A DNA stretch of 64,000 nt from Massilia litorea. GTDB lineage: Bacteria; Pseudomonadota; Gammaproteobacteria; Burkholderiales; Burkholderiaceae_D. The stretch covers positions 3,224,001 to 3,288,000 of the forward strand of contig NZ_CP062941.1 of assembly GCF_015101885.1 (NCBI RefSeq), read 5' to 3'. The position numbers were made by a program, and so were the translations under genes. Position 1 is the first letter of the stretch; each line of letters opens with the position of its first letter. The notes under the pieces are model-generated. The model searched no databases. It was given only the letters and a program-made list of their open reading frames with translations, and had not been told where the DNA came from. This document shows positions 1 through 64,000 of the stretch, piece after piece.

Positions 1-1336
1 GCCAGGGATAGCCGGGGGCGCTGGCGGCGGGGCCTGGTGCGAGCACCTGGATCAATGCCGGCAACACGGTGAGGCAGGACGGCAGGGCGACGCACAGGAT
101 GCCGACGCCGGCGATCTGGCCCAGTTCGGCCACGCCGCGGTAGGCGGTGGGCAGGAAGGACAGGAAGCCGAAGGCGGTGGCGATGGCGGCCAGGGTCAGC
201 GGCAGGGAGATCGCGTGCGAGGTCTCGCGCAGGGCTTCCGCCGTGACGCCCTGGTGCCGGTGCAGCTCGCGAAAGCGCATGCCGAACTGGATGCCGAAGT
301 CGATGCCGATCCCGACGAACAGGATCGCAAACGCAATCGAGATCAGGTTCAGGGCGCCCACCATCATCAGCCCCAGCGCCGAGGTCAGCACCAGGCCGCC
401 CGCCATGGTCAGGCAGACCGCCAGCACCAGCTTGCCCGAGCGCAGTGCCCGCCACAGCAGCGCCAGCACCAGCAGCAGCGAGAGCAGGCCTTCGAGCAGC
501 GTGCCTTCCTGCAGCGACGCGAATTCGTCGTCGGACAGCGGAATCGGCCCGGTCAGCATGATGCCGGCGTGGTAGCGCTCGGCCAGGCGCAGCTCGCGCG
601 CCGCGGCGCGGATCGCCTCGGCGGCAGCCGCGCCGGGCATCAGGCCGCTGAAGTCGAGGACCGGCCTGACCTCGACCAGGCTGGACGCCGGGGCAGCCTT
701 GGCGGCGCCATCGGCACCGGCCAGGTCCTGCCAGGACAGCGCCGCGGGCCGCCCGGCCAGCACGGCCTCGACCACGTCGGCGCTGCGCGCCAGCAGCGGC
801 GCCATGCCGGCCAGCTCGACCTGGCCGGTCTGCAGCGGCGTGCCGAGCGTCACCGACAGCAGGTTGGCCAGCCCGCGCAGCGAGGGATCGTGGGCCAGGG
901 CCTTCAGGAGCGGCCTGGCGTCGCGCAGCTGCCCGGTGAGATCGGCCAGCTCGGGCACGGACAGGTAGAGCAGCCCATTGCGCTGGAAAAATGGGTTGGC
1001 CTCGCCGAGGTTGACCGAGTGGAAGCGCTGCGGCTGCCCGCGCAGGCGCGCGGCCAGTTCGCGCGCAGCCTGCGCGGCCAGCTCGGGCGCCGGCGCGCGC
1101 ACGACGATCACCGTGGTGTCGCTGCGCTCGCGGAAGGCGGCCGTCACGGCGGCGTCGCGTTGCGCCCAGGGCGCGCCGGGATCCATCAGGCGGCCGACGT
1201 CGGTGGTGATGGCGAAGTGGCTGGCGGCATACAGCCCGGCCGCAAACACCAGCAGCGCGTACGCACCGATGACCGCCCAGGCATGGCGTACCGAGAGGTG
1301 GACGATCCGGGCGATCAGCTTGGTCAGCATACGCAT
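1..1336 (-). CDS. hpnN: Hopanoid-associated RND transporter HpnN (5' part only)
   Basis: About 445 N-terminal residues are in the window; the C-terminal half lies beyond position 1. HpnN is an inner-membrane RND-superfamily (MMPL-like) protein that moves hopanoids towards the outer membrane. The visible part has the expected plan: a short cytoplasmic start, a membrane span near residues 17-38, a long periplasmic domain, then a packed group of spans containing GIGIDFGIQFGMRFRELH, typical of MMPL/RND proteins. Two in-frame ATGs (1336 and 1330) could start it; I chose the first. It diverges from hpnM, whose product is the predicted periplasmic partner. Family call confident; truncation is a window-edge effect. 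Confidence 0.9.
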   Translation of the reverse strand, partial: MRMLTKLIARIVHLSVRHAWAVIGAYALLVFAAGLYAASHFAITTDVGRLMDPGAPWAQRDAAVTAAFRERSDTTVIVVRAPAPELAAQAARELAARLRGQPQRFHSVNLGEANPFFQRNGLLYLSVPELADLTGQLRDARPLLKALAHDPSLRGLANLLSVTLGTPLQTGQVELAGMAPLLARSADVVEAVLAGRPAALSWQDLAGADGAAKAAPASSLVEVRPVLDFSGLMPGAAAAEAIRAAARELRLAERYHAGIMLTGPIPLSDDEFASLQEGTLLEGLLSLLLVLALLWRALRSGKLVLAVCLTMAGGLVLTSALGLMMVGALNLISIAFAILFVGIGIDFGIQFGMRFRELHRHQGVTAEALRETSHAISLPLTLAAIATAFGFLSFLPTAYRGVAELGQIAGVGILCVALPSCLTVLPALIQVLAPGPAASAPGYPW

Positions 1337-1467
1337 GAAATAATTGGCCCGCACGCCCATGTGAATTGGGCCGGCGCGGATACACCATAGTACCAAGTAC
1401 CATCCAGGCCGGCTTCGGCGTATGCTGGCGATGTCGTATTAAGGCCGCACGCACGGAAGGAGACCCC

Positions 1468-2118
1468 ATGAAACTGTCGATCATCCTGTTGCTGGCCATG
1501 CTGGTGCGGGCCTTCCCGGCCTATGCTGAGCAGGCCGGGAACCAAGCCGACAAACAGACCGGGGTGCAGGCCGCAATCGGATCGCCCGACCAGGCTGTAA
1601 AAACCACCATCGAGCGCGTGATGTCGGCCATCCACGGCGACCCCGGGGGCCGCGCCGGCGACCCGGAGCGCATCTACCAGCTGGTCCAGCAACATTTTCT
1701 GCCCGCCACCGATTTCGCCCTGACCACCCAGTATGCGGTCGGTCCGGCCTGGGCCAAGGCCACCCCGGCCCAGCGCGAGGCGCTGGTCGGGCAGTTCCAG
1801 ACCTTGCTGGCGCGCACCTTCGCCCTCCAGCTGACCCAGATCCGCGAGCAGGACACGCGCTTCACCTACGCGCCGGCGGCGCCGCTCGCGGAGGGCGCCG
1901 GCGACGCCGTGGTCAGGACCAGCGTGCTGACCGAGGGCGAGCGCATGCCGATCGACTACCGCCTGCGCAAGACCGGGGCCGGCTGGAAGATCTACGACAT
2001 CAACATGATGGGCGCCTGGATGATCCAGGTCTACCGGCGCCAGTTCGCGGCCCAGCTCGCTTCCGGCGGGATCGATGGTCTGATCAAGTACCTGGCTGCC
2101 CATAACGCAGCCGTGTGA
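1468..2118 (+). CDS. hpnM: Hopanoid-associated MlaC-like periplasmic protein HpnM
   Basis: 216 residues with a signal peptide (MKLSIILLLAMLVRAFPAYA), then a Ttg2/MlaC-type lipid-binding domain. MlaC proteins ferry phospholipids across the periplasm; HpnM is the version linked to hopanoids and to HpnN. The start at 1468 is set by a strong GGAAGGAGA site and by the signal peptide; an in-frame upstream ATG at 1366 would destroy the signal. It is transcribed away from hpnN from a shared 130 bp intergenic region and converges on hpnL, whose stop is only a few bases away, so it is not co-transcribed with hpnH-L. Confidence 0.88.
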   Translation: MKLSIILLLAMLVRAFPAYAEQAGNQADKQTGVQAAIGSPDQAVKTTIERVMSAIHGDPGGRAGDPERIYQLVQQHFLPATDFALTTQYAVGPAWAKATPAQREALVGQFQTLLARTFALQLTQIREQDTRFTYAPAAPLAEGAGDAVVRTSVLTEGERMPIDYRLRKTGAGWKIYDINMMGAWMIQVYRRQFAAQLASGGIDGLIKYLAAHNAAV

Positions 2119-2120
2119 GC

Positions 2121-3110
2121 TTAGCGCGGCCGCACGCGCGGCGCCGGCTGCCTCCGACGCAGGCGCCTGGCTTCGAACCAGTGCCAGGACAGCAGGGCCG
2201 GCAGGCCGAGCACGATCTCGCGCATGCGCTTGACCAGGGCCAGCGCCAGCGCGGTTTCGCCGCCGACACCGGCCAGGTAGCCGAACAGCAGCACGGCGGC
2301 CTCCTGTACCCCAAGGCCGGCCGGCACCACGAAGCTCGCGTGGCGCACGGCCTGGGTCAGCGCCTCGATCGCGATTGCGGTCGCGAGGTCGACCGGATGG
2401 CCGAGCAGGCGCAGCGCAGTCCAGGTCTCCAGGGTGCCGAGCAGGTAAGAGAGCAGCTGCCAGCCCAATGCCCGCAGCAGCGCGCCATGGCGGCCGAACA
2501 GGCGCGCCACCGCAGCGTCGAGCGAGGCGCCGTCGAGACCGGCCAGCGTGCCGCGCGCACCGAGCAGGCGCAGGCTCCAGCGCTCGAGGCGCTGGAAGGG
2601 CGCGCCATGGCGCAGCAGCCACCAGGCCAGCAGCGGCAGCGGCAGCGACAGCGCCAGGCTGGCCGCGATCACGCCCACCTGGGGCATGCCGGCGGCGATG
2701 TGCGCCATCAGCACCACGCCCAGGCCGCAGAACAGGTAGAGCACGACCATCGTGAGCAGCACCTCGACGATCACGCTGGCGGTGATGGCGGCGGTATCGG
2801 GCAGCCGCGTGCGCACCAGGCGCACGCCGACCACCTCGCCGCCGACGCCGGCCGCCGGCAGCAGGCGGTTGACGGCTTCGCGCACGGTTGCCACCCAGAG
2901 CAGGAAGGAGAACCCCGGCGCCGGTCCCAGCAAAACCTGCCAGGCGCGCACATCGAGCGCCAGCGTGAAGAGGCGCAGCGGCACCAGCCACAGCAGCGCC
3001 CAGCCGGCTTGCCCGACGGCCCCCAGCACGTCGTGCCACCCCTGCCAGGCGACCAGTACGCTCAGCAGGAGCAGGCCGGCCAGGGCGCCGCCGATGGCCA
3101 GGCGGCTCAT
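2121..3110 (-). CDS. hpnL: Hopanoid-associated integral membrane protein HpnL
   Basis: 329 residues, mostly hydrophobic with about eight predicted spans, belonging to the lysylphosphatidylglycerol synthase transmembrane (YbhN/UPF0104) family. The HpnL subgroup occurs with hopanoid genes, but its biochemical role is not established; a flippase-like or scaffolding role is inference. Conserved features include the loop with LLPAAGVGGEVVGVRL (about residues 83-98) and the late segment FVVPAGLGVQEAAVLLFGYL. The start ATG overlaps the hpnK stop by four bases (ATGA), so translation is coupled. It ends the ispH-hpnHIJKL operon and has a basic C-terminal tail (RRLRRRQP). Confidence 0.88.
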   Translation of the reverse strand: MSRLAIGGALAGLLLLSVLVAWQGWHDVLGAVGQAGWALLWLVPLRLFTLALDVRAWQVLLGPAPGFSFLLWVATVREAVNRLLPAAGVGGEVVGVRLVRTRLPDTAAITASVIVEVLLTMVVLYLFCGLGVVLMAHIAAGMPQVGVIAASLALSLPLPLLAWWLLRHGAPFQRLERWSLRLLGARGTLAGLDGASLDAAVARLFGRHGALLRALGWQLLSYLLGTLETWTALRLLGHPVDLATAIAIEALTQAVRHASFVVPAGLGVQEAAVLLFGYLAGVGGETALALALVKRMREIVLGLPALLSWHWFEARRLRRRQPAPRVRPR

Positions 3111-3943
3111 GCGGGCAGCAGGTCGGTGAAGCCGCCGAAGCGAACGCCGCTTGCGCGCAGGGAGGCGCGCACCTCGGCTACGCGCGGCGAGACCAGGGCG
3201 GCGAATTCGTCGGCGTGGCGGTAGCCTGCCATCGAGGCGGCGATCGCCGTGCCCGACTCCAGCGCCGGGTGCAGGTAGAGTTCGCCGATCCCGGCCGGCG
3301 GCAGCCGCTCGAGGGCCGCCAGCAGCGCGTCCTCGTCGAAGCGGCCCGAGAGGCGCAGGCCGATCAGGTAGTCGTTGTGCGCGATGCCGGCTGCGCGCAG
3401 GCGGGCGCGCAGCAGGAGCAGCCAGGGTTGCAGCCCGGCCGGCAGACCAGCTTCGTCAGGCAGGCGCACCGCCCGCAGGCCGAATTCGCGGCCGATGCCG
3501 AGGATCAGCGAGAGCACGGTCGGGTGCAGGTGGAAGTGTTTATGCGCGTTGACGTGGTCGAGTACCAGGCCGGTCGCGGCGAAGGCCTCGAACTGGGCGC
3601 GGATCTCGGCGGCCAGCTGGCGCCGCACGCGCGGCAGGAAGAAGAAGCGGAACCCGTCACGGACCATGCGCGCGCCGAAGCGGCCGTTCGCGTCCACCAG
3701 GTCGGGAATCAGGCGTGGCGGCAGCACGGCGGCGCCGTCGGCCAGCACCAGGTGCAGGCCGACCCGCAGGCCGGGACAGGCGCGCGCGACCGCCACCGCA
3801 TCGGGCGCGGCGGCCGCCCCGACCATCAGGCTGGCGGCGCACAGCACCCCCTCGCGATGGGCGTGCAGCACGGCGCGGTTGACGCTCTCGTGCAGGCCGA
3901 AATCGTCGGCGGTGATGATCAGGCCCGGACTGAGACCGTTCAC
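3107..3943 (-). CDS. hpnK: Hopanoid polysaccharide-deacetylase-like protein HpnK (YdjC/ChbG family)
   Basis: 278 residues starting with GTG. The start is fixed by ITADDFGLHESVN at residues 10-22, the metal-binding Asp pair at the N-terminus of YdjC/ChbG deacetylases, and by the GTGA overlap with the hpnJ stop. A His-rich stretch (DHVNAHKHFHLHP) carries further metal ligands. In hopanoid producers HpnK is reported to remove the acetyl group from the N-acetylglucosamine that HpnI adds to bacteriohopanetetrol, before HpnJ acts. The gene is stop-start coupled on both sides (hpnJ before, hpnL after), so these proteins are made together. Confidence 0.9.
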   Translation of the reverse strand: MNGLSPGLIITADDFGLHESVNRAVLHAHREGVLCAASLMVGAAAAPDAVAVARACPGLRVGLHLVLADGAAVLPPRLIPDLVDANGRFGARMVRDGFRFFFLPRVRRQLAAEIRAQFEAFAATGLVLDHVNAHKHFHLHPTVLSLILGIGREFGLRAVRLPDEAGLPAGLQPWLLLLRARLRAAGIAHNDYLIGLRLSGRFDEDALLAALERLPPAGIGELYLHPALESGTAIAASMAGYRHADEFAALVSPRVAEVRASLRASGVRFGGFTDLLPA

Positions 3944-5373
3944 GCCTGCTCCGCGCCGTGCTCGCGCAGGAAGCGGAAGAACTCGACCCCTTCGCGCAGG
4001 CGCCGGCGCGTCATCTCCCAGCTGCGCAGCATTTCGCGCACGATTTCCCAGATCTTCGCCGGCCGAAAATAAAAGCTGCGGTAGAACTGCTCGAGGCTGT
4101 GGTACATCTCCTGGCTCGACAGGTGCGGGTAGTTCAAGGCCGCCAGCTGGACCCCGCTTTCGTTGACCAGGTGGATGGTCTTGTTCGGCGGGATCCACTC
4201 GTTTTCCAGCGCCTGCTCGTACAGCTTGGTGCCCGGATAGGGGGCGGCGAGCGAGACCTGGATCGTATGCGGGTTGATCTCCTTGGCAAATTCGATCGAC
4301 TTGGCGATCGTCTCGCGCGTCTCTCCCGGCAGGCCGAGGATGAAGGTGCCGTGCACGGTGATGCCGAGTGCGCGGCAGTCGGCGGCAAAGCGGCGCGCGA
4401 TGTCGGTGCGCAGGCCCTTCTTGATGTTCAGCAGGATCTGGTCGTCGCCCGATTCGTAGCCGACCAGCAGCAGGCGCAGGCCGTTTTCCTTCATGATTTT
4501 TAAAGTGGAGTAGGGCACGTTGGCCTTGGCGTTGCAGGACCAGGTCACGCCGAGTTCGCCGAGACCGCGCGCGATCTCCTCGGCGCGCGGCCGGAAATCG
4601 GTGAAGGTGTCGTCGTCGAACATGATCTCCTTCACCTCGGGCATGTTTTCCCTGATCCAGCGGACCTCCGCCAGCACGCTCTCCGGCGAGCGGATCCGGT
4701 AGCGGTGTCCGCCCACGGTCTGCGGCCACAGGCAGAAGGTGCAGCGCGAGCGGCAGCCGCGCCCGGTGTACAGGGAAACATAGGGGTAGTTCAGGTAGCC
4801 GATGAAGTAGTTGCGCAGGTTCAGGTCGCGCTTGTAGATGGGCGCCACGAAGGGCAGCGCGTCCATGTCCTCGATCATCGGGCGCGGCGGATTGTGGTGG
4901 ATGCCGCCCTCGGCGTCGCGCCAGCTGACCCCGGCGATGCCGGCCAGCGGCTGGCCCTCGGCGATGTCGCGGCAGGTGTAATCGAACTCCTCGCGCGCGA
5001 CGAAGTCGATGGCGCTGCTGGCCTGCAGCGAGGGGCCAGGGTCGACCGCGACCTTGGCGCCGACCATGCCGACCATGATGTCCGCCGAGTGTTCCTTGAT
5101 CAGTTCCGCGAAGCGGGCGTCGGCCGGGAAGGAGGGTGTGCTGGTATGCATGATGACCAGCTCGTATTCTTGCGCGATGGCCAGCGCCTGCGCCACCGAC
5201 AGGCCGTCGGCCGGGGCGTCGAGCAGGCGGCTGCCGGGCACCAGGGCCGCGGGTTGGGCCAGCCAGGTCGGGTACCAGAACGAACGGATCTCGCGCTTCG
5301 CCTGGTAGCGTGAGCCGGCGCCGCCGTCGAAGCCGTCGAACGAGGGCGCTTGCAGGAACAGGGTTTTCATCAT
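3940..5373 (-). CDS. hpnJ: B12-binding-domain radical SAM protein HpnJ
   Basis: 477 residues. Residues 1-160 form a cobalamin-binding-like N-terminal domain. A radical SAM core follows with cluster cysteines C207, C211 and C214 (CRSRCTFC). The stretch MFDDDTFTDF and the FILGLPGET motif are typical of this B12-type radical SAM group. HpnJ is reported to contract the glucosamine ring to give bacteriohopanetetrol cyclitol ether. It starts at 5373 (MMKTLFLQ), 15 bases after the end of hpnI, and its stop overlaps the GTG of hpnK. The second Met is an equally possible start. Confidence 0.92.
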   Translation of the reverse strand: MMKTLFLQAPSFDGFDGGAGSRYQAKREIRSFWYPTWLAQPAALVPGSRLLDAPADGLSVAQALAIAQEYELVIMHTSTPSFPADARFAELIKEHSADIMVGMVGAKVAVDPGPSLQASSAIDFVAREEFDYTCRDIAEGQPLAGIAGVSWRDAEGGIHHNPPRPMIEDMDALPFVAPIYKRDLNLRNYFIGYLNYPYVSLYTGRGCRSRCTFCLWPQTVGGHRYRIRSPESVLAEVRWIRENMPEVKEIMFDDDTFTDFRPRAEEIARGLGELGVTWSCNAKANVPYSTLKIMKENGLRLLLVGYESGDDQILLNIKKGLRTDIARRFAADCRALGITVHGTFILGLPGETRETIAKSIEFAKEINPHTIQVSLAAPYPGTKLYEQALENEWIPPNKTIHLVNESGVQLAALNYPHLSSQEMYHSLEQFYRSFYFRPAKIWEIVREMLRSWEMTRRRLREGVEFFRFLREHGAEQA

Positions 5374-5388
5374 GGGAGGCTCCCGGGT

Positions 5389-6522
5389 TCAGGTTTTTTC
5401 GAGCGCGGCCGGCACGGCGCCCGTCGCGCGCCGGCCGTCGACGCGCAGCAGGTGCCCGCGCCAGCGGGTGGTGCTGCCGGCGAAGGCGCTCAGCCACTCG
5501 ACCAGCAGCAGGCCGTCGCGCAGCGGCACGAGCGGCAGCGCGGCAAGATGCGGCTGGGCGCGCCAGTGCAGCAGCAGGCGCGCGCCCAGGCCGGGCAGCG
5601 CGACCGCCCAGTTCCAGGGCGCCGGTGCCAGCCACAGGCCGAGCGCCAGCATCGGCAATGTGAAGGTGACGAAACAGAAGGCGTAGCCGGGCGGATTGAG
5701 AGAGCGGATGGTCTGCATCCAGCGCCGCTCGCGTGCCCAGAGGGCGGCCAGGCTGCGCTCGGTGACGTCGGTCGTGACCTCGACCTCGGACAAGACCGTT
5801 GCGAGGCCCTGGCGCCGGGTCAGCTCGCCGAGCCAGAAATCGTCGGCCAGCCGGTCCTTGATCGCCTCGAAACCGCCGATCCTGTCCAGCGTCCCGGCGC
5901 GCAGCGCGATGGTGGCGCCGAAGCCGAAGGCGCTGCCGCCGCCGCGGCTGGCGACGCGAACCGAGGGCGCGAACCAGCTGTCGATGAAAAGCACCCCCAG
6001 CCGGCTCCAGAACCCGCCGGCCGCGACCCCGCGGTAGAGGCAGGTGACGATGCCGGTGCCGGGCTCGGCCAGCGGCGCGCTCACGCGCTCTAGGTAGTCG
6101 GGGCCGACGCCGATGTCGCTGTCGGCCAGCACCAGCCACGGGTGGCGCGCCGCCGCCCGCATGTTGATCAGGTTGCTCACCTTGAGGTTGCTGCCGTGCA
6201 CGCGCGGATCGGCCACCAGCCGTATGTCGAGTTCGGGAAAGCGCCGCGCCAGGCGCGCGACGGTCGCGGCGGCCGGATCGTCCGGATCGCGCACGCCGAA
6301 CACCAGCTGGTAGCAAGGATGGGTTTGCCGGCACAGGCTGGCGAGCTTGCGTTCCAGGTTGGGTTCGGCGCCGCACAGGGGCTTGAGCACGCTCACCGGA
6401 ACCGGGGCCACGCCACCCCTGGGGGGCCGCCAGGTGCGCGGGCGGCACAGCAGCGCGGCCAGCGCGTACAGCGTGGCCAGCGCGGTCAGCAGCGCTCCAA
6501 CGACGGTGAGGGCAGAGGCCAT
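5389..6522 (-). CDS. hpnI: Hopanoid glycosyltransferase HpnI
   Basis: 377 residues, ceramide-glucosyltransferase-like (GT2/GT21 fold). An N-terminal membrane span covers residues 5-25. The catalytic pattern is visible: ADSD at 133-136 for metal and nucleotide-sugar binding, ADDFWL with acidic residues at 227-228, and RRW at 266-268, the processive-type (Q/R)xxRW signature. Hydrophobic segments after residue 280 suggest C-terminal membrane anchors. HpnI is reported to transfer N-acetylglucosamine to bacteriohopanetetrol. It lies between hpnH and hpnJ in the operon with 15-base gaps. Confidence 0.92.
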   Translation of the reverse strand: MASALTVVGALLTALATLYALAALLCRPRTWRPPRGGVAPVPVSVLKPLCGAEPNLERKLASLCRQTHPCYQLVFGVRDPDDPAAATVARLARRFPELDIRLVADPRVHGSNLKVSNLINMRAAARHPWLVLADSDIGVGPDYLERVSAPLAEPGTGIVTCLYRGVAAGGFWSRLGVLFIDSWFAPSVRVASRGGGSAFGFGATIALRAGTLDRIGGFEAIKDRLADDFWLGELTRRQGLATVLSEVEVTTDVTERSLAALWARERRWMQTIRSLNPPGYAFCFVTFTLPMLALGLWLAPAPWNWAVALPGLGARLLLHWRAQPHLAALPLVPLRDGLLLVEWLSAFAGSTTRWRGHLLRVDGRRATGAVPAALEKT

Positions 6523-6537
6523 TTACCTGTCTCCGTC

Positions 6538-7683
6538 TCAGCCGGAATCGGCAGCCTTGCGCGGCGCGCGGCGCCCGCGGATCTCTTCGAGCTTGATGGC
6601 AACGTGGCGTGTGTGCACGAACTGCGCCGGGCGCTGATTGTCGAGTGCCAGGTCCGGCGCCATCGGTCCGCCCGTGCGCACGCCCGCCAGCGCGACCCTG
6701 GCTGCCGCCAGCGGGTGCGCGATGGTGTCGAGCACGGCACTCGCCTCGTAGCCGCTGTGCACCATGCAATCGGCGCACTTTTCGTAGCGCCCGGTGCCGT
6801 AGGCATCCCAGTCGGTCTCGTCCATCAGTTCCCTGAAACTGGCGGCATAGCCTTCGCCCAGCAGGTAGCAGGGGCGCTGCCAGCCGAACACGGTGCGCGC
6901 CGGGTTGCCCCAGGGCGTGCAATGGTAGGTCTGGTTACCCGCCAAAAAGTCCAGGAACAGGCTGGACTGGCTGAAGGCCCATTTGCGGCCGCGGTCGCCG
7001 CGCGCAAAAATGTCGCGAAACAGTTGCTTGGTTTTCGAGCGGGTGAGGAAGTGGTCCTGCTCCGGGGCGCGTTCGTAGGCATAGCCGGGCGAGACCGTGA
7101 TGCCGTCGACGCCGAGTTCCTTGACCGAATCAAAAAACGCGGCCACGCGCTCGGGTTCGGCGTCGTTGAACAGCGTGCAATTGATGTTGACGCGAAAGCC
7201 GGCTGCCTTGGCGCGCCCGATTGCCGCCACCGCCCGTTCGTACACGCCCGGTTGGCAGACCGAGCGGTCGTGCATCTGCCGGTCGCCGTCGAGGTGCACC
7301 GACCACACCAGGAAGGGGCTGGGACGGTACTGGTCCAGCTTTTTCTCCATCATCAGCGCGTTGGTGCACAGGTAGACGAAGCGGCGGCGCGCGACGATGC
7401 CGGCCACGATCTCCGGCATCTCCTTGTGCAGCAGCGGCTCGCCGCCGGCAATCGAGACGACCGGGGCGCCGCACTCGTCGACCGCGCCCAGGCACTCGTC
7501 GCGCGACAGGCGCAGGTTCAGGATCTCGTCGGGATAATCGATCTTGCCGCAACCCGCGCAGGCAAGGTTGCAGCGAAACAGCGGTTCGAGCATCAGGGCG
7601 AGCGGATAGCGCTTCTGTCCCGCCAGGTGCTTGCGCAGGATGTAGGCGCCGACGAGGGTCTTTTGCAGCATCGGAATGGCCAT
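6538..7683 (-). CDS. hpnH: Adenosyl hopane synthase, radical SAM protein HpnH
   Basis: 381 residues. The radical SAM cysteines are C38, C42 and C45 (CNLACAGC). A C-terminal pair of cysteines (CADCMVHSGYE) is typical of the family. HpnH joins a 5'-deoxyadenosyl group to diploptene, the first step of hopanoid side-chain building. The start MAIPMLQK at 7683 was chosen because the domain begins here and ispH ends 11 bases before it; the frame stays open upstream but only over ispH antisense. The nucleosidase HpnG expected next in the pathway is not in the window. Confidence 0.94.
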   Translation of the reverse strand: MAIPMLQKTLVGAYILRKHLAGQKRYPLALMLEPLFRCNLACAGCGKIDYPDEILNLRLSRDECLGAVDECGAPVVSIAGGEPLLHKEMPEIVAGIVARRRFVYLCTNALMMEKKLDQYRPSPFLVWSVHLDGDRQMHDRSVCQPGVYERAVAAIGRAKAAGFRVNINCTLFNDAEPERVAAFFDSVKELGVDGITVSPGYAYERAPEQDHFLTRSKTKQLFRDIFARGDRGRKWAFSQSSLFLDFLAGNQTYHCTPWGNPARTVFGWQRPCYLLGEGYAASFRELMDETDWDAYGTGRYEKCADCMVHSGYEASAVLDTIAHPLAAARVALAGVRTGGPMAPDLALDNQRPAQFVHTRHVAIKLEEIRGRRAPRKAADSG

Positions 7684-7694
7684 GTCCGTTCCCC

Positions 7695-8627
7695 TCAGGC
7701 GGCGTGGCCGGACAGTTCGGCCGGCAGCCGGAACTCCACGTGCTCGACCAGGCCGTCCATCGTCGAGAGCTCGACCGGGGCCAGGCGGCGCAGCGCATCG
7801 ATGACGCTTTCCACCATCGCCTCGGGCGCGGAGGCGCCGGCCGTGATGCCGACCGTACCGGCCCCGGCCACCCAGGCGGGATCGAGCTCGCTGCCGTCGG
7901 CCAGCAGGTAGCTCGGGATGCCGCATTCGGTACCGATCTCGCGCAGCCGGTTCGAATTCGAGCTGTTGGCGGCGCCGACGATGAGCAGCACGTCGACCTG
8001 CCGGCACAGCTCGCGTACGGCGCGCTGGCGGTTCTGGGTGGCGTAGCAGATGTCGCGCACGTTGGGGCCGACGACGTCCGTGAAGCGGCGCTCGAGGGCG
8101 GCGATCACGCCGCGCGTGTCGTCCACGCTGAGGGTGGTCTGGGTGACGTAGGCGATCGGGGTGTCGGGCGCCAGGTCGAGCGCCTCGACGTCGCGCTCGT
8201 TCTGCACCAGCAGCACGCGCCCGTCGATCTGGCCGGTCGTGCCCTCGACTTCCGGATGGCCGGCGTGGCCGATCAGGATCACGACCCGGCCGCCGGCCGC
8301 GTACTGGCGGCCCTGCAGGTGGACCTTGGCGACCAGCGGACAGGTCGCGTCGAGCACGTGCAGGCCGCGGCCGGCGGCCTCGGCCTCGACGCTGCGTGCG
8401 ACGCCGTGCGCGCTGAAGATGGTGACCGCGCGCGGCGGCACCTGATCGAGGGCGTCGACGAAGATCGCGCCCTTGTCGCGCAAGCCGTCGACCACGGCCT
8501 TGTTGTGGACGATTTCGTGGCGCACGTACACCGGCGCGCCGTGGCGTTCGAGCGAGCGCTCGACGATCTCGATGGCGCGGATCACGCCGGCGCAGAAGCC
8601 GCGCGGCTGGGCTAGGATGACTCGCAT
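7695..8627 (-). CDS. ispH: 4-hydroxy-3-methylbut-2-enyl diphosphate reductase IspH (LytB)
   Basis: 310 residues. IspH makes IPP and DMAPP in the last step of the MEP pathway, using a 4Fe-4S cluster. Cluster cysteines C12, C96 and C194 and the catalytic E126 are all in place, close to the E. coli numbering. It heads the hpnH-L operon, so isoprenoid precursor supply is linked to hopanoid tailoring; a paralogue may exist elsewhere. The start at 8627 gives the standard N-terminus ([15 protein letters not shown]). An in-frame ATG at 8666 with AGGCAGGA upstream would add 13 residues and cannot be excluded. A decayed transposase fragment lies just upstream. Confidence 0.93.
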
Positions 8628-8812
8628 GGACGTTCCGCTTTCAAAAATGTGCTCGAAAGTGAGCATCGTTTTGTTCCTGCCTCGAGCCGTCTGGCCGACC
8701 GTGCTCGTGCCTGGCAGGCGTGACTTTCCCGTCTCCCGCCGACCCCATGCCGGCGGCAGTGCCTGGCGTTGCCGCCAAGCTCGCCACGGGTAGCGCAGAC
8801 TGCGCCGCACAG

Positions 8813-9148
8813 GCGCCGGTTGCGAGCCGTTTCAAATTGATCGCGTAGCGCGGCAAAGTAACGGCGCCATGCTTTGGCAAGGTTGGCGAATGGTTGGGAG
8901 TGGGCATCGCGGTGGATGGCGCGCAACCATGGCTGACCTTCGGCATTGAGCCAGTCTGGATGTGCATACTTGATAGCGTTGAAATGCTTTTTCAGTGCCA
9001 TCGCGTTGGGGCGCTGCCCAGCAGCTACCTGGCGCTGCCACTGCGCCAGGGCCCAGTTCCAGACGCGGCGTGCGGTGCCTGCCGCGCGCGCAAAGTAATC
9101 ACACTGCACAGGTGTCGGGTCGAGTCGGATGCGGTGGGCCAACAGCAT
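8813..9148 (-). pseudogene. Remnant of an IS200/IS605-family TnpB (OrfB) transposase-associated protein
   Basis: About 112 codons read as the N-terminal helix-turn-helix region of TnpB: MLLAHRIRLDPTPVQ, RVWNWALAQW, PNAMALKKHFNAIK and PFANLAKAWRRYF are characteristic. The RuvC-like catalytic core and zinc ribbon are absent; reading continues only into short frames before ispH. In another frame the next bases give [17 protein letters not shown] and a basic tail that may be the C-terminal tail, suggesting a large internal deletion. The non-coding 258 bases between this fragment and hpnA (9149-9406) likely include the element's left end plus the hpnA promoter. No tnpA is visible. Confidence 0.7.
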
Positions 9149-9406
9149 GTCAACAACGGGTCGCGGACGACGAAATGCTGGACCCTCCTCGCACTTGGCC
9201 AGTTCAACCGACCGTGCTGCAGGTGCGCACCCTGCGTATGGTTGCTCACGTTTTTCCATCGTCTTCGGGACTGGAGTCAGGCTCCCTGTCTGGCGTCCTG
9301 GTTGGGGAGTTGTTTTGATTGTGTTCAGCCGAATGTGTTCAACCAAAGCGCGCAGGATTACAATTCCCGCGCGGGCGCCACCCTCCCGGCGCGCGGGGAG
9401 GCCACC

Positions 9407-10408
9407 ATGGATGGGCAGGAAACGGTCCTGATCACCGGCGCGGCCGGGTTCATCGGTTCCGCCGTCGCGCGCGCAGCCGCGGCGCAGGGCTACCGGGTGC
9501 GCGTGCTGGTGCGCGCCAGCAGTCCGCGAGATAACCTCGCCGGACTCGACGCCGAAGTGTTTGAGGCCGACATGCGCGACCAGGCGGCCGTGGAACAGGC
9601 CCTGGCCGGCGTGCGCTGCCTGTTGCACGTGGCCGCCGACTACCGGCTCTGGGCACGCGATCCGGAAGAGATCGTGCGCAACAACCTGGCCGGCACGGCC
9701 TCGGTGATGCGCGCGGCGCTGGCGGCACGGGTCGAACGCGTCGTGTACACCAGCAGCGTGGCGACCCTGCGCGTCGGCCCGGCGACGGTGGAGTCGCGCG
9801 AGGACGAGCCGCTCGCGCCGCAGGAGGCGATCGGCGCCTACAAGCGCAGCAAGATCCTGGCCGAGCGCCTGGTCGAACGCATGGTCGTCGAGGATCATTT
9901 GCCGGCCGTCATCGTGAATCCGTCGACCCCGATCGGTCCGCGCGACCTGCGGCCGACCCCGACCGGACGCATCATCGTCGAGGCGGCCAGCGGGCGGATG
10001 CCGGCCTATGTCGAGACCGGGCTGAACGTGGTCGACGTGGCCGACGTTGCCGAGGGCCACCTGCTGGCGCTGGCGCAGGGCAGGGTGGGCGAGCGCTACA
10101 TCCTGGGTGGCGAGAACCTGATGCTGCGCGAGCTGCTGGGCGAGATTGCGCTTCTCGCGGGACGGCGCGCGCCGCGCCTGCGCCTGCCGGTGGCGCCGCT
10201 GATCCCGCTGGCGCACGCGGCCGAGGCCATGGCGCGCCTGTCCGGACACGAACCCTTCCTGACGGTGGACGGCCTGCGCATGTCGCGCAACCGGATGTTC
10301 TTCAGTTCCGCCAAGGCCGGGCGCGAGCTCGGCTACCGGCCGCGCCCACACGCCGCCGCGCTGCAGGCGGCGCTCGACTGGTTCGGACGCGCCGGCTATC
10401 TCGGCTAG
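9407..10408 (+). CDS. hpnA: Hopanoid-associated sugar epimerase/dehydratase HpnA
   Basis: 333 residues, extended short-chain dehydrogenase. The NAD(P)-binding GAAGFIG motif is at residues 10-16 and the catalytic YKRSK lysine/tyrosine pair appears in GAYKRSKILAE. It has the dihydroflavonol-reductase-like body of HpnA proteins, which are found in hopanoid clusters but whose substrate is not firmly assigned. The ATG at 9407 follows a GGGGAGG site. It is divergent from the ispH-hpn operon with the TnpB remnant between, and converges on the ferritin-like gene. Confidence 0.85.
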   Translation: MDGQETVLITGAAGFIGSAVARAAAAQGYRVRVLVRASSPRDNLAGLDAEVFEADMRDQAAVEQALAGVRCLLHVAADYRLWARDPEEIVRNNLAGTASVMRAALAARVERVVYTSSVATLRVGPATVESREDEPLAPQEAIGAYKRSKILAERLVERMVVEDHLPAVIVNPSTPIGPRDLRPTPTGRIIVEAASGRMPAYVETGLNVVDVADVAEGHLLALAQGRVGERYILGGENLMLRELLGEIALLAGRRAPRLRLPVAPLIPLAHAAEAMARLSGHEPFLTVDGLRMSRNRMFFSSAKAGRELGYRPRPHAAALQAALDWFGRAGYLG

Positions 10409-10453
10409 CGGCGCTGGGATCGATGGAGGGGGCGCGAACACGGCAGCTCCGAT

Positions 10454-11443
10454 CTAGGAAGGGCGGCGCCCGAGCAGGCGCAGGGCGACGCGCACCAGGC
10501 GCGGTACCGTCGTGGGGCGCAGCAGCCGTTCGTCGTAGCCGGCGAAGCGGCGCGCGTTTTCCGCCAGGCAGAGCGCCAGCAGTTCGGGCAGGGCGGGCGG
10601 ATCAAAGGCAACCGATTGCACGCCGTTCAGGGTGAAGTTGTTGTCCTGGGCGGCGGCATCGCCCTCGACGGCGCGCGCCAGGCCGATGCGTTCCCACACG
10701 AGGAAGGCCCAGACCGCCGCCACCTTCGCTTCGAAACGCAGCCGCCGCCAGGGCGACAGCCCCGCGCGATGCCAGGCGATCCAGTTGGCGAACAGCAGGA
10801 TGTGGCGGCACTCTTCCTGCATCACGGGCTCGAAGGTGTCGACCAGTTCGCGCGGGAACAGGCCCGAGCGGCGGGCGACCTCGAACAGGCCGAAGGCGAA
10901 GAAGCTGTCGATGCACTCGCTGAAGCCGGTGACCAGGTAAGCCCGTTCCGCATCCGCCGGCCAGGCATACGGCGCTTCGGGCGCGAGGCGGATGCCGTAG
11001 GCCGCGACCATGCGCGCCAGCACTTCCTTGTGGCGGTTTTCCTCCCAGGCATTGAGGGCCAGCGCGGCGCGCATGTCCGGGTCCGGCACCGTCCCGGCAT
11101 AGGCCGCCATCCGCAGCCTGGCCTTGCCCTCGGTCTGGACCGCGATGTCCCAGATCGGCAGGGCGACGATGCGCGCCAGCGCCGCCGGCGCCAGCCGTGG
11201 CCAGTCGAGCACGGCCGGCCGGTAGGGATTGAAGGTGTCGCGGAACATGCGGCAGGTTTCGCGCCGATGCAGGTCGGAGCCGGGGTTGAAGCGGCCCTCG
11301 GCCCGGCTGGTCCACTGCCGCATCCCGGCATCGGCCGCGTCCAGCGCCGCGCCATCGGCGGGCGGCGCGCCTGCGGCCACGGGCGCACGAAAGCCGGGCA
11401 CCAGCTGCGCAATGTCGAACTCATCCTCGAGATACCCGTCCAT
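10454..11443 (-). CDS. Ferritin-like diiron protein, function unknown
   Basis: 329 residues. The helical core shows a full carboxylate-bridged diiron ligand pattern: E105, E135-x-x-H138 (ENRH), E176 and E211-x-x-H214 (ECRH). No signal peptide is present. Such proteins can be oxygenases, desaturases or oxidases; the substrate cannot be read here. It converges on hpnA, 45 bases apart, so a role in oxygen-dependent hopanoid or lipid modification is possible but only inferred from position. The start MDGYLEDEFD at 11443 is preferred to the upstream ATG at 11557, which lacks conserved-looking sequence. Confidence 0.75.
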   Translation of the reverse strand: MDGYLEDEFDIAQLVPGFRAPVAAGAPPADGAALDAADAGMRQWTSRAEGRFNPGSDLHRRETCRMFRDTFNPYRPAVLDWPRLAPAALARIVALPIWDIAVQTEGKARLRMAAYAGTVPDPDMRAALALNAWEENRHKEVLARMVAAYGIRLAPEAPYAWPADAERAYLVTGFSECIDSFFAFGLFEVARRSGLFPRELVDTFEPVMQEECRHILLFANWIAWHRAGLSPWRRLRFEAKVAAVWAFLVWERIGLARAVEGDAAAQDNNFTLNGVQSVAFDPPALPELLALCLAENARRFAGYDERLLRPTTVPRLVRVALRLLGRRPS

Positions 11444-11608
11444 GCCGGCTCCTGGCGTGGTGCGATCGGATCCGTCGATTATGCATCTTTCATGAAGCTG
11501 CGTCGATTGCGCGTGCTGGCGGTGTATCCAGCGCGTTGGGATGTATGATCGTTGCACACCCTGCCAGACGCGAGCCGCTTCGATCGGCCGTTTCCAAGGA
11601 GAACCACC

Positions 11609-11902
11609 ATGCGCGTTTCAATGTTGACGGCAGCGAGCGTCGTTTGCTTGCTTGGATGTGCCAGCCCTCAAGAAAAAGCGATGAAGCAACAAGCTGAGAT
11701 GGACCGCATGATCGCTGAATACGGGCCGGCCTGCACGCAGCTGGGTTACCCGGCGAACTCGGATCCATGGCGCAATTGTATTGTCCAGTTAGCGGCGAAG
11801 AACGGTGCCAGCTATGGAGGCGTCTCGACCTCCATTTTCGGTAGCTGGGGCAGCTGGGGGCGCGGTTCCGGCGTCGGCATCGGCGTTGGGGTGGGACGCT
11901 AG
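11609..11902 (+). CDS. Small predicted lipoprotein
   Basis: 97 residues. The start at 11609 follows CAAGGAGA. The N-terminus ends in the lipobox LLGCAS, so Cys17 is the expected acylated residue. The mature part has two further cysteines (GPACTQLGYP and RNCIVQL), which could form a disulfide, then a Gly/Ser/Trp-rich tail (SWGSWGRGSGVGIGVGVGR). I do not recognise a named family, though small lipoproteins with the GPACxxLGY pattern are common in proteobacteria. It stands alone on this strand. Confidence 0.75.
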   Translation: MRVSMLTAASVVCLLGCASPQEKAMKQQAEMDRMIAEYGPACTQLGYPANSDPWRNCIVQLAAKNGASYGGVSTSIFGSWGSWGRGSGVGIGVGVGR

Positions 11903-12156
11903 GCTGGCGCAGGCCATGGCTGAGCGTGCGTGCGCCGGCACTGTCCATGCCGGCTTGTGTGCGAGGTTCTTTGGCCGGCGCGAAGCCACAGCCTCCGCAG
12001 CACATCAAACGACTTAAAAGTAACTAACCAACACCGGCAGGTTGGATACAAGTGCAGCGAACAAGGCGTCGCGGCCGGCCGCTGCCGACGGAGCTGCCGG
12101 GCTCACTCCGCCAGCGGCGCTGGTTTACCGCGTGATCCCCCGATGTCGGCCGTCCC

Positions 12157-12843
12157 TTACAGCCGCGCCAGCACCGCCGCCACGATCCGGTCGCAACGCT
12201 CCCCATCGAAGGAAAACGCCGTATCCACCGCCCGGTCGAAGTCGCGCGCCAGCGCCTCGCGCAGCAGGCCGCGGGCGCGGAAATACTGGCTGCGCACCGT
12301 CGCCTCCGGGATGCCGAGCGCCGCCGACGTTTCCTGGACCGACAGGTCCTCCACCGCGCGCAGCATGAAGACGGTGCGCAGCTGGTCGGGCAGGGCGTCG
12401 ATGCGCGCTTCGATCAGGCGCCGCGCTTCCGCGCGGAGCGCCGCGGTGTCCGGCGTCTCGGGCGCGCCAGGTTCGTCGCTCATGGCTTCCTCTCCGTCGG
12501 TCTCGAACCCGTTCGCTCCCGGCACCAGCGCGATGATGTCGGCCCGCCGCCGCGTCTTGCGCAGCCTTCCAGTCGCCTCGTTGACGACGATGCGGGTGAG
12601 CCAGGTGGCCAGGCTGGCGTCGCCGCGGAAGTGTGCCATCTTGCGGTAGGCCAGCAGGTAGGATTCCTGCACGATGTCCTCGGCCTCGGCGTCGTCGCGC
12701 ACGATGCTGCGCGCAGTGCGGTACAGCGCGCCGTTGTGGCGCCGCATCAGCACCTCGAAGGCGCCCGGATCGCCGGCGGCGACCATGCCTGCCAGGTTAG
12801 GATCGGTCGCCTGCGCCGGATCGGCTGGTCTGCGTTGTTCCAT
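12157..12843 (-). CDS. ECF-type RNA polymerase sigma factor
   Basis: 228 residues. Sigma region 2 is seen in DIVQESYLLAYRKMAHFRG and WLTRIVVNEA; region 4 in LPDQLRTVFMLRAVEDLSV with the helix-turn-helix SAALGIPEATVRSQYFRAR. The start at 12843 (MEQRRPAD) has AAGGAG six bases upstream. It is the third gene of a minus-strand operon after the DUF4142 and cupredoxin genes, with 11-base gaps. No anti-sigma factor gene follows; the next 250 bases (11903-12156) hold no gene I can support, so how it is held inactive is not visible. The linker between regions 2 and 4 is longer than usual and acidic. Confidence 0.9.
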   Translation of the reverse strand: MEQRRPADPAQATDPNLAGMVAAGDPGAFEVLMRRHNGALYRTARSIVRDDAEAEDIVQESYLLAYRKMAHFRGDASLATWLTRIVVNEATGRLRKTRRRADIIALVPGANGFETDGEEAMSDEPGAPETPDTAALRAEARRLIEARIDALPDQLRTVFMLRAVEDLSVQETSAALGIPEATVRSQYFRARGLLREALARDFDRAVDTAFSFDGERCDRIVAAVLARL

Positions 12844-12854
12844 CGAGCGCTCCT

Positions 12855-13190
12855 TCATTTCACGACCAGGGTGGCCGTCATCGTGCTGTGCAGCGTGCAC
12901 AGGTAGGGGTAGGACCCGGGCTTGGCCGCCTTGAAGCGCCAGCTGGCCCCGGGGGCGATCGCCGGCGAGCTCGGACCGCCGCTGCCGGACTGTGTAGCGG
13001 TCGCCGTGTGCGGGAACGGGTCCTTGTTGCGCCACACGACGGTGTCGCCCGCCTTCACCTCGACAGTTTGCGGGATAAAGCGCATGCCGTCGATCAGGAC
13101 CGTGTGCACGGCAGGGGCTGCCTGCACCGCCGGGCCGAGCGCGGCCAGCAGGGCGAGCGCGTAGCCCGCCCTTTTTAGAAGGAAAGCCAC
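12855..13190 (-). CDS. Periplasmic cupredoxin (blue copper) protein
   Basis: 111 residues with a signal peptide ending about PAVQAAPA. The mature domain is plastocyanin/azurin-like. The likely type 1 copper ligands are His in PFPHTAT and the Cys-His-Met group in YLCTLHSTM, so the metal site looks complete. It could carry electrons or buffer copper in the periplasm. It is sandwiched between the DUF4142 gene and the ECF sigma gene with gaps of 10 and 11 bases, clearly one transcript. Confidence 0.88.
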   Translation of the reverse strand: MAFLLKRAGYALALLAALGPAVQAAPAVHTVLIDGMRFIPQTVEVKAGDTVVWRNKDPFPHTATATQSGSGGPSSPAIAPGASWRFKAAKPGSYPYLCTLHSTMTATLVVK

Positions 13191-13200
13191 GGCCGCCGCC

Positions 13201-13731
13201 TTATTTCATTGTCGACTGCAGCTGTTTCGCGTGCTCGAGGTGGGCCACGAAGGCCGGACGGGTCTTGACCAGCGTGTCCTTCAGCTCGGCGTTCTTCGCA
13301 TTCGGGATCAGGGTCTTGTCGAGCGCGTCGATCACGGCCTGGTGGTAGGTCACTTCGTGGTCGACATAGGCCTTGTCGAATTCCTTGCCCTTGAGCCCCT
13401 TGAGCTTGGCGATGTTCTCGGCGCCGCCCGCTTTCAGGCTCTTGCTCAGATCACTGTCCGTCGGCGTCACCTTCAGTTTCTTTACGAGCGCGCCCGCCTG
13501 CTTGTTGACGCCGGTGTGGTCGGTCACCATCTGTTTGGCAAACGACTTCACCTCGGCCTGCTTCGTCGTCTTTTGCGCGAGCTTGCCGGCATCGATATCG
13601 ACTTGATTGGCGGCAACGACGATACCGGCAATCTGGGCGTCGTCCGGCGCCGTCTGTGCGAAGGCGCTACCGGCGAGGGCGAACGCGCCGGCAATGGTGG
13701 CGCACAACAGCTTGTGGGTAAATTTGCTCAT
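13201..13731 (-). CDS. DUF4142 periplasmic protein
   Basis: 176 residues with a clear signal peptide (cleavage near GSAFAQ), then a helical DUF4142 domain: DDAQIAGIVVAANQVDIDAG, VKSFAKQMVTDHTGVNKQ and a second half with EVTYHQAVIDAL. The His/Asp/Glu placement resembles ferritin-like four-helix bundles, and the family is often called a predicted outer-membrane protein; function is unknown. The start at 13731 is set by a GAGGAG site and the signal peptide. It is the first gene of the cupredoxin/sigma operon, and members of this family are often stress-induced. Confidence 0.85.
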   Translation of the reverse strand: MSKFTHKLLCATIAGAFALAGSAFAQTAPDDAQIAGIVVAANQVDIDAGKLAQKTTKQAEVKSFAKQMVTDHTGVNKQAGALVKKLKVTPTDSDLSKSLKAGGAENIAKLKGLKGKEFDKAYVDHEVTYHQAVIDALDKTLIPNAKNAELKDTLVKTRPAFVAHLEHAKQLQSTMK

Positions 13732-13804
13732 GGCATGCTCCTCTGTAGGTGGATGTTGTTCTTGCACCCATTAGATGTCGCATCCTGCGTTTGCGTTGCA
13801 AGAA

Positions 13805-14155
13805 TTAAAGGAGCACGATCCCGAACCGTTTCACCGCCAGCGCGAAGGCACCGAAGCAGGCAACCGTGAGCAGGGTGCAGGCACCCAGGGTCGGCCAGAA
13901 GCCGAGGCGGCCCAGCAGCCAGGGAAAGGCGAGGAACATCGGCAGCGTCGGCACTACGTACCAGAAGGTGTACCAGGCGTGGTTGGCGACCTTGGCCGCC
14001 GGCTGGTTCTCCAGGTGCAGCCAGACGAGGGTCAGCAGCGTGACCATGGGCAATGCTGCGATGAAGCCGCCGATGCGGTCGCTGCGCTTGGCCAGCTCGG
14101 ACACCAGCACGACGACCGCCGCGGTGACCAGGTATTTCGTGATGATCCACTTCAT
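13805..14155 (-). CDS. DUF3147 inner-membrane protein
   Basis: 116 residues with four predicted membrane spans (residues about 5-20, 30-47, 60-85 and 90-112). The sequence matches the DUF3147 family pattern (KYLVTAAVVVLVSELAKRSD near the N-terminus, FWYVVPTLPMFLAFPWLL in the middle). No function is known. It lies 73 bases upstream of the DUF4142 operon on the same strand and could be co-transcribed with it. Confidence 0.8.
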   Translation of the reverse strand: MKWIITKYLVTAAVVVLVSELAKRSDRIGGFIAALPMVTLLTLVWLHLENQPAAKVANHAWYTFWYVVPTLPMFLAFPWLLGRLGFWPTLGACTLLTVACFGAFALAVKRFGIVLL

Positions 14156-14363
14156 GTTTTACGCTCACACGTTGATATGTCTGGGCAGCATTATCCATGG
14201 GACTGCAGAACCTGGCAGTATGCTTGACCATGAGGCCACCAGCCCGTTTCCCCGGGTTCTGCCGGAGCCCCACCTTGCGTCACTCCCGCCTTCCGCCCCT
14301 ACGGTACCGGGTAGCACGGCTCATCCAGCCCAGCAGTCAACATTCCACGCTGCCCCCTGATGC

Positions 14364-14386
14364 ATTGTTAAGCTGGAGTTAATAAT
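14364..14386. promoter_or_regulatory. LysR-type operator upstream of ttuC
   Basis: Inverted repeat ATTGTTAA-N7-TTAATAAT lies 86 bases before the ttuC start. The same repeat with the same spacing occurs at 20767-20789 over the start of the LysR gene, and the similarity (29 of 40 positions by eye) extends to the AGCGTC at 14398-14403. The rest of the 316-base gap between the DUF3147 gene and ttuC (14156-14471) holds no gene I can support. Assigning the LysR at 19809-20768 as the binding protein is an inference from the shared site. Confidence 0.65.
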
Positions 14387-14471
14387 GGTTTGAGTCCAGC
14401 GTCGTTCCGGACCGTCCGTCCCCCGGTACAGTGCATGCACGACATCACCTACCCAGACGGAGACAGCAGCA

Positions 14472-15560
14472 ATGAAAACCTATCAAATCGCAACCATCCC
14501 AGGCGACGGCATCGGCAAGGAAGTCGTGCCGGCGGGCCAGCAAGTCCTGGCGGCGCTGGCTGCAGGCAGCAACCGCTTCCAGTTCGCCTTCGAAGACTTC
14601 GACTGGGGCGGCGACTACTACCGCAAGCATGGCGTCATGATGCCGGCCGACGGCCTCGACGCACTGCGCGGCAAGGACGCAATCCTGTTCGGCTCGGCCG
14701 GCGACCCGGATATCGCCGACCACATCACCCTGTGGGGCCTGCGCCTGAAGATCTGCCAGGGCTTCGACCAGTACGCCAACGTGCGTCCGACCCGCATCCT
14801 GCCCGGCATCGACGGTCCGCTCAAGCGCTGCGCACCGGAAGACCTGAACTGGGTGATCGTGCGCGAGAATTCGGAAGGCGAGTACTCGGGCGTCGGCGGG
14901 CGCGTGCACCAGGGCCATCCGATCGAAGCGGCGACCGACGTCAGCATGATGACCCGCGTCGGCGTCGAGCGCATCCTGCGCTACGCCTTCACACTGGCGC
15001 AGTCGCGTCCGCGCAAGCTGCTGACCGTGATCACCAAGAGCAATGCCCAGCGCCATGCGATGGTGATGTGGGACGAGATCGCGCTGGAAGTCTCGCGCGA
15101 CTTCCCGGACGTGAAATGGGACAAGGAACTGGTCGACGCAGCCACGGCCCGCATGGTCAACCGTCCGGCCACGCTGGACACGATCGTCGCCACCAACCTG
15201 CACGCCGACATCCTCTCCGACCTGGCCGCGGCACTGGCCGGCAGCCTGGGCATCGCCCCGACCGGCAACATCGATCCCGAGCGCCGCTACCCGTCGATGT
15301 TCGAGCCGATCCACGGTTCGGCCTTCGACATCATGGGCAAAGGCCTGGCCAACCCGATCGGCACCTTCTGGTCGGTCGTCATGCTGCTCGAGCACCTCGG
15401 CGAATCCGAAGCCGCGCAGCAGGTGATGGCGGCCATCGAAAGCGTGACCAGCACCCCTTCGCTGCACACGCGCGACCTGGGCGGCAGCGCCACCACCGTC
15501 GAAGTCACCCGGGCGGTGTGCGACTGGATCAAAGCCCGCGGCGAGCGCGCCGCAGCGTAA
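14472..15560 (+). CDS. ttuC: Tartrate dehydrogenase/decarboxylase (TtuC/DmlA family)
   Basis: 362 residues of the isocitrate/isopropylmalate dehydrogenase family. IPGDGIGKEVVP at the N-terminus, the substrate arginines in RPTRILPG, and NLHADILSD plus GSLGIAPTGNI with EPIHGSAFDI identify the NAD-dependent decarboxylating group. The tartrate/D-malate subgroup is supported by FGSAGDPDIADHITLWGLRLKI pattern (split here) and by the gene's neighbours. Tartrate enzymes of this type give oxaloglycolate, oxaloacetate or D-glycerate depending on isomer; D-malate activity is also possible. First gene of ttuC-dctA-ttuD-pyk. Confidence 0.88.
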   Translation: MKTYQIATIPGDGIGKEVVPAGQQVLAALAAGSNRFQFAFEDFDWGGDYYRKHGVMMPADGLDALRGKDAILFGSAGDPDIADHITLWGLRLKICQGFDQYANVRPTRILPGIDGPLKRCAPEDLNWVIVRENSEGEYSGVGGRVHQGHPIEAATDVSMMTRVGVERILRYAFTLAQSRPRKLLTVITKSNAQRHAMVMWDEIALEVSRDFPDVKWDKELVDAATARMVNRPATLDTIVATNLHADILSDLAAALAGSLGIAPTGNIDPERRYPSMFEPIHGSAFDIMGKGLANPIGTFWSVVMLLEHLGESEAAQQVMAAIESVTSTPSLHTRDLGGSATTVEVTRAVCDWIKARGERAAA

Positions 15561-15683
15561 AACCGGTTCGTCCACCGGCGCCGCGCCCTGCGGCCCGGTT
15601 CAGAAATACCCGCGTCCCCTCGTACAACACCCGCCGCAGAGCGGGGAGGGGGCGCTGCAAGCAGCAGACATCAAGGAGACATC

Positions 15684-17033
15684 ATGTCAACCCGCATTTT
15701 CGGAAAACTGTACGTGCAGGTCCTGATCGGCGTGCTCGCCGGCGGCCTGCTGGGCTTCCTCTATCCCAAGCTGGGCACCGACCTCAAACCCTTCGGCGAC
15801 GTCTTCATCCGCCTGATCAAGATGGTGTTCGCACCGGTCATCTTCGCGATGGTGGTGCTCGGCATCGCCCGCATGGAAAGCATGAAGGAACTGGGGCGCG
15901 TCGGTGTCCGCGCCCTGGTCTATTTCGAGGTCCTGTCGACCTTCGCCCTGCTGCTCGGCCTCATCGTCGTCAACGTGTTCCAGCCCGGCGCCGGCATGAA
16001 CGTCGACGCCAGGGCGCTCGACACCCACTCGATCGCCAACTACACGGCGGCCGCCGCCAGGTCGACCGGCTTCGTCGACTTCCTCCTGAACATGGTGCCG
16101 ACCAGCGTGGTCGATGCGCTGGCCAAGAACGACATCCTGCAGATCCTCGTGTTCGCGACCATGTTCGGCGTGGCGCTGTCGCATATGGGACGTGCGGCGA
16201 AACCGGTGGTCGACATGCTGGAAGCCTTCAGCAACGCCATGTTCGTGGTGGTGCGGATGGTGATGCGCATCGCGCCGGTCGCCGCTTTTGGCGCCATCGC
16301 TTTCACGGTCGGCAAATACGGCCTGGCCTCGCTGCTCTCGCTCGGCCAGCTGATGGGCTGCATGTACCTGACCTGCCTCGCCTTCATCTTCGTCGTGCTC
16401 AATGCGATTGCCCGCGTCTCGGGCTTCAGCCTGTGGAAGTTCCTCCGCTATATCAAGGACGAGATCTTCACGGTTCTCGGCACCAGCTCCTCGGAGTCGG
16501 TCGTGCCGCAGCTGATGCACAAGCTCGAGCACCTCGGCGTCTCCCGGCCGGTGGTCGGCCTGGTGGTGCCGGCCGGCGTCACCTTCAACCCGGACGGGCA
16601 GTGCATCTACTACACGATGGCCGCGATCTTCATCGCCCAGGCCACGAACACGCCCTTGTCGCTACTGGACCAGTTCGTGATCATGGGCGTGCTGATGGTG
16701 ACCTCGAAAGGCTCGGCCGGCGTCACCGGTTCCGGCTTCATCACCCTGGCGGCGACGCTCGCCTCGATGGGCAACATCCCGGTCGCGGGCATGGTGCTGC
16801 TGCTGGGCGTGGACCGCTTCATGTCGGAAGCGCGGGCGATTACGAATACAATCGGCAATGCGGTCGGCACGGTGGCGATCGCGAAGTGGGTGGGCGGCAT
16901 CGACAGCGAGCGCATGCACCGCATCCTCGACGGCCAGGAAGTGCCGTCGCTGGTCAGGCCGGTCGAGGAAGCCCCTGTGCCGGTCGACCTGAATGTCGTC
17001 GGCCTGGCCGGCGGCCAGAAGGCCTCGGCCTGA
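15684..17033 (+). CDS. dctA: C4-dicarboxylate/cation symporter DctA
   Basis: 449 residues, dicarboxylate/amino acid:cation symporter family. Diagnostic stretches are [18 protein letters not shown] (re-entrant loop 1) and [19 protein letters not shown], with eight spans expected. It imports C4 acids such as succinate, malate or fumarate with protons; here the position between ttuC and ttuD suggests tartrate or malate uptake. A strong AAGGAGA site precedes the ATG at 15684. The 123-base gap from ttuC contains no separate gene. Confidence 0.92.
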
Positions 17034-17059
17034 ACCCGTTCTACGTGCTGGAGAAAGAA

Positions 17060-18340
17060 ATGGAGAGCGAGCGTGACTTCCTCGAAGGCTTGTTCCGGGC
17101 CGCGATCGCGGCGGCCCAGCCGGCCCTGTGCATCCCGGCGTATTTGCCGGAAGCCCCACGCGGCCGCCTGCTCGTGATCGGCGCCGGCAAGGCCTCGGCC
17201 GAGATGGCGCGCGCGGTCGAGCGCCACTGGCCGGGCAAGCTGGAAGGGCTGGTGGTCACGCGCTACGGCCATGCGGTGCCCTGCGAGCGGATCGAGATCG
17301 TCGAGGCCGCGCATCCGGTGCCCGACCAGGCCGGGTTGGACGCCGCCGGACGCATGCTCGCGCTGGTCGGCGGCCTGACGGCCGACGACACCGTGCTGTG
17401 CCTGATCTCGGGCGGGGGCTCCTCGCTGCTGCCCTTGCCGCTGCCCGGCATCACGCTGGCGGACAAGCAGGCGGTCAACCGCGCGCTGCTCGCTTCGGGC
17501 GCCAGCATCGGCGAGATGAACTGCGTGCGCAGGCACTTATCAAGCATCAAGGGCGGCCGCCTTGCCGCTGCCTGCCATCCGGCGCGGGTGCTCACGCTCC
17601 TGATCTCCGACGTACCCGGCGACGACCCGCGCGACATCGCCTCCGGTCCCACGGTGGCCGACGCCAGCACCTGCGCCGACGCACTCGCCATCGTCGAGCG
17701 CTACGGTATCGCCTTGCCGCCGCAGGTACGCCAGGTCCTGGCAAGCGGCGCCGGCGAATCCGTGAAACCGGGCGACCCGCGCCTGGCGGGAAATACGGTG
17801 CACATGGTCGCCACGCCCCGGATGGCGCTCGAAGCGGCGGCGCGGGTTGCCGAAGCCGCGGGCGTCAAGGCGTATATCCTCGGCGACAGCGTCGAGGGCG
17901 AAGCGCGCGAGGCCGGCAAGGTGATGGCCGCCATCGCCCTGCAGGCCGCACGCCGCGGCCAGCCCTTCGCAACCCCGTGCGTGCTGCTCTCGGGCGGCGA
18001 GACCACGGTCACCATCAAGGGGGACGGCAGGGGCGGGCGCAACGTCGAATTCCTGCTCTCCGCGGCCATTGCCCTGCGCGGCGAGCCGGGCGTGCACGGC
18101 CTGGCCGGCGACACCGACGGCGTCGACGGCGTCGAGGAAATCGCCGGCGCCTACTTTTCGCCGCAGACCCTCGACCGCGCCTTCGCCCTCGGAACGCGGC
18201 CGCAGCAAAGCCTGGACCGCAACGACGGCCACGGTTTTTTCCAGCGGCTGGGCGACTCGGTCGTCACCGGGCCGACACTCACCAACGTCAACGATTTCCG
18301 GGCCTTCCTCATCAACCCGGCATCCAGGAATGAAACATGA
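17060..18340 (+). CDS. ttuD: Glycerate 2-kinase / hydroxypyruvate reductase-type protein TtuD
   Basis: 426 residues of the DUF4147-MOFRL glycerate-kinase type, long annotated as TtuD hydroxypyruvate reductase. Residues 1-240 hold the DUF4147 domain (VIGAGKASAEMA, LISGGGSSLLPLPL, SDVPGDDP). The MOFRL domain near the end has LSGGETTVTIKGDGRGGRN and GDTDGVDGVEE. Structural and biochemical work on the family supports ATP-dependent phosphorylation of D-glycerate to 2-phosphoglycerate. The start MESERDFLEGLF follows GAGAAAGAA. Its stop overlaps the pyk ATG (ATGA), so kinase and pyruvate kinase are coupled. Confidence 0.9.
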   Translation: MESERDFLEGLFRAAIAAAQPALCIPAYLPEAPRGRLLVIGAGKASAEMARAVERHWPGKLEGLVVTRYGHAVPCERIEIVEAAHPVPDQAGLDAAGRMLALVGGLTADDTVLCLISGGGSSLLPLPLPGITLADKQAVNRALLASGASIGEMNCVRRHLSSIKGGRLAAACHPARVLTLLISDVPGDDPRDIASGPTVADASTCADALAIVERYGIALPPQVRQVLASGAGESVKPGDPRLAGNTVHMVATPRMALEAAARVAEAAGVKAYILGDSVEGEAREAGKVMAAIALQAARRGQPFATPCVLLSGGETTVTIKGDGRGGRNVEFLLSAAIALRGEPGVHGLAGDTDGVDGVEEIAGAYFSPQTLDRAFALGTRPQQSLDRNDGHGFFQRLGDSVVTGPTLTNVNDFRAFLINPASRNET

Positions 18341-19773
18341 ATCGCAACCGTAAAGCCAAAATCGTCGCCACCGTCGGTCCCGCCAGTTCCAGCGCGGCCA
18401 CCCTGGAAGCCATGTTCCGCGCGGGCGCAGACGTCTTCCGCCTGAACTTCAGCCACGGCACCCACGAGGACCACAAGGCGCGGCTGGCCATCCTGCGCGG
18501 CCTGGAAAAATCCCTGGGCCGGCCGATCGGGGTGCTGCTCGACCTGCAAGGACCGAAGCTGCGCATCGGCAGCTTCGCCAACGGCCCGGTGAAACTCGCG
18601 CCGGGCGCCGCCTTCCGGCTCGACCTGAACAGCGGACAAGCGGGCGACGTCGAGCGGGTCGCGCTGCCGCATCCGGAAATCTTCGCAGCCCTGGAGGAGG
18701 GCGCGCGCCTGCTGCTGGACGACGGCCGCATCGAACTGCAGGTCAAGCGCTTCGGCGACAATTACGCCGATACCGTCGTGGTCGCCGGCGGCATGCTGTC
18801 CGACCGCAAGGGCGTGAACGTGCCGGGCGTGGTGGTGCCGATGTCGGCACTGACCGAGAAGGACCGCAGGGACCTGGATTTCGGGCTGGCCCTCGGCGTG
18901 GACTGGATCGCGCTCTCCTTCGTGCAGCGGGCCGAGGACATCCATGAGATCAAGGAAATCGTCCAGGACCGGGCCGGAATCATCGCCAAGCTCGAAAAGC
19001 CGGCCGCGATCGCCCAGCTCGACGCCATCGTCGAGGCGGCCGATGCGGTGATGGTGGCGCGCGGCGACCTCGGCGTCGAGATGCCGGCCGAGCAGGTGCC
19101 GGCGATCCAGAAGCGCATCGTGCGCGCCTGCCGCCGCCTCGGCAAGCCGGTGATCGTGGCAACCCAGATGCTCGAGTCGATGGTGTCGGCGCCGGTGCCG
19201 ACCCGCGCCGAAGCCTCCGACGTCGCCACCGCCGTCTACGACGGAGCCGATGCGGTGATGCTGTCGGCCGAATCGGCCTCCGGTCAGTTCCCGGTCGAAG
19301 CCGTCAAGATGATGAACAGCATCATCGAGCACACCGAATCGGATACCTGGTACGCCGAGAGTATCAAGGCGGCCCAGCACCCCACGCGCGCCGAGATTGC
19401 GGACGCCATCGGCCTGGCGCTGCGCAACGTGGCCGACCTGCTGGACGTGGCCGCGACCGTCGCCTACACCATGTCCGGCCACTCGGCCCTGCGCGTGGCG
19501 CGCGAACGCCCGCGGGCGCCGATCATCGGCATGACGCCCAAGCTGGCCACGGCGCGCCGCCTGGCCCTGGCCTGGGGCGTGCATGCGGTGCTGGTGCACG
19601 ATGTGGAGTCGGTGTCGGAGATGACGGACTTCGCCTGCGCCACGGCCGGCCGCGAGGGCCTCGCCAGGCCCGGCCAGGCCATCGTGATCGCGGCCGGCAT
19701 GCCCTTCGGCGCCGCCGGCACGACCAACCTGCTGCGCATCGCGCGCCTGGACGAAAACGGCGGCGGACAGTGA
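18337..19773 (+). CDS. pyk: Pyruvate kinase
   Basis: 478 residues. The N-terminal KIVATVGPAS, the active-site stretch GIIAKLEKPAA with the catalytic lysine, and MVARGDLGVE followed by VIVATQMLESM are classic pyruvate kinase motifs. It converts PEP and ADP to pyruvate and ATP. Being translationally coupled to ttuD, it completes tartrate to D-glycerate to 2-phosphoglycerate to PEP (via enolase elsewhere) to pyruvate. Probably an operon-specific isozyme beside a housekeeping copy; that is inference. Confidence 0.95.
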   Translation: MNRNRKAKIVATVGPASSSAATLEAMFRAGADVFRLNFSHGTHEDHKARLAILRGLEKSLGRPIGVLLDLQGPKLRIGSFANGPVKLAPGAAFRLDLNSGQAGDVERVALPHPEIFAALEEGARLLLDDGRIELQVKRFGDNYADTVVVAGGMLSDRKGVNVPGVVVPMSALTEKDRRDLDFGLALGVDWIALSFVQRAEDIHEIKEIVQDRAGIIAKLEKPAAIAQLDAIVEAADAVMVARGDLGVEMPAEQVPAIQKRIVRACRRLGKPVIVATQMLESMVSAPVPTRAEASDVATAVYDGADAVMLSAESASGQFPVEAVKMMNSIIEHTESDTWYAESIKAAQHPTRAEIADAIGLALRNVADLLDVAATVAYTMSGHSALRVARERPRAPIIGMTPKLATARRLALAWGVHAVLVHDVESVSEMTDFACATAGREGLARPGQAIVIAAGMPFGAAGTTNLLRIARLDENGGGQ

Positions 19774-19808
19774 GGACCGCACGTTTGCGCCTGTAGAAAG
19801 CGCCGGGA

Positions 19809-20768
19809 TCAGGCGCCGGCGCCGGCCTCGTTCGACGGCCAGCGCGCCACTTCCTGTCCCATCGGCGTCGCCGCCGAAAACGCGGCGGCGACGAAGTCGA
19901 CGAAGGAACGCACCCGCGCCGCCGTCTGCAGCTGGTGCGGGTACACCGCATAGATGTCGGCGCCCGGCGTCTCCCAGTTCGCCAGCACCTGGCGCAGGCG
20001 CCCGCTCTGCAGGTATTTCGCGATATCCCATTCCGCCCGCATGATCAGCCCGTGCCCTTCGAGCGCCCAGTTGACGGCGATCTCGCCATCGTTGGTACTC
20101 AGTTCGCCGCGCACCTTGACCGTCTCGGTGCGCTGGCCGGAACTCAGGTGCCAGATGCCATATCCCTCCGCGCCCTGGCGGATGCCGATGCAGCTGTGGT
20201 GGGTCAGGTCGTTCGGTACGCGCGGCGTGCCATGCCGTTCGAGATAGGCGGGGGCGGCGCAGATCAGGCGCCGGTTCGAGGCCAGGCGGCGCGCGATGAC
20301 GCGGGTATCGGGCGGTTCGCCGAAGCGGATCCAGACGTCGCAGGCGTCCTCGATCAGGGTGGGCGGATTGACGGTCAGCTGCAACTGGACATGCACGTCC
20401 GGATGGCGCTTGTGGAAGGCCGAGATCAGCGGCGCGATATGGCTGCGGCCGAAGCCGAGGGTGGCGTTCACCCGCAGCAGGCCCTTGGGCGCCGTGGCGG
20501 CGCTCGTGATCATCTGCTCCATGTCCCCGATGTCGGCCAGGATGCGGCGCGAATGTTCGAGGTAGATCTCGCCCTCGGCCGTGAGCCCGATGCGGCGCGT
20601 GGTCCGGTGCAGCAGGCGGGTGCCCAGGCGCGCCTCCATCTGCGACAGGCGCTTGCTGACCCCGGCCGTCGTGACATTCAGTTCGCGCGCCGCCGCCGAG
20701 AGGCTGCCGGCACGCACCAGCAGGCTGAAAAAGGCCATCTCGGACTGGGCGTTGACGGGAGTGGACAT
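19809..20768 (-). CDS. LysR-family regulator of the tartrate/TTT genes
   Basis: 319 residues. The N-terminal winged helix-turn-helix is clear (LLVRAGSLSAAARELNVTTA, then GVSKRLSQMEARLG). The C-terminal domain has the two-lobed LysR effector fold. It belongs to the DsdC/TtuA-like group of short LysR regulators. Divergent from the TTT binding protein at 20909. The inverted repeat at 20767-20789 overlaps its own start codon, which suggests autorepression, and a matching repeat lies before ttuC. Confidence 0.9.
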   Translation of the reverse strand: MSTPVNAQSEMAFFSLLVRAGSLSAAARELNVTTAGVSKRLSQMEARLGTRLLHRTTRRIGLTAEGEIYLEHSRRILADIGDMEQMITSAATAPKGLLRVNATLGFGRSHIAPLISAFHKRHPDVHVQLQLTVNPPTLIEDACDVWIRFGEPPDTRVIARRLASNRRLICAAPAYLERHGTPRVPNDLTHHSCIGIRQGAEGYGIWHLSSGQRTETVKVRGELSTNDGEIAVNWALEGHGLIMRAEWDIAKYLQSGRLRQVLANWETPGADIYAVYPHQLQTAARVRSFVDFVAAAFSAATPMGQEVARWPSNEAGAGA

Positions 20769-20789
20769 TGTTAATCCAAGTTTAATAAT
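20767..20789. promoter_or_regulatory. LysR-type operator at the LysR/TTT divergent promoter
   Basis: ATTGTTAA-N7-TTAATAAT, the same palindrome as at 14364-14386, followed by ATGGTT and AGCGTC at the same distances. It covers the LysR start codon (20766-20768) and lies 120 bases before the TTT binding-protein start. Confidence 0.65.
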
Positions 20790-20908
20790 GGTTCAACTTT
20801 AGCGTCATCTTTGAGTGCTCGCAACCCGTATATTCAGCTCCTGACCCGTCGTTACCAGCCCGGCAACCGGGACCACGAAGCGAATCCATAACAATTCAGG
20901 AGACGAGC

Positions 20909-21895
20909 ATGCAAAAGCATCCCCGGCAGTACCAGCGTATTGCCCAAGCCCTTGCGCTGGGCGTGTTACTCGGAAGCGGCGCCAGCGCAATGGCCCAGGC
21001 CTGGCCTGCAAAAACCATCAGCATCGTGGTCCCGTTCGCGACCGGCGGCACCACCGATGCGATCGCGCGCACGCTGGGCCAGGAACTGTCGAAAAACCTG
21101 GGCCAGCCGGTGATCATCGAGAACAAGCCGGGCGCCGGCGCGACCATCGGCGCCGACTATGTCGCCAAGGCGAAGCCGGACGGCTACACGCTGCTGGTCG
21201 GCGCCGTCCATCACACGATCGCCACCAGCGTCTACAAGAAGCTGCCCTACGACTTCCAGCGCGACCTGGCGCCCGTGTCGACGGTGGCCATGGTGCCGAA
21301 CGTGCTGGTGGTGAACCCGAACCTCGCGGCGAAGAACGTCGCCGAGCTGGTCGCGCTGGCGAAGAAAACACCGGGCAAGTTGAGCTTCGGTTCGAACGGC
21401 AACGGCACCGGCCAGCACCTGATCGGCGCCCAGTTCAGCCTCGCCAGCGGCGTCGACATCGTGCACGTGCCCTATAAAGGCAGCGGTCCGCTGACGATCG
21501 ACCTGCTGGGCGGCCAGATCGACATGTCCTTCGACACCGTCACGCCGGTGCTCTCGCATATCCGGGCCGGCAAGCTGCGCGCCCTGGCGGTCACCACCAT
21601 CAAGCGCTCCGCCGCGCTGCCCGAGGTGCCGACGCTCGACGAATCCGGCCTGAAGGGCTTCGACCAGGGCACCTGGTTCGGCCTGCTGGCGCCGGCGGCG
21701 ACGCCGAAAGACGTGCTGGCGCGCCTCAACACCGAGGTCGTCAGCATCGTGAAATCGCCCGAATTCCAGAAGCGGATGGAAGAGATCGGCGCCGTTCCGA
21801 TCGGCGGCAGCGCCGCGCAGATGGCGGCCCAGATCAAGACCGACACCGAGCGCTACGCCAAGCTGGTGAAGGACGCGAAGGTCACCGTCCAGTAA
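20909..21895 (+). CDS. TTT-family (Bug/TctC) periplasmic solute-binding protein
   Basis: 328 residues. A signal peptide ends near SAMAQA. The mature protein has Bug-type motifs: KTISIVVPFATGGTTDAIAR, VIIENKPGAGATIG and FGSNGNGTGQHLIG. These bind small carboxylic acids for tripartite tricarboxylate transporters or sense them. No TctA/TctB membrane genes are nearby, so it is an orphan binding protein, as is common in Burkholderiales. The shared LysR box suggests it works with the tartrate genes. RBS AGGAGA before the ATG. Confidence 0.88.
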   Translation: MQKHPRQYQRIAQALALGVLLGSGASAMAQAWPAKTISIVVPFATGGTTDAIARTLGQELSKNLGQPVIIENKPGAGATIGADYVAKAKPDGYTLLVGAVHHTIATSVYKKLPYDFQRDLAPVSTVAMVPNVLVVNPNLAAKNVAELVALAKKTPGKLSFGSNGNGTGQHLIGAQFSLASGVDIVHVPYKGSGPLTIDLLGGQIDMSFDTVTPVLSHIRAGKLRALAVTTIKRSAALPEVPTLDESGLKGFDQGTWFGLLAPAATPKDVLARLNTEVVSIVKSPEFQKRMEEIGAVPIGGSAAQMAAQIKTDTERYAKLVKDAKVTVQ

Positions 21896-21936
21896 GCCGT
21901 ACGCCATCCCTGGGGACCGTCGGGTAAAGTCGGGCC

Positions 21937-22269
21937 ATGCCCGACTTGAAAAAATACCCTGATACTCCCGACGGCCGCTACTTCGTGGTGCGCGGCCGCC
22001 TCTGGCGCACGAGTAATCCGGCACTCGCGCCGGAAAAACGGCAAGCACTGGTCGACCGTCTCATGACGGCGCGGCGCCAGGTCGGCGCCGCCAAACGGGC
22101 AGGGGACCGCGAAGCCGAGCGCAGCGCCCGCGCGGCCGTCGACGAGGCCAAGCGCGCGCTCGGCGAGCGCGGCCCCGTGTGGTGGAACGACGGCGCGCCG
22201 GACTACAACCGCAAGCTCGCCGCCAACACGCCGTATGCAGCCTGGTACGCCGCGCTGCAACAGGACTAG
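21937..22269 (+). CDS. Conserved hypothetical small protein
   Basis: 110 residues, no signal peptide or membrane span. The middle is a charged helical segment (DRLMTARRQVGAAKRAGDRE) flanked by a Trp/Tyr-containing start (GRYFVVRGRLWR) and end (GPVWWNDGAPDYNRK). Small proteins of this layout occur in many proteobacteria; no function is known to me. It follows the TTT gene by 41 bases and its stop overlaps the stop of the convergent ABC permease. Confidence 0.7.
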   Translation: MPDLKKYPDTPDGRYFVVRGRLWRTSNPALAPEKRQALVDRLMTARRQVGAAKRAGDREAERSARAAVDEAKRALGERGPVWWNDGAPDYNRKLAANTPYAAWYAALQQD

Positions 22270-24667
22270 CTGCGCAGCGCCTGCACCGGACTCATACGCA
22301 TGGCCACCGCCGTATGCCTTGCCGTCGCCGCCAGTGCCGCCAGCAGCGCCAGCGCCACCGCCGCCACCAGCGGCCACTGTCCCAGCGGCGCATGTTCGGC
22401 AAAGCCGTCCAGGTAGGTGCGGATCGCCAGCGCCGCCGCAGGCAGTCCGATCAATCCGGCCACCGCCACCGTCAGCCCGAACTCGCGTCCCAGGCGGCGC
22501 GCGATGGCGCCGTTGCTGGCCCCGTACAGCTTGCGGATCACGATCTCGCGCCGGCTGCGCTGCACGGTGTAGGCCGACAGCACATAGATGCCGAAGGCGG
22601 CCAGGGCCAGCGCCACCAGGCTGGCGGCGCCGAGGATCTTCACCATGCGCAGGTCCTGGCGGTAGCTGTCGCCGAAGATGCTGGCCGCGCTTTTCATGTA
22701 CATCATCCCGTTCGGGAAGTACTGGCGCCAGGTCGGGCCGATGGCGTGCGCCAGGGTTTGCTGGTCGAGTGAGCTGCGCACCGTGACGACGCCGTCCGAG
22801 TCGGTGAGGAAGTAGACGATCGGTCCCGGGCGCTCGCGCATCGACTGGTGCCGTACGTCCGGCGCCACCCCGACGATGGTCAGGTCGAAGCCGTCGGGAC
22901 CCGCTGCGAACGGAAGCTTGCCGACCACTTCTTCCGCCGTGCGATACCCCAGCGCCCGCACCGCCGCCATGTTCAGCAGCGCCACCCTGGCCTTGGGCTG
23001 GTCGCGTTCGGCGCTGAACAGGCGTCCGGCGACGGGGCGGATGCGGTACAGGTCGAAGAATTCGGGCGACACGCGCTTGATCTCCATCGGCATTTCCTGC
23101 CCGCCAGGCGTGGCGAAGCCGCCGGTGATCTTGTTGGCGTCGCGCCCGATCGCTTCGGCCGATACCGCAGCGCCTTCGATGCCGGGCACCCGGGCCACCG
23201 CGCGCACGAAGCCCTGCACCTGTTCGTCCTTCGCCAGCGGCATCTCCAGCAGCGTCAGCCCGGCCGGATCGAAGCCGGGATCGGCGCTCGTCGCATACCA
23301 GGTCTGCCAGCCCACTGCCACGGTGACGCCGGCCAGCGCCATCGCGGTGGCGAACTGCAGCACCGTCAGGGCACGCCGCAGCCACAGGTTGGTCGTCGTC
23401 TCGCTGCTGCTGTCGCGTCCCGCCAGGACGGTGGACGCGTGCACCCGCAAGGCTGTCCACGCCGGGTACGCCCCGGCCGCCAGGCCGGCCAGCACGCCCA
23501 GGCCCAGCGCCAGCGCCAGCCGGCCGGGCGTGAAGAAGCCTTCCAGCTTGCGGTCCACCAGGTCGGCGAACAGCGGCTGCAGCAGCCAGGCCAGCAGGAT
23601 GCCGACGCTGGTGGCCAGCAGGGCGACCAGCACCGACTCGGCCAGGAACTGGCCGGCCACGCGCGCCGCGCTCGCGCCCAGCACCTTGCGCATGCCGATC
23701 TCGCGCTGGCGCCGCAGCGTGCGCACGGTGGCGAGATTGATCCAGTTGGTCATGGCGAGGGCCAGGATCAGCAGGGCGACGCCGGCCAGGGCCAGGGTAC
23801 TGTCGCGCTGGCCGTAGTTGCGCTTGTCGCGGCCGCTGGCGAGATCCGCGTCGAAATACGCATCCGGCATCGCCGCCAGCCTGATATCGACGCCATGGCC
23901 GGTCAGCGAGCGGCCCATCGGTCCAGTGCGGAAGCGCTGGTTGACGGGCGATGCTTCCACCGCGTCCTGCAGCAGTGCGGTGAGGCGGACGCTGTCGGCG
24001 CCGGGACGCAGCTTGAGGAAGATCTGCCCGCGCTCCTGGTCGGAAGGGTGCAGGTTGCGGTCTTCCGGCTTCAGTGCGCGGCTGAGCGGGCTGCCCAGCG
24101 CTTGCCAGCGCACCGTGGTGTTCGCCGGCAGGTCGGGAAGCACGGCCAGCACCTGCAGCAGCTCCTGGCCGACGCCCACCGTCCTGCCGACCACCTCGGC
24201 CTGGCCGAACAGGCGCAGCGCGGTCTCGCGCGTGAGCGCCAGGCCGTCGGGTCGGGTCAATGCCGCCTTCAAGTCTCCGCTGAGCGGCACGATGCCGAAG
24301 ATGGGGCCGAAGTCCGGGTCGACCGCGAACATCCTGACTTCGTGCAGCTGGTCGCCGGCGCGCAGCGGCTGCTGGACCTGGCGTGCGATCGAGGCCTGCT
24401 CGACCGCGCCGCTGGCGAGCGCCGTGTCGCGTAGCGACAGCGTGGCGCGCGTGTTCCAGTCCGGGCGCGGGAAGAAATTGATGCGCTGTTTGACGACATA
24501 GACCCGTTCGCCGTCCGGCACATGGCTGTTGTAGTTCAGGCAGTAGGCGACGAAGCCGAGCAGCAGGAAGCAGGCGGCGCAGGCGACGGCCAGGCCGAGC
24601 ACGGTAACGGCCGAATAGCCGGGTTCCTGCAGCAGCTGGCGCCAGCCGATGCGGAAGTCGCGCGCCC

Positions 24668-24671
<4 letters not shown>
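22266..24671 (-). CDS. ABC transporter permease with two FtsX/MacB-type domains
   Basis: 801 residues. The layout is span, large periplasmic MacB-core domain, FtsX three-span unit (about residues 285-420), then a second span/periplasmic domain/FtsX unit, so one chain carries both halves of the permease, unlike MacB itself. The end TARHTAVAMRMSPVQALRS is typical of this duplicated permease group. Its ATG overlaps the stop of the ATPase gene (ATGA). With the ATPase and HlyD-type adaptor it should form a tripartite export or lipoprotein/macrolide-type efflux pump; the substrate is not shown. Confidence 0.9.
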
Positions 24672-25348
<677 letters not shown>

Positions 25349-25377
25349 GACTTTCCTTGTTTTCCTTGGGTGAGAGA

Positions 25378-26664
25378 TTACTTCGAAATGCTGAGCGCGG
25401 TCGACTGTCCGAAGGCCGCATAGCTGGAGACGATGACCCGTTCGCCCGCTTCCAGGCCGGCCAGCACCTCGACCTGGGCGTTGCTGCGGCGGCCGGTGCG
25501 CACCTCGCGCCGCCGGGCCGTGCGGCCGCTTGCGTCGACCACGTAGACCCAGGCGCCGCCGCTGTCGCCGGTCCAGGCGCCGCCCGGGAGCAGCAGGGCG
25601 CGCGCCGGATCGCCCAGGGTGAGCTGGGCGTCCAGGCTCTGGCCGGGGCGCAGGGCAGGGGGTTGCGCGTCCGCGAACAGCAATTCGGCGAGAAAGCGGC
25701 CTTCCTTGATCTGCGGGTAGACGCCGGAGATCCGCACCGGATAGCGCCGTCCCTCGTAGTCGACCGCGCCCGTGCGTCCGACCGCCACCCGGTTCAGGTA
25801 GAACTCGTCGATGCGCGCGGCGAGCTTGAAGCGGCTCGGGTCGTCGATGCGGCCGACGTTCCTGCCGGTGGCGATCGACTCGCCGACCTGCATCCGGAAG
25901 TCCGTCAGGCGGCCCGCGCCCGGTGCGCGCACCACCAGCGCGTCGACGGTCGCCTGCACCAGCTGCAGGCCGGTATCGAGTCCGCCGATTGCCTTTTCCA
26001 GCTGCGTCAGGGCGGGTGTGCGCACGCGGCTGTCGGCGGCGGCGCTGCGCTGTTCCAGTCCGATCGCGCGCGCTTCCTTGTCGAAGGCGTCGCGCGACTC
26101 TTCCAGCGCCACGGCGGAGATGAAGCCCTGCGCCGCCAGCCGCTCGTTGCGCGCATGGCGCTTGCGTGCCTGCTCCAGGTTGAAGGCCAGTTCGTCGAGG
26201 CGGCGCTGACGGGCGCTGCGGTCGCTCTCCTGGGCCAGGCGCAGGTTGGCCAGGTTGTAGAGCTGCTGCGCCTGTTCGGCCTGGCGCGCCAGCAGTTCCA
26301 GGTTGCGCTGCGGGTTGGCGATGCGGAACAGGAGCTGCCCCTTTTTCACCAGCTCGCCGTCACGCACGAACACTTCTTCGATGCGGCCCGACTCTACCGA
26401 ATCGAGGATGACGGAGTCGAGCGGCGCGGCGTTCGCGCGCACCACGAGTTCGTCGCGAAATACGCCTTGCTGCACGCTTGCGATCGCGAGCTCGGCCCGT
26501 TCCACGCGCAGTCCGCGCGGAACCTGGTGCCAGAGCCAGGCGCCGCCGGCGAGCAGCAGCACGGCAGCCAGCGCGCAGAGCAGGATCGCCTTGCCGCGTT
26601 TGCGCGGAACGATGGTGTCCATGGCGGCGCCGGTGGCCGGAGTGGGAAGCGATTGCAGCGACAT
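25378..26664 (-). CDS. Periplasmic adaptor (HlyD/MacA-type) of the ABC efflux system
   Basis: 428 residues. A membrane span sits at about residues 28-48 (KAILLCALAAVLLLAGGAWL). Next come a lipoyl/barrel half (VVRANAAPLDSVILDS), a long coiled-coil hairpin (about 120-220) and the second lipoyl half with VVRAPGAGRLTDF, then the membrane-proximal domain. This is the standard membrane-fusion adaptor linking an inner-membrane pump to TolC. No TolC gene is present nearby. Two starts are possible (26664 and 26622). The upstream sigma-54 promoter puts the pump under control of the adjacent two-component system. Confidence 0.9.
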   Translation of the reverse strand: MSLQSLPTPATGAAMDTIVPRKRGKAILLCALAAVLLLAGGAWLWHQVPRGLRVERAELAIASVQQGVFRDELVVRANAAPLDSVILDSVESGRIEEVFVRDGELVKKGQLLFRIANPQRNLELLARQAEQAQQLYNLANLRLAQESDRSARQRRLDELAFNLEQARKRHARNERLAAQGFISAVALEESRDAFDKEARAIGLEQRSAAADSRVRTPALTQLEKAIGGLDTGLQLVQATVDALVVRAPGAGRLTDFRMQVGESIATGRNVGRIDDPSRFKLAARIDEFYLNRVAVGRTGAVDYEGRRYPVRISGVYPQIKEGRFLAELLFADAQPPALRPGQSLDAQLTLGDPARALLLPGGAWTGDSGGAWVYVVDASGRTARRREVRTGRRSNAQVEVLAGLEAGERVIVSSYAAFGQSTALSISK

Positions 26665-26682
26665 GAGGGGCCCGGAGAGTGG

Positions 26683-26697
26683 TGACAGGACCTGTCA
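26683..26697. promoter_or_regulatory. Palindrome over the expected transcription start of the efflux operon
   Basis: Perfect palindrome TGACAGG-A-CCTGTCA. It contains the same CCTGTC/GACAGG half-sites as the palindrome at 26754-26773, so probably the same protein binds. It lies just downstream of the -12 element, overlapping the predicted start of transcription, a place where binding could repress. Confidence 0.5.
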
Positions 26698-26698
26698 T

Positions 26699-26714
26699 TG
26701 CAAGCGCCGTGCCA
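26699..26714 (-). promoter_or_regulatory. Sigma-54 (-24/-12) promoter of the efflux operon
   Basis: On the minus strand the bases read TGGCACGGCGCTTGCA. This matches the RpoN consensus TGGCAC-N5-TTGCA, with GG and GC exactly ten bases apart. Transcription would start near 26688, about 24 bases before the adaptor ATG. The adjacent divergent gene is an NtrC-type activator, which such a promoter requires. Confidence 0.85.
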
Positions 26715-26753
26715 TGGCGGCCCCAAGCCCTTTTCGCCCGCTTTTGCAGTCGG

Positions 26754-26796
26754 CCTGTCCGCTCCCGGACAGGGCAGGTGTTCATATCCGGACAGG
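26754..26796. promoter_or_regulatory. Likely enhancer sites for the NtrC-type regulator
   Basis: Perfect palindrome CCTGTCCG-CTCC-CGGACAGG at 26754-26773, with a third half-site CGGACAGG at 26789-26796, 23 bases on (about two helical turns). The sites lie 40-85 bases upstream of the sigma-54 promoter and between the two divergent operons. Assignment to the response regulator at 26879 is by position and symmetry. Confidence 0.6.
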
Positions 26797-26878
26797 TGTG
26801 CGGGCACGGCGAACTTGTGATTTCGCCATCTCATCTTCGCTGCTAGAATGCCCCGGACTTCAACCCAGCCAGGCCGCC

Positions 26879-28208
<1,330 letters not shown>

Positions 28209-28219
<11 letters not shown>

Positions 28220-29441
28220 CGCTTCGCTGCGGCGCGGAGCCCTTGCCGGTGTGGCCGCGTTGATGGCGCTGGCGGCCGCTGCCGGGGCCGCGGCGGGCTC
28301 GCCGCGCCTGCAGGTCACGTGCGCGCTGGCGGCGCTCGTCCCCGCCTGGCTCGTATGGCGCGCGCTGTCTCGCATGGCGCCGCCGCCGGCGCAAATGGCC
28401 CAGGCAGATCCGCCGATGCTGCGGCGAGCGGACGACGCACTGGTGCTGGAAGCCCGCCTCGAACATGCGCCGGTCGCGCTGTTCCTGCTCGATCCCTCCA
28501 CTTGCGCAGGCGAGGCCGCGCCCCTGAATGCCAGCGCGCGCCAGCTGCTCGCGCCCGGGCGCGTGACCGATCGCGCGGCACTTTGCTCGCAGCTGGCCGC
28601 GCAGCCGGCGAGCGGCCGCGCGCTGCTCGCCTTCGACACCGAACGCGGTGTCGAACGCGCCATGGTGGCGATGTCCTCGCTGACGGTGCAGGGCAAGGCG
28701 CAGCGCATTGCCGCGCTGCTCCCGGTGGAAAGCGAGCTCGAATCCGAAACCCTGAACGCCTGGCGCCAGCTGGTGCAGGTGCTGACCCACGAAATCATGA
28801 ATTCGCTCACGCCGGTGGCCTCGCTGTCGAACACGGCGCAGGGCATGCTGGCGGAACTCCAGCCGCAGCTCGAGGGCGAAGTTGAAGCCGAACTCGCCGC
28901 CGACCTGGGCGCGGCGCTCGACGCCATCGCGCGCCGCGCGACCAGCCTTGCCGATTTCGTCGGCAGCTACCGCAGCCTGTCCAGCATGCCGGAACCGGTG
29001 CCGGAGCAGGTCGCGCTCAAACAGCTGCTGGTGCGCGTGTCGATGCTGGTCGAACCGGCCTGGCGCGCACGCGGCGGCGAGCTGCGCATCCTGGTCGAGC
29101 CGGACTCGCTGGCGCTGGTGGCCGATGCGGGCCAGCTCGAACAGGCCCTGATCAACCTGTTGAAGAACGCGTTTGAAGCGACCGCGGGCCTGGCGGCGCC
29201 GCGCGCCACCGTGCACGCGCGCCTGGTGCGCGGCGCGCGGCTGCGCATCGAGGTCAGCGACAACGGTCCCGGCGTGCCGGAAGAACTGCTGCCGCACATT
29301 TTCACGCCCTTCTTCACCACCCGGAAGGGCGGGCGCGGGATCGGGCTGGCGCTGGTGCGCCAGCTGGTGCATGCGAATGGGGGCACCGTCCGCCACGTGC
29401 GTCCCGTGACGGGCGGCGCCCGCTTCGTGCTCGGTTTCTGA
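28209..29441 (+). CDS. Sensor histidine kinase partner of the NtrC-type regulator
   Basis: 410 residues. One or two N-terminal spans (about 10-30 and 34-52) are followed by a PAS-like stretch, the H-box with H194 (LTHEIMNSLTPVASL), then ATPase boxes: N-box LINLLKNAFEAT, G1 DNGPGVPEE and G2 GGRGIGLALVRQLV. The H-box form (HEIMNSLTP) is that of the NtrY/AtoS-like kinases that pair with sigma-54 activators. There is almost no periplasmic domain, so it may sense a membrane or internal signal. Translationally coupled to the regulator. Confidence 0.92.
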
Positions 29442-29460
29442 GGGTCAGGTGTAGAAGCGC

Positions 29461-31080
29461 CTACAGCGGCGCCACCACGCCCGCGAACTGCAGCAGGTCG
29501 GCCATGCGGAAGTCGCCGGGGTGGCTCGTGGGCAGCGTGGGTTTCCACTGCGGCGCGGCGCGCAGCCAGGACCCGGGGTCTTCCCTGAGCAGGCCGACGA
29601 AGACTTCGCCGACGATGCGCGCGCCGACCGGTCCGAGGCGCAGGCCGTGTTCCATCACCTCGGCTTCCTTCAGGATGTAGAAGAACAGCGGCGTGGAGCT
29701 GGCCAGCGTGGTGCGTGGATCGAGCGCGTAGGGAGCGAGCTCGCTCAGCTGGCTCGGCGCCAGCACCGGCATGTGCATGCTGCGCGCGATGGCCTGGCCG
29801 GACGGGATGCCGAAATTGATGTGGCGGCTCAGGGTGCGGGCCGGCAGTGCCTGGACGCCGTCGTTCGGCAGGCCCGGCGAGGGCGCGCGCGAGCCCGGCA
29901 AATTCATCAGCGGCGACGACAGCCTGGTATCGATGCGCTTGTTCGGACGCATGTTGCCGTCGCCGAAATCGAAGAAGGTCTGCCAGTCGATGAAGCGGCG
30001 CGCCGCCCGCTTGCCGCCGCGCAGGTCGTTCGGATCGGGCGCCGCCGGATTTTCCGTGTCGTCGAAGATGAAGGCGAAGAAGGGTGTGCCGCCGGTGGGG
30101 CCGAAATTGGCGCGGTAGCTGGGGCGCACCTGCGAGTGCCCGAAGCGGTACACGGCGGCATTGAATTCGATCGGGATGCGCGGCATCTCGTGGCCGTCGC
30201 CCATCCTGAAGCGGTTCACGGCGTCCTGCGGCCGGTAGTACTGCAGGCCGTCGCGCAGGATCGCATCGAGCCGCTCCTGGCCGATCGTCAGCGGCAGGAA
30301 CTCATGCAGGATGATCCACTGGTAGTGCCAGGTCACGAGACGGCGCGCGTCGGCGAAGATGCGCTCGGCCGGGGCCCCCCTGTAGGCCGGCTGGGCCGCC
30401 AGGAAATCGGTGATCCGGTTATGGAAGGAGAGCAGGGCAACCTGCATCTGCGAGATGACGAGGTTCTCGTCGTTGCGGCTTTCGGCCACGATGGCATTGC
30501 CCGCGCGGTCGCGCGGCAGGTCGTTGCGCATCGCGCCATGCCGGGACACGGTCTCGGAACCGGGGATGCGCTCGAGCCGGAATTTGATGCGGCCGGAACC
30601 CGTGTCGTACAGTTCGGGCGAACCCGCCGGCCCGTTGCCGTAGACCGAATCGAGGTCGAAGGCCGCGGTGCGGAAGTTCACCGTCTGCGTCGGCGAGGCG
30701 TTCGCGTTCAGGATCGACTTCTTGTCGAAGGTGATGTCGTGGTCGAGGAACTGGCCCAGGAAGGTCATTCCCGCGGTCATGTTCGGGTTGTCCGGATTGT
30801 TCGGGCTGAACACGGATGGATTGAGGATCGACTGGACCGGGTCGGTGAGCTTGTCGCCGGCGTCGATCAGGTCGTTGCGTGCGCCCATGCGCTGCAGCGC
30901 CGCGCGCGCCGTACCGGTCTGCGGCGCGAAGGAGGGCAGGCCGGGAAACATGCGTGTGAATACGTTGTCCGGGTGGGGCGCGCGCGCTGGTTGACGCGCC
31001 GTCACCGTGTCCGCATGGGCGGTAGTTGCAAGCAGAGATAAACCGAATGGCGCGAGCGCCGACAGAAGGTGCTTTCTCAT
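29461..31080 (-). CDS. Secreted animal-type haem peroxidase
   Basis: 539 residues with a signal peptide (MRKHLLSALAPFGLSLLATTAHA). The haem-peroxidase hallmarks of the animal (XPO/cyclooxygenase-like) superfamily are present: distal His114 in GQFLDHDITFD, catalytic Arg202 with Glu205 in SRNDENLVIS, HNRITD at 220-225, and the proximal His315 in YRFGHSQV. Such bacterial enzymes may oxidise halides or phenols with peroxide. The start at 31080 is set by AGGAGT seven bases upstream and the signal. No cognate peroxide-generating enzyme is adjacent. Confidence 0.9.
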   Translation of the reverse strand: MRKHLLSALAPFGLSLLATTAHADTVTARQPARAPHPDNVFTRMFPGLPSFAPQTGTARAALQRMGARNDLIDAGDKLTDPVQSILNPSVFSPNNPDNPNMTAGMTFLGQFLDHDITFDKKSILNANASPTQTVNFRTAAFDLDSVYGNGPAGSPELYDTGSGRIKFRLERIPGSETVSRHGAMRNDLPRDRAGNAIVAESRNDENLVISQMQVALLSFHNRITDFLAAQPAYRGAPAERIFADARRLVTWHYQWIILHEFLPLTIGQERLDAILRDGLQYYRPQDAVNRFRMGDGHEMPRIPIEFNAAVYRFGHSQVRPSYRANFGPTGGTPFFAFIFDDTENPAAPDPNDLRGGKRAARRFIDWQTFFDFGDGNMRPNKRIDTRLSSPLMNLPGSRAPSPGLPNDGVQALPARTLSRHINFGIPSGQAIARSMHMPVLAPSQLSELAPYALDPRTTLASSTPLFFYILKEAEVMEHGLRLGPVGARIVGEVFVGLLREDPGSWLRAAPQWKPTLPTSHPGDFRMADLLQFAGVVAPL

Positions 31081-31384
31081 CTGGTGACTCCTGAAAAAAA
31101 CAGACATTCAACGCGCGCGCGGGGCGCACCCTACACCCATGCATAAGGGAAAAGGATCAGAGGCGTACCGGCCGGGATGGGCGGCAGCAGTGAAAGGGCA
31201 GAGGGAAAGACACAAAACCGAACGAGGAAAACGTTGAAGGGGTTCAGTATCGGTAGCGAAAAAAGGATGTCAAGCAAGGTGAGGCAGCCGGAAATTGCCC
31301 GGCTGATGCCCCTGCCGGCTGGGGGGCGGGGCTAGCGCGGCGCCGCACTCCCGGCGCCGTATTTACGTATCTTTACATCCGACA

Positions 31385-31407
31385 CCGGCCTGTGCGGGAC
31401 AGGCCGG
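31385..31407. terminator. Stem-loop in the peroxidase/binding-protein gap
   Basis: Nine-base-pair perfect stem CCGGCCTGT/ACAGGCCGG with a five-base loop, 17 bases beyond the stop of the binding-protein gene at 31425. No T-run follows on the minus strand, so it is either a rho-type end or a 3' RNA stabiliser. The rest of the 344-base gap (31081-31424) is purine-rich on the plus strand with a second weaker GGCGCC hairpin near 31340-31360 and no gene I can support. Confidence 0.5.
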
Positions 31408-31424
31408 GCGAGCATTCCGAGGGT

Positions 31425-32597
31425 TTATTTCCCTGGATCTTTCTGGTTCGTGAACTGGTCGAACTCGACGTTGTAGGGTTGCCCGTTGACGTTCTCGACC
31501 TTGCGCACGTACACCGTTTGCACCACGTCGCGCGTGGCCGGGTCGATGCTGATCGGGCCGCGCGGGCTCTGGATCTTCATGCCCTTCAGCACCTCCATTG
31601 CCTTGTCGCCGTCGATCTTGCCGTTCAGTTTCTGGCTGACCTGGTAGATCGCGTTCATGCCGTCATACGCTGCGACGGCCATGAAGTTCGGGCGGCCGCC
31701 CTGCGGATTGGCCGCGGCAAAGCTTTTCAGGAAGGCGTCGTTCTCCGGCGATTTATGCGCGGCCGAGTAGTGGAAGGTGGTGATCACGCCCTGGGTGGCG
31801 TCGCCCATGGCCGGCAGCACGTGGTCGTCGGTCAGGTCGCCGGTGGCGATGACCCTGATGCCGGCGGCAGCCAGGCCGCGCTCGCGGTAACCCTTCATGA
31901 AGGCGATGCTCTGCTCGCCGGCGGGCACGAAGACGAACACGGCGTCCGGCTTGGCGTCCTTGATGCGCTGGATGAAGGACGCGAATTCCGGGTTGCGCAG
32001 CGGGACGCGGATCGCTTCCGCCACCGTGCCGCCGTTCTTCACCAGGCGCTCGCTGAAGGCCTTTTCGGCATCGATGCCGGGACCGTAGTCGGCGACGACG
32101 GTAGCGACGGTCTTGATCTTGTTCTTGACCGCCCAGTCGGCCATCGGCGCCGAGATCTGCGGCAGCGTCATCGAGAAGCGCGCGATGTAGTCGGACTTCG
32201 TGGTGATGACGGAGGTGGCCGCGTTCATGATGATCATCGGCTTTTTCGCCTGCTGGGCGATCGGGGCGACGGCCAGCGCTTCCGGCGTGAGGCCGAAGCC
32301 GGCCAGGAAGTCGACCTTGTCGCGCACCACCAGTTCCTGTGCCAGGCGCTTGGCCACTTCCGGCGCCGGGCCGGTGGTGTCCTTGTAGATGATCTGGATC
32401 TTCTTGCCGGCCACGGTATCGCCGTGCTGTGCCATCCAGGCCTTGATGCCGCCCTCCATCTGCTTGCCGTAGTCGGCGAAGGGGCCGGAGAAGGCGGCGA
32501 TCACGCCGACCTTGATGGTGTCCTGGGCCTGCGCGCCGGGCGCGAAGGCGAACAGGGCGGTGGTGGCAAAGGCCGCGGCAATCGTCGTGAATTTCAT
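31425..32597 (-). CDS. ABC-type branched-chain/aromatic acid binding protein (Leu/Ile/Val-binding family)
   Basis: 390 residues. Signal peptide MKFTTIAAAFATTALFAFAPGAQA, then a type I periplasmic binding fold with IKVGVIAAFSGPFADYGKQ. The start at 32597 follows an AGGAGAC site; longer reading upstream has no support. It is a paralogue of the binding protein at 41141 (shared layout throughout, for example RNPEFASFIQRIKDAKPDA against RNPDYSPFLQRVKDAKPDA). It diverges from the porin over a PcaR-like operator, so it probably captures aromatic acids for the Liv-type ABC transporter at 37664-41022. Confidence 0.88.
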   Translation of the reverse strand: MKFTTIAAAFATTALFAFAPGAQAQDTIKVGVIAAFSGPFADYGKQMEGGIKAWMAQHGDTVAGKKIQIIYKDTTGPAPEVAKRLAQELVVRDKVDFLAGFGLTPEALAVAPIAQQAKKPMIIMNAATSVITTKSDYIARFSMTLPQISAPMADWAVKNKIKTVATVVADYGPGIDAEKAFSERLVKNGGTVAEAIRVPLRNPEFASFIQRIKDAKPDAVFVFVPAGEQSIAFMKGYRERGLAAAGIRVIATGDLTDDHVLPAMGDATQGVITTFHYSAAHKSPENDAFLKSFAAANPQGGRPNFMAVAAYDGMNAIYQVSQKLNGKIDGDKAMEVLKGMKIQSPRGPISIDPATRDVVQTVYVRKVENVNGQPYNVEFDQFTNQKDPGK

Positions 32598-32710
32598 GCG
32601 TGTCTCCTGTGGTTGGTCTTGTCGGAAGCGTGTCGTTATCACCACTGCATCATAGCCTGCATGCGCATATTGTTGACAAGCTTTCGTGAGAACCATAGTA
32701 TCGGCTTTGT

Positions 32711-32745
32711 GTTCGATTAACAACCTCTTGTTCGATAATCGAACA
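32711..32745. promoter_or_regulatory. PcaR-like tandem operator between binding-protein and porin genes
   Basis: The main site is a perfect 17-base palindrome TGTTCGATAATCGAACA (32729-32745), 24 bases before the porin start. An imperfect copy GTTCGATTAACAAC starts at 32711. The core matches the 15-base element I recall for Pseudomonas putida PcaR (GTTCGATAATCGCAC) and the palindrome before pcaI at 34989. The IclR-type regulator at 34031 is the obvious binder. Confidence 0.75.
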
Positions 32746-32769
32746 CATCTTATAAAACACGGAGACAAT

Positions 32770-33858
32770 ATGAAGAACACCATCTGCAGCGCCGTCGCGC
32801 TGATGTGCGGCCTGGCCGCGTCCGCAGCCCAGGCACAGACCGCAGTCCAGATCTACGGTATCGTCGACAGCGGCGTTGCACATCTGACCAACGTGAATAG
32901 TGCGGGCGACTCGATCACCAAGGTGCCGTCGCTCACCAGTTCCTTCCCGTCGCGCATCGGTTTCCGCGGCACCGAGGACCTCGGCGGCGGCCTGCAGGCC
33001 TTCTTCGTGCTGGAAAACGGCCTGGCCCTCGACACCGGCACCCAGCAGCAGGGCGGCCGCCTGTTCGGGCGCCAGGCCAACGTCGGCATCAAGGGTGCGT
33101 GGGGTACGGTCACGATCGGCCGCCAGCTGAACATGACCTATATCTCGGGCCTGAAGACCGACGTGCTGGGACCGCACCTGTTCGCGATCGGCAGCATCGA
33201 TCCCTACCTGCCGAACGCGCGCAGCGACAATGCGATCGGCTACATGGGCAATTTCGGCGGCTTCGTGCTGGGCGCAACCTACAGCTTCGGGCGCGATGCC
33301 TCGGCCGCCGGGGGGCCAGCCGCCACCAACTGCGCCGGCGAAGTGGCGGGCGACTCGCGCGCCTGCCGCCAGTACACCGGCCTGGTCGGCTACGAGACGA
33401 AAGCCTGGGGCCTGAATGCCTCGTATGACCGCATGAACGGCAATGTCGGCGCGGCCGGCGGCCTGACCAGCAGCGCCAACACCGACATCCGCAAAACCGT
33501 CAACGGCTATGTGATGTTCGGCCCGACCAAGCTGGGCGGGGGCGTGGTCGACCGCGAGACGAACGCCGCCACGGGCCGCACCGATTCCGACCTGTACTAC
33601 CTCGGCGTCAGCCACCCGATCGGCGCCTTCGTCGTCGACGCCCAGGTCGCACGGCGCGAGACCAAGAACTCGGCCAACGACGTCGACATGTATGTTGCGC
33701 GCCTGACCTATGCGATGTCGAAGCGGACCTTCGTCTATACGGCTGTCGGCCGCATGGATAACAAGGGCGCGTCGGCGGTGGCGCTGGATGCGGGTGGAAC
33801 CGTTGGCGCCGGCCTCGGTCAGAATGGCGTGATGGTCGGCCTGCGCCACCACTTCTGA
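32770..33858 (+). CDS. Outer-membrane porin (Burkholderiales Gram-negative porin family)
   Basis: 362 residues, signal peptide to about SAAQAQ. The start of the barrel, VQIYGIVDSGVAHLTN, and SRIGFRGTEDLGGGLQAFF followed by RQANVGIKGAWGTVTIGRQ are signature stretches; it ends in the outer-membrane C-terminal Phe (LRHHF). A 16-strand trimeric general-diffusion porin is expected. The PcaR-like operator directly over its promoter ties it to aromatic acid uptake rather than housekeeping. A short Cys pair (TNCAGEV and RACRQY) could form an external loop disulfide. Confidence 0.92.
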   Translation: MKNTICSAVALMCGLAASAAQAQTAVQIYGIVDSGVAHLTNVNSAGDSITKVPSLTSSFPSRIGFRGTEDLGGGLQAFFVLENGLALDTGTQQQGGRLFGRQANVGIKGAWGTVTIGRQLNMTYISGLKTDVLGPHLFAIGSIDPYLPNARSDNAIGYMGNFGGFVLGATYSFGRDASAAGGPAATNCAGEVAGDSRACRQYTGLVGYETKAWGLNASYDRMNGNVGAAGGLTSSANTDIRKTVNGYVMFGPTKLGGGVVDRETNAATGRTDSDLYYLGVSHPIGAFVVDAQVARRETKNSANDVDMYVARLTYAMSKRTFVYTAVGRMDNKGASAVALDAGGTVGAGLGQNGVMVGLRHHF

Positions 33859-33887
33859 TCATCGCTGGCTGGTGCGTAACGTAGATT

Positions 33888-33996
33888 CGTAGGGTGGGCA
33901 CTCCGTGCCCACGCGGTGATACGCGACGGCGAGATCGTCGAGCACGATAACGGAGCAGGCACGTATCACGCGTGGGCTCGGAGAGCCCACCCTACG
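33888..33996. repeat. Paired inverted REP-like repeat, copy 1
   Basis: Left arm begins CGTAGGGTGGGCACTCC (33888) and right arm ends GAGCCCACCCTACG (33996); arms of about 35 bases are imperfect inverted copies with a 36-base centre. Each arm contains its own small hairpin (GTGGGC..GCCCAC). The same arm occurs at 41067-41090 (single) and 46194-46299 (pair), always between genes. This is the structure of a REPIN (paired REP) element. It fills the gap between the porin and the IclR gene. Confidence 0.75.
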
Positions 33997-34030
33997 GTGC
34001 GCAGCGGTTAGTAGTCATCCGGACGAGTCT

Positions 34031-34876
34031 CTACGGCAGCAGCACCGCCAATTCCTGCGCACCCCTCTGCAGCACCGGCAGGAATTCTTCGCGCATCCTG
34101 TCGGCGCTGACGCGGCTGGCCTGGGCGCCGACGTTCAGCGCGGCCAGCACCTGGCCCGAGGCGCCGCGCACCGGTACCGCGATCGAGCGCAGGCCCAGCT
34201 CCAGTTCCTCGTCGTTGATCGCATAGCCGTCCTGGCGCACTTGCAGCAGAATCTCGCGCAGGCGCTTCTGGCTGGTGACGGTCTTGTCGGTCATGGGTTT
34301 CAGTCTGGCTTTTGCGAAATACGCGTCCAGCGCGTCGGGCGCCAGGTGCGCCAGCATCACGCGGCCGAGCGAGGTGCAGTAGGCCGGCAGGCGGCTGCCC
34401 GTGTTCAGGGCCACCGACATCACCCGCGAAGCGGCGGAGCGCGCCACGTACAGCACTTCGCCGTCGTCGAGCACGGCCAGCGAACAGGATTCGCCGAGCT
34501 GCGCGCTGATGCCGTTCAGGTAGGGCTGGCTGGAGACCGTGAGCGGTGTGGACGACAGGTAGGAGTAACCTAGTGTCAGTACCTTCGGACGCAGCGAGAA
34601 ATTGTTCAGTTCGGCCTCGACATAGCCGAGCTGCTGCAGTGTGAACAGGCAACGGCGCACGGCGGCGCGCGGGATGCCGGTCTTCTGGCTGATCTGCGCG
34701 ATGGTTTGCGGCTTGCGCGAGTCGCTGAAGGCCTGCACCACGGCCAGGCCGCGCGCCAGCGAGGTCATGAAGCTGGGGTCGGTCAGCGCGTCGATCTGTT
34801 CGGCGATCGTCGGTTCGCGCTCTTCGGGGACTTCAGGGCTGTCGGGCTCGTTTGATTGCATGGTCGATTTTGTCAT
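34031..34876 (-). CDS. pcaR: IclR-family regulator of beta-ketoadipate genes (PcaR-like)
   Basis: 281 residues. A winged helix-turn-helix (TIAQISQKTGIPRAAVRRCL, about residues 58-77) is followed by the IclR effector domain (GESCSLAVLDDGEVLYVAR, RLPAYCTSLGRVMLA, LGLRSIAVPVRG). Pca-type IclR regulators respond to beta-ketoadipate or protocatechuate. It is divergent from pcaIJF, with a perfect operator-like palindrome between. An N-terminal acidic extension of about 30 residues precedes the DNA-binding part; a second ATG at 34861 is possible. Confidence 0.88.
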   Translation of the reverse strand: MTKSTMQSNEPDSPEVPEEREPTIAEQIDALTDPSFMTSLARGLAVVQAFSDSRKPQTIAQISQKTGIPRAAVRRCLFTLQQLGYVEAELNNFSLRPKVLTLGYSYLSSTPLTVSSQPYLNGISAQLGESCSLAVLDDGEVLYVARSAASRVMSVALNTGSRLPAYCTSLGRVMLAHLAPDALDAYFAKARLKPMTDKTVTSQKRLREILLQVRQDGYAINDEELELGLRSIAVPVRGASGQVLAALNVGAQASRVSADRMREEFLPVLQRGAQELAVLLP

Positions 34877-34988
34877 GGCGGGATTTTAATGCAGGGGAGT
34901 GCGCCGGGTCGGATTTATGAGTCGGTCTTTTTTTCTTGACCTTTCGGCCAGCGTGCCACTACACTGGTTGGGCGGTAATCAACCATTA

Positions 34989-35003
34989 GTTCGATTATCG
35001 AAC
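34989..35003. promoter_or_regulatory. PcaR-like operator before pcaI
   Basis: Perfect palindrome GTTCGAT-T-ATCGAAC between the divergent pcaR and pcaIJF genes, 63 bases before the pcaI start. Same core as the sites at 32711-32745. Confidence 0.75.
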
Positions 35004-35065
35004 AACTGCAACATTCTTTCAAGTGCGTCACGCACGATTCGTGCGGTGCACATCAAGGTGGACAC

Positions 35066-35731
35066 ATGATCGATAAAACCTTTGAATCGCTGCAACGTGC
35101 CGTCGCCGACGTGCATGACGGCGCGACCGTCATGATCGGCGGCTTCGGCAATGCCGGCATGCCGGCCCAACTGATCGACGCGCTGATCGAGCAGGGCGCG
35201 CGCGAGCTCACCATCGTGAACAACAATGCGGGCAACGGCGATACCGGCCTTGCCGCGCTGCTGGCTGCCAAGCGGGTGCGCAAGATCATCTGCTCCTTCC
35301 CGCGCCAGAGCGACTCGCACCATTTCGACGCCTTGTACCGCGCCGGCGAAATCGAGCTCGAGCTGACCCCGCAGGGCAACCTGGCCGAGCGCATCCGCGC
35401 CGCCGGCGCCGGCATCGGCGGCTTCTTCACCCCGACCGGCTACGGCACCCTGCTGGCCGAGGGCAAGGAGACGCGCCTGATCGACGGCCGCCACTATGTG
35501 CTCGAGTCGCCGATCCACGCCGACTTCGCGCTCATCAAGGCCCTGAAAGGGGACCGCTGGGGCAACCTCGTCTACCGCAAGACCGCGCGCAACTTCGGCC
35601 CGATCATGGCGATGGCCGCCAAGGTCGCCATCGCGCAAGTGAGCGAGATCGTGCCGCTCGGCGAACTCGACCCGGAAAACATCGTCACGCCGGGCATTTT
35701 TGTGCAGCGCGTGGTGAAGGAGGCAGCATGA
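35066..35731 (+). CDS. pcaI: 3-oxoadipate CoA-transferase subunit A
   Basis: 221 residues. The CoA-transferase family I alpha subunit signature GGFGNAGMPAQLIDALIEQG is seen at residues 26-45. With PcaJ it moves CoA from succinyl-CoA to beta-ketoadipate. Its stop overlaps the pcaJ start (ATGA). The PcaR-like operator lies 63 bases before it. Confidence 0.95.
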   Translation: MIDKTFESLQRAVADVHDGATVMIGGFGNAGMPAQLIDALIEQGARELTIVNNNAGNGDTGLAALLAAKRVRKIICSFPRQSDSHHFDALYRAGEIELELTPQGNLAERIRAAGAGIGGFFTPTGYGTLLAEGKETRLIDGRHYVLESPIHADFALIKALKGDRWGNLVYRKTARNFGPIMAMAAKVAIAQVSEIVPLGELDPENIVTPGIFVQRVVKEAA

Positions 35732-36366
35732 ACCGCTACACGAGAGACCAGATTGCGGCCCGGGTGGCGCAGGACATCTTTGAAGGCGCCTACGTCAACC
35801 TCGGCATTGGCCTGCCGACCAAGGTGGCCAACTTCCTGCCGAAAGACCGCGAAGTCTTCCTGCACAGTGAAAACGGCCTGCTCGGCATGGGCCCCGCGCC
35901 TGCGCCCGGCGAAGAGGACGAAGACCTGATCAACGCCGGCAAGCAGCCGGTGACGATCCTGACGGGTGGCGCCTATTTCCACCACGCCGACTCCTTCGCC
36001 ATGATGCGTGGCGGCCACCTCGACATCTGCGTGCTGGGCGCCTTCCAGGTGTCCGAAAAGGGCGACCTGGCCAACTGGCACACCGGTGCGCCGGACGCGA
36101 TTCCGGCAGTCGGCGGCGCGATGGACCTGGCCCTCGGCGCCAAAAAGGTCTACGTGATGATGGACCACCAGACGAAAACCGGCGAAAGCAAGATCGTGCG
36201 CGAGTGCAGCTATCCGCTCACCGGCGTGGCTTGCGTGAACCGCATCTATACCGACCTGGCCGTACTCGACGTCACCCCGGATGGCCTGCGCGTCGTCGAG
36301 ATGGCGCCGGGCCTTACCTTTGACGAGCTGCAGGCCGCCACTTCCGCGACCCTGCTGGCTTCCTGA
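35728..36366 (+). CDS. pcaJ: 3-oxoadipate CoA-transferase subunit B
   Basis: 212 residues. It has the beta-subunit active-site stretch LHSENGLLGMGPAP with the catalytic glutamate. It forms the heteromeric transferase with PcaI. It overlaps pcaI by four bases and is followed 15 bases later by pcaF. Confidence 0.95.
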   Translation: MNRYTRDQIAARVAQDIFEGAYVNLGIGLPTKVANFLPKDREVFLHSENGLLGMGPAPAPGEEDEDLINAGKQPVTILTGGAYFHHADSFAMMRGGHLDICVLGAFQVSEKGDLANWHTGAPDAIPAVGGAMDLALGAKKVYVMMDHQTKTGESKIVRECSYPLTGVACVNRIYTDLAVLDVTPDGLRVVEMAPGLTFDELQAATSATLLAS

Positions 36367-36381
36367 TTCGAGAGGATGATC

Positions 36382-37584
<1,203 letters not shown>

Positions 37585-37628
37585 GGCAGTACCGCAGCAC
37601 TGAAAAACGATAAGCAGGAGACAAAAGC

Positions 37629-37667
37629 ATGAACCAGCACTTCACGACACAGGGGAGGCGGCCATGA
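37629..37667 (+). CDS. Twelve-residue leader ORF coupled to livH
   Basis: A 12-codon frame (MNQHFTTQGRRP) begins with ATG at 37629, behind a strong AGGAGAC site, and its TGA overlaps the livH ATG (ATGA at 37664-37667). livH has its own weaker GGGGAGG site inside this frame. The layout suggests translational coupling or a leader peptide; whether it is made is unknown. Confidence 0.45.
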   Translation: MNQHFTTQGRRP

Positions 37668-38530
37668 TCGGTAATTTCATCGGCGTCCTCTTCGACGGCA
37701 TCGCCTACGGCAGCCTGTTATTCCTGATCAGCGTCGGCCTCTCGGTCACGATGGGCATGATGAACTTCATTAACCTGGCCCACGGCGCCTTTGCCATGGT
37801 CGGCGGCTATGTCTGCGTCACCTTGCTCAGCAAGCTGGGCCTGCCTTTCCTGGCCACGCTGCCGCTCGCCTTCCTGGCGGCCGCGGTGGTCGGCCTGGTG
37901 CTGGAACGCACCCTGTACCGCCAGCTGTACCAGGCGACCCACCTCGACCAGGTGCTGTTCTCGATCGGCCTGACCTTCATGTCGGTGGCCGGCGCCACCT
38001 TCCTGTTCGGGCCGACCCAGCAGCCTGTGAACCTGCCGGACTGGCTGCGCGGCCAGGTGCACGTCCTCGGCCTGGACCTCGGTTCCTATCGCCTGTTCCT
38101 GATCGGCGTCGTCGTGCTGATCACGCTCGGCCTCTACCTGCTGATCGAGCGTACCCGCTTCGGCGCCCAGATCCGCGCCTCGGTCGACAACCAGACCGCC
38201 GCCGCGGGCCTCGGCATCAACGTCAGCCGCGTCTTTTCGCTGACCTTCGCCCTCGGTTCCGGCCTGGCCGGCCTCGGCGGCGGCCTGGGCATCGACGTGC
38301 TGGGCCTGGACCCGAGCTTCCCCGTGAAATACATGGTCTATTTCCTGCTGGTGGTCGCCGTCGGCGGCGCCGGTTCGATCAAGGGTCCGCTGATCGCGGC
38401 GCTGATCCTGGGTGTGTTCGATGTGGCCGGCAAATACTATGTGCCGGAAGTGGGCGCCTTCGTCATCTACACGCTGATGGTCGTCCTGTTGATCCTGTTC
38501 CCGTTTGGTCTGGTGCGGAGGAAAGCATGA
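37664..38530 (+). CDS. livH: Liv-type ABC transporter permease LivH
   Basis: 288 residues, about eight spans. GIAYGSLLFLISVGLSVTMGMMNFINLAHGAF at the N-terminus (shown by residues 11-42) and the EAA-like ALGSGLAGLGGGLG are typical of LivH. It forms the membrane channel with LivM. The operon livH-M-G-F follows pcaF by about 80 bases and is overlapped throughout, so it probably imports aromatic acids or their ring-cleavage products rather than branched-chain amino acids. Confidence 0.9.
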   Translation: MIGNFIGVLFDGIAYGSLLFLISVGLSVTMGMMNFINLAHGAFAMVGGYVCVTLLSKLGLPFLATLPLAFLAAAVVGLVLERTLYRQLYQATHLDQVLFSIGLTFMSVAGATFLFGPTQQPVNLPDWLRGQVHVLGLDLGSYRLFLIGVVVLITLGLYLLIERTRFGAQIRASVDNQTAAAGLGINVSRVFSLTFALGSGLAGLGGGLGIDVLGLDPSFPVKYMVYFLLVVAVGGAGSIKGPLIAALILGVFDVAGKYYVPEVGAFVIYTLMVVLLILFPFGLVRRKA

Positions 38531-39579
38531 GTGCCTTTTCCACTTCCGCCCTGAAAGCCAAGAGCGCCGCCGGTGCTTCCAATAACGAGCCTGTGACCGC
38601 CATGGACAAATCCGCGCTGCGCCTTCCGAACGACCGCTGGAAGCCGCTCGAGATCGCGTTCTGGCTGCTGCCGGTGGCGTCCTACTTCCTGTTCCCGGAC
38701 TACCTGGTGCTGGTCAGCCAGATCATGATCGTCGGCCTGTTCGCGCTGTCGCTCGACCTGATCCTGGGCTATGCCGGCATCGTCTCGCTCGGCCACGCGG
38801 CCTTCTTCGGGCTCGGCGCCTATACGGCCGGCCTGCTGTCCGTGCACGGCTGGGGCGAGCCGATTTCCGGGGTGCTGGCGGCGGCAATCGTCGCCGGCAT
38901 CGTGGGCTTCATCGTCAGCTTCCTGGTCGTGCGCGGCCAGGACCTGGCGCGCCTGATGGTCACGCTCGGCATCGGCCTGATGCTGTTTGAAGCGGCCAAC
39001 AAGGCTGCCTTCATTACCGGCGGGGTCGACGGCCTGTCGGGCATGGCCACGGGGAAGCTGTTCGGCGTGTTCGAGTTCGACCTGTATGGCAAGACCGCCT
39101 TCTGGTACAGCTTCGGCGTGCTGTTCCTCCTGTTCGTGGTGCTGCGCCGCCTGGTGAATTCTCCCTTCGGCATGTCGCTGCGCGGCATCCGCGAAGGCGG
39201 GCGGCGCATGCCGGCGATCGGCGCCAACGTCGACCGCCGCCTGAAAGCCATCTTCACCATCGGCGCGGCGGTGGCCGGCGTGGCGGGCGCCTTGCTGGCG
39301 CAGACGACCCAGTTCGTCGGCCTCGACGTACTCGGCTTCCCGCGTTCGGCGGAACTCCTGATCATGCTGGTGCTGGGCGGGACCGGCCGCCTGTACGGCG
39401 CGCTGATCGGCGCGGCCGTGTTCATGGTGGCGCAGGACAAGATCTCGGGGCTCGATCCGGCCTACTGGCAGTTTTATATCGGCCTGTTCCTCGTGCTGAT
39501 CGTGCTGTTCGCACGCGGCGGGATCATGGGCGGCGCGGAAAAAATCTTCGCGCGATTCAAACCTAAGGAGCCAGCATGA
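38527..39579 (+). CDS. livM: Liv-type ABC transporter permease LivM
   Basis: 350 residues. An N-terminal soluble stretch of about 30 residues precedes the spans; LGYAGIVSLGHAAFFGLGAY is the LivM signature. The start at 38527 overlaps the livH stop (ATGA), but an internal ATG at 38602 (MDKSALRLPNDRW) would remove the unusual extension and cannot be excluded. It overlaps livG by four bases. Confidence 0.9.
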   Translation: MSAFSTSALKAKSAAGASNNEPVTAMDKSALRLPNDRWKPLEIAFWLLPVASYFLFPDYLVLVSQIMIVGLFALSLDLILGYAGIVSLGHAAFFGLGAYTAGLLSVHGWGEPISGVLAAAIVAGIVGFIVSFLVVRGQDLARLMVTLGIGLMLFEAANKAAFITGGVDGLSGMATGKLFGVFEFDLYGKTAFWYSFGVLFLLFVVLRRLVNSPFGMSLRGIREGGRRMPAIGANVDRRLKAIFTIGAAVAGVAGALLAQTTQFVGLDVLGFPRSAELLIMLVLGGTGRLYGALIGAAVFMVAQDKISGLDPAYWQFYIGLFLVLIVLFARGGIMGGAEKIFARFKPKEPA

Positions 39580-40328
39580 CGAACACCTTGCGTACCGAAG
39601 GGCTCTCGAAGCAATGGGGCGGCTTCAAGGCGAATACCGACATCACGCTCAACTTCGAGCCCGGCGCGCGCCACGCGCTGATCGGCCCGAACGGCGCCGG
39701 CAAGACCACGTTCATCAATCTGCTGACCGGCGGCTTCCCGCCGACCAGCGGCGCGGTCTACCTGGGCAACCACGACATCACGAAGCTGCCGCAGCACGAG
39801 CGCGTCAAACTCGGCATGACGCGCACCTTCCAGATCAACACCCTGTTCGCGGGCATGACCGTGCTCGAATCGGTGGTGCTGGCGATTTGCGAACGCCGCG
39901 GCCTGCAGAAGGTGTGGTGGAAGACGGTCGAGAAGCATGACGAGGTGGTGGAAGAGGCGATGGAGCTGCTGGCCACGCTGAAGCTGACGAACGAAGCCAA
40001 TTCGATCACCCGAAGCATGGCCTACGGCAAACAGCGCCTGGTCGAGATCGCGCTGGCCCTCGCCACGAAACCGAAGATCCTGCTGCTGGACGAACCGGCA
40101 GCCGGCATTCCCTCGGCCGAGAGCAAGGAACTGTTCGAAGTCATCGCCGCGCTGCCGCGCGACGTGACGGTCGTCTTCATCGAGCACGACATGGGACTCG
40201 TGTTCCGCTTTGCCGACCGCATCACGGTGCTCGTGGGCGGGAAAGTGCTGACCGAAGGGACGCCGGACGAGATTGCCGCCGACCCGCGCGTAAAAGAAGT
40301 GTATCTGGGGGAGGCCGAACATGGCTGA
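39576..40328 (+). CDS. livG: Liv-type ABC transporter ATPase LivG
   Basis: 250 residues. Walker A GPNGAGKTT, the LivG-type signature RSMAYGKQRLVEIALAL (instead of LSGGQ) and Walker B KILLLDEPAAG are present. It is one of the two unlike ATPases of the transporter. The stop overlaps livF by eight bases. Confidence 0.93.
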   Translation: MTNTLRTEGLSKQWGGFKANTDITLNFEPGARHALIGPNGAGKTTFINLLTGGFPPTSGAVYLGNHDITKLPQHERVKLGMTRTFQINTLFAGMTVLESVVLAICERRGLQKVWWKTVEKHDEVVEEAMELLATLKLTNEANSITRSMAYGKQRLVEIALALATKPKILLLDEPAAGIPSAESKELFEVIAALPRDVTVVFIEHDMGLVFRFADRITVLVGGKVLTEGTPDEIAADPRVKEVYLGEAEHG

Positions 40329-41022
40329 ATTGCTGGCATTGGACAAGGTCACCGCCGGCTACGGCGAATCGATCGTGCTGGAAGACGTGTCGTTCACGAT
40401 GAACGAAGGAGACAGCCTGGCGCTGCTGGGCCGTAACGGCGTCGGCAAGACCAGCCTGCTTGTCACCCTGATGGGCCTGACGCGCCTGCACAAGGGGTCG
40501 ATCCGCTGGGGCGGCGCCGACATCGCCCGCGTGGCGACCTGGAAGCGCTCGCGCGCAGGCCTGGGCTGGGTGCCGCAGGAACGCCACATGTTCCCTTCGC
40601 TGACCGTCGAGGAACACCTGACCGTGGTCGCCCGTCCCGGTCCCTGGAACCTCGCGAAAATCTACGAGATCTTCCCGCGCCTGTTCGAGCGCCGCGCCAA
40701 CATGGGCAACCAGCTCTCGGGCGGCGAGCAACAGATGCTGGCGATTGCGCGCGCCCTGATGACGAACCCACGCATCCTGCTGCTGGACGAGCCGATGGAG
40801 GGTCTCGCGCCGATCATCGTGCAGGAGCTGGTGCGCGTCATTCGCAAGCTGGTGGCGGAGGAGGGCATGTCCGTCATCGTCGTGGAGCAGCATGCGCGGT
40901 TGGCCTTGTCGCTGACTTCGCGTGCGATCGTGCTCGATCGCGGGCGGATCGTGCACGACTCGGATTCTGCAAGCCTTCTGGCCGATGGCGAGAAGTTGGA
41001 TCGATTGGTAGCAGTCGCGTAA
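40321..41022 (+). CDS. livF: Liv-type ABC transporter ATPase LivF
   Basis: 233 residues. Walker A GRNGVGKTS, signature LSGGEQQMLAIARAL and Walker B RILLLDEPMEGLAP are present. It pairs with LivG. A perfect 12-base-pair hairpin lies nine bases after its stop, separating it from the binding protein gene. Confidence 0.93.
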   Translation: MAELLALDKVTAGYGESIVLEDVSFTMNEGDSLALLGRNGVGKTSLLVTLMGLTRLHKGSIRWGGADIARVATWKRSRAGLGWVPQERHMFPSLTVEEHLTVVARPGPWNLAKIYEIFPRLFERRANMGNQLSGGEQQMLAIARALMTNPRILLLDEPMEGLAPIIVQELVRVIRKLVAEEGMSVIVVEQHARLALSLTSRAIVLDRGRIVHDSDSASLLADGEKLDRLVAVA

Positions 41023-41030
41023 CGTATGGG

Positions 41031-41057
41031 GTCATCGAGGCCAATGGCCTCGATGAC
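41031..41057. terminator. Perfect hairpin after livF
   Basis: GTCATCGAGGCC and its exact complement GGCCTCGATGAC form a 12-base-pair stem with a three-base loop. There is no T-run after it, so it is not a classic terminator; it may stop or thin out transcription between livF and the highly expressed binding-protein gene, or protect the 3' end. Confidence 0.6.
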
Positions 41058-41066
41058 GGTTTCACC

Positions 41067-41090
41067 GGGCTCTCCGAGCCCACCCTACGG
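41067..41090. repeat. Single REP-like unit
   Basis: GGGCTCTCCGAGCCCACC followed by CTACGG, nearly identical to the right arm of the paired repeat at 33888-33996. Only one arm is recognisable here. Confidence 0.65.
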
Positions 41091-41140
41091 TTATTCCAGG
41101 CGCCTACGGGGCGCACATACATAAAAAACAGGAGACAACC

Positions 41141-42313
41141 TTGAACCACCTGAACACCACCCGCCGCACCATCCTGCTCGGCGCAGCCCTGCTGTCCGCC
41201 GGCCTGGCCACCGCCGCCGAGCCCCTGAAAGTCGGCCTCATCGTCCCGATGTCCGGCCCCTTCGCCTCCACCGGCCGCCAGGTCGACGCCGCCGTCAAAC
41301 TCTTCATGCAGCAGAACGGCGCAACCGTGGCCGGCCGCGAAGTGCAGATCATCCTGAAGGACGACGGCGGCGTCTCGCCGGACGTCACCAAGCGCATCGC
41401 CCAGGAACTGGTTTCGCGCGACAAGGTGCAGGTGCTGGCCGGCTTCGGCCTGACGCCGCTCGCCTTTGCCGCCGCCCCGGTGGCCACGCAGGCGAAGGTG
41501 CCGATGATCGTCATGAACGCGGCCACTTCCGTCATTCCGCAACGCTCGCCCTACATCGTGCGCACCGGCTTCACGCTGGCGCAGGTGACGGCGCCGATGG
41601 CGCAGTGGGCGGCGAAGAACAAGATCAAGTCGGTCGTGACTTTTGTGTCCGACTACGGCCCCGGCATCGACGCCGAGAAGGTCTTCGTGAAGGACTTCAC
41701 CAAGGCCGGCGGCAAGATTGTCGCCTCGCTGCGCGCGCCGCTACGCAACCCGGATTACTCGCCCTTCCTGCAGCGCGTGAAGGACGCCAAGCCGGACGCC
41801 CTGTTCGTCTTCGTGCCGTCGGGCGAGGGCGCGGCCGTCCTGAAGCAGTTCACCGACCGCGGCCTGGCGCAAGCCGGCATCAGGCTGATCGCCACCGGCG
41901 ACGTGCTCGACGACGACCTGATGCCGAGCATCGGCCCTGCGGCCCTGGGCGTGGTCAGCAGCCACCATTACTCGGCCGCCCATCCGTCACCGGAAAACAA
42001 GGCCTTCGTGGCCGCCTTCACCAAGGCGAACAAGAACATGCGCCCGAACTTCCACGCCGTCGGTGCCTATGACGGCATGCACCTGTTGTACGCCGCTTTG
42101 AAGAAAACCGGCGGCAAGAGCGAGGGCCCGGCCCTGCTGGAAGCGATGAAAGGCCAGTCCTGGACGAGCGTGCGCGGCCCGGTCACGATCGATCCGGCCA
42201 CCCGCGACATCGTCCAGACGGTGTATATCCGCAAGGCAGAGCAGGTCGATGGCGGCGTGTACAACGTCGAATTCGACAAGGTCGAGAAGTTCAAGGATCC
42301 TGGCGTGGAGTAA
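41141..42313 (+). CDS. Binding protein of the Liv-type ABC transporter
   Basis: 390 residues. It begins with TTG behind AGGAGAC, giving a signal peptide MNHLNTTRRTILLGAALLSA ending about LATAAEP. The mature fold is Leu/Ile/Val-binding-like (LKVGLIVPMSGPFASTGRQ). Paralogous to the protein at 31425-32597. It belongs to the livHMGF cluster by position, but the hairpin and REP unit upstream suggest separate expression. Ligand is probably an aromatic carboxylate such as protocatechuate or 4-hydroxybenzoate; inferred from neighbours only. Confidence 0.88.
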   Translation: MNHLNTTRRTILLGAALLSAGLATAAEPLKVGLIVPMSGPFASTGRQVDAAVKLFMQQNGATVAGREVQIILKDDGGVSPDVTKRIAQELVSRDKVQVLAGFGLTPLAFAAAPVATQAKVPMIVMNAATSVIPQRSPYIVRTGFTLAQVTAPMAQWAAKNKIKSVVTFVSDYGPGIDAEKVFVKDFTKAGGKIVASLRAPLRNPDYSPFLQRVKDAKPDALFVFVPSGEGAAVLKQFTDRGLAQAGIRLIATGDVLDDDLMPSIGPAALGVVSSHHYSAAHPSPENKAFVAAFTKANKNMRPNFHAVGAYDGMHLLYAALKKTGGKSEGPALLEAMKGQSWTSVRGPVTIDPATRDIVQTVYIRKAEQVDGGVYNVEFDKVEKFKDPGVE

Positions 42314-42363
42314 AGGCGTCGGTGCCGGGGTTCAGGCTCCTGCAGCCGGGGTTCGAACGATCG

Positions 42364-43359
42364 TCACTGGACCAGGCGCTCGGTATCGCCAGGCACGGGC
42401 AGGTGGAAAAACCGGAGCATTTCCTTGCTCGCATCCGGCCCATGCGCGTCCGTGTAACTTCCACGGCGGTTTCCGCCCGACCAGGCATGGCCGGCCCCGT
42501 GCAAGGTCCAGTGTTCGGCGACGACCTCGCCGGCTTTCCCGCAGTGGACGCTGCGGGTAAAGCGCCGGCTGGCCGTTTCGCCGGTGTTTTCCGAAAACGC
42601 AAGTTCCACCTCCTCGTCCAGCGTTTGCGCGAGATAGGTGTCGATCGACTGCTGGACGATACCCGTGCTGTTCTTCACGTGGACGGTCGTGTCCATATCG
42701 CCATGGAAGACGATGACGGGAACGCCCGGGGAGGATTCGTTTTGAGCGACCTGGCATGCATCGACACCATCGCGCATCGCCTGCAATGCGGCATAGCCGT
42801 CCGTCGCACTGCGATGCGCCAGGCCGGAGTGACAGCCGACCGCAGTGAACAGGTCGGGGTAGACACGGCCCATGATGACGGCCATCGCGCCGCCCGCGGA
42901 CAAGCCGGCAATACAGACCCTGGTCTCGTCGACGGCATATCCGGACAGTATTTCGCGCGTCATTCCAGCGATCAGGGCCGGCTCTCCCTGGCCGCGTTCA
43001 TGGTGTGCTTTCTCGAACCAGTTCCAGCATCGCTGCCAGTTGCTGCCGCTGGACTGTTCGGGATACAGCACGAGAAACCGGCATTCTTCGGCAAGCTCAT
43101 TCATGCCGGTGCCGCGCGCAAAATCATCCGCGTCCTGACCGCCGCCGTGCAGCATGACGACCAGCGGCATGGGTGTCCCGTCGTAGGTGCTCGGGACAAA
43201 CAGTTTATAGTCCAGGGTGCCGGCGGCGCTCTCGAACTTGCCACTGTTGAATGTGCCGCTTGCCTTCTCCTGGACAGAGGGGCTCCCACCGAGGCCGGAC
43301 ACATTGGTCCAACCCGTCAGTGCGGCCGAGGTCCAGGCATTGAATACGATATGCAGCAT
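42364..43359 (-). CDS. Poly(3-hydroxybutyrate)-depolymerase-family esterase
   Basis: 331 residues, alpha/beta hydrolase of the PHB depolymerase/LpqC family. The oxyanion stretch MLHGGGQDADDFARGTGMNELA, lipase box GLSAGG (nucleophile Ser), DMDTTVHVKNS (acid) and GAGHAWSGG (His) make a complete triad. There is no convincing signal peptide. Members hydrolyse PHB oligomers or act as feruloyl/acetyl-xylan-type esterases; with vanAB next door, release of phenolic acids is possible but unproven. Converges on the binding-protein gene. Confidence 0.85.
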   Translation of the reverse strand: MLHIVFNAWTSAALTGWTNVSGLGGSPSVQEKASGTFNSGKFESAAGTLDYKLFVPSTYDGTPMPLVVMLHGGGQDADDFARGTGMNELAEECRFLVLYPEQSSGSNWQRCWNWFEKAHHERGQGEPALIAGMTREILSGYAVDETRVCIAGLSAGGAMAVIMGRVYPDLFTAVGCHSGLAHRSATDGYAALQAMRDGVDACQVAQNESSPGVPVIVFHGDMDTTVHVKNSTGIVQQSIDTYLAQTLDEEVELAFSENTGETASRRFTRSVHCGKAGEVVAEHWTLHGAGHAWSGGNRRGSYTDAHGPDASKEMLRFFHLPVPGDTERLVQ

Positions 43360-43544
43360 GTGCGACTCCTAAAAGATCGATGAAGTCTCCAGTTCTTTCA
43401 GACATTATCGCCAATGCTGCAATGCACAACGTGGGGCGCGACCCCAGCTGCTTGTAGGACAACCGGCTGAGCTTTCGAAAGCGGCGGCCGTCACGGGGGC
43501 AGGCGGGGGGATATCGACGACTACATCGGCCTTTTGGTGCAGGC

Positions 43545-44054
43545 TCAGGCGCCCGCATTGTCCACGGCCGCGGGCAGGGCCAGCGGCGCCCGGCTCTGCT
43601 CGTTGTTTTCGTGCACCAGCTTGGCCAGCAAGCCCATGAAGACCCGCTGCTCGTCTGCGCTCAAGGGCTCGAGCAGCCGTTGCCGCAGCCGCTGCGCGCC
43701 CGGCACCAGTCCGTCCAGCAGCGCCTTTCCGGCAGCCGTGATGCTCAAGGCCCGTTGGCGCCGGTTATGCGGAATCACCTTTCTCTCCAGCAGCCCCTTT
43801 TCTTCGAGCCGCGCGCACACGGTCGCTCCGGTCGAGGTATCGATCGCCGCCAGGCCGGCCAGCGATACCTGGTCGATGCCCGGATGTTCGGCCAGCCGGC
43901 TCAGGATCGCGTACTGCACGGGCGTCAGTTCATTCCCCATTTCGTCGTAAAAAATCGACACCGAGATCTGCTGGGCACGGCGCAGCAAGTGGCCCGGATG
44001 CTGGTACAAATCGAGCATCTCGCCCCGTCCATCGCGTGCTTTTTCTGTAGGCAT
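43545..44054 (-). CDS. MarR-family regulator, likely of vanAB
   Basis: 169 residues. MarR winged helix layout: GNELTPVQYAILSRLAEHPG, then the recognition helix in IDTSTGATVCARLEEKGLLE and wing NRRQRALSITAAG. I start it at 44054 (MPTEKARDGRGEM); an upstream ATG at 44105 would add an unlikely tail. Divergent from vanA, with a perfect palindrome in between. MarR proteins beside vanAB often respond to vanillate or a similar phenolic acid. Confidence 0.87.
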   Translation of the reverse strand: MPTEKARDGRGEMLDLYQHPGHLLRRAQQISVSIFYDEMGNELTPVQYAILSRLAEHPGIDQVSLAGLAAIDTSTGATVCARLEEKGLLERKVIPHNRRQRALSITAAGKALLDGLVPGAQRLRQRLLEPLSADEQRVFMGLLAKLVHENNEQSRAPLALPAAVDNAGA

Positions 44055-44145
44055 ATTGCTTATGAGGAGTTGGTGCAGCGCACCATGAAAAAAGTTTGAA
44101 AACACAGTTTACTTCGTGCCGCAAACGCGTGATACTTTTCCTGAC

Positions 44146-44161
44146 ATTCAGTACACTGAAT
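44146..44161. promoter_or_regulatory. MarR-type operator before vanA
   Basis: Perfect palindrome ATTCAGT-AC-ACTGAAT, 29 bases before the vanA start and between vanA and the divergent MarR gene. Its size and symmetry suit a MarR dimer. Confidence 0.65.
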
Positions 44162-44190
44162 ATTAATTCCACATGATGGAGGAGACAAGG

Positions 44191-45234
44191 ATGTTCCCGA
44201 AAAACGCCTGGTATGTAGCTTGCACGCCCGATGAAATCGACAGCAAGCCCCTGGGTCGCCAGATCTGCGGCGAAAAGATCGTGTTCTATCGCGGCCAGGG
44301 CGGCAAGGTCGCCGCGGTCGAGGATTTCTGCCCGCACCGCGGCGCGCCGCTCTCGCTCGGTTTCGTCCGTGACGGTAACCTCGTCTGTGGCTACCACGGC
44401 CTGGAAATGGGCTGCGAAGGCAAGGCGATCAGCATGCCGGGCCAGCGCGTGCGCGGCTTCCCCTGCATCCGCAGCTATCCGGTCGAGGAGCGCTATGGCT
44501 TCATCTGGGTCTGGACGGGCGACAAGGAAGCCGCCGACCCGGCCACCATCCACCACCTCGAGTGGGCCGACAACCCGGAATGGGCCTATGGTGGCGGCCT
44601 GTACCACATCAACTGCGACTACCGCCTGATGGTCGACAACCTGATGGACCTGACCCACGAGACCTATGTCCACGCGTCCTCGATCGGCCAGAAGGAAATC
44701 GACGAGGCGCCGGTCACGACCAAGGTCGAAGGCGAGCAGGTCGTCACCAGCCGCTTCATGGAAAACATCATGCCGCCGCCGTTCTGGCAGGCGGCCCTGC
44801 GCGGCAACCACCTGGCCGACGACGTGCCGGTCGACCGCTGGCAGATCTGCCGTTTCAACGCGCCGAGCCACGTGATGATCGAGGTCGGCGTCGCGCATGC
44901 GGGCAAGGGCGGCTACAACGCGCCGGCCGAGTACAAGGCGTCCTCCATCGTGGTCGACTTCATCACCCCCGAAACCGAAACCTCGCACTGGTATTTCTGG
45001 GGCATGGCGCGCAACTTCAAGCCGGAGGATGCGGAACTGACCAAGACCATCCGCGAAGGCCAGGGCAAGATCTTCGGCGAGGATCGCGAGATGCTGGAGC
45101 TGCAGCAGCAGAACATCCTGCGCCACCCGGAGCGCAAGCTGCTCATGCTGAACATCGACGCCGGCGGCGTGCAGTCGCGCCGCATCATCGACCAGTGGCT
45201 GCAGAAAGAAGAGATGAAGGAGTTCGCGCCATGA
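44191..45234 (+). CDS. vanA: Vanillate O-demethylase oxygenase subunit
   Basis: 347 residues. The Rieske 2Fe-2S centre has C47/H49 (CPHRG) and C66/H69 (CGYHG). The mononuclear iron site follows in NLMDLTHETYVH. It demethylates vanillate to protocatechuate using electrons from VanB. The start at 44191 follows GGAGGAGA; an earlier in-frame ATG at 44173 lies before that site. Its stop overlaps the vanB ATG (ATGA). Confidence 0.95.
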   Translation: MFPKNAWYVACTPDEIDSKPLGRQICGEKIVFYRGQGGKVAAVEDFCPHRGAPLSLGFVRDGNLVCGYHGLEMGCEGKAISMPGQRVRGFPCIRSYPVEERYGFIWVWTGDKEAADPATIHHLEWADNPEWAYGGGLYHINCDYRLMVDNLMDLTHETYVHASSIGQKEIDEAPVTTKVEGEQVVTSRFMENIMPPPFWQAALRGNHLADDVPVDRWQICRFNAPSHVMIEVGVAHAGKGGYNAPAEYKASSIVVDFITPETETSHWYFWGMARNFKPEDAELTKTIREGQGKIFGEDREMLELQQQNILRHPERKLLMLNIDAGGVQSRRIIDQWLQKEEMKEFAP

Positions 45235-46187
45235 GCACGATTGAAGTTCGCGTCGCGACCAGGCAAAACGAGGCCGACGGCATCTGCAGCTACGAGCTGG
45301 TGCGCGTCGATGGCGGCGCGCTGCCCGCTTTCGAGGCCGGCGCCCACGTCGACGTCCACCTGCCGGGCAACCTGATTCGCCAGTACTCGCTCTGCAATGC
45401 GCCGGGCGAGACCCATCGCTACCAGATCGGCGTGCTGCGCGACGCCGATTCGCGCGGCGGCTCCGAGGCGATGCACGACCACATCGACGTCGGCTCGGTC
45501 CTGCGCATTTCCGAGCCGAAGAACCACTTCCCGCTGGTGGAGGCGAAACGCACCCTGCTGCTGGCCGGCGGCATCGGCGTGACGCCGATCCTGGCGATGG
45601 CCGAGACGCTGGCCGCCAGGGGCGCCGCCTTCGAGATGCATTACTGCGCGCGCTCGCCGGAAAAGGCGGCGTTCAAGCAGCGCCTGGGCGAATCGCATTT
45701 GCGCGACCTGGTGCACTTCCACTATGACAGCGGCGACGCGGCCCAGAAGCTCGACATGGCGGCGCTGCTGGCCAATCCCCAGGCCGATACCCACCTGTAC
45801 GTGTGCGGCCCGCAGGGTTTTATTTCGTACGTGCTCGACACCGCCAGGGCGCAAGGCTGGCCGGCGGCCCAGCTGCACGTCGAATACTTCAGTGCGGCGG
45901 CGGTGGACACCACCGGCGACCAGCCCTTCGACGTCAAGCTCGCGTCCAGCGGCAAGCTGCTGACGGTGCCGCCGGGGCAGACGGTGATCAAGGTGCTGCT
46001 TGATGCGGGCGTCGAGGTGCCGTATTCCTGCGAGGAGGGTGTCTGCGGGACCTGCCTGACGCGCGTGCTGGAAGGCGTGCCGGATCACCGCGACATGTAT
46101 CTGACGGAGGAGGAGCAGGCGGCGAACGATCAGTTTACGCCGTGCTGCTCGCGTTCCAAGTCGAAGGTGCTGGTGCTCGACCTGTGA
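45231..46187 (+). CDS. vanB: Vanillate O-demethylase reductase subunit
   Basis: 318 residues. FMN-binding RQYSLCN, NAD-binding GGIGVTPILAM and a C-terminal plant-type ferredoxin domain (CEEGVCGTC with a last Cys in TPCCS) give the class IA oxygenase reductase layout. It supplies electrons to VanA. It ends just before the second paired REP-like repeat. Confidence 0.95.
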   Translation: MSTIEVRVATRQNEADGICSYELVRVDGGALPAFEAGAHVDVHLPGNLIRQYSLCNAPGETHRYQIGVLRDADSRGGSEAMHDHIDVGSVLRISEPKNHFPLVEAKRTLLLAGGIGVTPILAMAETLAARGAAFEMHYCARSPEKAAFKQRLGESHLRDLVHFHYDSGDAAQKLDMAALLANPQADTHLYVCGPQGFISYVLDTARAQGWPAAQLHVEYFSAAAVDTTGDQPFDVKLASSGKLLTVPPGQTVIKVLLDAGVEVPYSCEEGVCGTCLTRVLEGVPDHRDMYLTEEEQAANDQFTPCCSRSKSKVLVLDL

Positions 46188-46193
46188 CGCCGA

Positions 46194-46299
46194 CGTAGGG
46201 TGGGCTCTGCCCACGCGGTACACCCTTCGCATGCCGCACGGTATGCGGAGACGGTTCGGTATGCATGTGGTGAACCGCGTGGGCGGAGCCCACCCTACG
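46194..46299. repeat. Paired inverted REP-like repeat, copy 2
   Basis: Left arm CGTAGGGTGGGCTCTGCC from 46194 and right arm GGCGGAGCCCACCCTACG ending 46299, imperfect inverted copies of about 30 bases around a centre with its own GCATGCCGCAC hairpin. Same arm as copy 1 (33888-33996) but a different centre. It lies between convergent vanB and pcaCD and could end transcription from both sides. Confidence 0.75.
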
Positions 46300-46301
46300 G
46301 A

Positions 46302-47564
46302 TTACAGCCCCGCCACGAACCCGACGACGCTTGCCGCAAACGCCTCCGGCTGCTCGGCCGCGCTCAGGTGCGAAGCATCACTCAGCACCTCCAGCCGCGC
46401 CCCCGGAATCCCTTCCGCCAGCGCCTGCGCCATCGCCACCGGCGTCCCTTGATCGAGTTCGCCGGCAATCACCAGGGTCGGCACGCCGATTTGCCCAAGC
46501 CGCGACCCCGTATCGACCTTGCCCACCGCCTCGCAGCAGCCGACATAGCCGGTCGCATCGGTCGTGACCAGCCGGCGCCGGAAGCGCGCGACAGTCGCCG
46601 CCTTCTGCGCGCGGAAGGCGTCGTGGAAGTAGCGTCCCATCACCGCATCCGCGATCGCCTCGATGCCCTCGGCGCGTACGGTTGCGATGCGCTGTTCCCA
46701 CACCGCGCGCGCCGCTTCCGGATAGCCGCTGGTCGTATTCGCCAGCACCAGCGCCCGCACCAGCGACGGATGGCGCAGGGCCAGCTCCTGGCCCACCATC
46801 CCGCCCATCGACAGCCCGACCCAGACCACCGGGCCGGTATCGAGCTCGCGCAGCAGGCGCGCGGCGTCGTCGGCCAGGTCCGCCATCGAATACAGCGCAT
46901 CCGGCGCATCGGAACTGCCGTGGCCGCGGTGGTCGTAGGCGATCACGCGCTTATCCAGCGCCAGCTGGTTCGCAAGGCTGTCCCACATCGTCAGGTCGCA
47001 GCCGAGCGCATGGCTCAGCACCACCGTGTGGCGCGGCGCCTTGCCATTCCTCGGCTCGCGCACGCTGTAGTGCAGGGCAGGGCTGCTGGCGGTGCGGCCT
47101 TCGCGTCCGACGCCCGGGTGCGCGACGGCCCCCGGCGCCGCCGGTTCGAGCGCATAGCCGATCTGCTCGCCCACTTCGCGCAGGATCGCCAGCGTGTGCG
47201 CGAAGGCGGTGTTCGCGGCCGGCACGCCCGCGTAGATGGCCGACTGCATCAGGATTTCCTTGATCTCGTCGGGTGTGAGGCGGCTGCTCTCGTCGCCGAG
47301 CAGGGCCGCGCGCACGTGCAGCTCGAACTCTTCCCAGCGCCCGAGCGCGGTCGTGATCGAGAGGACGATTGCACGCCGCGTCTTGTGGTCCAGGCCGGGC
47401 CGGCCCCAGATCTCGTTCCAGGCGAAGCGCGTGATCAGGTTCTGGAAGTCGGCATTGAAGCTGTTGGCGTTGTTGATCGAACGGTCGACCCAGGCGTCGC
47501 CAAGGATGGTGCGGCGGTTTTGCAGGCCGCGTTCGAAATCGTGGTCAAGCGGGTCGAAACTCAT
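46302..47564 (-). CDS. pcaCD: Fused 4-carboxymuconolactone decarboxylase / 3-oxoadipate enol-lactonase
   Basis: 420 residues. Residues 1-132 form the PcaC domain (NEIWGRPGLDHKTRRAIV, with H83 in EFELHVRAALLG). A linker of about 25 residues follows. Residues 165-420 are a PcaD-type alpha/beta hydrolase with nucleophile S252 (GLSMGGM) and a His near the end (ASHLSAAEQP). It converts carboxymuconolactone to beta-ketoadipate in two steps. Domain order is decarboxylase first, opposite to the actinobacterial PcaL fusion as I recall it. The start overlaps the pcaB stop. Confidence 0.92.
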   Translation of the reverse strand: MSFDPLDHDFERGLQNRRTILGDAWVDRSINNANSFNADFQNLITRFAWNEIWGRPGLDHKTRRAIVLSITTALGRWEEFELHVRAALLGDESSRLTPDEIKEILMQSAIYAGVPAANTAFAHTLAILREVGEQIGYALEPAAPGAVAHPGVGREGRTASSPALHYSVREPRNGKAPRHTVVLSHALGCDLTMWDSLANQLALDKRVIAYDHRGHGSSDAPDALYSMADLADDAARLLRELDTGPVVWVGLSMGGMVGQELALRHPSLVRALVLANTTSGYPEAARAVWEQRIATVRAEGIEAIADAVMGRYFHDAFRAQKAATVARFRRRLVTTDATGYVGCCEAVGKVDTGSRLGQIGVPTLVIAGELDQGTPVAMAQALAEGIPGARLEVLSDASHLSAAEQPEAFAASVVGFVAGL

Positions 47565-48967
47565 GCGTCGTCTGCCTCATGAAAAGGGTGGGTGGTATCC
47601 AGCTCCGCCATGCGCTGGCGCAGGGCGTCGAGCTGGCTGGCGGCCAGGCGCCGCGCCGGTTCGAGGGCGGCGACCGGGTCGAACAGCGTGGCGAGCTGCT
47701 GCAGGTCGACGTGGGCGGCAAGCTGCGGATCGGCCTTGACGGCATCGGCCAGCAAGGCATCGAGCGGACGGCCTTCGCTCGTGACCCGGCGCGTCAGGCC
47801 TTCCAGCAGCGCATGCGCGGCGGGACGGCCGATGGCGCCGGCCAGGTAGCTCGAGGCGCTCTCGGCGAACACGAGTCCCTGCAGCGCCGCGATATTGCGC
47901 AGCATCCGTTCGCGGTCGACCGTGAGGCCGGCAAAGGCGTCGTTCAATGCGTGCAGCGCGCCGTGCGCCGACAGGAACAGCGGCGGCCACTCGGCCAGTT
48001 CGGCCTGCCAGTTGCCCAAGCCGCGCTCGTGCTGCTGGTCCATGCAGGCCAGCAACGCCGCCGCATGCTGGGGCGTGCGGCGGGAAGCGGCCAGCGCGAT
48101 CATGCTGGAGACGGGATTCCTCTTGTGCGGCATCGCCGACGAGCCGCCGCGGCCATTGCCCGAGGGTTCGGCCAGTTCCGCAATCTCGCCTTGCGCCATC
48201 AGCGAAAGGTCGGTCGCGAGCTTGCCGAGGCTGCCCGTCAGGACCGCCACTTCCATGCCGAGCCGGACCCACTCGTCGCGCTGCGTATGCCAGGCGGCGT
48301 CGGCGACTTTGAGGCCAAGCTGTTGCGCGACGCGCGCGGCCACCGCCGCCCCCTGCTCCTTCATGACGGAGAGGGTGCCGACGGCGCCGCCCAGTTGCAG
48401 CTGCAAGGCTTGCGCGGCGGTCGCGCGCAGCGCGGCACGCGCGCGTACGAGCGGCGCCAGCCAGCCGACTGCCTTGAAGCCGAAACTCGTCACCTGGGCC
48501 GGTTGCATCAGCGTGCGCGCCAGCACCGGCGTGGCCAGGTGCTGTTCGGCCAGCGCCGCCAGGTGGACGCCCAGCTCCGCCAGCTCATCGTCGAGCAGCT
48601 GCAGGGCCGCGCGCGTGGCCAGCACCAGCGCGGTGTCGATCACGTCCTGGCTGGTGCTGCCCCAGTGGACGTGGCGCGCCGCCTCCTCGTCGTAGAGGGC
48701 GACGGTCCTGGTCAGTTCCTTCACGAGCGGGATGGCGAGGCTGCCGGCGCGGCGGCCGGCGTGGATCAGGGCCGGGATGTCGTAGAGGTCGGCCTTGCAG
48801 ACGCCCGCAATCGCGCTCGCCGCGGCGTGCGGAATCACGCCTTCCTCGGCCTGGGCCCGCGCCAGTGCCGCTTCGTAGCGGAACATCGCCCCGACGATGG
48901 CCGCGTCGTCGAAGGCGGCGATCATCTCGGGCGTGGTGAGGAAACTGTCGAAGATCGATACGCTCAT
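47561..48967 (-). CDS. pcaB: 3-carboxy-cis,cis-muconate cycloisomerase
   Basis: 468 residues of the fumarase/aspartase superfamily. The signature loop reads GSSAMPHKRNPVSSM and an early active-site stretch reads HWGSTSQDVIDTA. It makes 4-carboxymuconolactone. The start MSVSIFDSF at 48967 is chosen over an upstream in-frame ATG that overlaps pcaG. It lies between pcaG (37-base gap) and pcaCD (four-base overlap). Confidence 0.94.
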   Translation of the reverse strand: MSVSIFDSFLTTPEMIAAFDDAAIVGAMFRYEAALARAQAEEGVIPHAAASAIAGVCKADLYDIPALIHAGRRAGSLAIPLVKELTRTVALYDEEAARHVHWGSTSQDVIDTALVLATRAALQLLDDELAELGVHLAALAEQHLATPVLARTLMQPAQVTSFGFKAVGWLAPLVRARAALRATAAQALQLQLGGAVGTLSVMKEQGAAVAARVAQQLGLKVADAAWHTQRDEWVRLGMEVAVLTGSLGKLATDLSLMAQGEIAELAEPSGNGRGGSSAMPHKRNPVSSMIALAASRRTPQHAAALLACMDQQHERGLGNWQAELAEWPPLFLSAHGALHALNDAFAGLTVDRERMLRNIAALQGLVFAESASSYLAGAIGRPAAHALLEGLTRRVTSEGRPLDALLADAVKADPQLAAHVDLQQLATLFDPVAALEPARRLAASQLDALRQRMAELDTTHPFHEADDA

Positions 48968-49004
48968 AGGTGGTCCTTGAACTTCGCCTCTTGGTGGAGG
49001 CAGG

Positions 49005-49538
49005 TCATGCGTAGTCGAAGAAAACGGTTTCCGCTTCGCCCTGCATCCGGATATCCCAGTGATACTGCCCCTCGCCGGTGCGGCGCGCAAGCAGGGTCGC
49101 GCGGCGCGCTTCCGGGACCTGGTTCAGGATGGTCGATTCGGCCAGGCCGGCGTCGTCTTCCAGGAAGACGGCCGTGAACTGGTGCAGCACCAGGCCGCGC
49201 GCGAACACGGTCACGTACATCAGCGGCTCGCCACGGACGGCCGGTTGCGGCAGCGAGACGCGCAGGCTGAATTCGCCGTCGGCGCCGCTCGGCACGCGGC
49301 GGAAGCCCGGAATCATCTGCTCCGGCTCCAGGGCGGCACCAATCGGCGTCCAGGCCTCGATCTGGGCGTCGTTGATCGGGGCGCCGTCGCCGTCATAGAT
49401 GTTGCCGGTGACGAGGACGGTGTCGCCCGTCGTTTTCAGGTTGCCGGGGATGCAGGCGTCGACCGCCCATTGCCATGCCTCGTGCGAGAAGGGACCGATG
49501 GTTTGCGAGGTGGTGATTTTGTTCGATGCGTTGCTCAT
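49005..49538 (-). CDS. pcaG: Protocatechuate 3,4-dioxygenase alpha subunit
   Basis: 177 residues, intradiol dioxygenase fold: TISQTIGPFSHEAWQWA near the N-terminus is a PcaG-type start, with GNIYDGDGAPINDAQIEAW. The alpha subunit lacks the iron site and pairs with PcaH. The gap to pcaH is ten bases. Confidence 0.95.
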   Translation of the reverse strand: MSNASNKITTSQTIGPFSHEAWQWAVDACIPGNLKTTGDTVLVTGNIYDGDGAPINDAQIEAWTPIGAALEPEQMIPGFRRVPSGADGEFSLRVSLPQPAVRGEPLMYVTVFARGLVLHQFTAVFLEDDAGLAESTILNQVPEARRATLLARRTGEGQYHWDIRMQGEAETVFFDYA

Positions 49539-49548
49539 GGTCGTCTCC

Positions 49549-50241
49549 TTACAGGCCCATCGGCGTGGCGTTGCGTCCGCGCAGGACGATGTCGAATTCG
49601 TAGCCGAGCATTTCGCCGCCGACCGTCTGTTCCATGCTGAAGCGCGAGATCAGGCGCTGGCGTGCCGCTTCGTCCGGAACGCTCTGGAAGATCGGGTCGT
49701 AGTCGAACAGCGGGTCGCTCGGAAAATACATCTGGGTCACCAGGCGCTGGGCATACACGTTGCCGAACAGCGAAAAATGGATGTGGGCCGGGCGCCAGGC
49801 CTTGTCGTGGTTGCCCCAGGGGTAGGGGCCGGGCTTGATCGTGACGAAACGGTAGCGGCCGTCGTCGTCGGTCAGCATCTTGCCGAGGCCGTGGAAATTC
49901 GGGTCGAGCGGGGCGGCGTGTTGGTCGCGGCTGTGCCAGTAGCGGCCGGCCGAGTTCGCCTGCCAGACTTCGACCAGCGAATTGCGCACCGGCTTGCCGT
50001 CTTCGTCGACAACGCGGCCGGTGACGACGATCTTCTCGCCCAGCGGCTCGCTCGCGCCATGGGCCGTCAGGTCGGTATCGTGCGGCAGCAGGATGTGCGG
50101 GCCGGCGACGATGTTGCGGCTGGTCGGCACCGGCGCCTCGATGCGCAGGGCCGGCTGCTGCGGGCCGCGCTTGACGGTGGATTTGTAGGCGGGATAGATG
50201 AGTTCCGGATAAATGCCCGGCTCGACTGGATCGAATTTCAC
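49549..50241 (-). CDS. pcaH: Protocatechuate 3,4-dioxygenase beta subunit
   Basis: 230 residues. The non-haem Fe(III) ligands can be placed as Y101, Y140, H153 and H155 (spacings match the known enzyme). It opens protocatechuate between the hydroxyls to 3-carboxy-cis,cis-muconate. It is the first gene of pcaHG-pcaB-pcaCD; the IclR gene at 50384 is divergent, with a palindrome between. Confidence 0.96.
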   Translation of the reverse strand: MKFDPVEPGIYPELIYPAYKSTVKRGPQQPALRIEAPVPTSRNIVAGPHILLPHDTDLTAHGASEPLGEKIVVTGRVVDEDGKPVRNSLVEVWQANSAGRYWHSRDQHAAPLDPNFHGLGKMLTDDDGRYRFVTIKPGPYPWGNHDKAWRPAHIHFSLFGNVYAQRLVTQMYFPSDPLFDYDPIFQSVPDEAARQRLISRFSMEQTVGGEMLGYEFDIVLRGRNATPMGL

Positions 50242-50344
50242 GGCGTGTCTCCTTCAGGTGGTCTTGTCGATGCAATAAATGGTAGGCCAGCCTTGCGTGG
50301 CTCACAAGCGGCAGAGGGCCAGGGCCGTCCGCAGTGCGCACACT

Positions 50345-50363
50345 TTGTGCGATACTCGCACAA
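50345..50363. promoter_or_regulatory. IclR-type operator between pcaH and the IclR gene
   Basis: Perfect palindrome TTGTGCGATACTCGCACAA, 20 bases before the IclR start. The core GTGCGAT..TCGCAC follows the same pattern as the two PcaR-like sites (GTTCGAT..ATCGAAC) with a changed third base, as expected for a paralogous regulator with its own specificity. Confidence 0.75.
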
Positions 50364-50383
50364 TTCCCCGTTTATTTGCGCTT

Positions 50384-51157
50384 ATGCCCACGGAAACCGA
50401 CCCGCCGCTTGAACGCGACCTCGTCGCCGGCCTCGAAAAGGGGCTGAAGGTGATCGAAGCCTTCGACCAGGAACGCTCGCGCCTCTCCATTGCCGAGGTC
50501 GCGGAATCCACCGGCCTGACCCGCGCCGCCGCGCGCCGCTACCTGATCACGCTGACCCACCTCGGCTACATGCGCCACGAAAACAAACTGTTTTCGCTGA
50601 CGCCGGCCGTGCTGCGCCTGGGCCAGAGCTACCTGCATTCGGCGCGCCTGCCGCGCATCGCCCAGCCGCTCTTGTACCGGCTCGCGTATTCGCTGGGGGA
50701 GGCCGCCTCGGTTGGCGTGCTCGACCATGACCAGCTGGTCTGCGTGGCGGCGGTCAGCGCCGGCCAGCTGGTGTCGGCGACGCTGCAGCCGGGCACGCGG
50801 GTGCCGGCCTGGTGCACGGCGAATGGACGCATGCTGCTGGCCAGCCTGCCGCAGGCGCAGATCGAGGCCTTTCTCGCGCGAGCCCATCCCGAGGCGATTA
50901 CCACGCATACGATCGTCAACCGCGAACGGCTGGCGCTGGAAATTGCCCGTGCCCGCGCCCAGGGCTATGCGCTGGTCGACCAGGAACTGGAACTGGGATT
51001 GAGGACGATCGCCGTGCCTGTCAAGAATTTCCGGGGGGACGTGGTGGCGGCAATGAATGTCAGCGTGCACGCGGGGCGTTTGCCGATCGAGCAGATGGTC
51101 GAGCGCTGTCTACCGGCAATGATCAAGATTCAGGTGGAGCTGGGGGCCTTGCTGTAG
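50384..51157 (+). CDS. IclR-family regulator of pcaHGBCD (PcaU/PcaR-like)
   Basis: 257 residues. Winged helix (SIAEVAESTGLTRAAARRYL) and IclR effector domain (GEAASVGVLDHDQLVCVAA, RVPAWCTANGRMLLA, LGLRTIAVPVKN). It is a paralogue of the regulator at 34031. Start at 50384 (MPTETDPP); the frame runs further upstream but through the operator. It is divergent from pcaH. The region 51158-51360 after it holds no gene I can support. Confidence 0.9.
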   Translation: MPTETDPPLERDLVAGLEKGLKVIEAFDQERSRLSIAEVAESTGLTRAAARRYLITLTHLGYMRHENKLFSLTPAVLRLGQSYLHSARLPRIAQPLLYRLAYSLGEAASVGVLDHDQLVCVAAVSAGQLVSATLQPGTRVPAWCTANGRMLLASLPQAQIEAFLARAHPEAITTHTIVNRERLALEIARARAQGYALVDQELELGLRTIAVPVKNFRGDVVAAMNVSVHAGRLPIEQMVERCLPAMIKIQVELGALL

Positions 51158-51360
51158 TCCGCCAGGCAAGGAGGACTCACAGGATGTGGGTGCGATTCCA
51201 ATGCGAACCTGAGGTCGATGGATGTGAAAATGGCGGTCGACCTCGCAAAGCTGTTCTTCAAGCATTGCGGCAAGACTGCGCCGGCCGAACAGTGCGATCT
51301 GGCGACACCTGCCCGCCGCCAGTAGACCTGCTTCGGCACAGGCCCGTTCTTGCGGGTGGC

Positions 51361-52293
51361 TCACCAGAGCAGGCTGCCCCCGCTGCGCATCCTCTCCGTC
51401 CCGCGCCTGTCGGCAAACGCGTCAAGCATGAAATCGACCATCGCCCGCGTCTTCGCCTGCAAATGGCTTTTGGTTGGAAACAGGATATAGATGTCGGCCG
51501 GCGGCGGCGCCCAGTCCTCGAGCAGCAACTGCAGCCGCCCCGAACGCAGATATGGCGCTGCATCCCATTCCGAACGCAGCACGATGCCATGTCCGTCGAG
51601 CGCCCAGGACAGCGCCGCCTCGCCGTCGTTCGTGCTGAGCGGTCCACGCACCTTGACGGTCTCCTGGCGCGACCCTGAACGGAACTGCCAGCTGCCGTAG
51701 ATTTCGTCGCTTTCGCGCAGCACGATGCAGCTGTGCCGGTGCAGGTCGCGCGGGGAGGCCGGCATGCCGTGCGCCGCGATGTAAGAGGGAGATGCGCACA
51801 GGAAGCGCCGGTTGTCGGCCAGCTTGCGCGCGGTGATGCGCGCGTCCGGCTGTTCGCCGAAGCGGATCGCCAGGTCGAAGGCCTGTTCCACCAGGTTGAC
51901 CGGGCGGTCGCTCAGGTGCATCTGCACCTCCACCCCGGGATAGGCGCGCGCAAAGCGCGACAGCTCGGGCGTGACGTATTTGCGGCCGAAGCCGAGCGTG
52001 GCATTCAGGCGCAGCAGGCCCTGCGGCACCACGCTGCCGCCGGAGATCTTGCGTTCCAGTTCTTCCAGTTCGGCGACCAGGCGGCCCCCTTCGGCCAGCC
52101 AGGTTTCGCCTTCCGGTGTCAGGCTCATGCGCCGCGTGGTGCGGTTCAGCAGGCGCACGCGCAGGCGCGCCTCGATCGCGGCCAGGCGTTTGCTGACGGC
52201 CGGCGGCGTGATGCCGAGTTCCTGCGCGGCGGCGGCCAGGCTGCCGCGTTTGACGACCACGGCAAAGAAGGACAAATCGTCTAGGCTATCCAT
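51361..52293 (-). CDS. LysR-family regulator of the TTT/LeuCD/dehalogenase operon
   Basis: 310 residues. The N-terminal helix-turn-helix is VKRGSLAAAAQELGITPPAVSKRL (residues 13-36); the effector domain follows. Close in type to the LysR at 19809, both of the short DsdC-like group. Divergent from the binding-protein gene at 52427, which it likely controls. Confidence 0.9.
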   Translation of the reverse strand: MDSLDDLSFFAVVVKRGSLAAAAQELGITPPAVSKRLAAIEARLRVRLLNRTTRRMSLTPEGETWLAEGGRLVAELEELERKISGGSVVPQGLLRLNATLGFGRKYVTPELSRFARAYPGVEVQMHLSDRPVNLVEQAFDLAIRFGEQPDARITARKLADNRRFLCASPSYIAAHGMPASPRDLHRHSCIVLRESDEIYGSWQFRSGSRQETVKVRGPLSTNDGEAALSWALDGHGIVLRSEWDAAPYLRSGRLQLLLEDWAPPPADIYILFPTKSHLQAKTRAMVDFMLDAFADRRGTERMRSGGSLLW

Positions 52294-52338
52294 TCGTCAG
52301 TCCGATTCGTAACTGTGAGGACCGAATCAAGTTCGGAA

Positions 52339-52370
52339 ATATTCATTATACGACTTCATATTTTGAATAT
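52339..52370. promoter_or_regulatory. Candidate LysR operator
   Basis: AT-rich inverted repeat ATATTCA-N18-TGAATAT in the divergent promoter, in an AT-rich patch (52320-52380) that stands out from the GC-rich surroundings. Wide spacing makes the assignment uncertain. Confidence 0.35.
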
Positions 52371-52426
52371 CATGTTGTTATCCGGCAGCGATCCGGAACG
52401 ACCATTCCATCCATTGGAGGAGACCC

Positions 52427-53386
52427 ATGAAGATCAAACTTGCCCTGCTGGCGCTGGCCGCCTTTGCATCGACCCTTGCCCATGCCGAGACCTATCCCTC
52501 GCGCCCGATCCGCCTGATCGTGCCTTACGCTCCCGCCGGCAGCGCCGACATCGTCGCGCGCCGCATTGGCGACGAATGGGCGAAAGCGCTGGGCGGCACG
52601 CTGTACGTCGAGAACAAGGCCGGCGCCGGTGGCAACATCGGCGTCGATGCGGTGGCCAAGGCGGCTCCGGATGGGTACACGATCGGCCTGCAGACCGTGT
52701 CGCTGGCGATCAATCCCGCGCTGTTCGCGAAGATGCCCTACAACACGCTGAAGGACCTGGCGCCGATCGGCATGGTCGCCACCTCCCAGCACGTGCTGGT
52801 CGTCAACCCGGCCTTCCCGGGCAAGGACACCAAAGAGCTGCTCGCGGCAGTGAAGGCGAAGCCCGGCAAGTACACCTATGGTTCCGCCGGTCCCGGCAGC
52901 ACCTTCCACATGTCGGCCGAGCTGTTCAAGGACGTGACCGGCACCGACATCGCCCACATCCCCTATAAAGGCGGCGGTCCGGCCCTGGTCGACACCATGG
53001 CCGGCGTGGTGGACATGAGCTTCCCGGTCCTGTCCGCGGTCGTGCCGCACGTGAACGGCGGCAAACTGCGCGCCATCGGCGTCACCGGGCCGAAGCGTTC
53101 GCCGCTGCTGCCGAACGTGCCGACCCTGCAGGAATCGGGCGCGCCCGGCTACAGCTTCGAGACCTGGTTCATCGTGTTCGCGCCGGCCGGCACCCCGCAG
53201 CCGATCATCGACAAGCTGAACGGCGCCTTGAACAAGGCGATCACGTCGCCGCAACTGAAGGAAAAACTGGTGAAGGACGGCTTCGACCCGATTCCGTCCA
53301 CGCCGGCCCAGGCCCAGGCCCGCCTGTCGCAGGAACTCGTTTCATGGGGCAAGCTGATCAAGGACCGCGGCATCACCGCCGAATAA
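52427..53386 (+). CDS. TTT-family (Bug/TctC) periplasmic solute-binding protein
   Basis: 319 residues with a signal peptide to about LAHAET, then PIRLIVPYAPAGSADIVAR, LYVENKAGAGGNIG and YGSAGPGSTFHMSAE. RBS GGAGGAGA. It binds a small carboxylate; no membrane TctAB genes are present. First gene of the operon with leuC, leuD and the dehalogenase, so its ligand is likely the substrate of those enzymes. Confidence 0.88.
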   Translation: MKIKLALLALAAFASTLAHAETYPSRPIRLIVPYAPAGSADIVARRIGDEWAKALGGTLYVENKAGAGGNIGVDAVAKAAPDGYTIGLQTVSLAINPALFAKMPYNTLKDLAPIGMVATSQHVLVVNPAFPGKDTKELLAAVKAKPGKYTYGSAGPGSTFHMSAELFKDVTGTDIAHIPYKGGGPALVDTMAGVVDMSFPVLSAVVPHVNGGKLRAIGVTGPKRSPLLPNVPTLQESGAPGYSFETWFIVFAPAGTPQPIIDKLNGALNKAITSPQLKEKLVKDGFDPIPSTPAQAQARLSQELVSWGKLIKDRGITAE

Positions 53387-53405
53387 CCTTAACCAGGCAA
53401 GCAAA

Positions 53406-54806
53406 ATGAGCAAGACCCTTTACCGAAAGCTGGTGGCTGCACACACAGTCGTGCAATTGGACGCGGACAATGTCCTGCTGTACGCCGACCTGCACCTGAT
53501 GAACGAGTACACCAGTCCCCAGGCCTTCGCCGGCCTCCACGAACGAGGCCTGAAAACCCTGTATCCGGGGCAGAATGTGGCCACGGTCAGCCACATCATC
53601 CCGACCCATGCCGATAAACTGCGGATCATCGCGGATACCGACTCGGCCCTCCAGGCCAGCAACCTGAAGCGCAACTGCGAGCGCCACGGCATTCCCCTGT
53701 TCGACACCAACGACCGCTTCCAGGGCATCGAACACGTGATCGCGCCGGAACACGGCATGATCCGCCCCGGCATGGTGGTCATCTGCGGCGACAGCCATAC
53801 GACGACCTACGGGGCGCTCGGGGCGCTCGGGTTCGGCATCGGCACCACCGAGGTCGAGCATTTGCTGGCGACCCAGACCCTGGTCTACCGCCTGGCCGGC
53901 GACATGCGGATCCGCATCGACGGCCAGCTGCCGGCCGGCACCACGGCCAAGGACATGATCCTGATGGTCATTGCCCGGATCGGCGCCCAGGGCGCGCGCG
54001 GCTATGTGGTCGAGTTCTGCGGTTCGGCGATCGCCGCGCTGAGCATCGAGGCGCGCTTCACGCTGTGCAATATGGCGGTGGAAGCAGGCGCGCGCGGCGC
54101 CCTGATCGCGCCCGACGAGACAGCCATACGCTATGTGATGCAACACTGCCCGGACCTGGCCGGCGACGCCGACATGGCCGCGCGGGCACGGGCGCACTGG
54201 CGCACCCTGTTCAGCGACCAGGATGCCGTGTTCGAGGTCGAGCACGTATTCGACGCCTCGACGCTGGCGCCGACCGTGACCTGGGGAACCAGTCCCGACC
54301 AGGCGATGCCGATCACGGGCACGATCCCGCCGGCACGCGACGCCTCCGACGCGCGGGCGCTGCAGTACGCCGGGCTTGCCAGCGGCACGCCTCTGGAGGG
54401 CATCGCCGTCCAGCACGTGTTCATCGGATCGTGCACCAACGGCCGCATCGAGGACCTGCGCGCGGTGGCCGCAGTGGTGGGGGAACACAAGGTGGCGCCG
54501 GGCGTGCGCGCGATGGTCGTGCCCGGATCGGGCGCGGTGCGCGAGCAGGCCGAGCGGGAAGGCATCGCGGCGCAATTGATCGCGGCCGGCTTCGAATGGC
54601 GCAAACCCGGCTGCTCGATGTGCCTGGCGATGAACGACGACGTGCTGGCGCCTGGTACCCGCTGCGCCTCGACCACGAACCGCAATTTCGAAGGACGGCA
54701 GGGACGCGGCGCCATCACCCACCTGATGAGCCCAGCCATGGCCGCCGCCGCCGCGGTGACCGGCAAGATCACCGACGTCCGAACCTTCATGGAGGCTGCA
54801 CAATGA
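53406..54806 (+). CDS. leuC: LeuC-like isopropylmalate/aconitase-family hydratase, large subunit
   Basis: 466 residues, the same length as E. coli LeuC. The 4Fe-4S ligands are the Cys in IGSCTNGR and the pair in GCSMCLAMN; CGDSHTTTYGALGALGFG is the active-site loop. The usual LeuC reading IGSCTNSR is IGSCTNGR here. No leuB or leuA is near, so this may be a catabolic paralogue acting on another C4-C6 hydroxy-acid rather than leucine synthesis. It overlaps leuD by four bases. The symbol is by homology only. Confidence 0.85.
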   Translation: MSKTLYRKLVAAHTVVQLDADNVLLYADLHLMNEYTSPQAFAGLHERGLKTLYPGQNVATVSHIIPTHADKLRIIADTDSALQASNLKRNCERHGIPLFDTNDRFQGIEHVIAPEHGMIRPGMVVICGDSHTTTYGALGALGFGIGTTEVEHLLATQTLVYRLAGDMRIRIDGQLPAGTTAKDMILMVIARIGAQGARGYVVEFCGSAIAALSIEARFTLCNMAVEAGARGALIAPDETAIRYVMQHCPDLAGDADMAARARAHWRTLFSDQDAVFEVEHVFDASTLAPTVTWGTSPDQAMPITGTIPPARDASDARALQYAGLASGTPLEGIAVQHVFIGSCTNGRIEDLRAVAAVVGEHKVAPGVRAMVVPGSGAVREQAEREGIAAQLIAAGFEWRKPGCSMCLAMNDDVLAPGTRCASTTNRNFEGRQGRGAITHLMSPAMAAAAAVTGKITDVRTFMEAAQ

Positions 54807-55456
54807 CGCACACGATCATCGAGGGGATCGCCGTGCCGCTTCCCATCGCCAATCTCGACACCGACCAGATCATCCCGAAACAGTTTTTGCGGGGCATCGA
54901 CAAGGCGGGCCTGGACCGCGGCATCCTGTACGACCTGCGCTTCGACGGCAGCGGTGCACCGCGCCCCGATTTCGTCCTGAACCAGGAGGCCTACGCGGGC
55001 GCACCCATCCTCCTCGGCGGGGCCAACTTCGGCTGCGGATCGAGCCGCGAGCACGCCGTGTGGGGACTGCAGCAGTTCGGCGTGCGTGCAGTCGTCGCAT
55101 CGAGCTTCGGCGAGATTTTTTATTCGAACGCGATGAACAACGGGCTCATGCTCGCTACCGTGCCGGAAGCGTATATGGAGCAGCTGTTCGCGCACGAAGG
55201 GCCGCTGCAGCTGCGCATCGACGTCGAACGGCTGGAAGTCGCGAGCAGCGTCGGCACGACCGGCTTCACGCTCAGCGAACGCCATCGCCGCATGTTCCTG
55301 GACGGCCTCGACATGCTGGGCGCGTCCCTGCTGCACCTGCCTGCCATCGAAGCCTTTGCCCGCCGGTGGCGCCAGGACCAGCCCTGGCTCGCGGACGTTG
55401 CCGCGCACGCACGCACCAGGCTCGACGGGGCAGCGTCCATCGGGGCGGCAGCATGA
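54803..55456 (+). CDS. leuD: LeuD-like small subunit
   Basis: 217 residues. NLDTDQIIPKQFLR and GANFGCGSSREHAVW are the LeuD swivel-domain motifs. It pairs with the large subunit at 53406. The stop overlaps the dehalogenase start (ATGA). Function as for the large subunit; a role outside leucine synthesis is inferred from context. Confidence 0.87.
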   Translation: MTHTIIEGIAVPLPIANLDTDQIIPKQFLRGIDKAGLDRGILYDLRFDGSGAPRPDFVLNQEAYAGAPILLGGANFGCGSSREHAVWGLQQFGVRAVVASSFGEIFYSNAMNNGLMLATVPEAYMEQLFAHEGPLQLRIDVERLEVASSVGTTGFTLSERHRRMFLDGLDMLGASLLHLPAIEAFARRWRQDQPWLADVAAHARTRLDGAASIGAAA

Positions 55457-56358
55457 GCGACCTCGACCTGTTTCCGGGATTTAGTGCGCGCGACATCGAG
55501 CTTGCGCCGGACATCTCCATTCACGCGCTGGTCGGCGGCAAGGGACCGCCGCTGCTCCTGCTGCACGGCCACCCGCAGACGCACGCGATCTGGCATCGCG
55601 TCGCGCCCGCTTTGTGCGAGCGTTTCACCGTCGTCGCCTGCGACCTGCGCGGCTACGGCGACTCGTCCAAGCCGGCCGGCGACGATGGACACGCCGCCTA
55701 CAGCAAGCGCACCATGGCGGGCGACATGCTGGCCGCGATGCGCGCGCTCGGTTTCGCCAGCTTCAGGGTGCTGGCGCACGACCGCGGCGCCCGCGTCGCG
55801 CACCGCCTGGCGGCCGACCATCCGCAGGCGGTCGAGCGCATGGTACTGCTCGACATCGCGCCCACGGTGGCGATGTACGCCCAGACCACGGAGCAGTTCG
55901 CGCGCGCCTACTGGCACTGGTTCTTCCTGATCCAGCCCGCGCCCTTGCCCGAGCGCCTGATCGAAGCCGATCCGGCCGCCTACATCCGCGACGTCATGGG
56001 ACGCAGGAGCGCGGGCCTTGCCCCCTTCGATCCGCGCGCCCTGGCCGAGTACACGCGTTGCCTGGCACTGCCGGGCGCCGCGCACGGCCTGTGCGAGGAC
56101 TATCGGGCGTCGGGCGGCATCGACCTCGAGCACGACCGCGAGGACATTGCCGCCGGTCGCCGCCTGGCGATGCCCGTGCTCGTGCTCTGGGGCGAGCAGG
56201 GCGTGGTGCACCGCTGCTTCGAGCCCCTGCGCGAATGGCGCCAGGTGGCGGACCGGGTCGAGGGCGAAACCCTGCCTTGCGGCCATTACATCCCGGAAGA
56301 GGCGCCCGAGCAGCTGCTGGCACGCGCCTTGCCATTCCTGGCGGAAGGCCGCGCCTGA
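55453..56358 (+). CDS. Fluoroacetate/haloacetate dehalogenase-type hydrolase
   Basis: 301 residues, alpha/beta hydrolase. DLRGYGDSSKP and the nucleophile loop AHDRGARVAHRLA carry D110, R111 and R114. YWHWFF gives H155 and W156, CEDYRA gives Y217, LLD gives D134, and CGHYI gives H278. These are all the residues known for fluoroacetate dehalogenase: nucleophile, carboxylate-binding arginines, fluoride pocket, acid and base. It is the last gene of the operon. Related enzymes also act on chloroacetate, so the substrate still needs proof. Confidence 0.83.
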   Translation: MSDLDLFPGFSARDIELAPDISIHALVGGKGPPLLLLHGHPQTHAIWHRVAPALCERFTVVACDLRGYGDSSKPAGDDGHAAYSKRTMAGDMLAAMRALGFASFRVLAHDRGARVAHRLAADHPQAVERMVLLDIAPTVAMYAQTTEQFARAYWHWFFLIQPAPLPERLIEADPAAYIRDVMGRRSAGLAPFDPRALAEYTRCLALPGAAHGLCEDYRASGGIDLEHDREDIAAGRRLAMPVLVLWGEQGVVHRCFEPLREWRQVADRVEGETLPCGHYIPEEAPEQLLARALPFLAEGRA

Positions 56359-56504
56359 GCTGAAACAGGCAGGTCCTGGAATCCCGGCGCACGGGTCTTG
56401 CCCGGCCGCAGGCGCACGCGACAGGCTCGACCGGTTATCATCGCGCCAGCGCCCGGCAGTGCGGGCACCTTCCGTCCGCCAACCCGTTCTGCTGAAAGTA
56501 GCGC

Positions 56505-57113
56505 ATGTATCCGAGCTTGTTCGACACCGCCTCCGATATCGCCATCGTTCCCGCGAGCGTCGAGCATGCCGCCATGCTGGCGGCACTGGTCGCAGGGAAC
56601 CGGGAACACCTGAACGCATACCTGCCGATGGTGGCGACGCTGGCGTCGGCGGAGGCGGCGCGTGCGCACCTGGAGCGGGCTGCGGCGCGCGCTGCCGATG
56701 GCGGAGCCTTCGAGTGGCATTTGTTTGCCGGCGACACCTTGTGCGGCGCAGTGCGCCTGAAAGACATCGACCGGGACGACCGCAAAGCGAAGATCGGCTA
56801 TTTTCTCGGCAGCGGGTTTGCGGGAAAAGGTATCGTCAGCTCGGCACTGAAGGCCGTTCTCGCATGGTGTTTCGGCCCGTTCGGCTTGAACAGGATCGAG
56901 CTGCACTGTGCCTCCTCGAACGGGCGCAGCATGCGCGTTGCCGAACGGCTGGGCTTCGTGCGTGAAGGCCTGTTGCGCCAGGACGAATTCCTGAACGGCG
57001 TGTTCGTCGACCAGTACGTGTATGGCCTGCTGGCCGCCGAGTTCACGCGTGCCGGTCCTGCGCCTGCGCCTTGCGCCGGAACTCCTTCGGCGTCAACCCC
57101 ATCAATTTCTTGA
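56505..57113 (+). CDS. GNAT acetyltransferase, RimJ/RimL type
   Basis: 202 residues. Acetyl-CoA site FLGSGFAGKGIVSSALKAVL and ending ERLGFVREGLLRQDEFLNG are typical of RimJ/RimL ribosomal N-acetyltransferases, here probably of unknown substrate. The last 25 residues (Pro/Ala-rich) overlap the 3' end of the antisense AraC gene by 71 bases and look like an extension beyond the domain, perhaps from a lost stop. Confidence 0.82.
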   Translation: MYPSLFDTASDIAIVPASVEHAAMLAALVAGNREHLNAYLPMVATLASAEAARAHLERAAARAADGGAFEWHLFAGDTLCGAVRLKDIDRDDRKAKIGYFLGSGFAGKGIVSSALKAVLAWCFGPFGLNRIELHCASSNGRSMRVAERLGFVREGLLRQDEFLNGVFVDQYVYGLLAAEFTRAGPAPAPCAGTPSASTPSIS

Positions 57114-57957
57114 ACAGCCGGCTGAAATAGGCCGGGTCCTGGAAGCCCAGCTCATAGGCAATGCTCGACACCCCCGCCGGGACATAGGTCAGCTTGCGGC
57201 AGGCCTCGAGCATGAGCCGGTCCTGGGTGATCTCGAAGGCCGATTTGCCGGCCAGTTTCAGGCACAGGCGGTTCAGGCGCGCCGGCGCCACGCGCAGCAG
57301 GTCGGCATAGCGTCCGACCTGCCATTGCTCCTTGTAATGGCGCTCGACCTCGACCCGGAAGCGGCTGAACAGCTCGAAGTCGCCGCGCCCGGAGGTATCG
57401 GCGATGCGGCGCTCGGCCTGCACCCGCACCAGCATCAGCAGGGTGCTGCGGGCGAGCCATTCGAGCATCAGGGTGTGGCCGTGGCGCGGCCAGGAAGCTT
57501 CGTGGATCAGGTTCTGCAGCAGCGCTTCGATGCGCGCCAGCATGTCCGGCGCCCCGCCGAGCCCGACCGCCAGCGGCTGCACGAACAGCGGAGAGAACAA
57601 ATCCCCCTCGTGGCCGGCCGCCGCGAACAGCATGTTCTGGTCGACCGTCAGCACATAGCCGTGCGCTTCCTCGGAAAAATCGAAGCCGTGCGGCAGGGAC
57701 GGGTGGATGGTCAGCGCCACCGGCCCGTCGCATTCCCACAGGTCGCCGTCGATGTCCGCGCGGACCTGCCCTTTGAATAAAAAAAGTACCTGAAACATGC
57801 CGGCATGGGTATGGGTGCCGATATGCCAGTCGTGCTTGCGGCTGCGGGTCTCGATCAGTTCGATATGCACGGCCTCGGCGTCCTTGCCCCGCGTGGCTTC
57901 GCCGTAGAGGGCGAATTCGGGGACGGTGACGGGTGAGGCTTCGATGGCGGCGGGCAT
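57043..57957 (-). CDS. AraC-family regulator, likely of pobA
   Basis: 304 residues. The N-terminal cupin-like effector domain is followed by two helix-turn-helix motifs; the second is SIAYELGFQDPAYFSRLFKKLMG and the tail is LTPKEFRR. Divergent from pobA, as in many proteobacteria where an AraC- or IclR-type PobR activates pobA with 4-hydroxybenzoate. Confidence 0.9.
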   Translation of the reverse strand: MPAAIEASPVTVPEFALYGEATRGKDAEAVHIELIETRSRKHDWHIGTHTHAGMFQVLFLFKGQVRADIDGDLWECDGPVALTIHPSLPHGFDFSEEAHGYVLTVDQNMLFAAAGHEGDLFSPLFVQPLAVGLGGAPDMLARIEALLQNLIHEASWPRHGHTLMLEWLARSTLLMLVRVQAERRIADTSGRGDFELFSRFRVEVERHYKEQWQVGRYADLLRVAPARLNRLCLKLAGKSAFEITQDRLMLEACRKLTYVPAGVSSIAYELGFQDPAYFSRLFKKLMGLTPKEFRRKAQAQDRHA

Positions 57958-58026
57958 GTGCGCTTTGTGGGGTGGCTGGGCCGAATGAATAAATAGTACA
58001 AGTTTTTTCGTGTTTGATCCATTTTA

Positions 58027-58043
58027 CCCGGGCGCTGCCCGGG
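58027..58043. promoter_or_regulatory. Palindrome before pobA
   Basis: Perfect CCCGGGC-GCT-GCCCGGG, 41 bases before the pobA start. It could be a binding site or 5' RNA hairpin. An AT-rich patch (57985-58026) upstream may hold the AraC site and promoter. Confidence 0.4.
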
Positions 58044-58062
58044 CTAGGATGAGGCTTACTAA

Positions 58063-59250
<1,188 letters not shown>

Positions 59251-59390
59251 GAGCCGGGGGCGGGCTCGATTGATCCTCCGGCCGCCGCCACCAAACTGCA
59301 CAGTTCCATCTTCACGGCTGATGCGCCACAAACGGCGAAGGATGTGCCGACGTAAGCTCGATCCATCTCATCGACGGGCACGCCGGGATC

Positions 59391-59501
59391 ATGCAAGCAC
59401 GAGCGCACCTGCCACGCATCACTGTCCTGATCCCCAGCTACGAACAGGACGCCTTCCTGCCGCGTACGCTCGATAGCCTGTGCGCGCAGTCGCTGGCCGA
59501 C
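59391..59501 (+). pseudogene. N-terminal stub of a family 2 glycosyltransferase
   Basis: About 37 codons read RITVLIPSYEQDAFLPRTL then DSLCAQSLAD, the classic opening of GT2 enzymes. Beyond this the sequence no longer fits and no DxD follows. The 3' part has been lost, probably when the fap-like locus or pobA segment was joined here. It lies between pobA and the stop of the barrel gene. Confidence 0.6.
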
Positions 59502-59558
59502 TCAAAGTCCCACGCCGGCGCGCGTTGCACGCACCGGCACAGCGTTTGGCCGACTGCC

Positions 59559-61019
59559 TCAGAACGACATCGGCACCCGCACCATCAGGGTCACGTCCGG
59601 CGTGTCCCTGGTCAGGCCGGCACCGACGGCCACGCTCAGCGTCTTCTTGTCGCTGAGGCGGTAGGAATAGCCGATCAGCAGGGTGCCGAGCTGGAGGCGC
59701 ACCGAGCCCGGCACCGTGCGGCCGGACTGCTTGGTGCGGGCGACCGAGTTGTGGTCGTAGCCGACGCTGAACGAAGCCTTGTCGTTCAGGGCCAGGCCCA
59801 TGCCGAAGTTGAACCCGATCACGCCGCCGGGCGCGACTTCCCCGAGCGACTCCTTTTCGCCGTTCAGCACGGTACGCGAGACGTCGCGCTTGAAGTTGTG
59901 CAGGTAGCTGAAGCTGCCGAAGAACACGGCCGGATCGGACGGGAACAGCCAGGTGAGGCTCGGCTGCAGCGAATAGAAGCCGGAGCCGGTCGGGAGTTCC
60001 AGGGGCAGGCCGCTGCCCGTGATGTTTTCGCCGATGCAGCGGCGCTGGCAATCGGTCGTGACCTCGAACGGGTCCTTGCCGGTGCGCGACTTGAAGCGCA
60101 GGCCGCCGATGAAGAAGGGCTTGTCGACGCCGCCGTCGTTGAGCTGGTAGCGCGCCGCCAGTTCGACGTCGCCGATCGCCTTGCCGCTCGTCTCGAAGGC
60201 GCGCTCGACGGCGGTGCCGGTGAAGACTTCGCGGCTGACCGTGGCGTCGCTGCGGTACACATAGGGCAGCTTGGCCTCGACTTCGAAGCGGTTGGTCAGG
60301 CCGCGGCGCAGGGTGGCGGTGGCGGTGGTCGTGTTGCGTTTGACTTCGCGGACGTCGATCAGGCCGATCAGGAGGGCAGGGATGACGGTGTAGCCGACCA
60401 GGGCCACGCGGTTGCTCGACGAATAGGCGTACTGGAGGGCCGGTTCGAAGACGTATTTTCCGCGCGGTGTCAGCACGCCCGGCTGTTCGAAGATCGGGGC
60501 GACCTCGCGCGGGCGGCTGTTCTCGCTCGGGGCGCGGCCGACGGGGGCGGTGTTCGTTGCTGCAGTCGGCGCGCTCGCCGGGCCGCCGACCGGGGCGGCC
60601 GGCGCCGCGGGCTGCTGGGGCGCGCCGGCAGCGCCCGGCGCGCCGCCGGTGCCGCGCATGGACCCGAGCTGGGCGCCGGAAGCCGGCACGGCCAGGCCCG
60701 CGGCCAGGGGCGAACTCGTTGCCGGATCAGGCGGCGCGTTGCCGGTGCCGCGCGTGCCGTCGAGCGTGGCGTGCGAGACCGCGCCGCCGGCCAGCATCGG
60801 GTCCGCCGTCGCGGCCGCGGCCGGCCCCGGCGCCGTGGCGCGTGCCGTGCGCACATCGCGCTCGAGTTCATCGATGCGTGTGCGCTGGGCCTCGAGCTGC
60901 TGGCGCATCGCTTTCACCTGTTCAGCCAGTTCCTGGACGGATTGCGCCTGCGCCGGAAGAGCGCAAAAGGCCGCGCTGACGGCGAGTGCTCCAGCACATA
61001 GCGCCGGGATCTTCTGCAT
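59559..61019 (-). CDS. FapF-like outer-membrane beta-barrel secretion protein
   Basis: 486 residues. Signal peptide to about PAQAQS. Residues 22-60 form a coiled coil (VQELAEQVKAMRQQLEAQRT), next comes a Gly/Ala/Pro-rich linker (about 60-165), then a beta-barrel (VFEPALQYAYSSSNRVALVG to a terminal MVRVPMSF ending in Phe). Coiled coil plus linker plus barrel is the layout of FapF, the secretion pore for functional amyloid. The start at 61019 is set by GGAG six bases upstream; an earlier ATG at 61031 is less likely. Last gene of the fap-like operon. Confidence 0.75.
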   Translation of the reverse strand: MQKIPALCAGALAVSAAFCALPAQAQSVQELAEQVKAMRQQLEAQRTRIDELERDVRTARATAPGPAAAATADPMLAGGAVSHATLDGTRGTGNAPPDPATSSPLAAGLAVPASGAQLGSMRGTGGAPGAAGAPQQPAAPAAPVGGPASAPTAATNTAPVGRAPSENSRPREVAPIFEQPGVLTPRGKYVFEPALQYAYSSSNRVALVGYTVIPALLIGLIDVREVKRNTTTATATLRRGLTNRFEVEAKLPYVYRSDATVSREVFTGTAVERAFETSGKAIGDVELAARYQLNDGGVDKPFFIGGLRFKSRTGKDPFEVTTDCQRRCIGENITGSGLPLELPTGSGFYSLQPSLTWLFPSDPAVFFGSFSYLHNFKRDVSRTVLNGEKESLGEVAPGGVIGFNFGMGLALNDKASFSVGYDHNSVARTKQSGRTVPGSVRLQLGTLLIGYSYRLSDKKTLSVAVGAGLTRDTPDVTLMVRVPMSF

Positions 61020-61043
61020 AAATTGCTCCATGGTGGTGGGCCG

Positions 61044-61568
61044 TCAGCGGGGCGCTACGGCTGTTGTCAAAGCATTATTCAAGCTTGTTCCAAAATTAAG
61101 CGCACGTAACATTCCGGCGGTATTCACGGTGGCGTTGATGGCGGTCTGGTTCCGGATGATCTGGTCGTTCAGCGAGTTCTGGATGATGGTGCCGCCGAGC
61201 AGGTTCTGTGCATTGCCGGCCATCGTGCGCACGTCGCCGTTCTGGATCAGGCGCAATTCGCCGACGGCCTGGGTGGACAGGGTCGCTTCGCCGCGGGCCA
61301 GCTTGCCGATGTCGCCGAGCTGCAGTTCGGTGCGCTCGACAACGTTGCCGTTGATGGAGACCAGGCGCTCCAGGCCCAGGTTGACCATCAGGCCGTCGCC
61401 GGTGAGGAAGCCGCCGCGCGCCCCGTCGAGGGTGGCGTCGTCGACCGCATCGGCCGGGTCGAAGGCTGCCAGGGCGGGCGCATCGGGCGCCGCCGCCATG
61501 GCCGCGCCCGCCATCGACAGCAGCAGGAGCGGCAGGGAAGTGAAAAAGCTTGGGCAGGTCCGCCGCAT
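61044..61568 (-). CDS. Small secreted protein with double-glycine motif (FapE position)
   Basis: 174 residues. Signal peptide to about AAMAAAP. Residues 42-53 (VDDATLDGARGG) match a double-glycine processing site, with hydrophobic residues at -12, -7 and -4 before GG52-53. The rest is beta- and Asn/Gln-rich, with IIQNSLNDQIIRNQTAIN at 128-145. No named domain. Between the C39 protease (nine-base gap) and the barrel (24-base gap), so it may be a secreted component cut by that protease. Confidence 0.7.
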   Translation of the reverse strand: MRRTCPSFFTSLPLLLLSMAGAAMAAAPDAPALAAFDPADAVDDATLDGARGGFLTGDGLMVNLGLERLVSINGNVVERTELQLGDIGKLARGEATLSTQAVGELRLIQNGDVRTMAGNAQNLLGGTIIQNSLNDQIIRNQTAINATVNTAGMLRALNFGTSLNNALTTAVAPR

Positions 61569-61577
61569 GGTGTGTCC

Positions 61578-62273
61578 TTAAAAATCGCCGGGGCCGAATT
61601 TCGGCAGCCCGTAAATACTGTCGAGGGCGCGGCTGGCGCCTTCGGCGAGCGGCGCGCGTGGCGCATTGCGCCAATCGGCGGCCTGGTTGAAAGCGGGTTT
61701 CACCGGCCCTTCGTGGATCACGAACAGGATCCGGTTGGCCCAGAGCGATTCGAAGCGTTCGCGCGCCATCAGGCGGGTGCCGCGCGACGGGTCGCCCAGC
61801 AGGATGCGCCCGTCTTCCGCGCCCTTGATCACGACGAAATGCTGGTAGCCATTGTCGGAAATGAGGACGATCGCCGGCAGTTTCGCTTCGATGAGTTTGT
61901 CGAGCGGCAGCTGGAAGCCGTTGGCGGTGAAGCCCCGGTCTTTCAGGAAGCGCTGCATGTCGAGCAGCGAAAAGCCTTCGCGCCGGATCTTCTGCTGGTC
62001 GCCGCCGGCAAACATGGCCTGAAACGCGACCTCTTCCGTCGTCGGCGTGTTGTAGTGGTGGGTCAGTAGCGTGGCCAGCGCGGCCGAGCCGCAGCTGAAG
62101 TCGTACTGCTGGCGCAGCGTTGCCTGGAAGCGCAGGTCCTTCATGCTCTTGACGGGCATGCTGCCGACGCGCATGCCATTGGGCAGTGCCAGTTCGGCCG
62201 AATGCGCGGCGGCATGGCCGAGCAGCAGGGCCAGGCTGCCGGCAAACGTGCCAAGTCGTACGCGATGTCTCAT
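61578..62273 (-). CDS. Periplasmic C39-type cysteine protease (FapD-like)
   Basis: 231 residues. Signal-like N-terminus (residues 1-26), then a C39 peptidase domain with catalytic C61 (YDFSCGSAALATLL), H145 (GYQHFVVIKG) and D161 (LGDPSRG), and the oxyanion Gln at 55-56. There is no ABC transporter attached, unlike bacteriocin exporters. FapD proteins are such stand-alone proteases needed for Fap amyloid secretion. The ATG at 62273 overlaps the stop of the preceding gene (ATGA). Confidence 0.82.
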   Translation of the reverse strand: MRHRVRLGTFAGSLALLLGHAAAHSAELALPNGMRVGSMPVKSMKDLRFQATLRQQYDFSCGSAALATLLTHHYNTPTTEEVAFQAMFAGGDQQKIRREGFSLLDMQRFLKDRGFTANGFQLPLDKLIEAKLPAIVLISDNGYQHFVVIKGAEDGRILLGDPSRGTRLMARERFESLWANRILFVIHEGPVKPAFNQAADWRNAPRAPLAEGASRALDSIYGLPKFGPGDF

Positions 62274-62719
62274 TTGAACTGCAGGTTGATGACCGTCGCG
62301 CTCTGGATCAGCACATTGGCGCCGGTGTTCTGGATCACGACCGGAATGCCGGACATGTTGGCGAAGGAGCCGGAATCGATGGTGTTCGACCCGGTGTTGA
62401 CATTGGTGGCGCTGTTGTTCGCCACGTCGCCGTTGAGCTTGGTGTCGTTGAGGACGGTGTCGGCGCGGCCACGTTCGTGCTCGAGCTTGTCGAGGTCGAC
62501 CGCCTGGACCCGGTCGCCGCCGATGGAAAGAGTGGTGGCGGGTTCCTGCGCCAGCGGGGGCGGCGCCCTCAAAACCTGTTCGATCCCTGCGATCGCGGGC
62601 GCACCGATCCGTTCGGGTGCCACCGTGGCAGGTTCGCCGGCGCAGGCCTGGCCAACGAAGGCGGCCAGTGCCAGGACGCAGGCATGCGGTAAGCGGGGCA
62701 TTGCAAAAATCGTGTTCAT
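62270..62719 (-). CDS. Small secreted Asn/Gln-rich protein of the fap-like operon
   Basis: 149 residues. Signal peptide to about GQACAGEP. A charged helical part (LDKLEHERGRADTVLND) precedes a beta-rich end: NVNTGSNTIDSGSFA, then IPVVIQNTGANVLIQSATVI. The end aligns with the C-terminus of the Gly-rich protein at 62793. It may be a minor subunit or nucleator (FapA/FapB-like by position); homology is not shown by eye. RBS GGGAG. Confidence 0.7.
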   Translation of the reverse strand: MNTIFAMPRLPHACVLALAAFVGQACAGEPATVAPERIGAPAIAGIEQVLRAPPPLAQEPATTLSIGGDRVQAVDLDKLEHERGRADTVLNDTKLNGDVANNSATNVNTGSNTIDSGSFANMSGIPVVIQNTGANVLIQSATVINLQFK

Positions 62720-62736
62720 CGTGTCTCCCTGAATCA

Positions 62737-62767
62737 GATTGCCGCGCCCGCGAAGGGCACGGCAATC
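62737..62767 (-). promoter_or_regulatory. RNA hairpin between the Gly-rich gene and the rest of the operon
   Basis: On the minus strand the RNA reads GAUUGCCGUGCCC, loop UUCGC, GGGCGCGGCAAUC: 13 base pairs including one U-G wobble. The wobble pairs only in the minus-strand RNA (the plus strand has a C-A mismatch), so it works as RNA of this operon. No T-run follows, so read-through to the next genes is possible. Confidence 0.65.
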
Positions 62768-62792
62768 CCTGCTTCACTACGCTCGGTTCAGC

Positions 62793-64000
62793 TTACGGGC
62801 CGACGGACAGGTTGCTCTGGACGTTGACGCTCTGCTGGATCAGGGACGAGAAGCCGTTGTTCTGGCTGAGGACCGTCACGCCTGCGGCCGACTGACCGAC
62901 ATTGGTCATGGTGTTGGACATGTCGAAGGTGCCTGCGTTGACGGTGTTGGTGCCGCCCGCGCCGCCGGTCGCCGCGCCGCCGGCGCCGCCGGTGCCGGTA
63001 CCGGCCGTGTTGGTGCCGCTCGCACCGCCCATGCCACCGGTGCCGGTGCCACCGGCGCCGCCCGCGCCGCCGGTGCCGGCCGTTGCCGTGCCCGAGGTCC
63101 CCGAACCGCTGGTGGCGGTGCCCGAGGTGGCGTTACCGCCCGCCGACCCTGCGCCGCCGGTGTTTGATGCCAGGCCGGTGGAACCGCCCGCGCCGCCCGC
63201 ACCGGCTGCCGCGCCCGCGCCGCCGGTCGAGGTGCCGGCCGTGGCCGAGCCGCCTGTGCCGCCTGCGCCGCTGGTGCCGGTGCCTGCCGCGCCGCCGGTA
63301 CTCGACAGGGCCGCGCCGGCGCCGCCGGTGCCGCCGGTAGCGGTACCGCCGGCCGCGCCTGCGCCGCCCGCGCCGCCTGCCGCGCCCGCGCCGCCTGCGC
63401 CGCCCGTGCCAGTGCCTGCCGAGGCCGTGTTGGTGGCGCCGGTCACGGTGCCGCCGGTGCTGCTGGCAGTGCCGCTGTCAGCCGCGCCGCTGGCGCCGCC
63501 GGTCGAATCCGGGGTCGAGGCGCCGCTGCCGCTGGAGGCCGTGTTACCGCTCATGCCGGCGCCCGCGCCGGATGCGTCGCCCGTCGACGATGCGCCGCCG
63601 ACCGTCACCATGCCGCCGGCCGCGCCGCGTCCGCCGAGTCCGCCAGTGCCGCCCATGCCGCCGTCACCCGCAGCCACCCGGCCGGCGTTACCGCCGTTGC
63701 CGCCACTGCCACCCATCGCTGCGCCGCCGGCGCCGCCGGTACCGGCGCCGCTCGCGCCGCCGGCACCGCCCATGCCGCCACCGGCGTTACCGCTGGAGCC
63801 GCCCGCGCCGCCGGCACCACCTGCACCGCCCGACGCGCCCGATCCGCTCGTCGCATTCGATGCCAGGCCGCCGGCGCCGCCTGAACCTGCGGTGGCGCCG
63901 CCTGCGCTGGCAGCACCGGCGCTTGCCGATCCGGTCGTGGCGTTGCCGCCGGTCGAGCCCGACGCCGCCATGCCGCCCGTGCCGCTGGCGCCGGCCCCGC
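62793..64000 (-). CDS. Very Gly/Ala/Ser/Thr-rich secreted protein, candidate amyloid subunit (3' part only)
   Basis: At least 402 residues; the frame is open to the window edge, so start and signal are outside. From the edge to about 62945 it is made of GG-, GA-, GN-, ST-containing triplets with almost no large hydrophobic or charged residues. The last 55 residues differ: TNTVNAGTFDMSNTMTNV, then VLSQNNGFSSLIQQSVNV. The C-terminal part aligns with the neighbour at 62270. Gene order places it at the FapC (fibre) position. Low complexity may hide assembly errors. Confidence 0.75.
   Translation of the reverse strand, partial: GAGASGTGGMAASGSTGGNATTGSASAGAASAGGATAGSGGAGGLASNATSGSGASGGAGGAGGAGGSSGNAGGGMGGAGGASGAGTGGAGGAAMGGSGGNGGNAGRVAAGDGGMGGTGGLGGRGAAGGMVTVGGASSTGDASGAGAGMSGNTASSGSGASTPDSTGGASGAADSGTASSTGGTVTGATNTASAGTGTGGAGGAGAAGGAGGAGAAGGTATGGTGGAGAALSSTGGAAGTGTSGAGGTGGSATAGTSTGGAGAAAGAGGAGGSTGLASNTGGAGSAGGNATSGTATSGSGTSGTATAGTGGAGGAGGTGTGGMGGASGTNTAGTGTGGAGGAATGGAGGTNTVNAGTFDMSNTMTNVGQSAAGVTVLSQNNGFSSLIQQSVNVQSNLSVGP

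Follow-up and report, generated by a model that had tools for sequence, protein, structure and literature searches.

Five genes on the minus strand at the end of the window (the whole 64,000-nucleotide stretch of Massilia litorea DNA that was analysed) are arranged like a Pseudomonas fap operon but encode a glycine-rich protein as the main cargo. The question is whether the locus is a diverged Fap operon, a system of another kind or a relative of Fap in its own right. We regard it as probably a sigma-54-controlled export operon of a class that is sister to the Pseudomonas Fap amyloid system.

All five predicted ORFs were found on the minus strand in an ORF check of the window and of an 18-kb genome stretch (L005), in agreement with the gene order of a preliminary description of this DNA. 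The genes encode a fibre candidate (C-terminal part, 62793..64000), small protein 1 (149 aa, 62270..62719), a C39 protease (61578..62273) whose ATG overlaps the stop of small protein 1, small protein 2 (174 aa, 61044..61568) and an outer-membrane pore (490 aa, 59559..61031). Each protein carries a signal peptide, as judged by eye. The fibre gene is cut by the window edge, and the proposed extension past it yielded a complete ORF of 559 aa in L005 (window-equivalent 62793-64472). The five genes had also been expected to co-occur in related genomes, and the full set is present in 71 of 80 loci found via the protease; the fibre C-terminal module and the barrel occur in 78 and 72 of these loci, respectively. 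Of 538 confirmed relatives, these are the best 80, a choice biased to close relatives. A first set of 30 loci shares at least five loci with the 80, and the two sets are not independent; L093 was added to the first set later, and L085, L089 and L093 enter the tree described below and no other count. The class is found mostly in Burkholderiales, with members elsewhere in Pseudomonadota.

The C39 protease and the pore resemble FapD and FapF. The protease residues C61, H145 and D161, previously noted as intact, are invariant in all 15 aligned protease sequences. Among NCBIfam models, FapD (C39_FapD, 136 bits) fits the protease best, at a score far below the equivalog cut-off of 330, which counts against the sister-class explanation. 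The protease aligns with the C39 domains of bacteriocin ABC exporters and shares their fold, by sequence, and their catalytic residues. Unlike these domains, it is a stand-alone protein with a signal peptide, so that it would act after Sec export. The pore consists of a signal peptide, a coiled-coil segment, a disordered-looking linker and a barrel. In a sequence search, pore residues 171-489 align with the FapF whose structure has been solved (E 3e-32), and residues 30-66 exhibit a strong 3.5-residue hydrophobic periodicity that was equalled in none of 5000 shuffles. The preliminary description was correct in assigning a stand-alone C39 protease and a coiled coil with a FapF-type barrel, rather than a porin of an unrelated family, and in matching the genes to the fapC-(X)-fapD-fapE-fapF order with Fap-like machinery. 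The pore scores 162 bits against the NCBIfam FapF model, far below the equivalog cut-off of 700, and this score also counts against the sister-class explanation.

Leader-like motifs are observed in three of the proteins. C39 sites carry L at -7 and GG at -2/-1. The predicted site of small protein 2 (LDGARGGF, residues 47-54; 61407..61430, minus strand) follows this rule, as do the substrates of bacteriocin exporters. The double-glycine-like LxxxRGG leader is found in 30 of 30 loci of the first set and in 78 of the best 80 of 538 (5.5 expected), and residues R51, G52, G53 and F54 are invariant in 25 of 25 sequences. The FapE-position protein of canonical loci has a comparable RG-type N-terminal site, but with RG[RK][FY] (5/7) or TGK[FY] (2/7) in place of the RGG of the class. 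Small protein 2 has no FapE model match, and its C-terminus aligns with FapE at an hhalign probability of 2.3%. The low confidence of its AlphaFold model (mean pLDDT 49.4) counts against the sister-class explanation. In small protein 1, which has no Pfam or NCBIfam match, the candidate leader site is LEHERGR (62465..62485, minus strand). Its LxxxRG pattern is common among relatives (65 of 79 from the best 80 of 538, 7.8 expected; this stricter count supersedes a looser pattern with 72 of 79 and 24.0 expected). The site in small protein 1 itself is RGR, not RGG, with a profile score within those of shuffles (fraction 0.197), again to the detriment of the sister-class explanation. The pore linker contains two LxxxRG motifs on the minus strand, LDGTRGT (60744..60764; shuffle fraction 0.02) and LGSMRGT (60648..60668). 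Among the best 80 of 538, the linker site is present in 42 of the 72 loci with a barrel (11.6 expected). Its absence from 30 of these 72 second-set pores counts against the sister-class explanation, as does the T at -1 of both sites here, a residue that would be unusual for C39 cleavage. The LxxxRG(G) motifs of small protein 2, small protein 1 and the pore linker are candidate protease sites.

The fibre candidate is a Gly/Ala/Ser/Thr-rich protein of secreted type. Its 368-residue core contains 42% Gly and displays triplet periodicity (lag-3 autocorrelation 0.21, compared with a maximum of 0.18 in 1000 shuffles). The Gly/Ala-rich core is not universal in the class: in L081, L082, L083 and L088 the fibre candidates have 6-18% Gly and are N/D/S-rich instead. 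The conserved C-terminal module, defined by ortholog comparison (residues 506-559; 62796..62957, minus strand), resembles the module of small protein 1 (hhalign 85%, E 5.8e-6), and a protein-database search with the fibre C-terminus returned only two homologs. No direct match to Fap repeats was obtained for the fibre with the repeat HMM or hhalign, and AlphaFold gave no usable model of the 392-aa window part (mean pLDDT 41.2); both results count against the sister-class explanation. The canonical repeat HMM produced no significant match to single proteins of the class; small protein 1 scored weakly, with a maximum of 8.8 bits compared with 7.3 for the maximum of 300 shuffles. In a PSSM comparison with BLOSUM smoothing, the module of small protein 1 lines up with the Fap-repeat register of 8 of 12 canonical FapB/FapC proteins, but only 3 of the 12 top scores exceed those of 95% of shuffles, and this limit counts against the sister-class explanation. 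The earlier picture of a triplet-rich fibre free of known Fap repeats stands insofar as the core is triplet-based and has no recognisable repeat. It does not stand as a complete separation from Fap, to which the fibre candidate appears related via its C-terminal module and small protein 1.

The fibre candidate, small protein 1 and small protein 2 end in related modules, with small protein 1 linking the other two, and this relationship suggests co-assembly. It bears on an alternative in which the barrel exports the long protein without polymerisation, as a Gly-rich surface coat, adhesin or matrix protein, and the small proteins are export helpers. Such a product would fit the Gly-triplet core unlike that of Fap, the strong variation in length and composition of the long protein among relatives and the lack of a confident AlphaFold fold. 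The terminal module common to the fibre and small protein 1 argues for assembly instead, and in Pseudomonas fibre subunits leave the cell through homologous machinery (PMC5557850). We consider a non-polymerising product unlikely.

Somewhat less likely still is a diverged but otherwise ordinary Fap operon, with the long protein as a FapC that forms cross-beta amyloid. The locus shares with Pseudomonas fapABCDEF the cargo-fapD-fapE-fapF order, the FapD-type protease with a signal peptide, the FapF-type barrel with a coiled coil and BrfA-like control, and the Fap-repeat register of small protein 1 (8/12) also speaks for this view. However, the class lacks FapA, and the FapA, FapB, FapC and FapE models have no match at the locus but match a control locus (L076). 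FapB and FapC subunits carry Fap repeats, almost always three, as described in PMC12822426 and PMC3792158. The repeat HMM detected none of the 80 class loci (best 80 of 538) but all seven left-out canonical loci; a separate repeat pattern failed to pick up FapC in L076 and FapB in L080. In the protease tree, the class forms one clade (98/95) beside canonical Fap, in an analysis for which the program flagged long branches (L055, L088 and L093 among them) as well as long branches that join each other. The five-gene system is a clade and not a one-off arrangement, and our verdict from the sequence comparisons is that it appears to be a new sister class of Fap. A bacteriocin-kind processing system, whose products would be the small proteins and to which the long protein would be incidental, is very improbable: the leader-like LxxxRGG of the small proteins and the alignment of the protease with bacteriocin-exporter domains favour it, but no ABC exporter was seen by eye among the ORFs of the 18-kb stretch, all parts carry signal peptides and most of the best 80 of 538 loci retain the fibre C-module (78/80) and the barrel (72/80).

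The putative regulatory elements of the sister-class operon are located just outside the window. The adjoining sigma-54 activator is 48% identical to the regulator beside a Pseudomonas-type fapF. A sigma-54 site precedes the fibre gene in 47 of 56 relatives, compared with 2 of 265 control windows; the 56 are the usable loci among the 78 with a fibre C-module (best 80 of 538), and in the first set 20 of 27 loci were usable for this comparison. In P. fluorescens, fap expression depends on brfA and rpoN (PMC9207406).

From the gene content, homologies, motifs, promoter-like site and conservation, we infer a scheme of cleavage, export, assembly and function. The BrfA-like activator next door would turn the operon on, and Sec would carry all five proteins across the inner membrane. 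In the periplasm, the FapD-like protease would remove the N-terminal leader of small protein 2 after LDGARGG, probably that of small protein 1 as well, and perhaps cut or dock at the linker motif between the pore coiled coil and barrel. Through the FapF-like barrel, the long protein would reach the surface, as would the small proteins in their processed form. Small protein 1, FapB-like by its single module, may serve as a nucleator, small protein 2 as a FapE-like initiator or anchor and the long protein as the main subunit of a fibre or matrix. The five-gene system probably serves to display a glycine-rich protein at the cell surface.

Of the Fap screens that we found described, the broadest demands recognisable FapB/FapC repeats near other fap genes (PMC12822426) and would therefore miss the five-gene sister class. 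An earlier review noted homologs of fapD and fapF side by side in five further phyla and took this as a conserved interaction (PMC6173800); for Pseudomonadota, the sister class provides such pairs with a set of cargo proteins. What FapD cuts is a question left open in the Fap literature, and the class offers a site-level prediction, namely cleavage behind the RGG of small protein 1 and of the protein in the FapE position; the pore linker carries a related motif. Should this hold, the same secretion route would have been reused for fibres of very different chemistry. In a literature collection largely outside the subscription journals, and judged by titles and abstract openings, no paper on cleavage by FapD or of FapE, on double-glycine processing by periplasmic C39 proteases, on amyloid in Massilia or on FapD/FapF pairs describes the operon or the LxxxRG site. 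In the same collection, no paper treating FilA, FilB and FilC together was found.

These Fil proteins belong to a putative pilus system of Acinetobacter (NCBIfam NF050077-NF050079) that likewise combines a stand-alone C39 protease with a FapF-related barrel, and Fil-like cargos bear a leader-like site after the signal peptide. Stand-alone periplasmic C39 proteases and FapF-family barrels might mark a general post-Sec pathway for double-glycine-like leaders, with exchangeable cargo in at least three separate systems (Fap, this Massilia class and Fil-like), and the main cargo of the class might be an extracellular fibre with a non-cross-beta Gly-triplet core such as polyglycine II. We put this combined proposal forward tentatively, as doubtful in its full extent. 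The class is distinct from Fil: the FilA model has no match at the locus, the protease clade differs and the barrel scores 43 bits against FilC compared with 162 against FapF.

The five genes lie on the minus strand in the order fibre candidate, small protein 1, C39 protease, small protein 2 and pore (59559–61031), and the ORFs of the window agree with the gene order given in the preliminary description. The window corresponds to positions 3224001–3288000 of contig 1 of the source genome. Among the database matches listed (best 120 of 566 and best 120 of 169), those that name an organism are Massilia. The window edge truncates the fibre gene, whose complete 559-residue ORF is contained in the source-genome stretch L005, which extends past this edge. 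Besides a signal peptide and N/Q/S/T-rich repeats, the encoded protein has a stretch of 368 residues with 42% Gly and two conserved modules, one N-terminal and one C-terminal.

The pore had been described as a coiled coil plus a β-barrel and the protease as a stand-alone C39 enzyme with an intact C61/H145/D161 triad, and both descriptions hold. Among solved structures, the barrel matches the FapF entries 5o65, 5o67 and 5o68 with E-values of 3.9e-31 to 3e-32, and the segment that precedes it displays coiled-coil periodicity. The barrel scores 162 bits with the NCBIfam FapF model, below the equivalog cut-off of 700. FapD is the best match of the protease (136 bits; cut-off 330), followed by FilB of the putative Fil pilus system (128 bits). 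The protease can be aligned to C39 domains of ABC exporters with known structures, and its C61, H145 and D161 do not vary among 15 aligned sequences. A second FapF-like barrel is observed in L086 (genome G018), where a C39 or cargo match is absent from the 13-kb stretch.

A related C39 domain is found at E <= 1e-20 in 100 of 294 host-family genomes, a count that pools several C39 classes. Around the closer C39 relatives, the regulator, fibre, small protein 1, C39, small protein 2 and pore genes recur, with the pore at times on the opposite strand. In a sample of 398 genomes of the phylum, the FapF model has matches at E 1e-8 in 38, and 7 of these exceed the cut-off. Named contigs were scanned with the protease alignment, and the best 80 of 538 relatives were retained as a second set, which includes Massilia, Telluria, Duganella, Rugamonas, Variovorax, Cupriavidus, Ralstonia, Pandoraea, Paraburkholderia, Polaromonas, Rhodoferax, Dechloromonas, Lysobacter, Luteibacter and others. 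The anticipated co-occurrence of the five genes in related genomes is borne out in 71 of these 80 loci, at least 5 of the 80 being contigs of the first set, on which the search models were trained; the fibre C-module is present in 78. In a tree of 52 C39 domains, the 25 class members fall on one side of a branch (support 98/95) and canonical Fap falls on one side of another (93/93). The proteases of Fil-like loci stand apart, except that of L072, which had been wrongly grouped beforehand. A further C39 clade (L069 and L073) adjoins small secreted proteins whose signal peptide is followed by MDxVTAG or LDQVAGG. L088 has two tandem copies of the small protein 1, C39 and small protein 2 cassette, and their match scores are equal. 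In L085 and L089, class members from another family, the fibre candidate is Gly-rich, and its C-terminus differs and lacks the usual QN module.

For small protein 1, small protein 2 and the fibre candidate, Pfam and NCBIfam gave no matching family at E 0.1; the FapA, FapB, FapC and FapE models of the same library give matches in the Pseudomonas-type control locus L076, with FapC at 164 bits, under its cut-off of 195. A Fap-repeat model built from 30 canonical repeats (threshold E 1e-3) has no hit in the 80 second-set loci, and it recovers canonical Fap in all 7 left-out loci. In profile comparisons, the fibre C-module matches small protein 1 (85%, E 5.8e-6) and small protein 1 matches the C-terminus of small protein 2 (89%, E 2e-6), with no direct match between the fibre and small protein 2 modules (0.4%). 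Small protein 1 weakly resembles the Fap repeats (7.6%, E 0.0046), and the fibre shows no likeness to them (0.5%). The best ungapped match of the small protein 1 module lies in the exact repeat register in 8 of 12 canonical FapB/FapC proteins, but only 3 of the 12 top scores exceed 95% of shuffles. The fibre module lies in register in 2 of 12, and a third match was located by eye at a repeat that the pattern missed. On our reading, small protein 1 carries a single diverged repeat of the Fap type, and only via small protein 1 is the fibre C-module related to Fap repeats. The view that the fibre is Gly-rich instead of Fap-repetitive stands in part: the repeat model finds nothing, but the C-module may be linked to the repeats, and the fibre candidates of L083 contain 8–9% Gly, because of which the Gly-rich core looks like a trait of lineages.

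Repeat-bearing FapB and FapC are a defining feature of canonical Fap, and the Massilia locus lacks them. Judged by its sequence, the locus would work like Fap, and we call it a new sister class of the known Fap kind. The Fap-like part of the preliminary description is retained for the FapD/FapF-type machinery; that the product forms a fibre, possibly an amyloid, is what we infer, and structure prediction gave no help on either property.

Small protein 2 contains LxxxRGG[FY] in all 30 first-set loci; in the second set, 78 of 80 loci have LxxxRGG in this protein (5.5 expected from shuffles). At this candidate site (−1 and +1 flanking the predicted cut), the pattern used for counting demanded L/M/V/I at −7, R/K at −3 and G at −2; L occupies −7 in 106/107 and R −3 in 107/107 sequences of both sets at these constrained positions, with G at −1 in 106/107 and F at +1 in 99/107. 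A leader profile trained on small protein 2 alone, with a score better than 95% of shuffles as the criterion, passes in 24/31 loci for small protein 1 and in 15/31 for the N-terminal part of the pore, versus 2/27 for the fibre, 0/31 for the protease and 3/21 for the regulator as controls. In the source genome, small protein 2 has RGG, the first pore site has RGT (shuffle fraction 0.02) and small protein 1 has RGR (0.197, not significant alone). Across the second set, 65/79 loci have LxxxRG in small protein 1 (7.8 expected), with G at −1 in 61. The N-terminal part of the pore has it in 42/72 (11.6 expected), and the −1 residue there is T in 21, A in 10 and G in 5. FapE of 7 canonical loci has RG[RK][FY] (5) or TGK[FY] (2) near the N-terminus. 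According to published work (PMC5557850, PMC6173800), FapD requires its catalytic cysteine, its substrate is not determined, and N-terminal peptides of FapE are missing in mass spectrometry; a 2025 review names FapE and FapF as presumed substrates of FapD (PMC12822426). Since these sources point there, a FapD processing step was already suspected, and the present analysis adds a conserved candidate site and small protein 1 as a further candidate carrier. Fil-like loci of related genomes (L056, L060, L062–L065 and L067) contain a leader-like site, e.g. LSxVSGQDGVS, just past the signal peptide of proteins near a different C39/barrel pair (17 of 49 signal-peptide ORFs versus 0.5 expected, in 7 of 12 loci, with overlapping ORFs possibly counted twice), an observation suggesting that the reading of such sites is general among stand-alone periplasmic C39 proteases.

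Outside the window, L005 encodes a sigma-54 activator with an N-terminal VpsR domain (L005:7005–8327), and the stretch separating this gene from the fibre gene contains a strong −24/−12 sequence (L005:6538–6553) at a distance of 64 bases from the ATG. Of the 56 second-set loci that could be tested, 47 have TGGCAYN6TGC upstream of the fibre gene, versus 2 of 265 control windows, and in 50 of the 56 the best sigma-54-type site lies 55–90 bases from the ATG. Within 5.5 kb upstream of the protease, a site of this type is present in none of the distant members L081, L082, L087 and L088 and in 4 of 7 canonical loci. Over its full length, the regulator shares 48% identity with the regulator beside fapF in L076. 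In Pseudomonas fluorescens PF07, both fap expression and mature biofilm depend on rpoN and on brfA, the gene in the corresponding place (PMC9207406).
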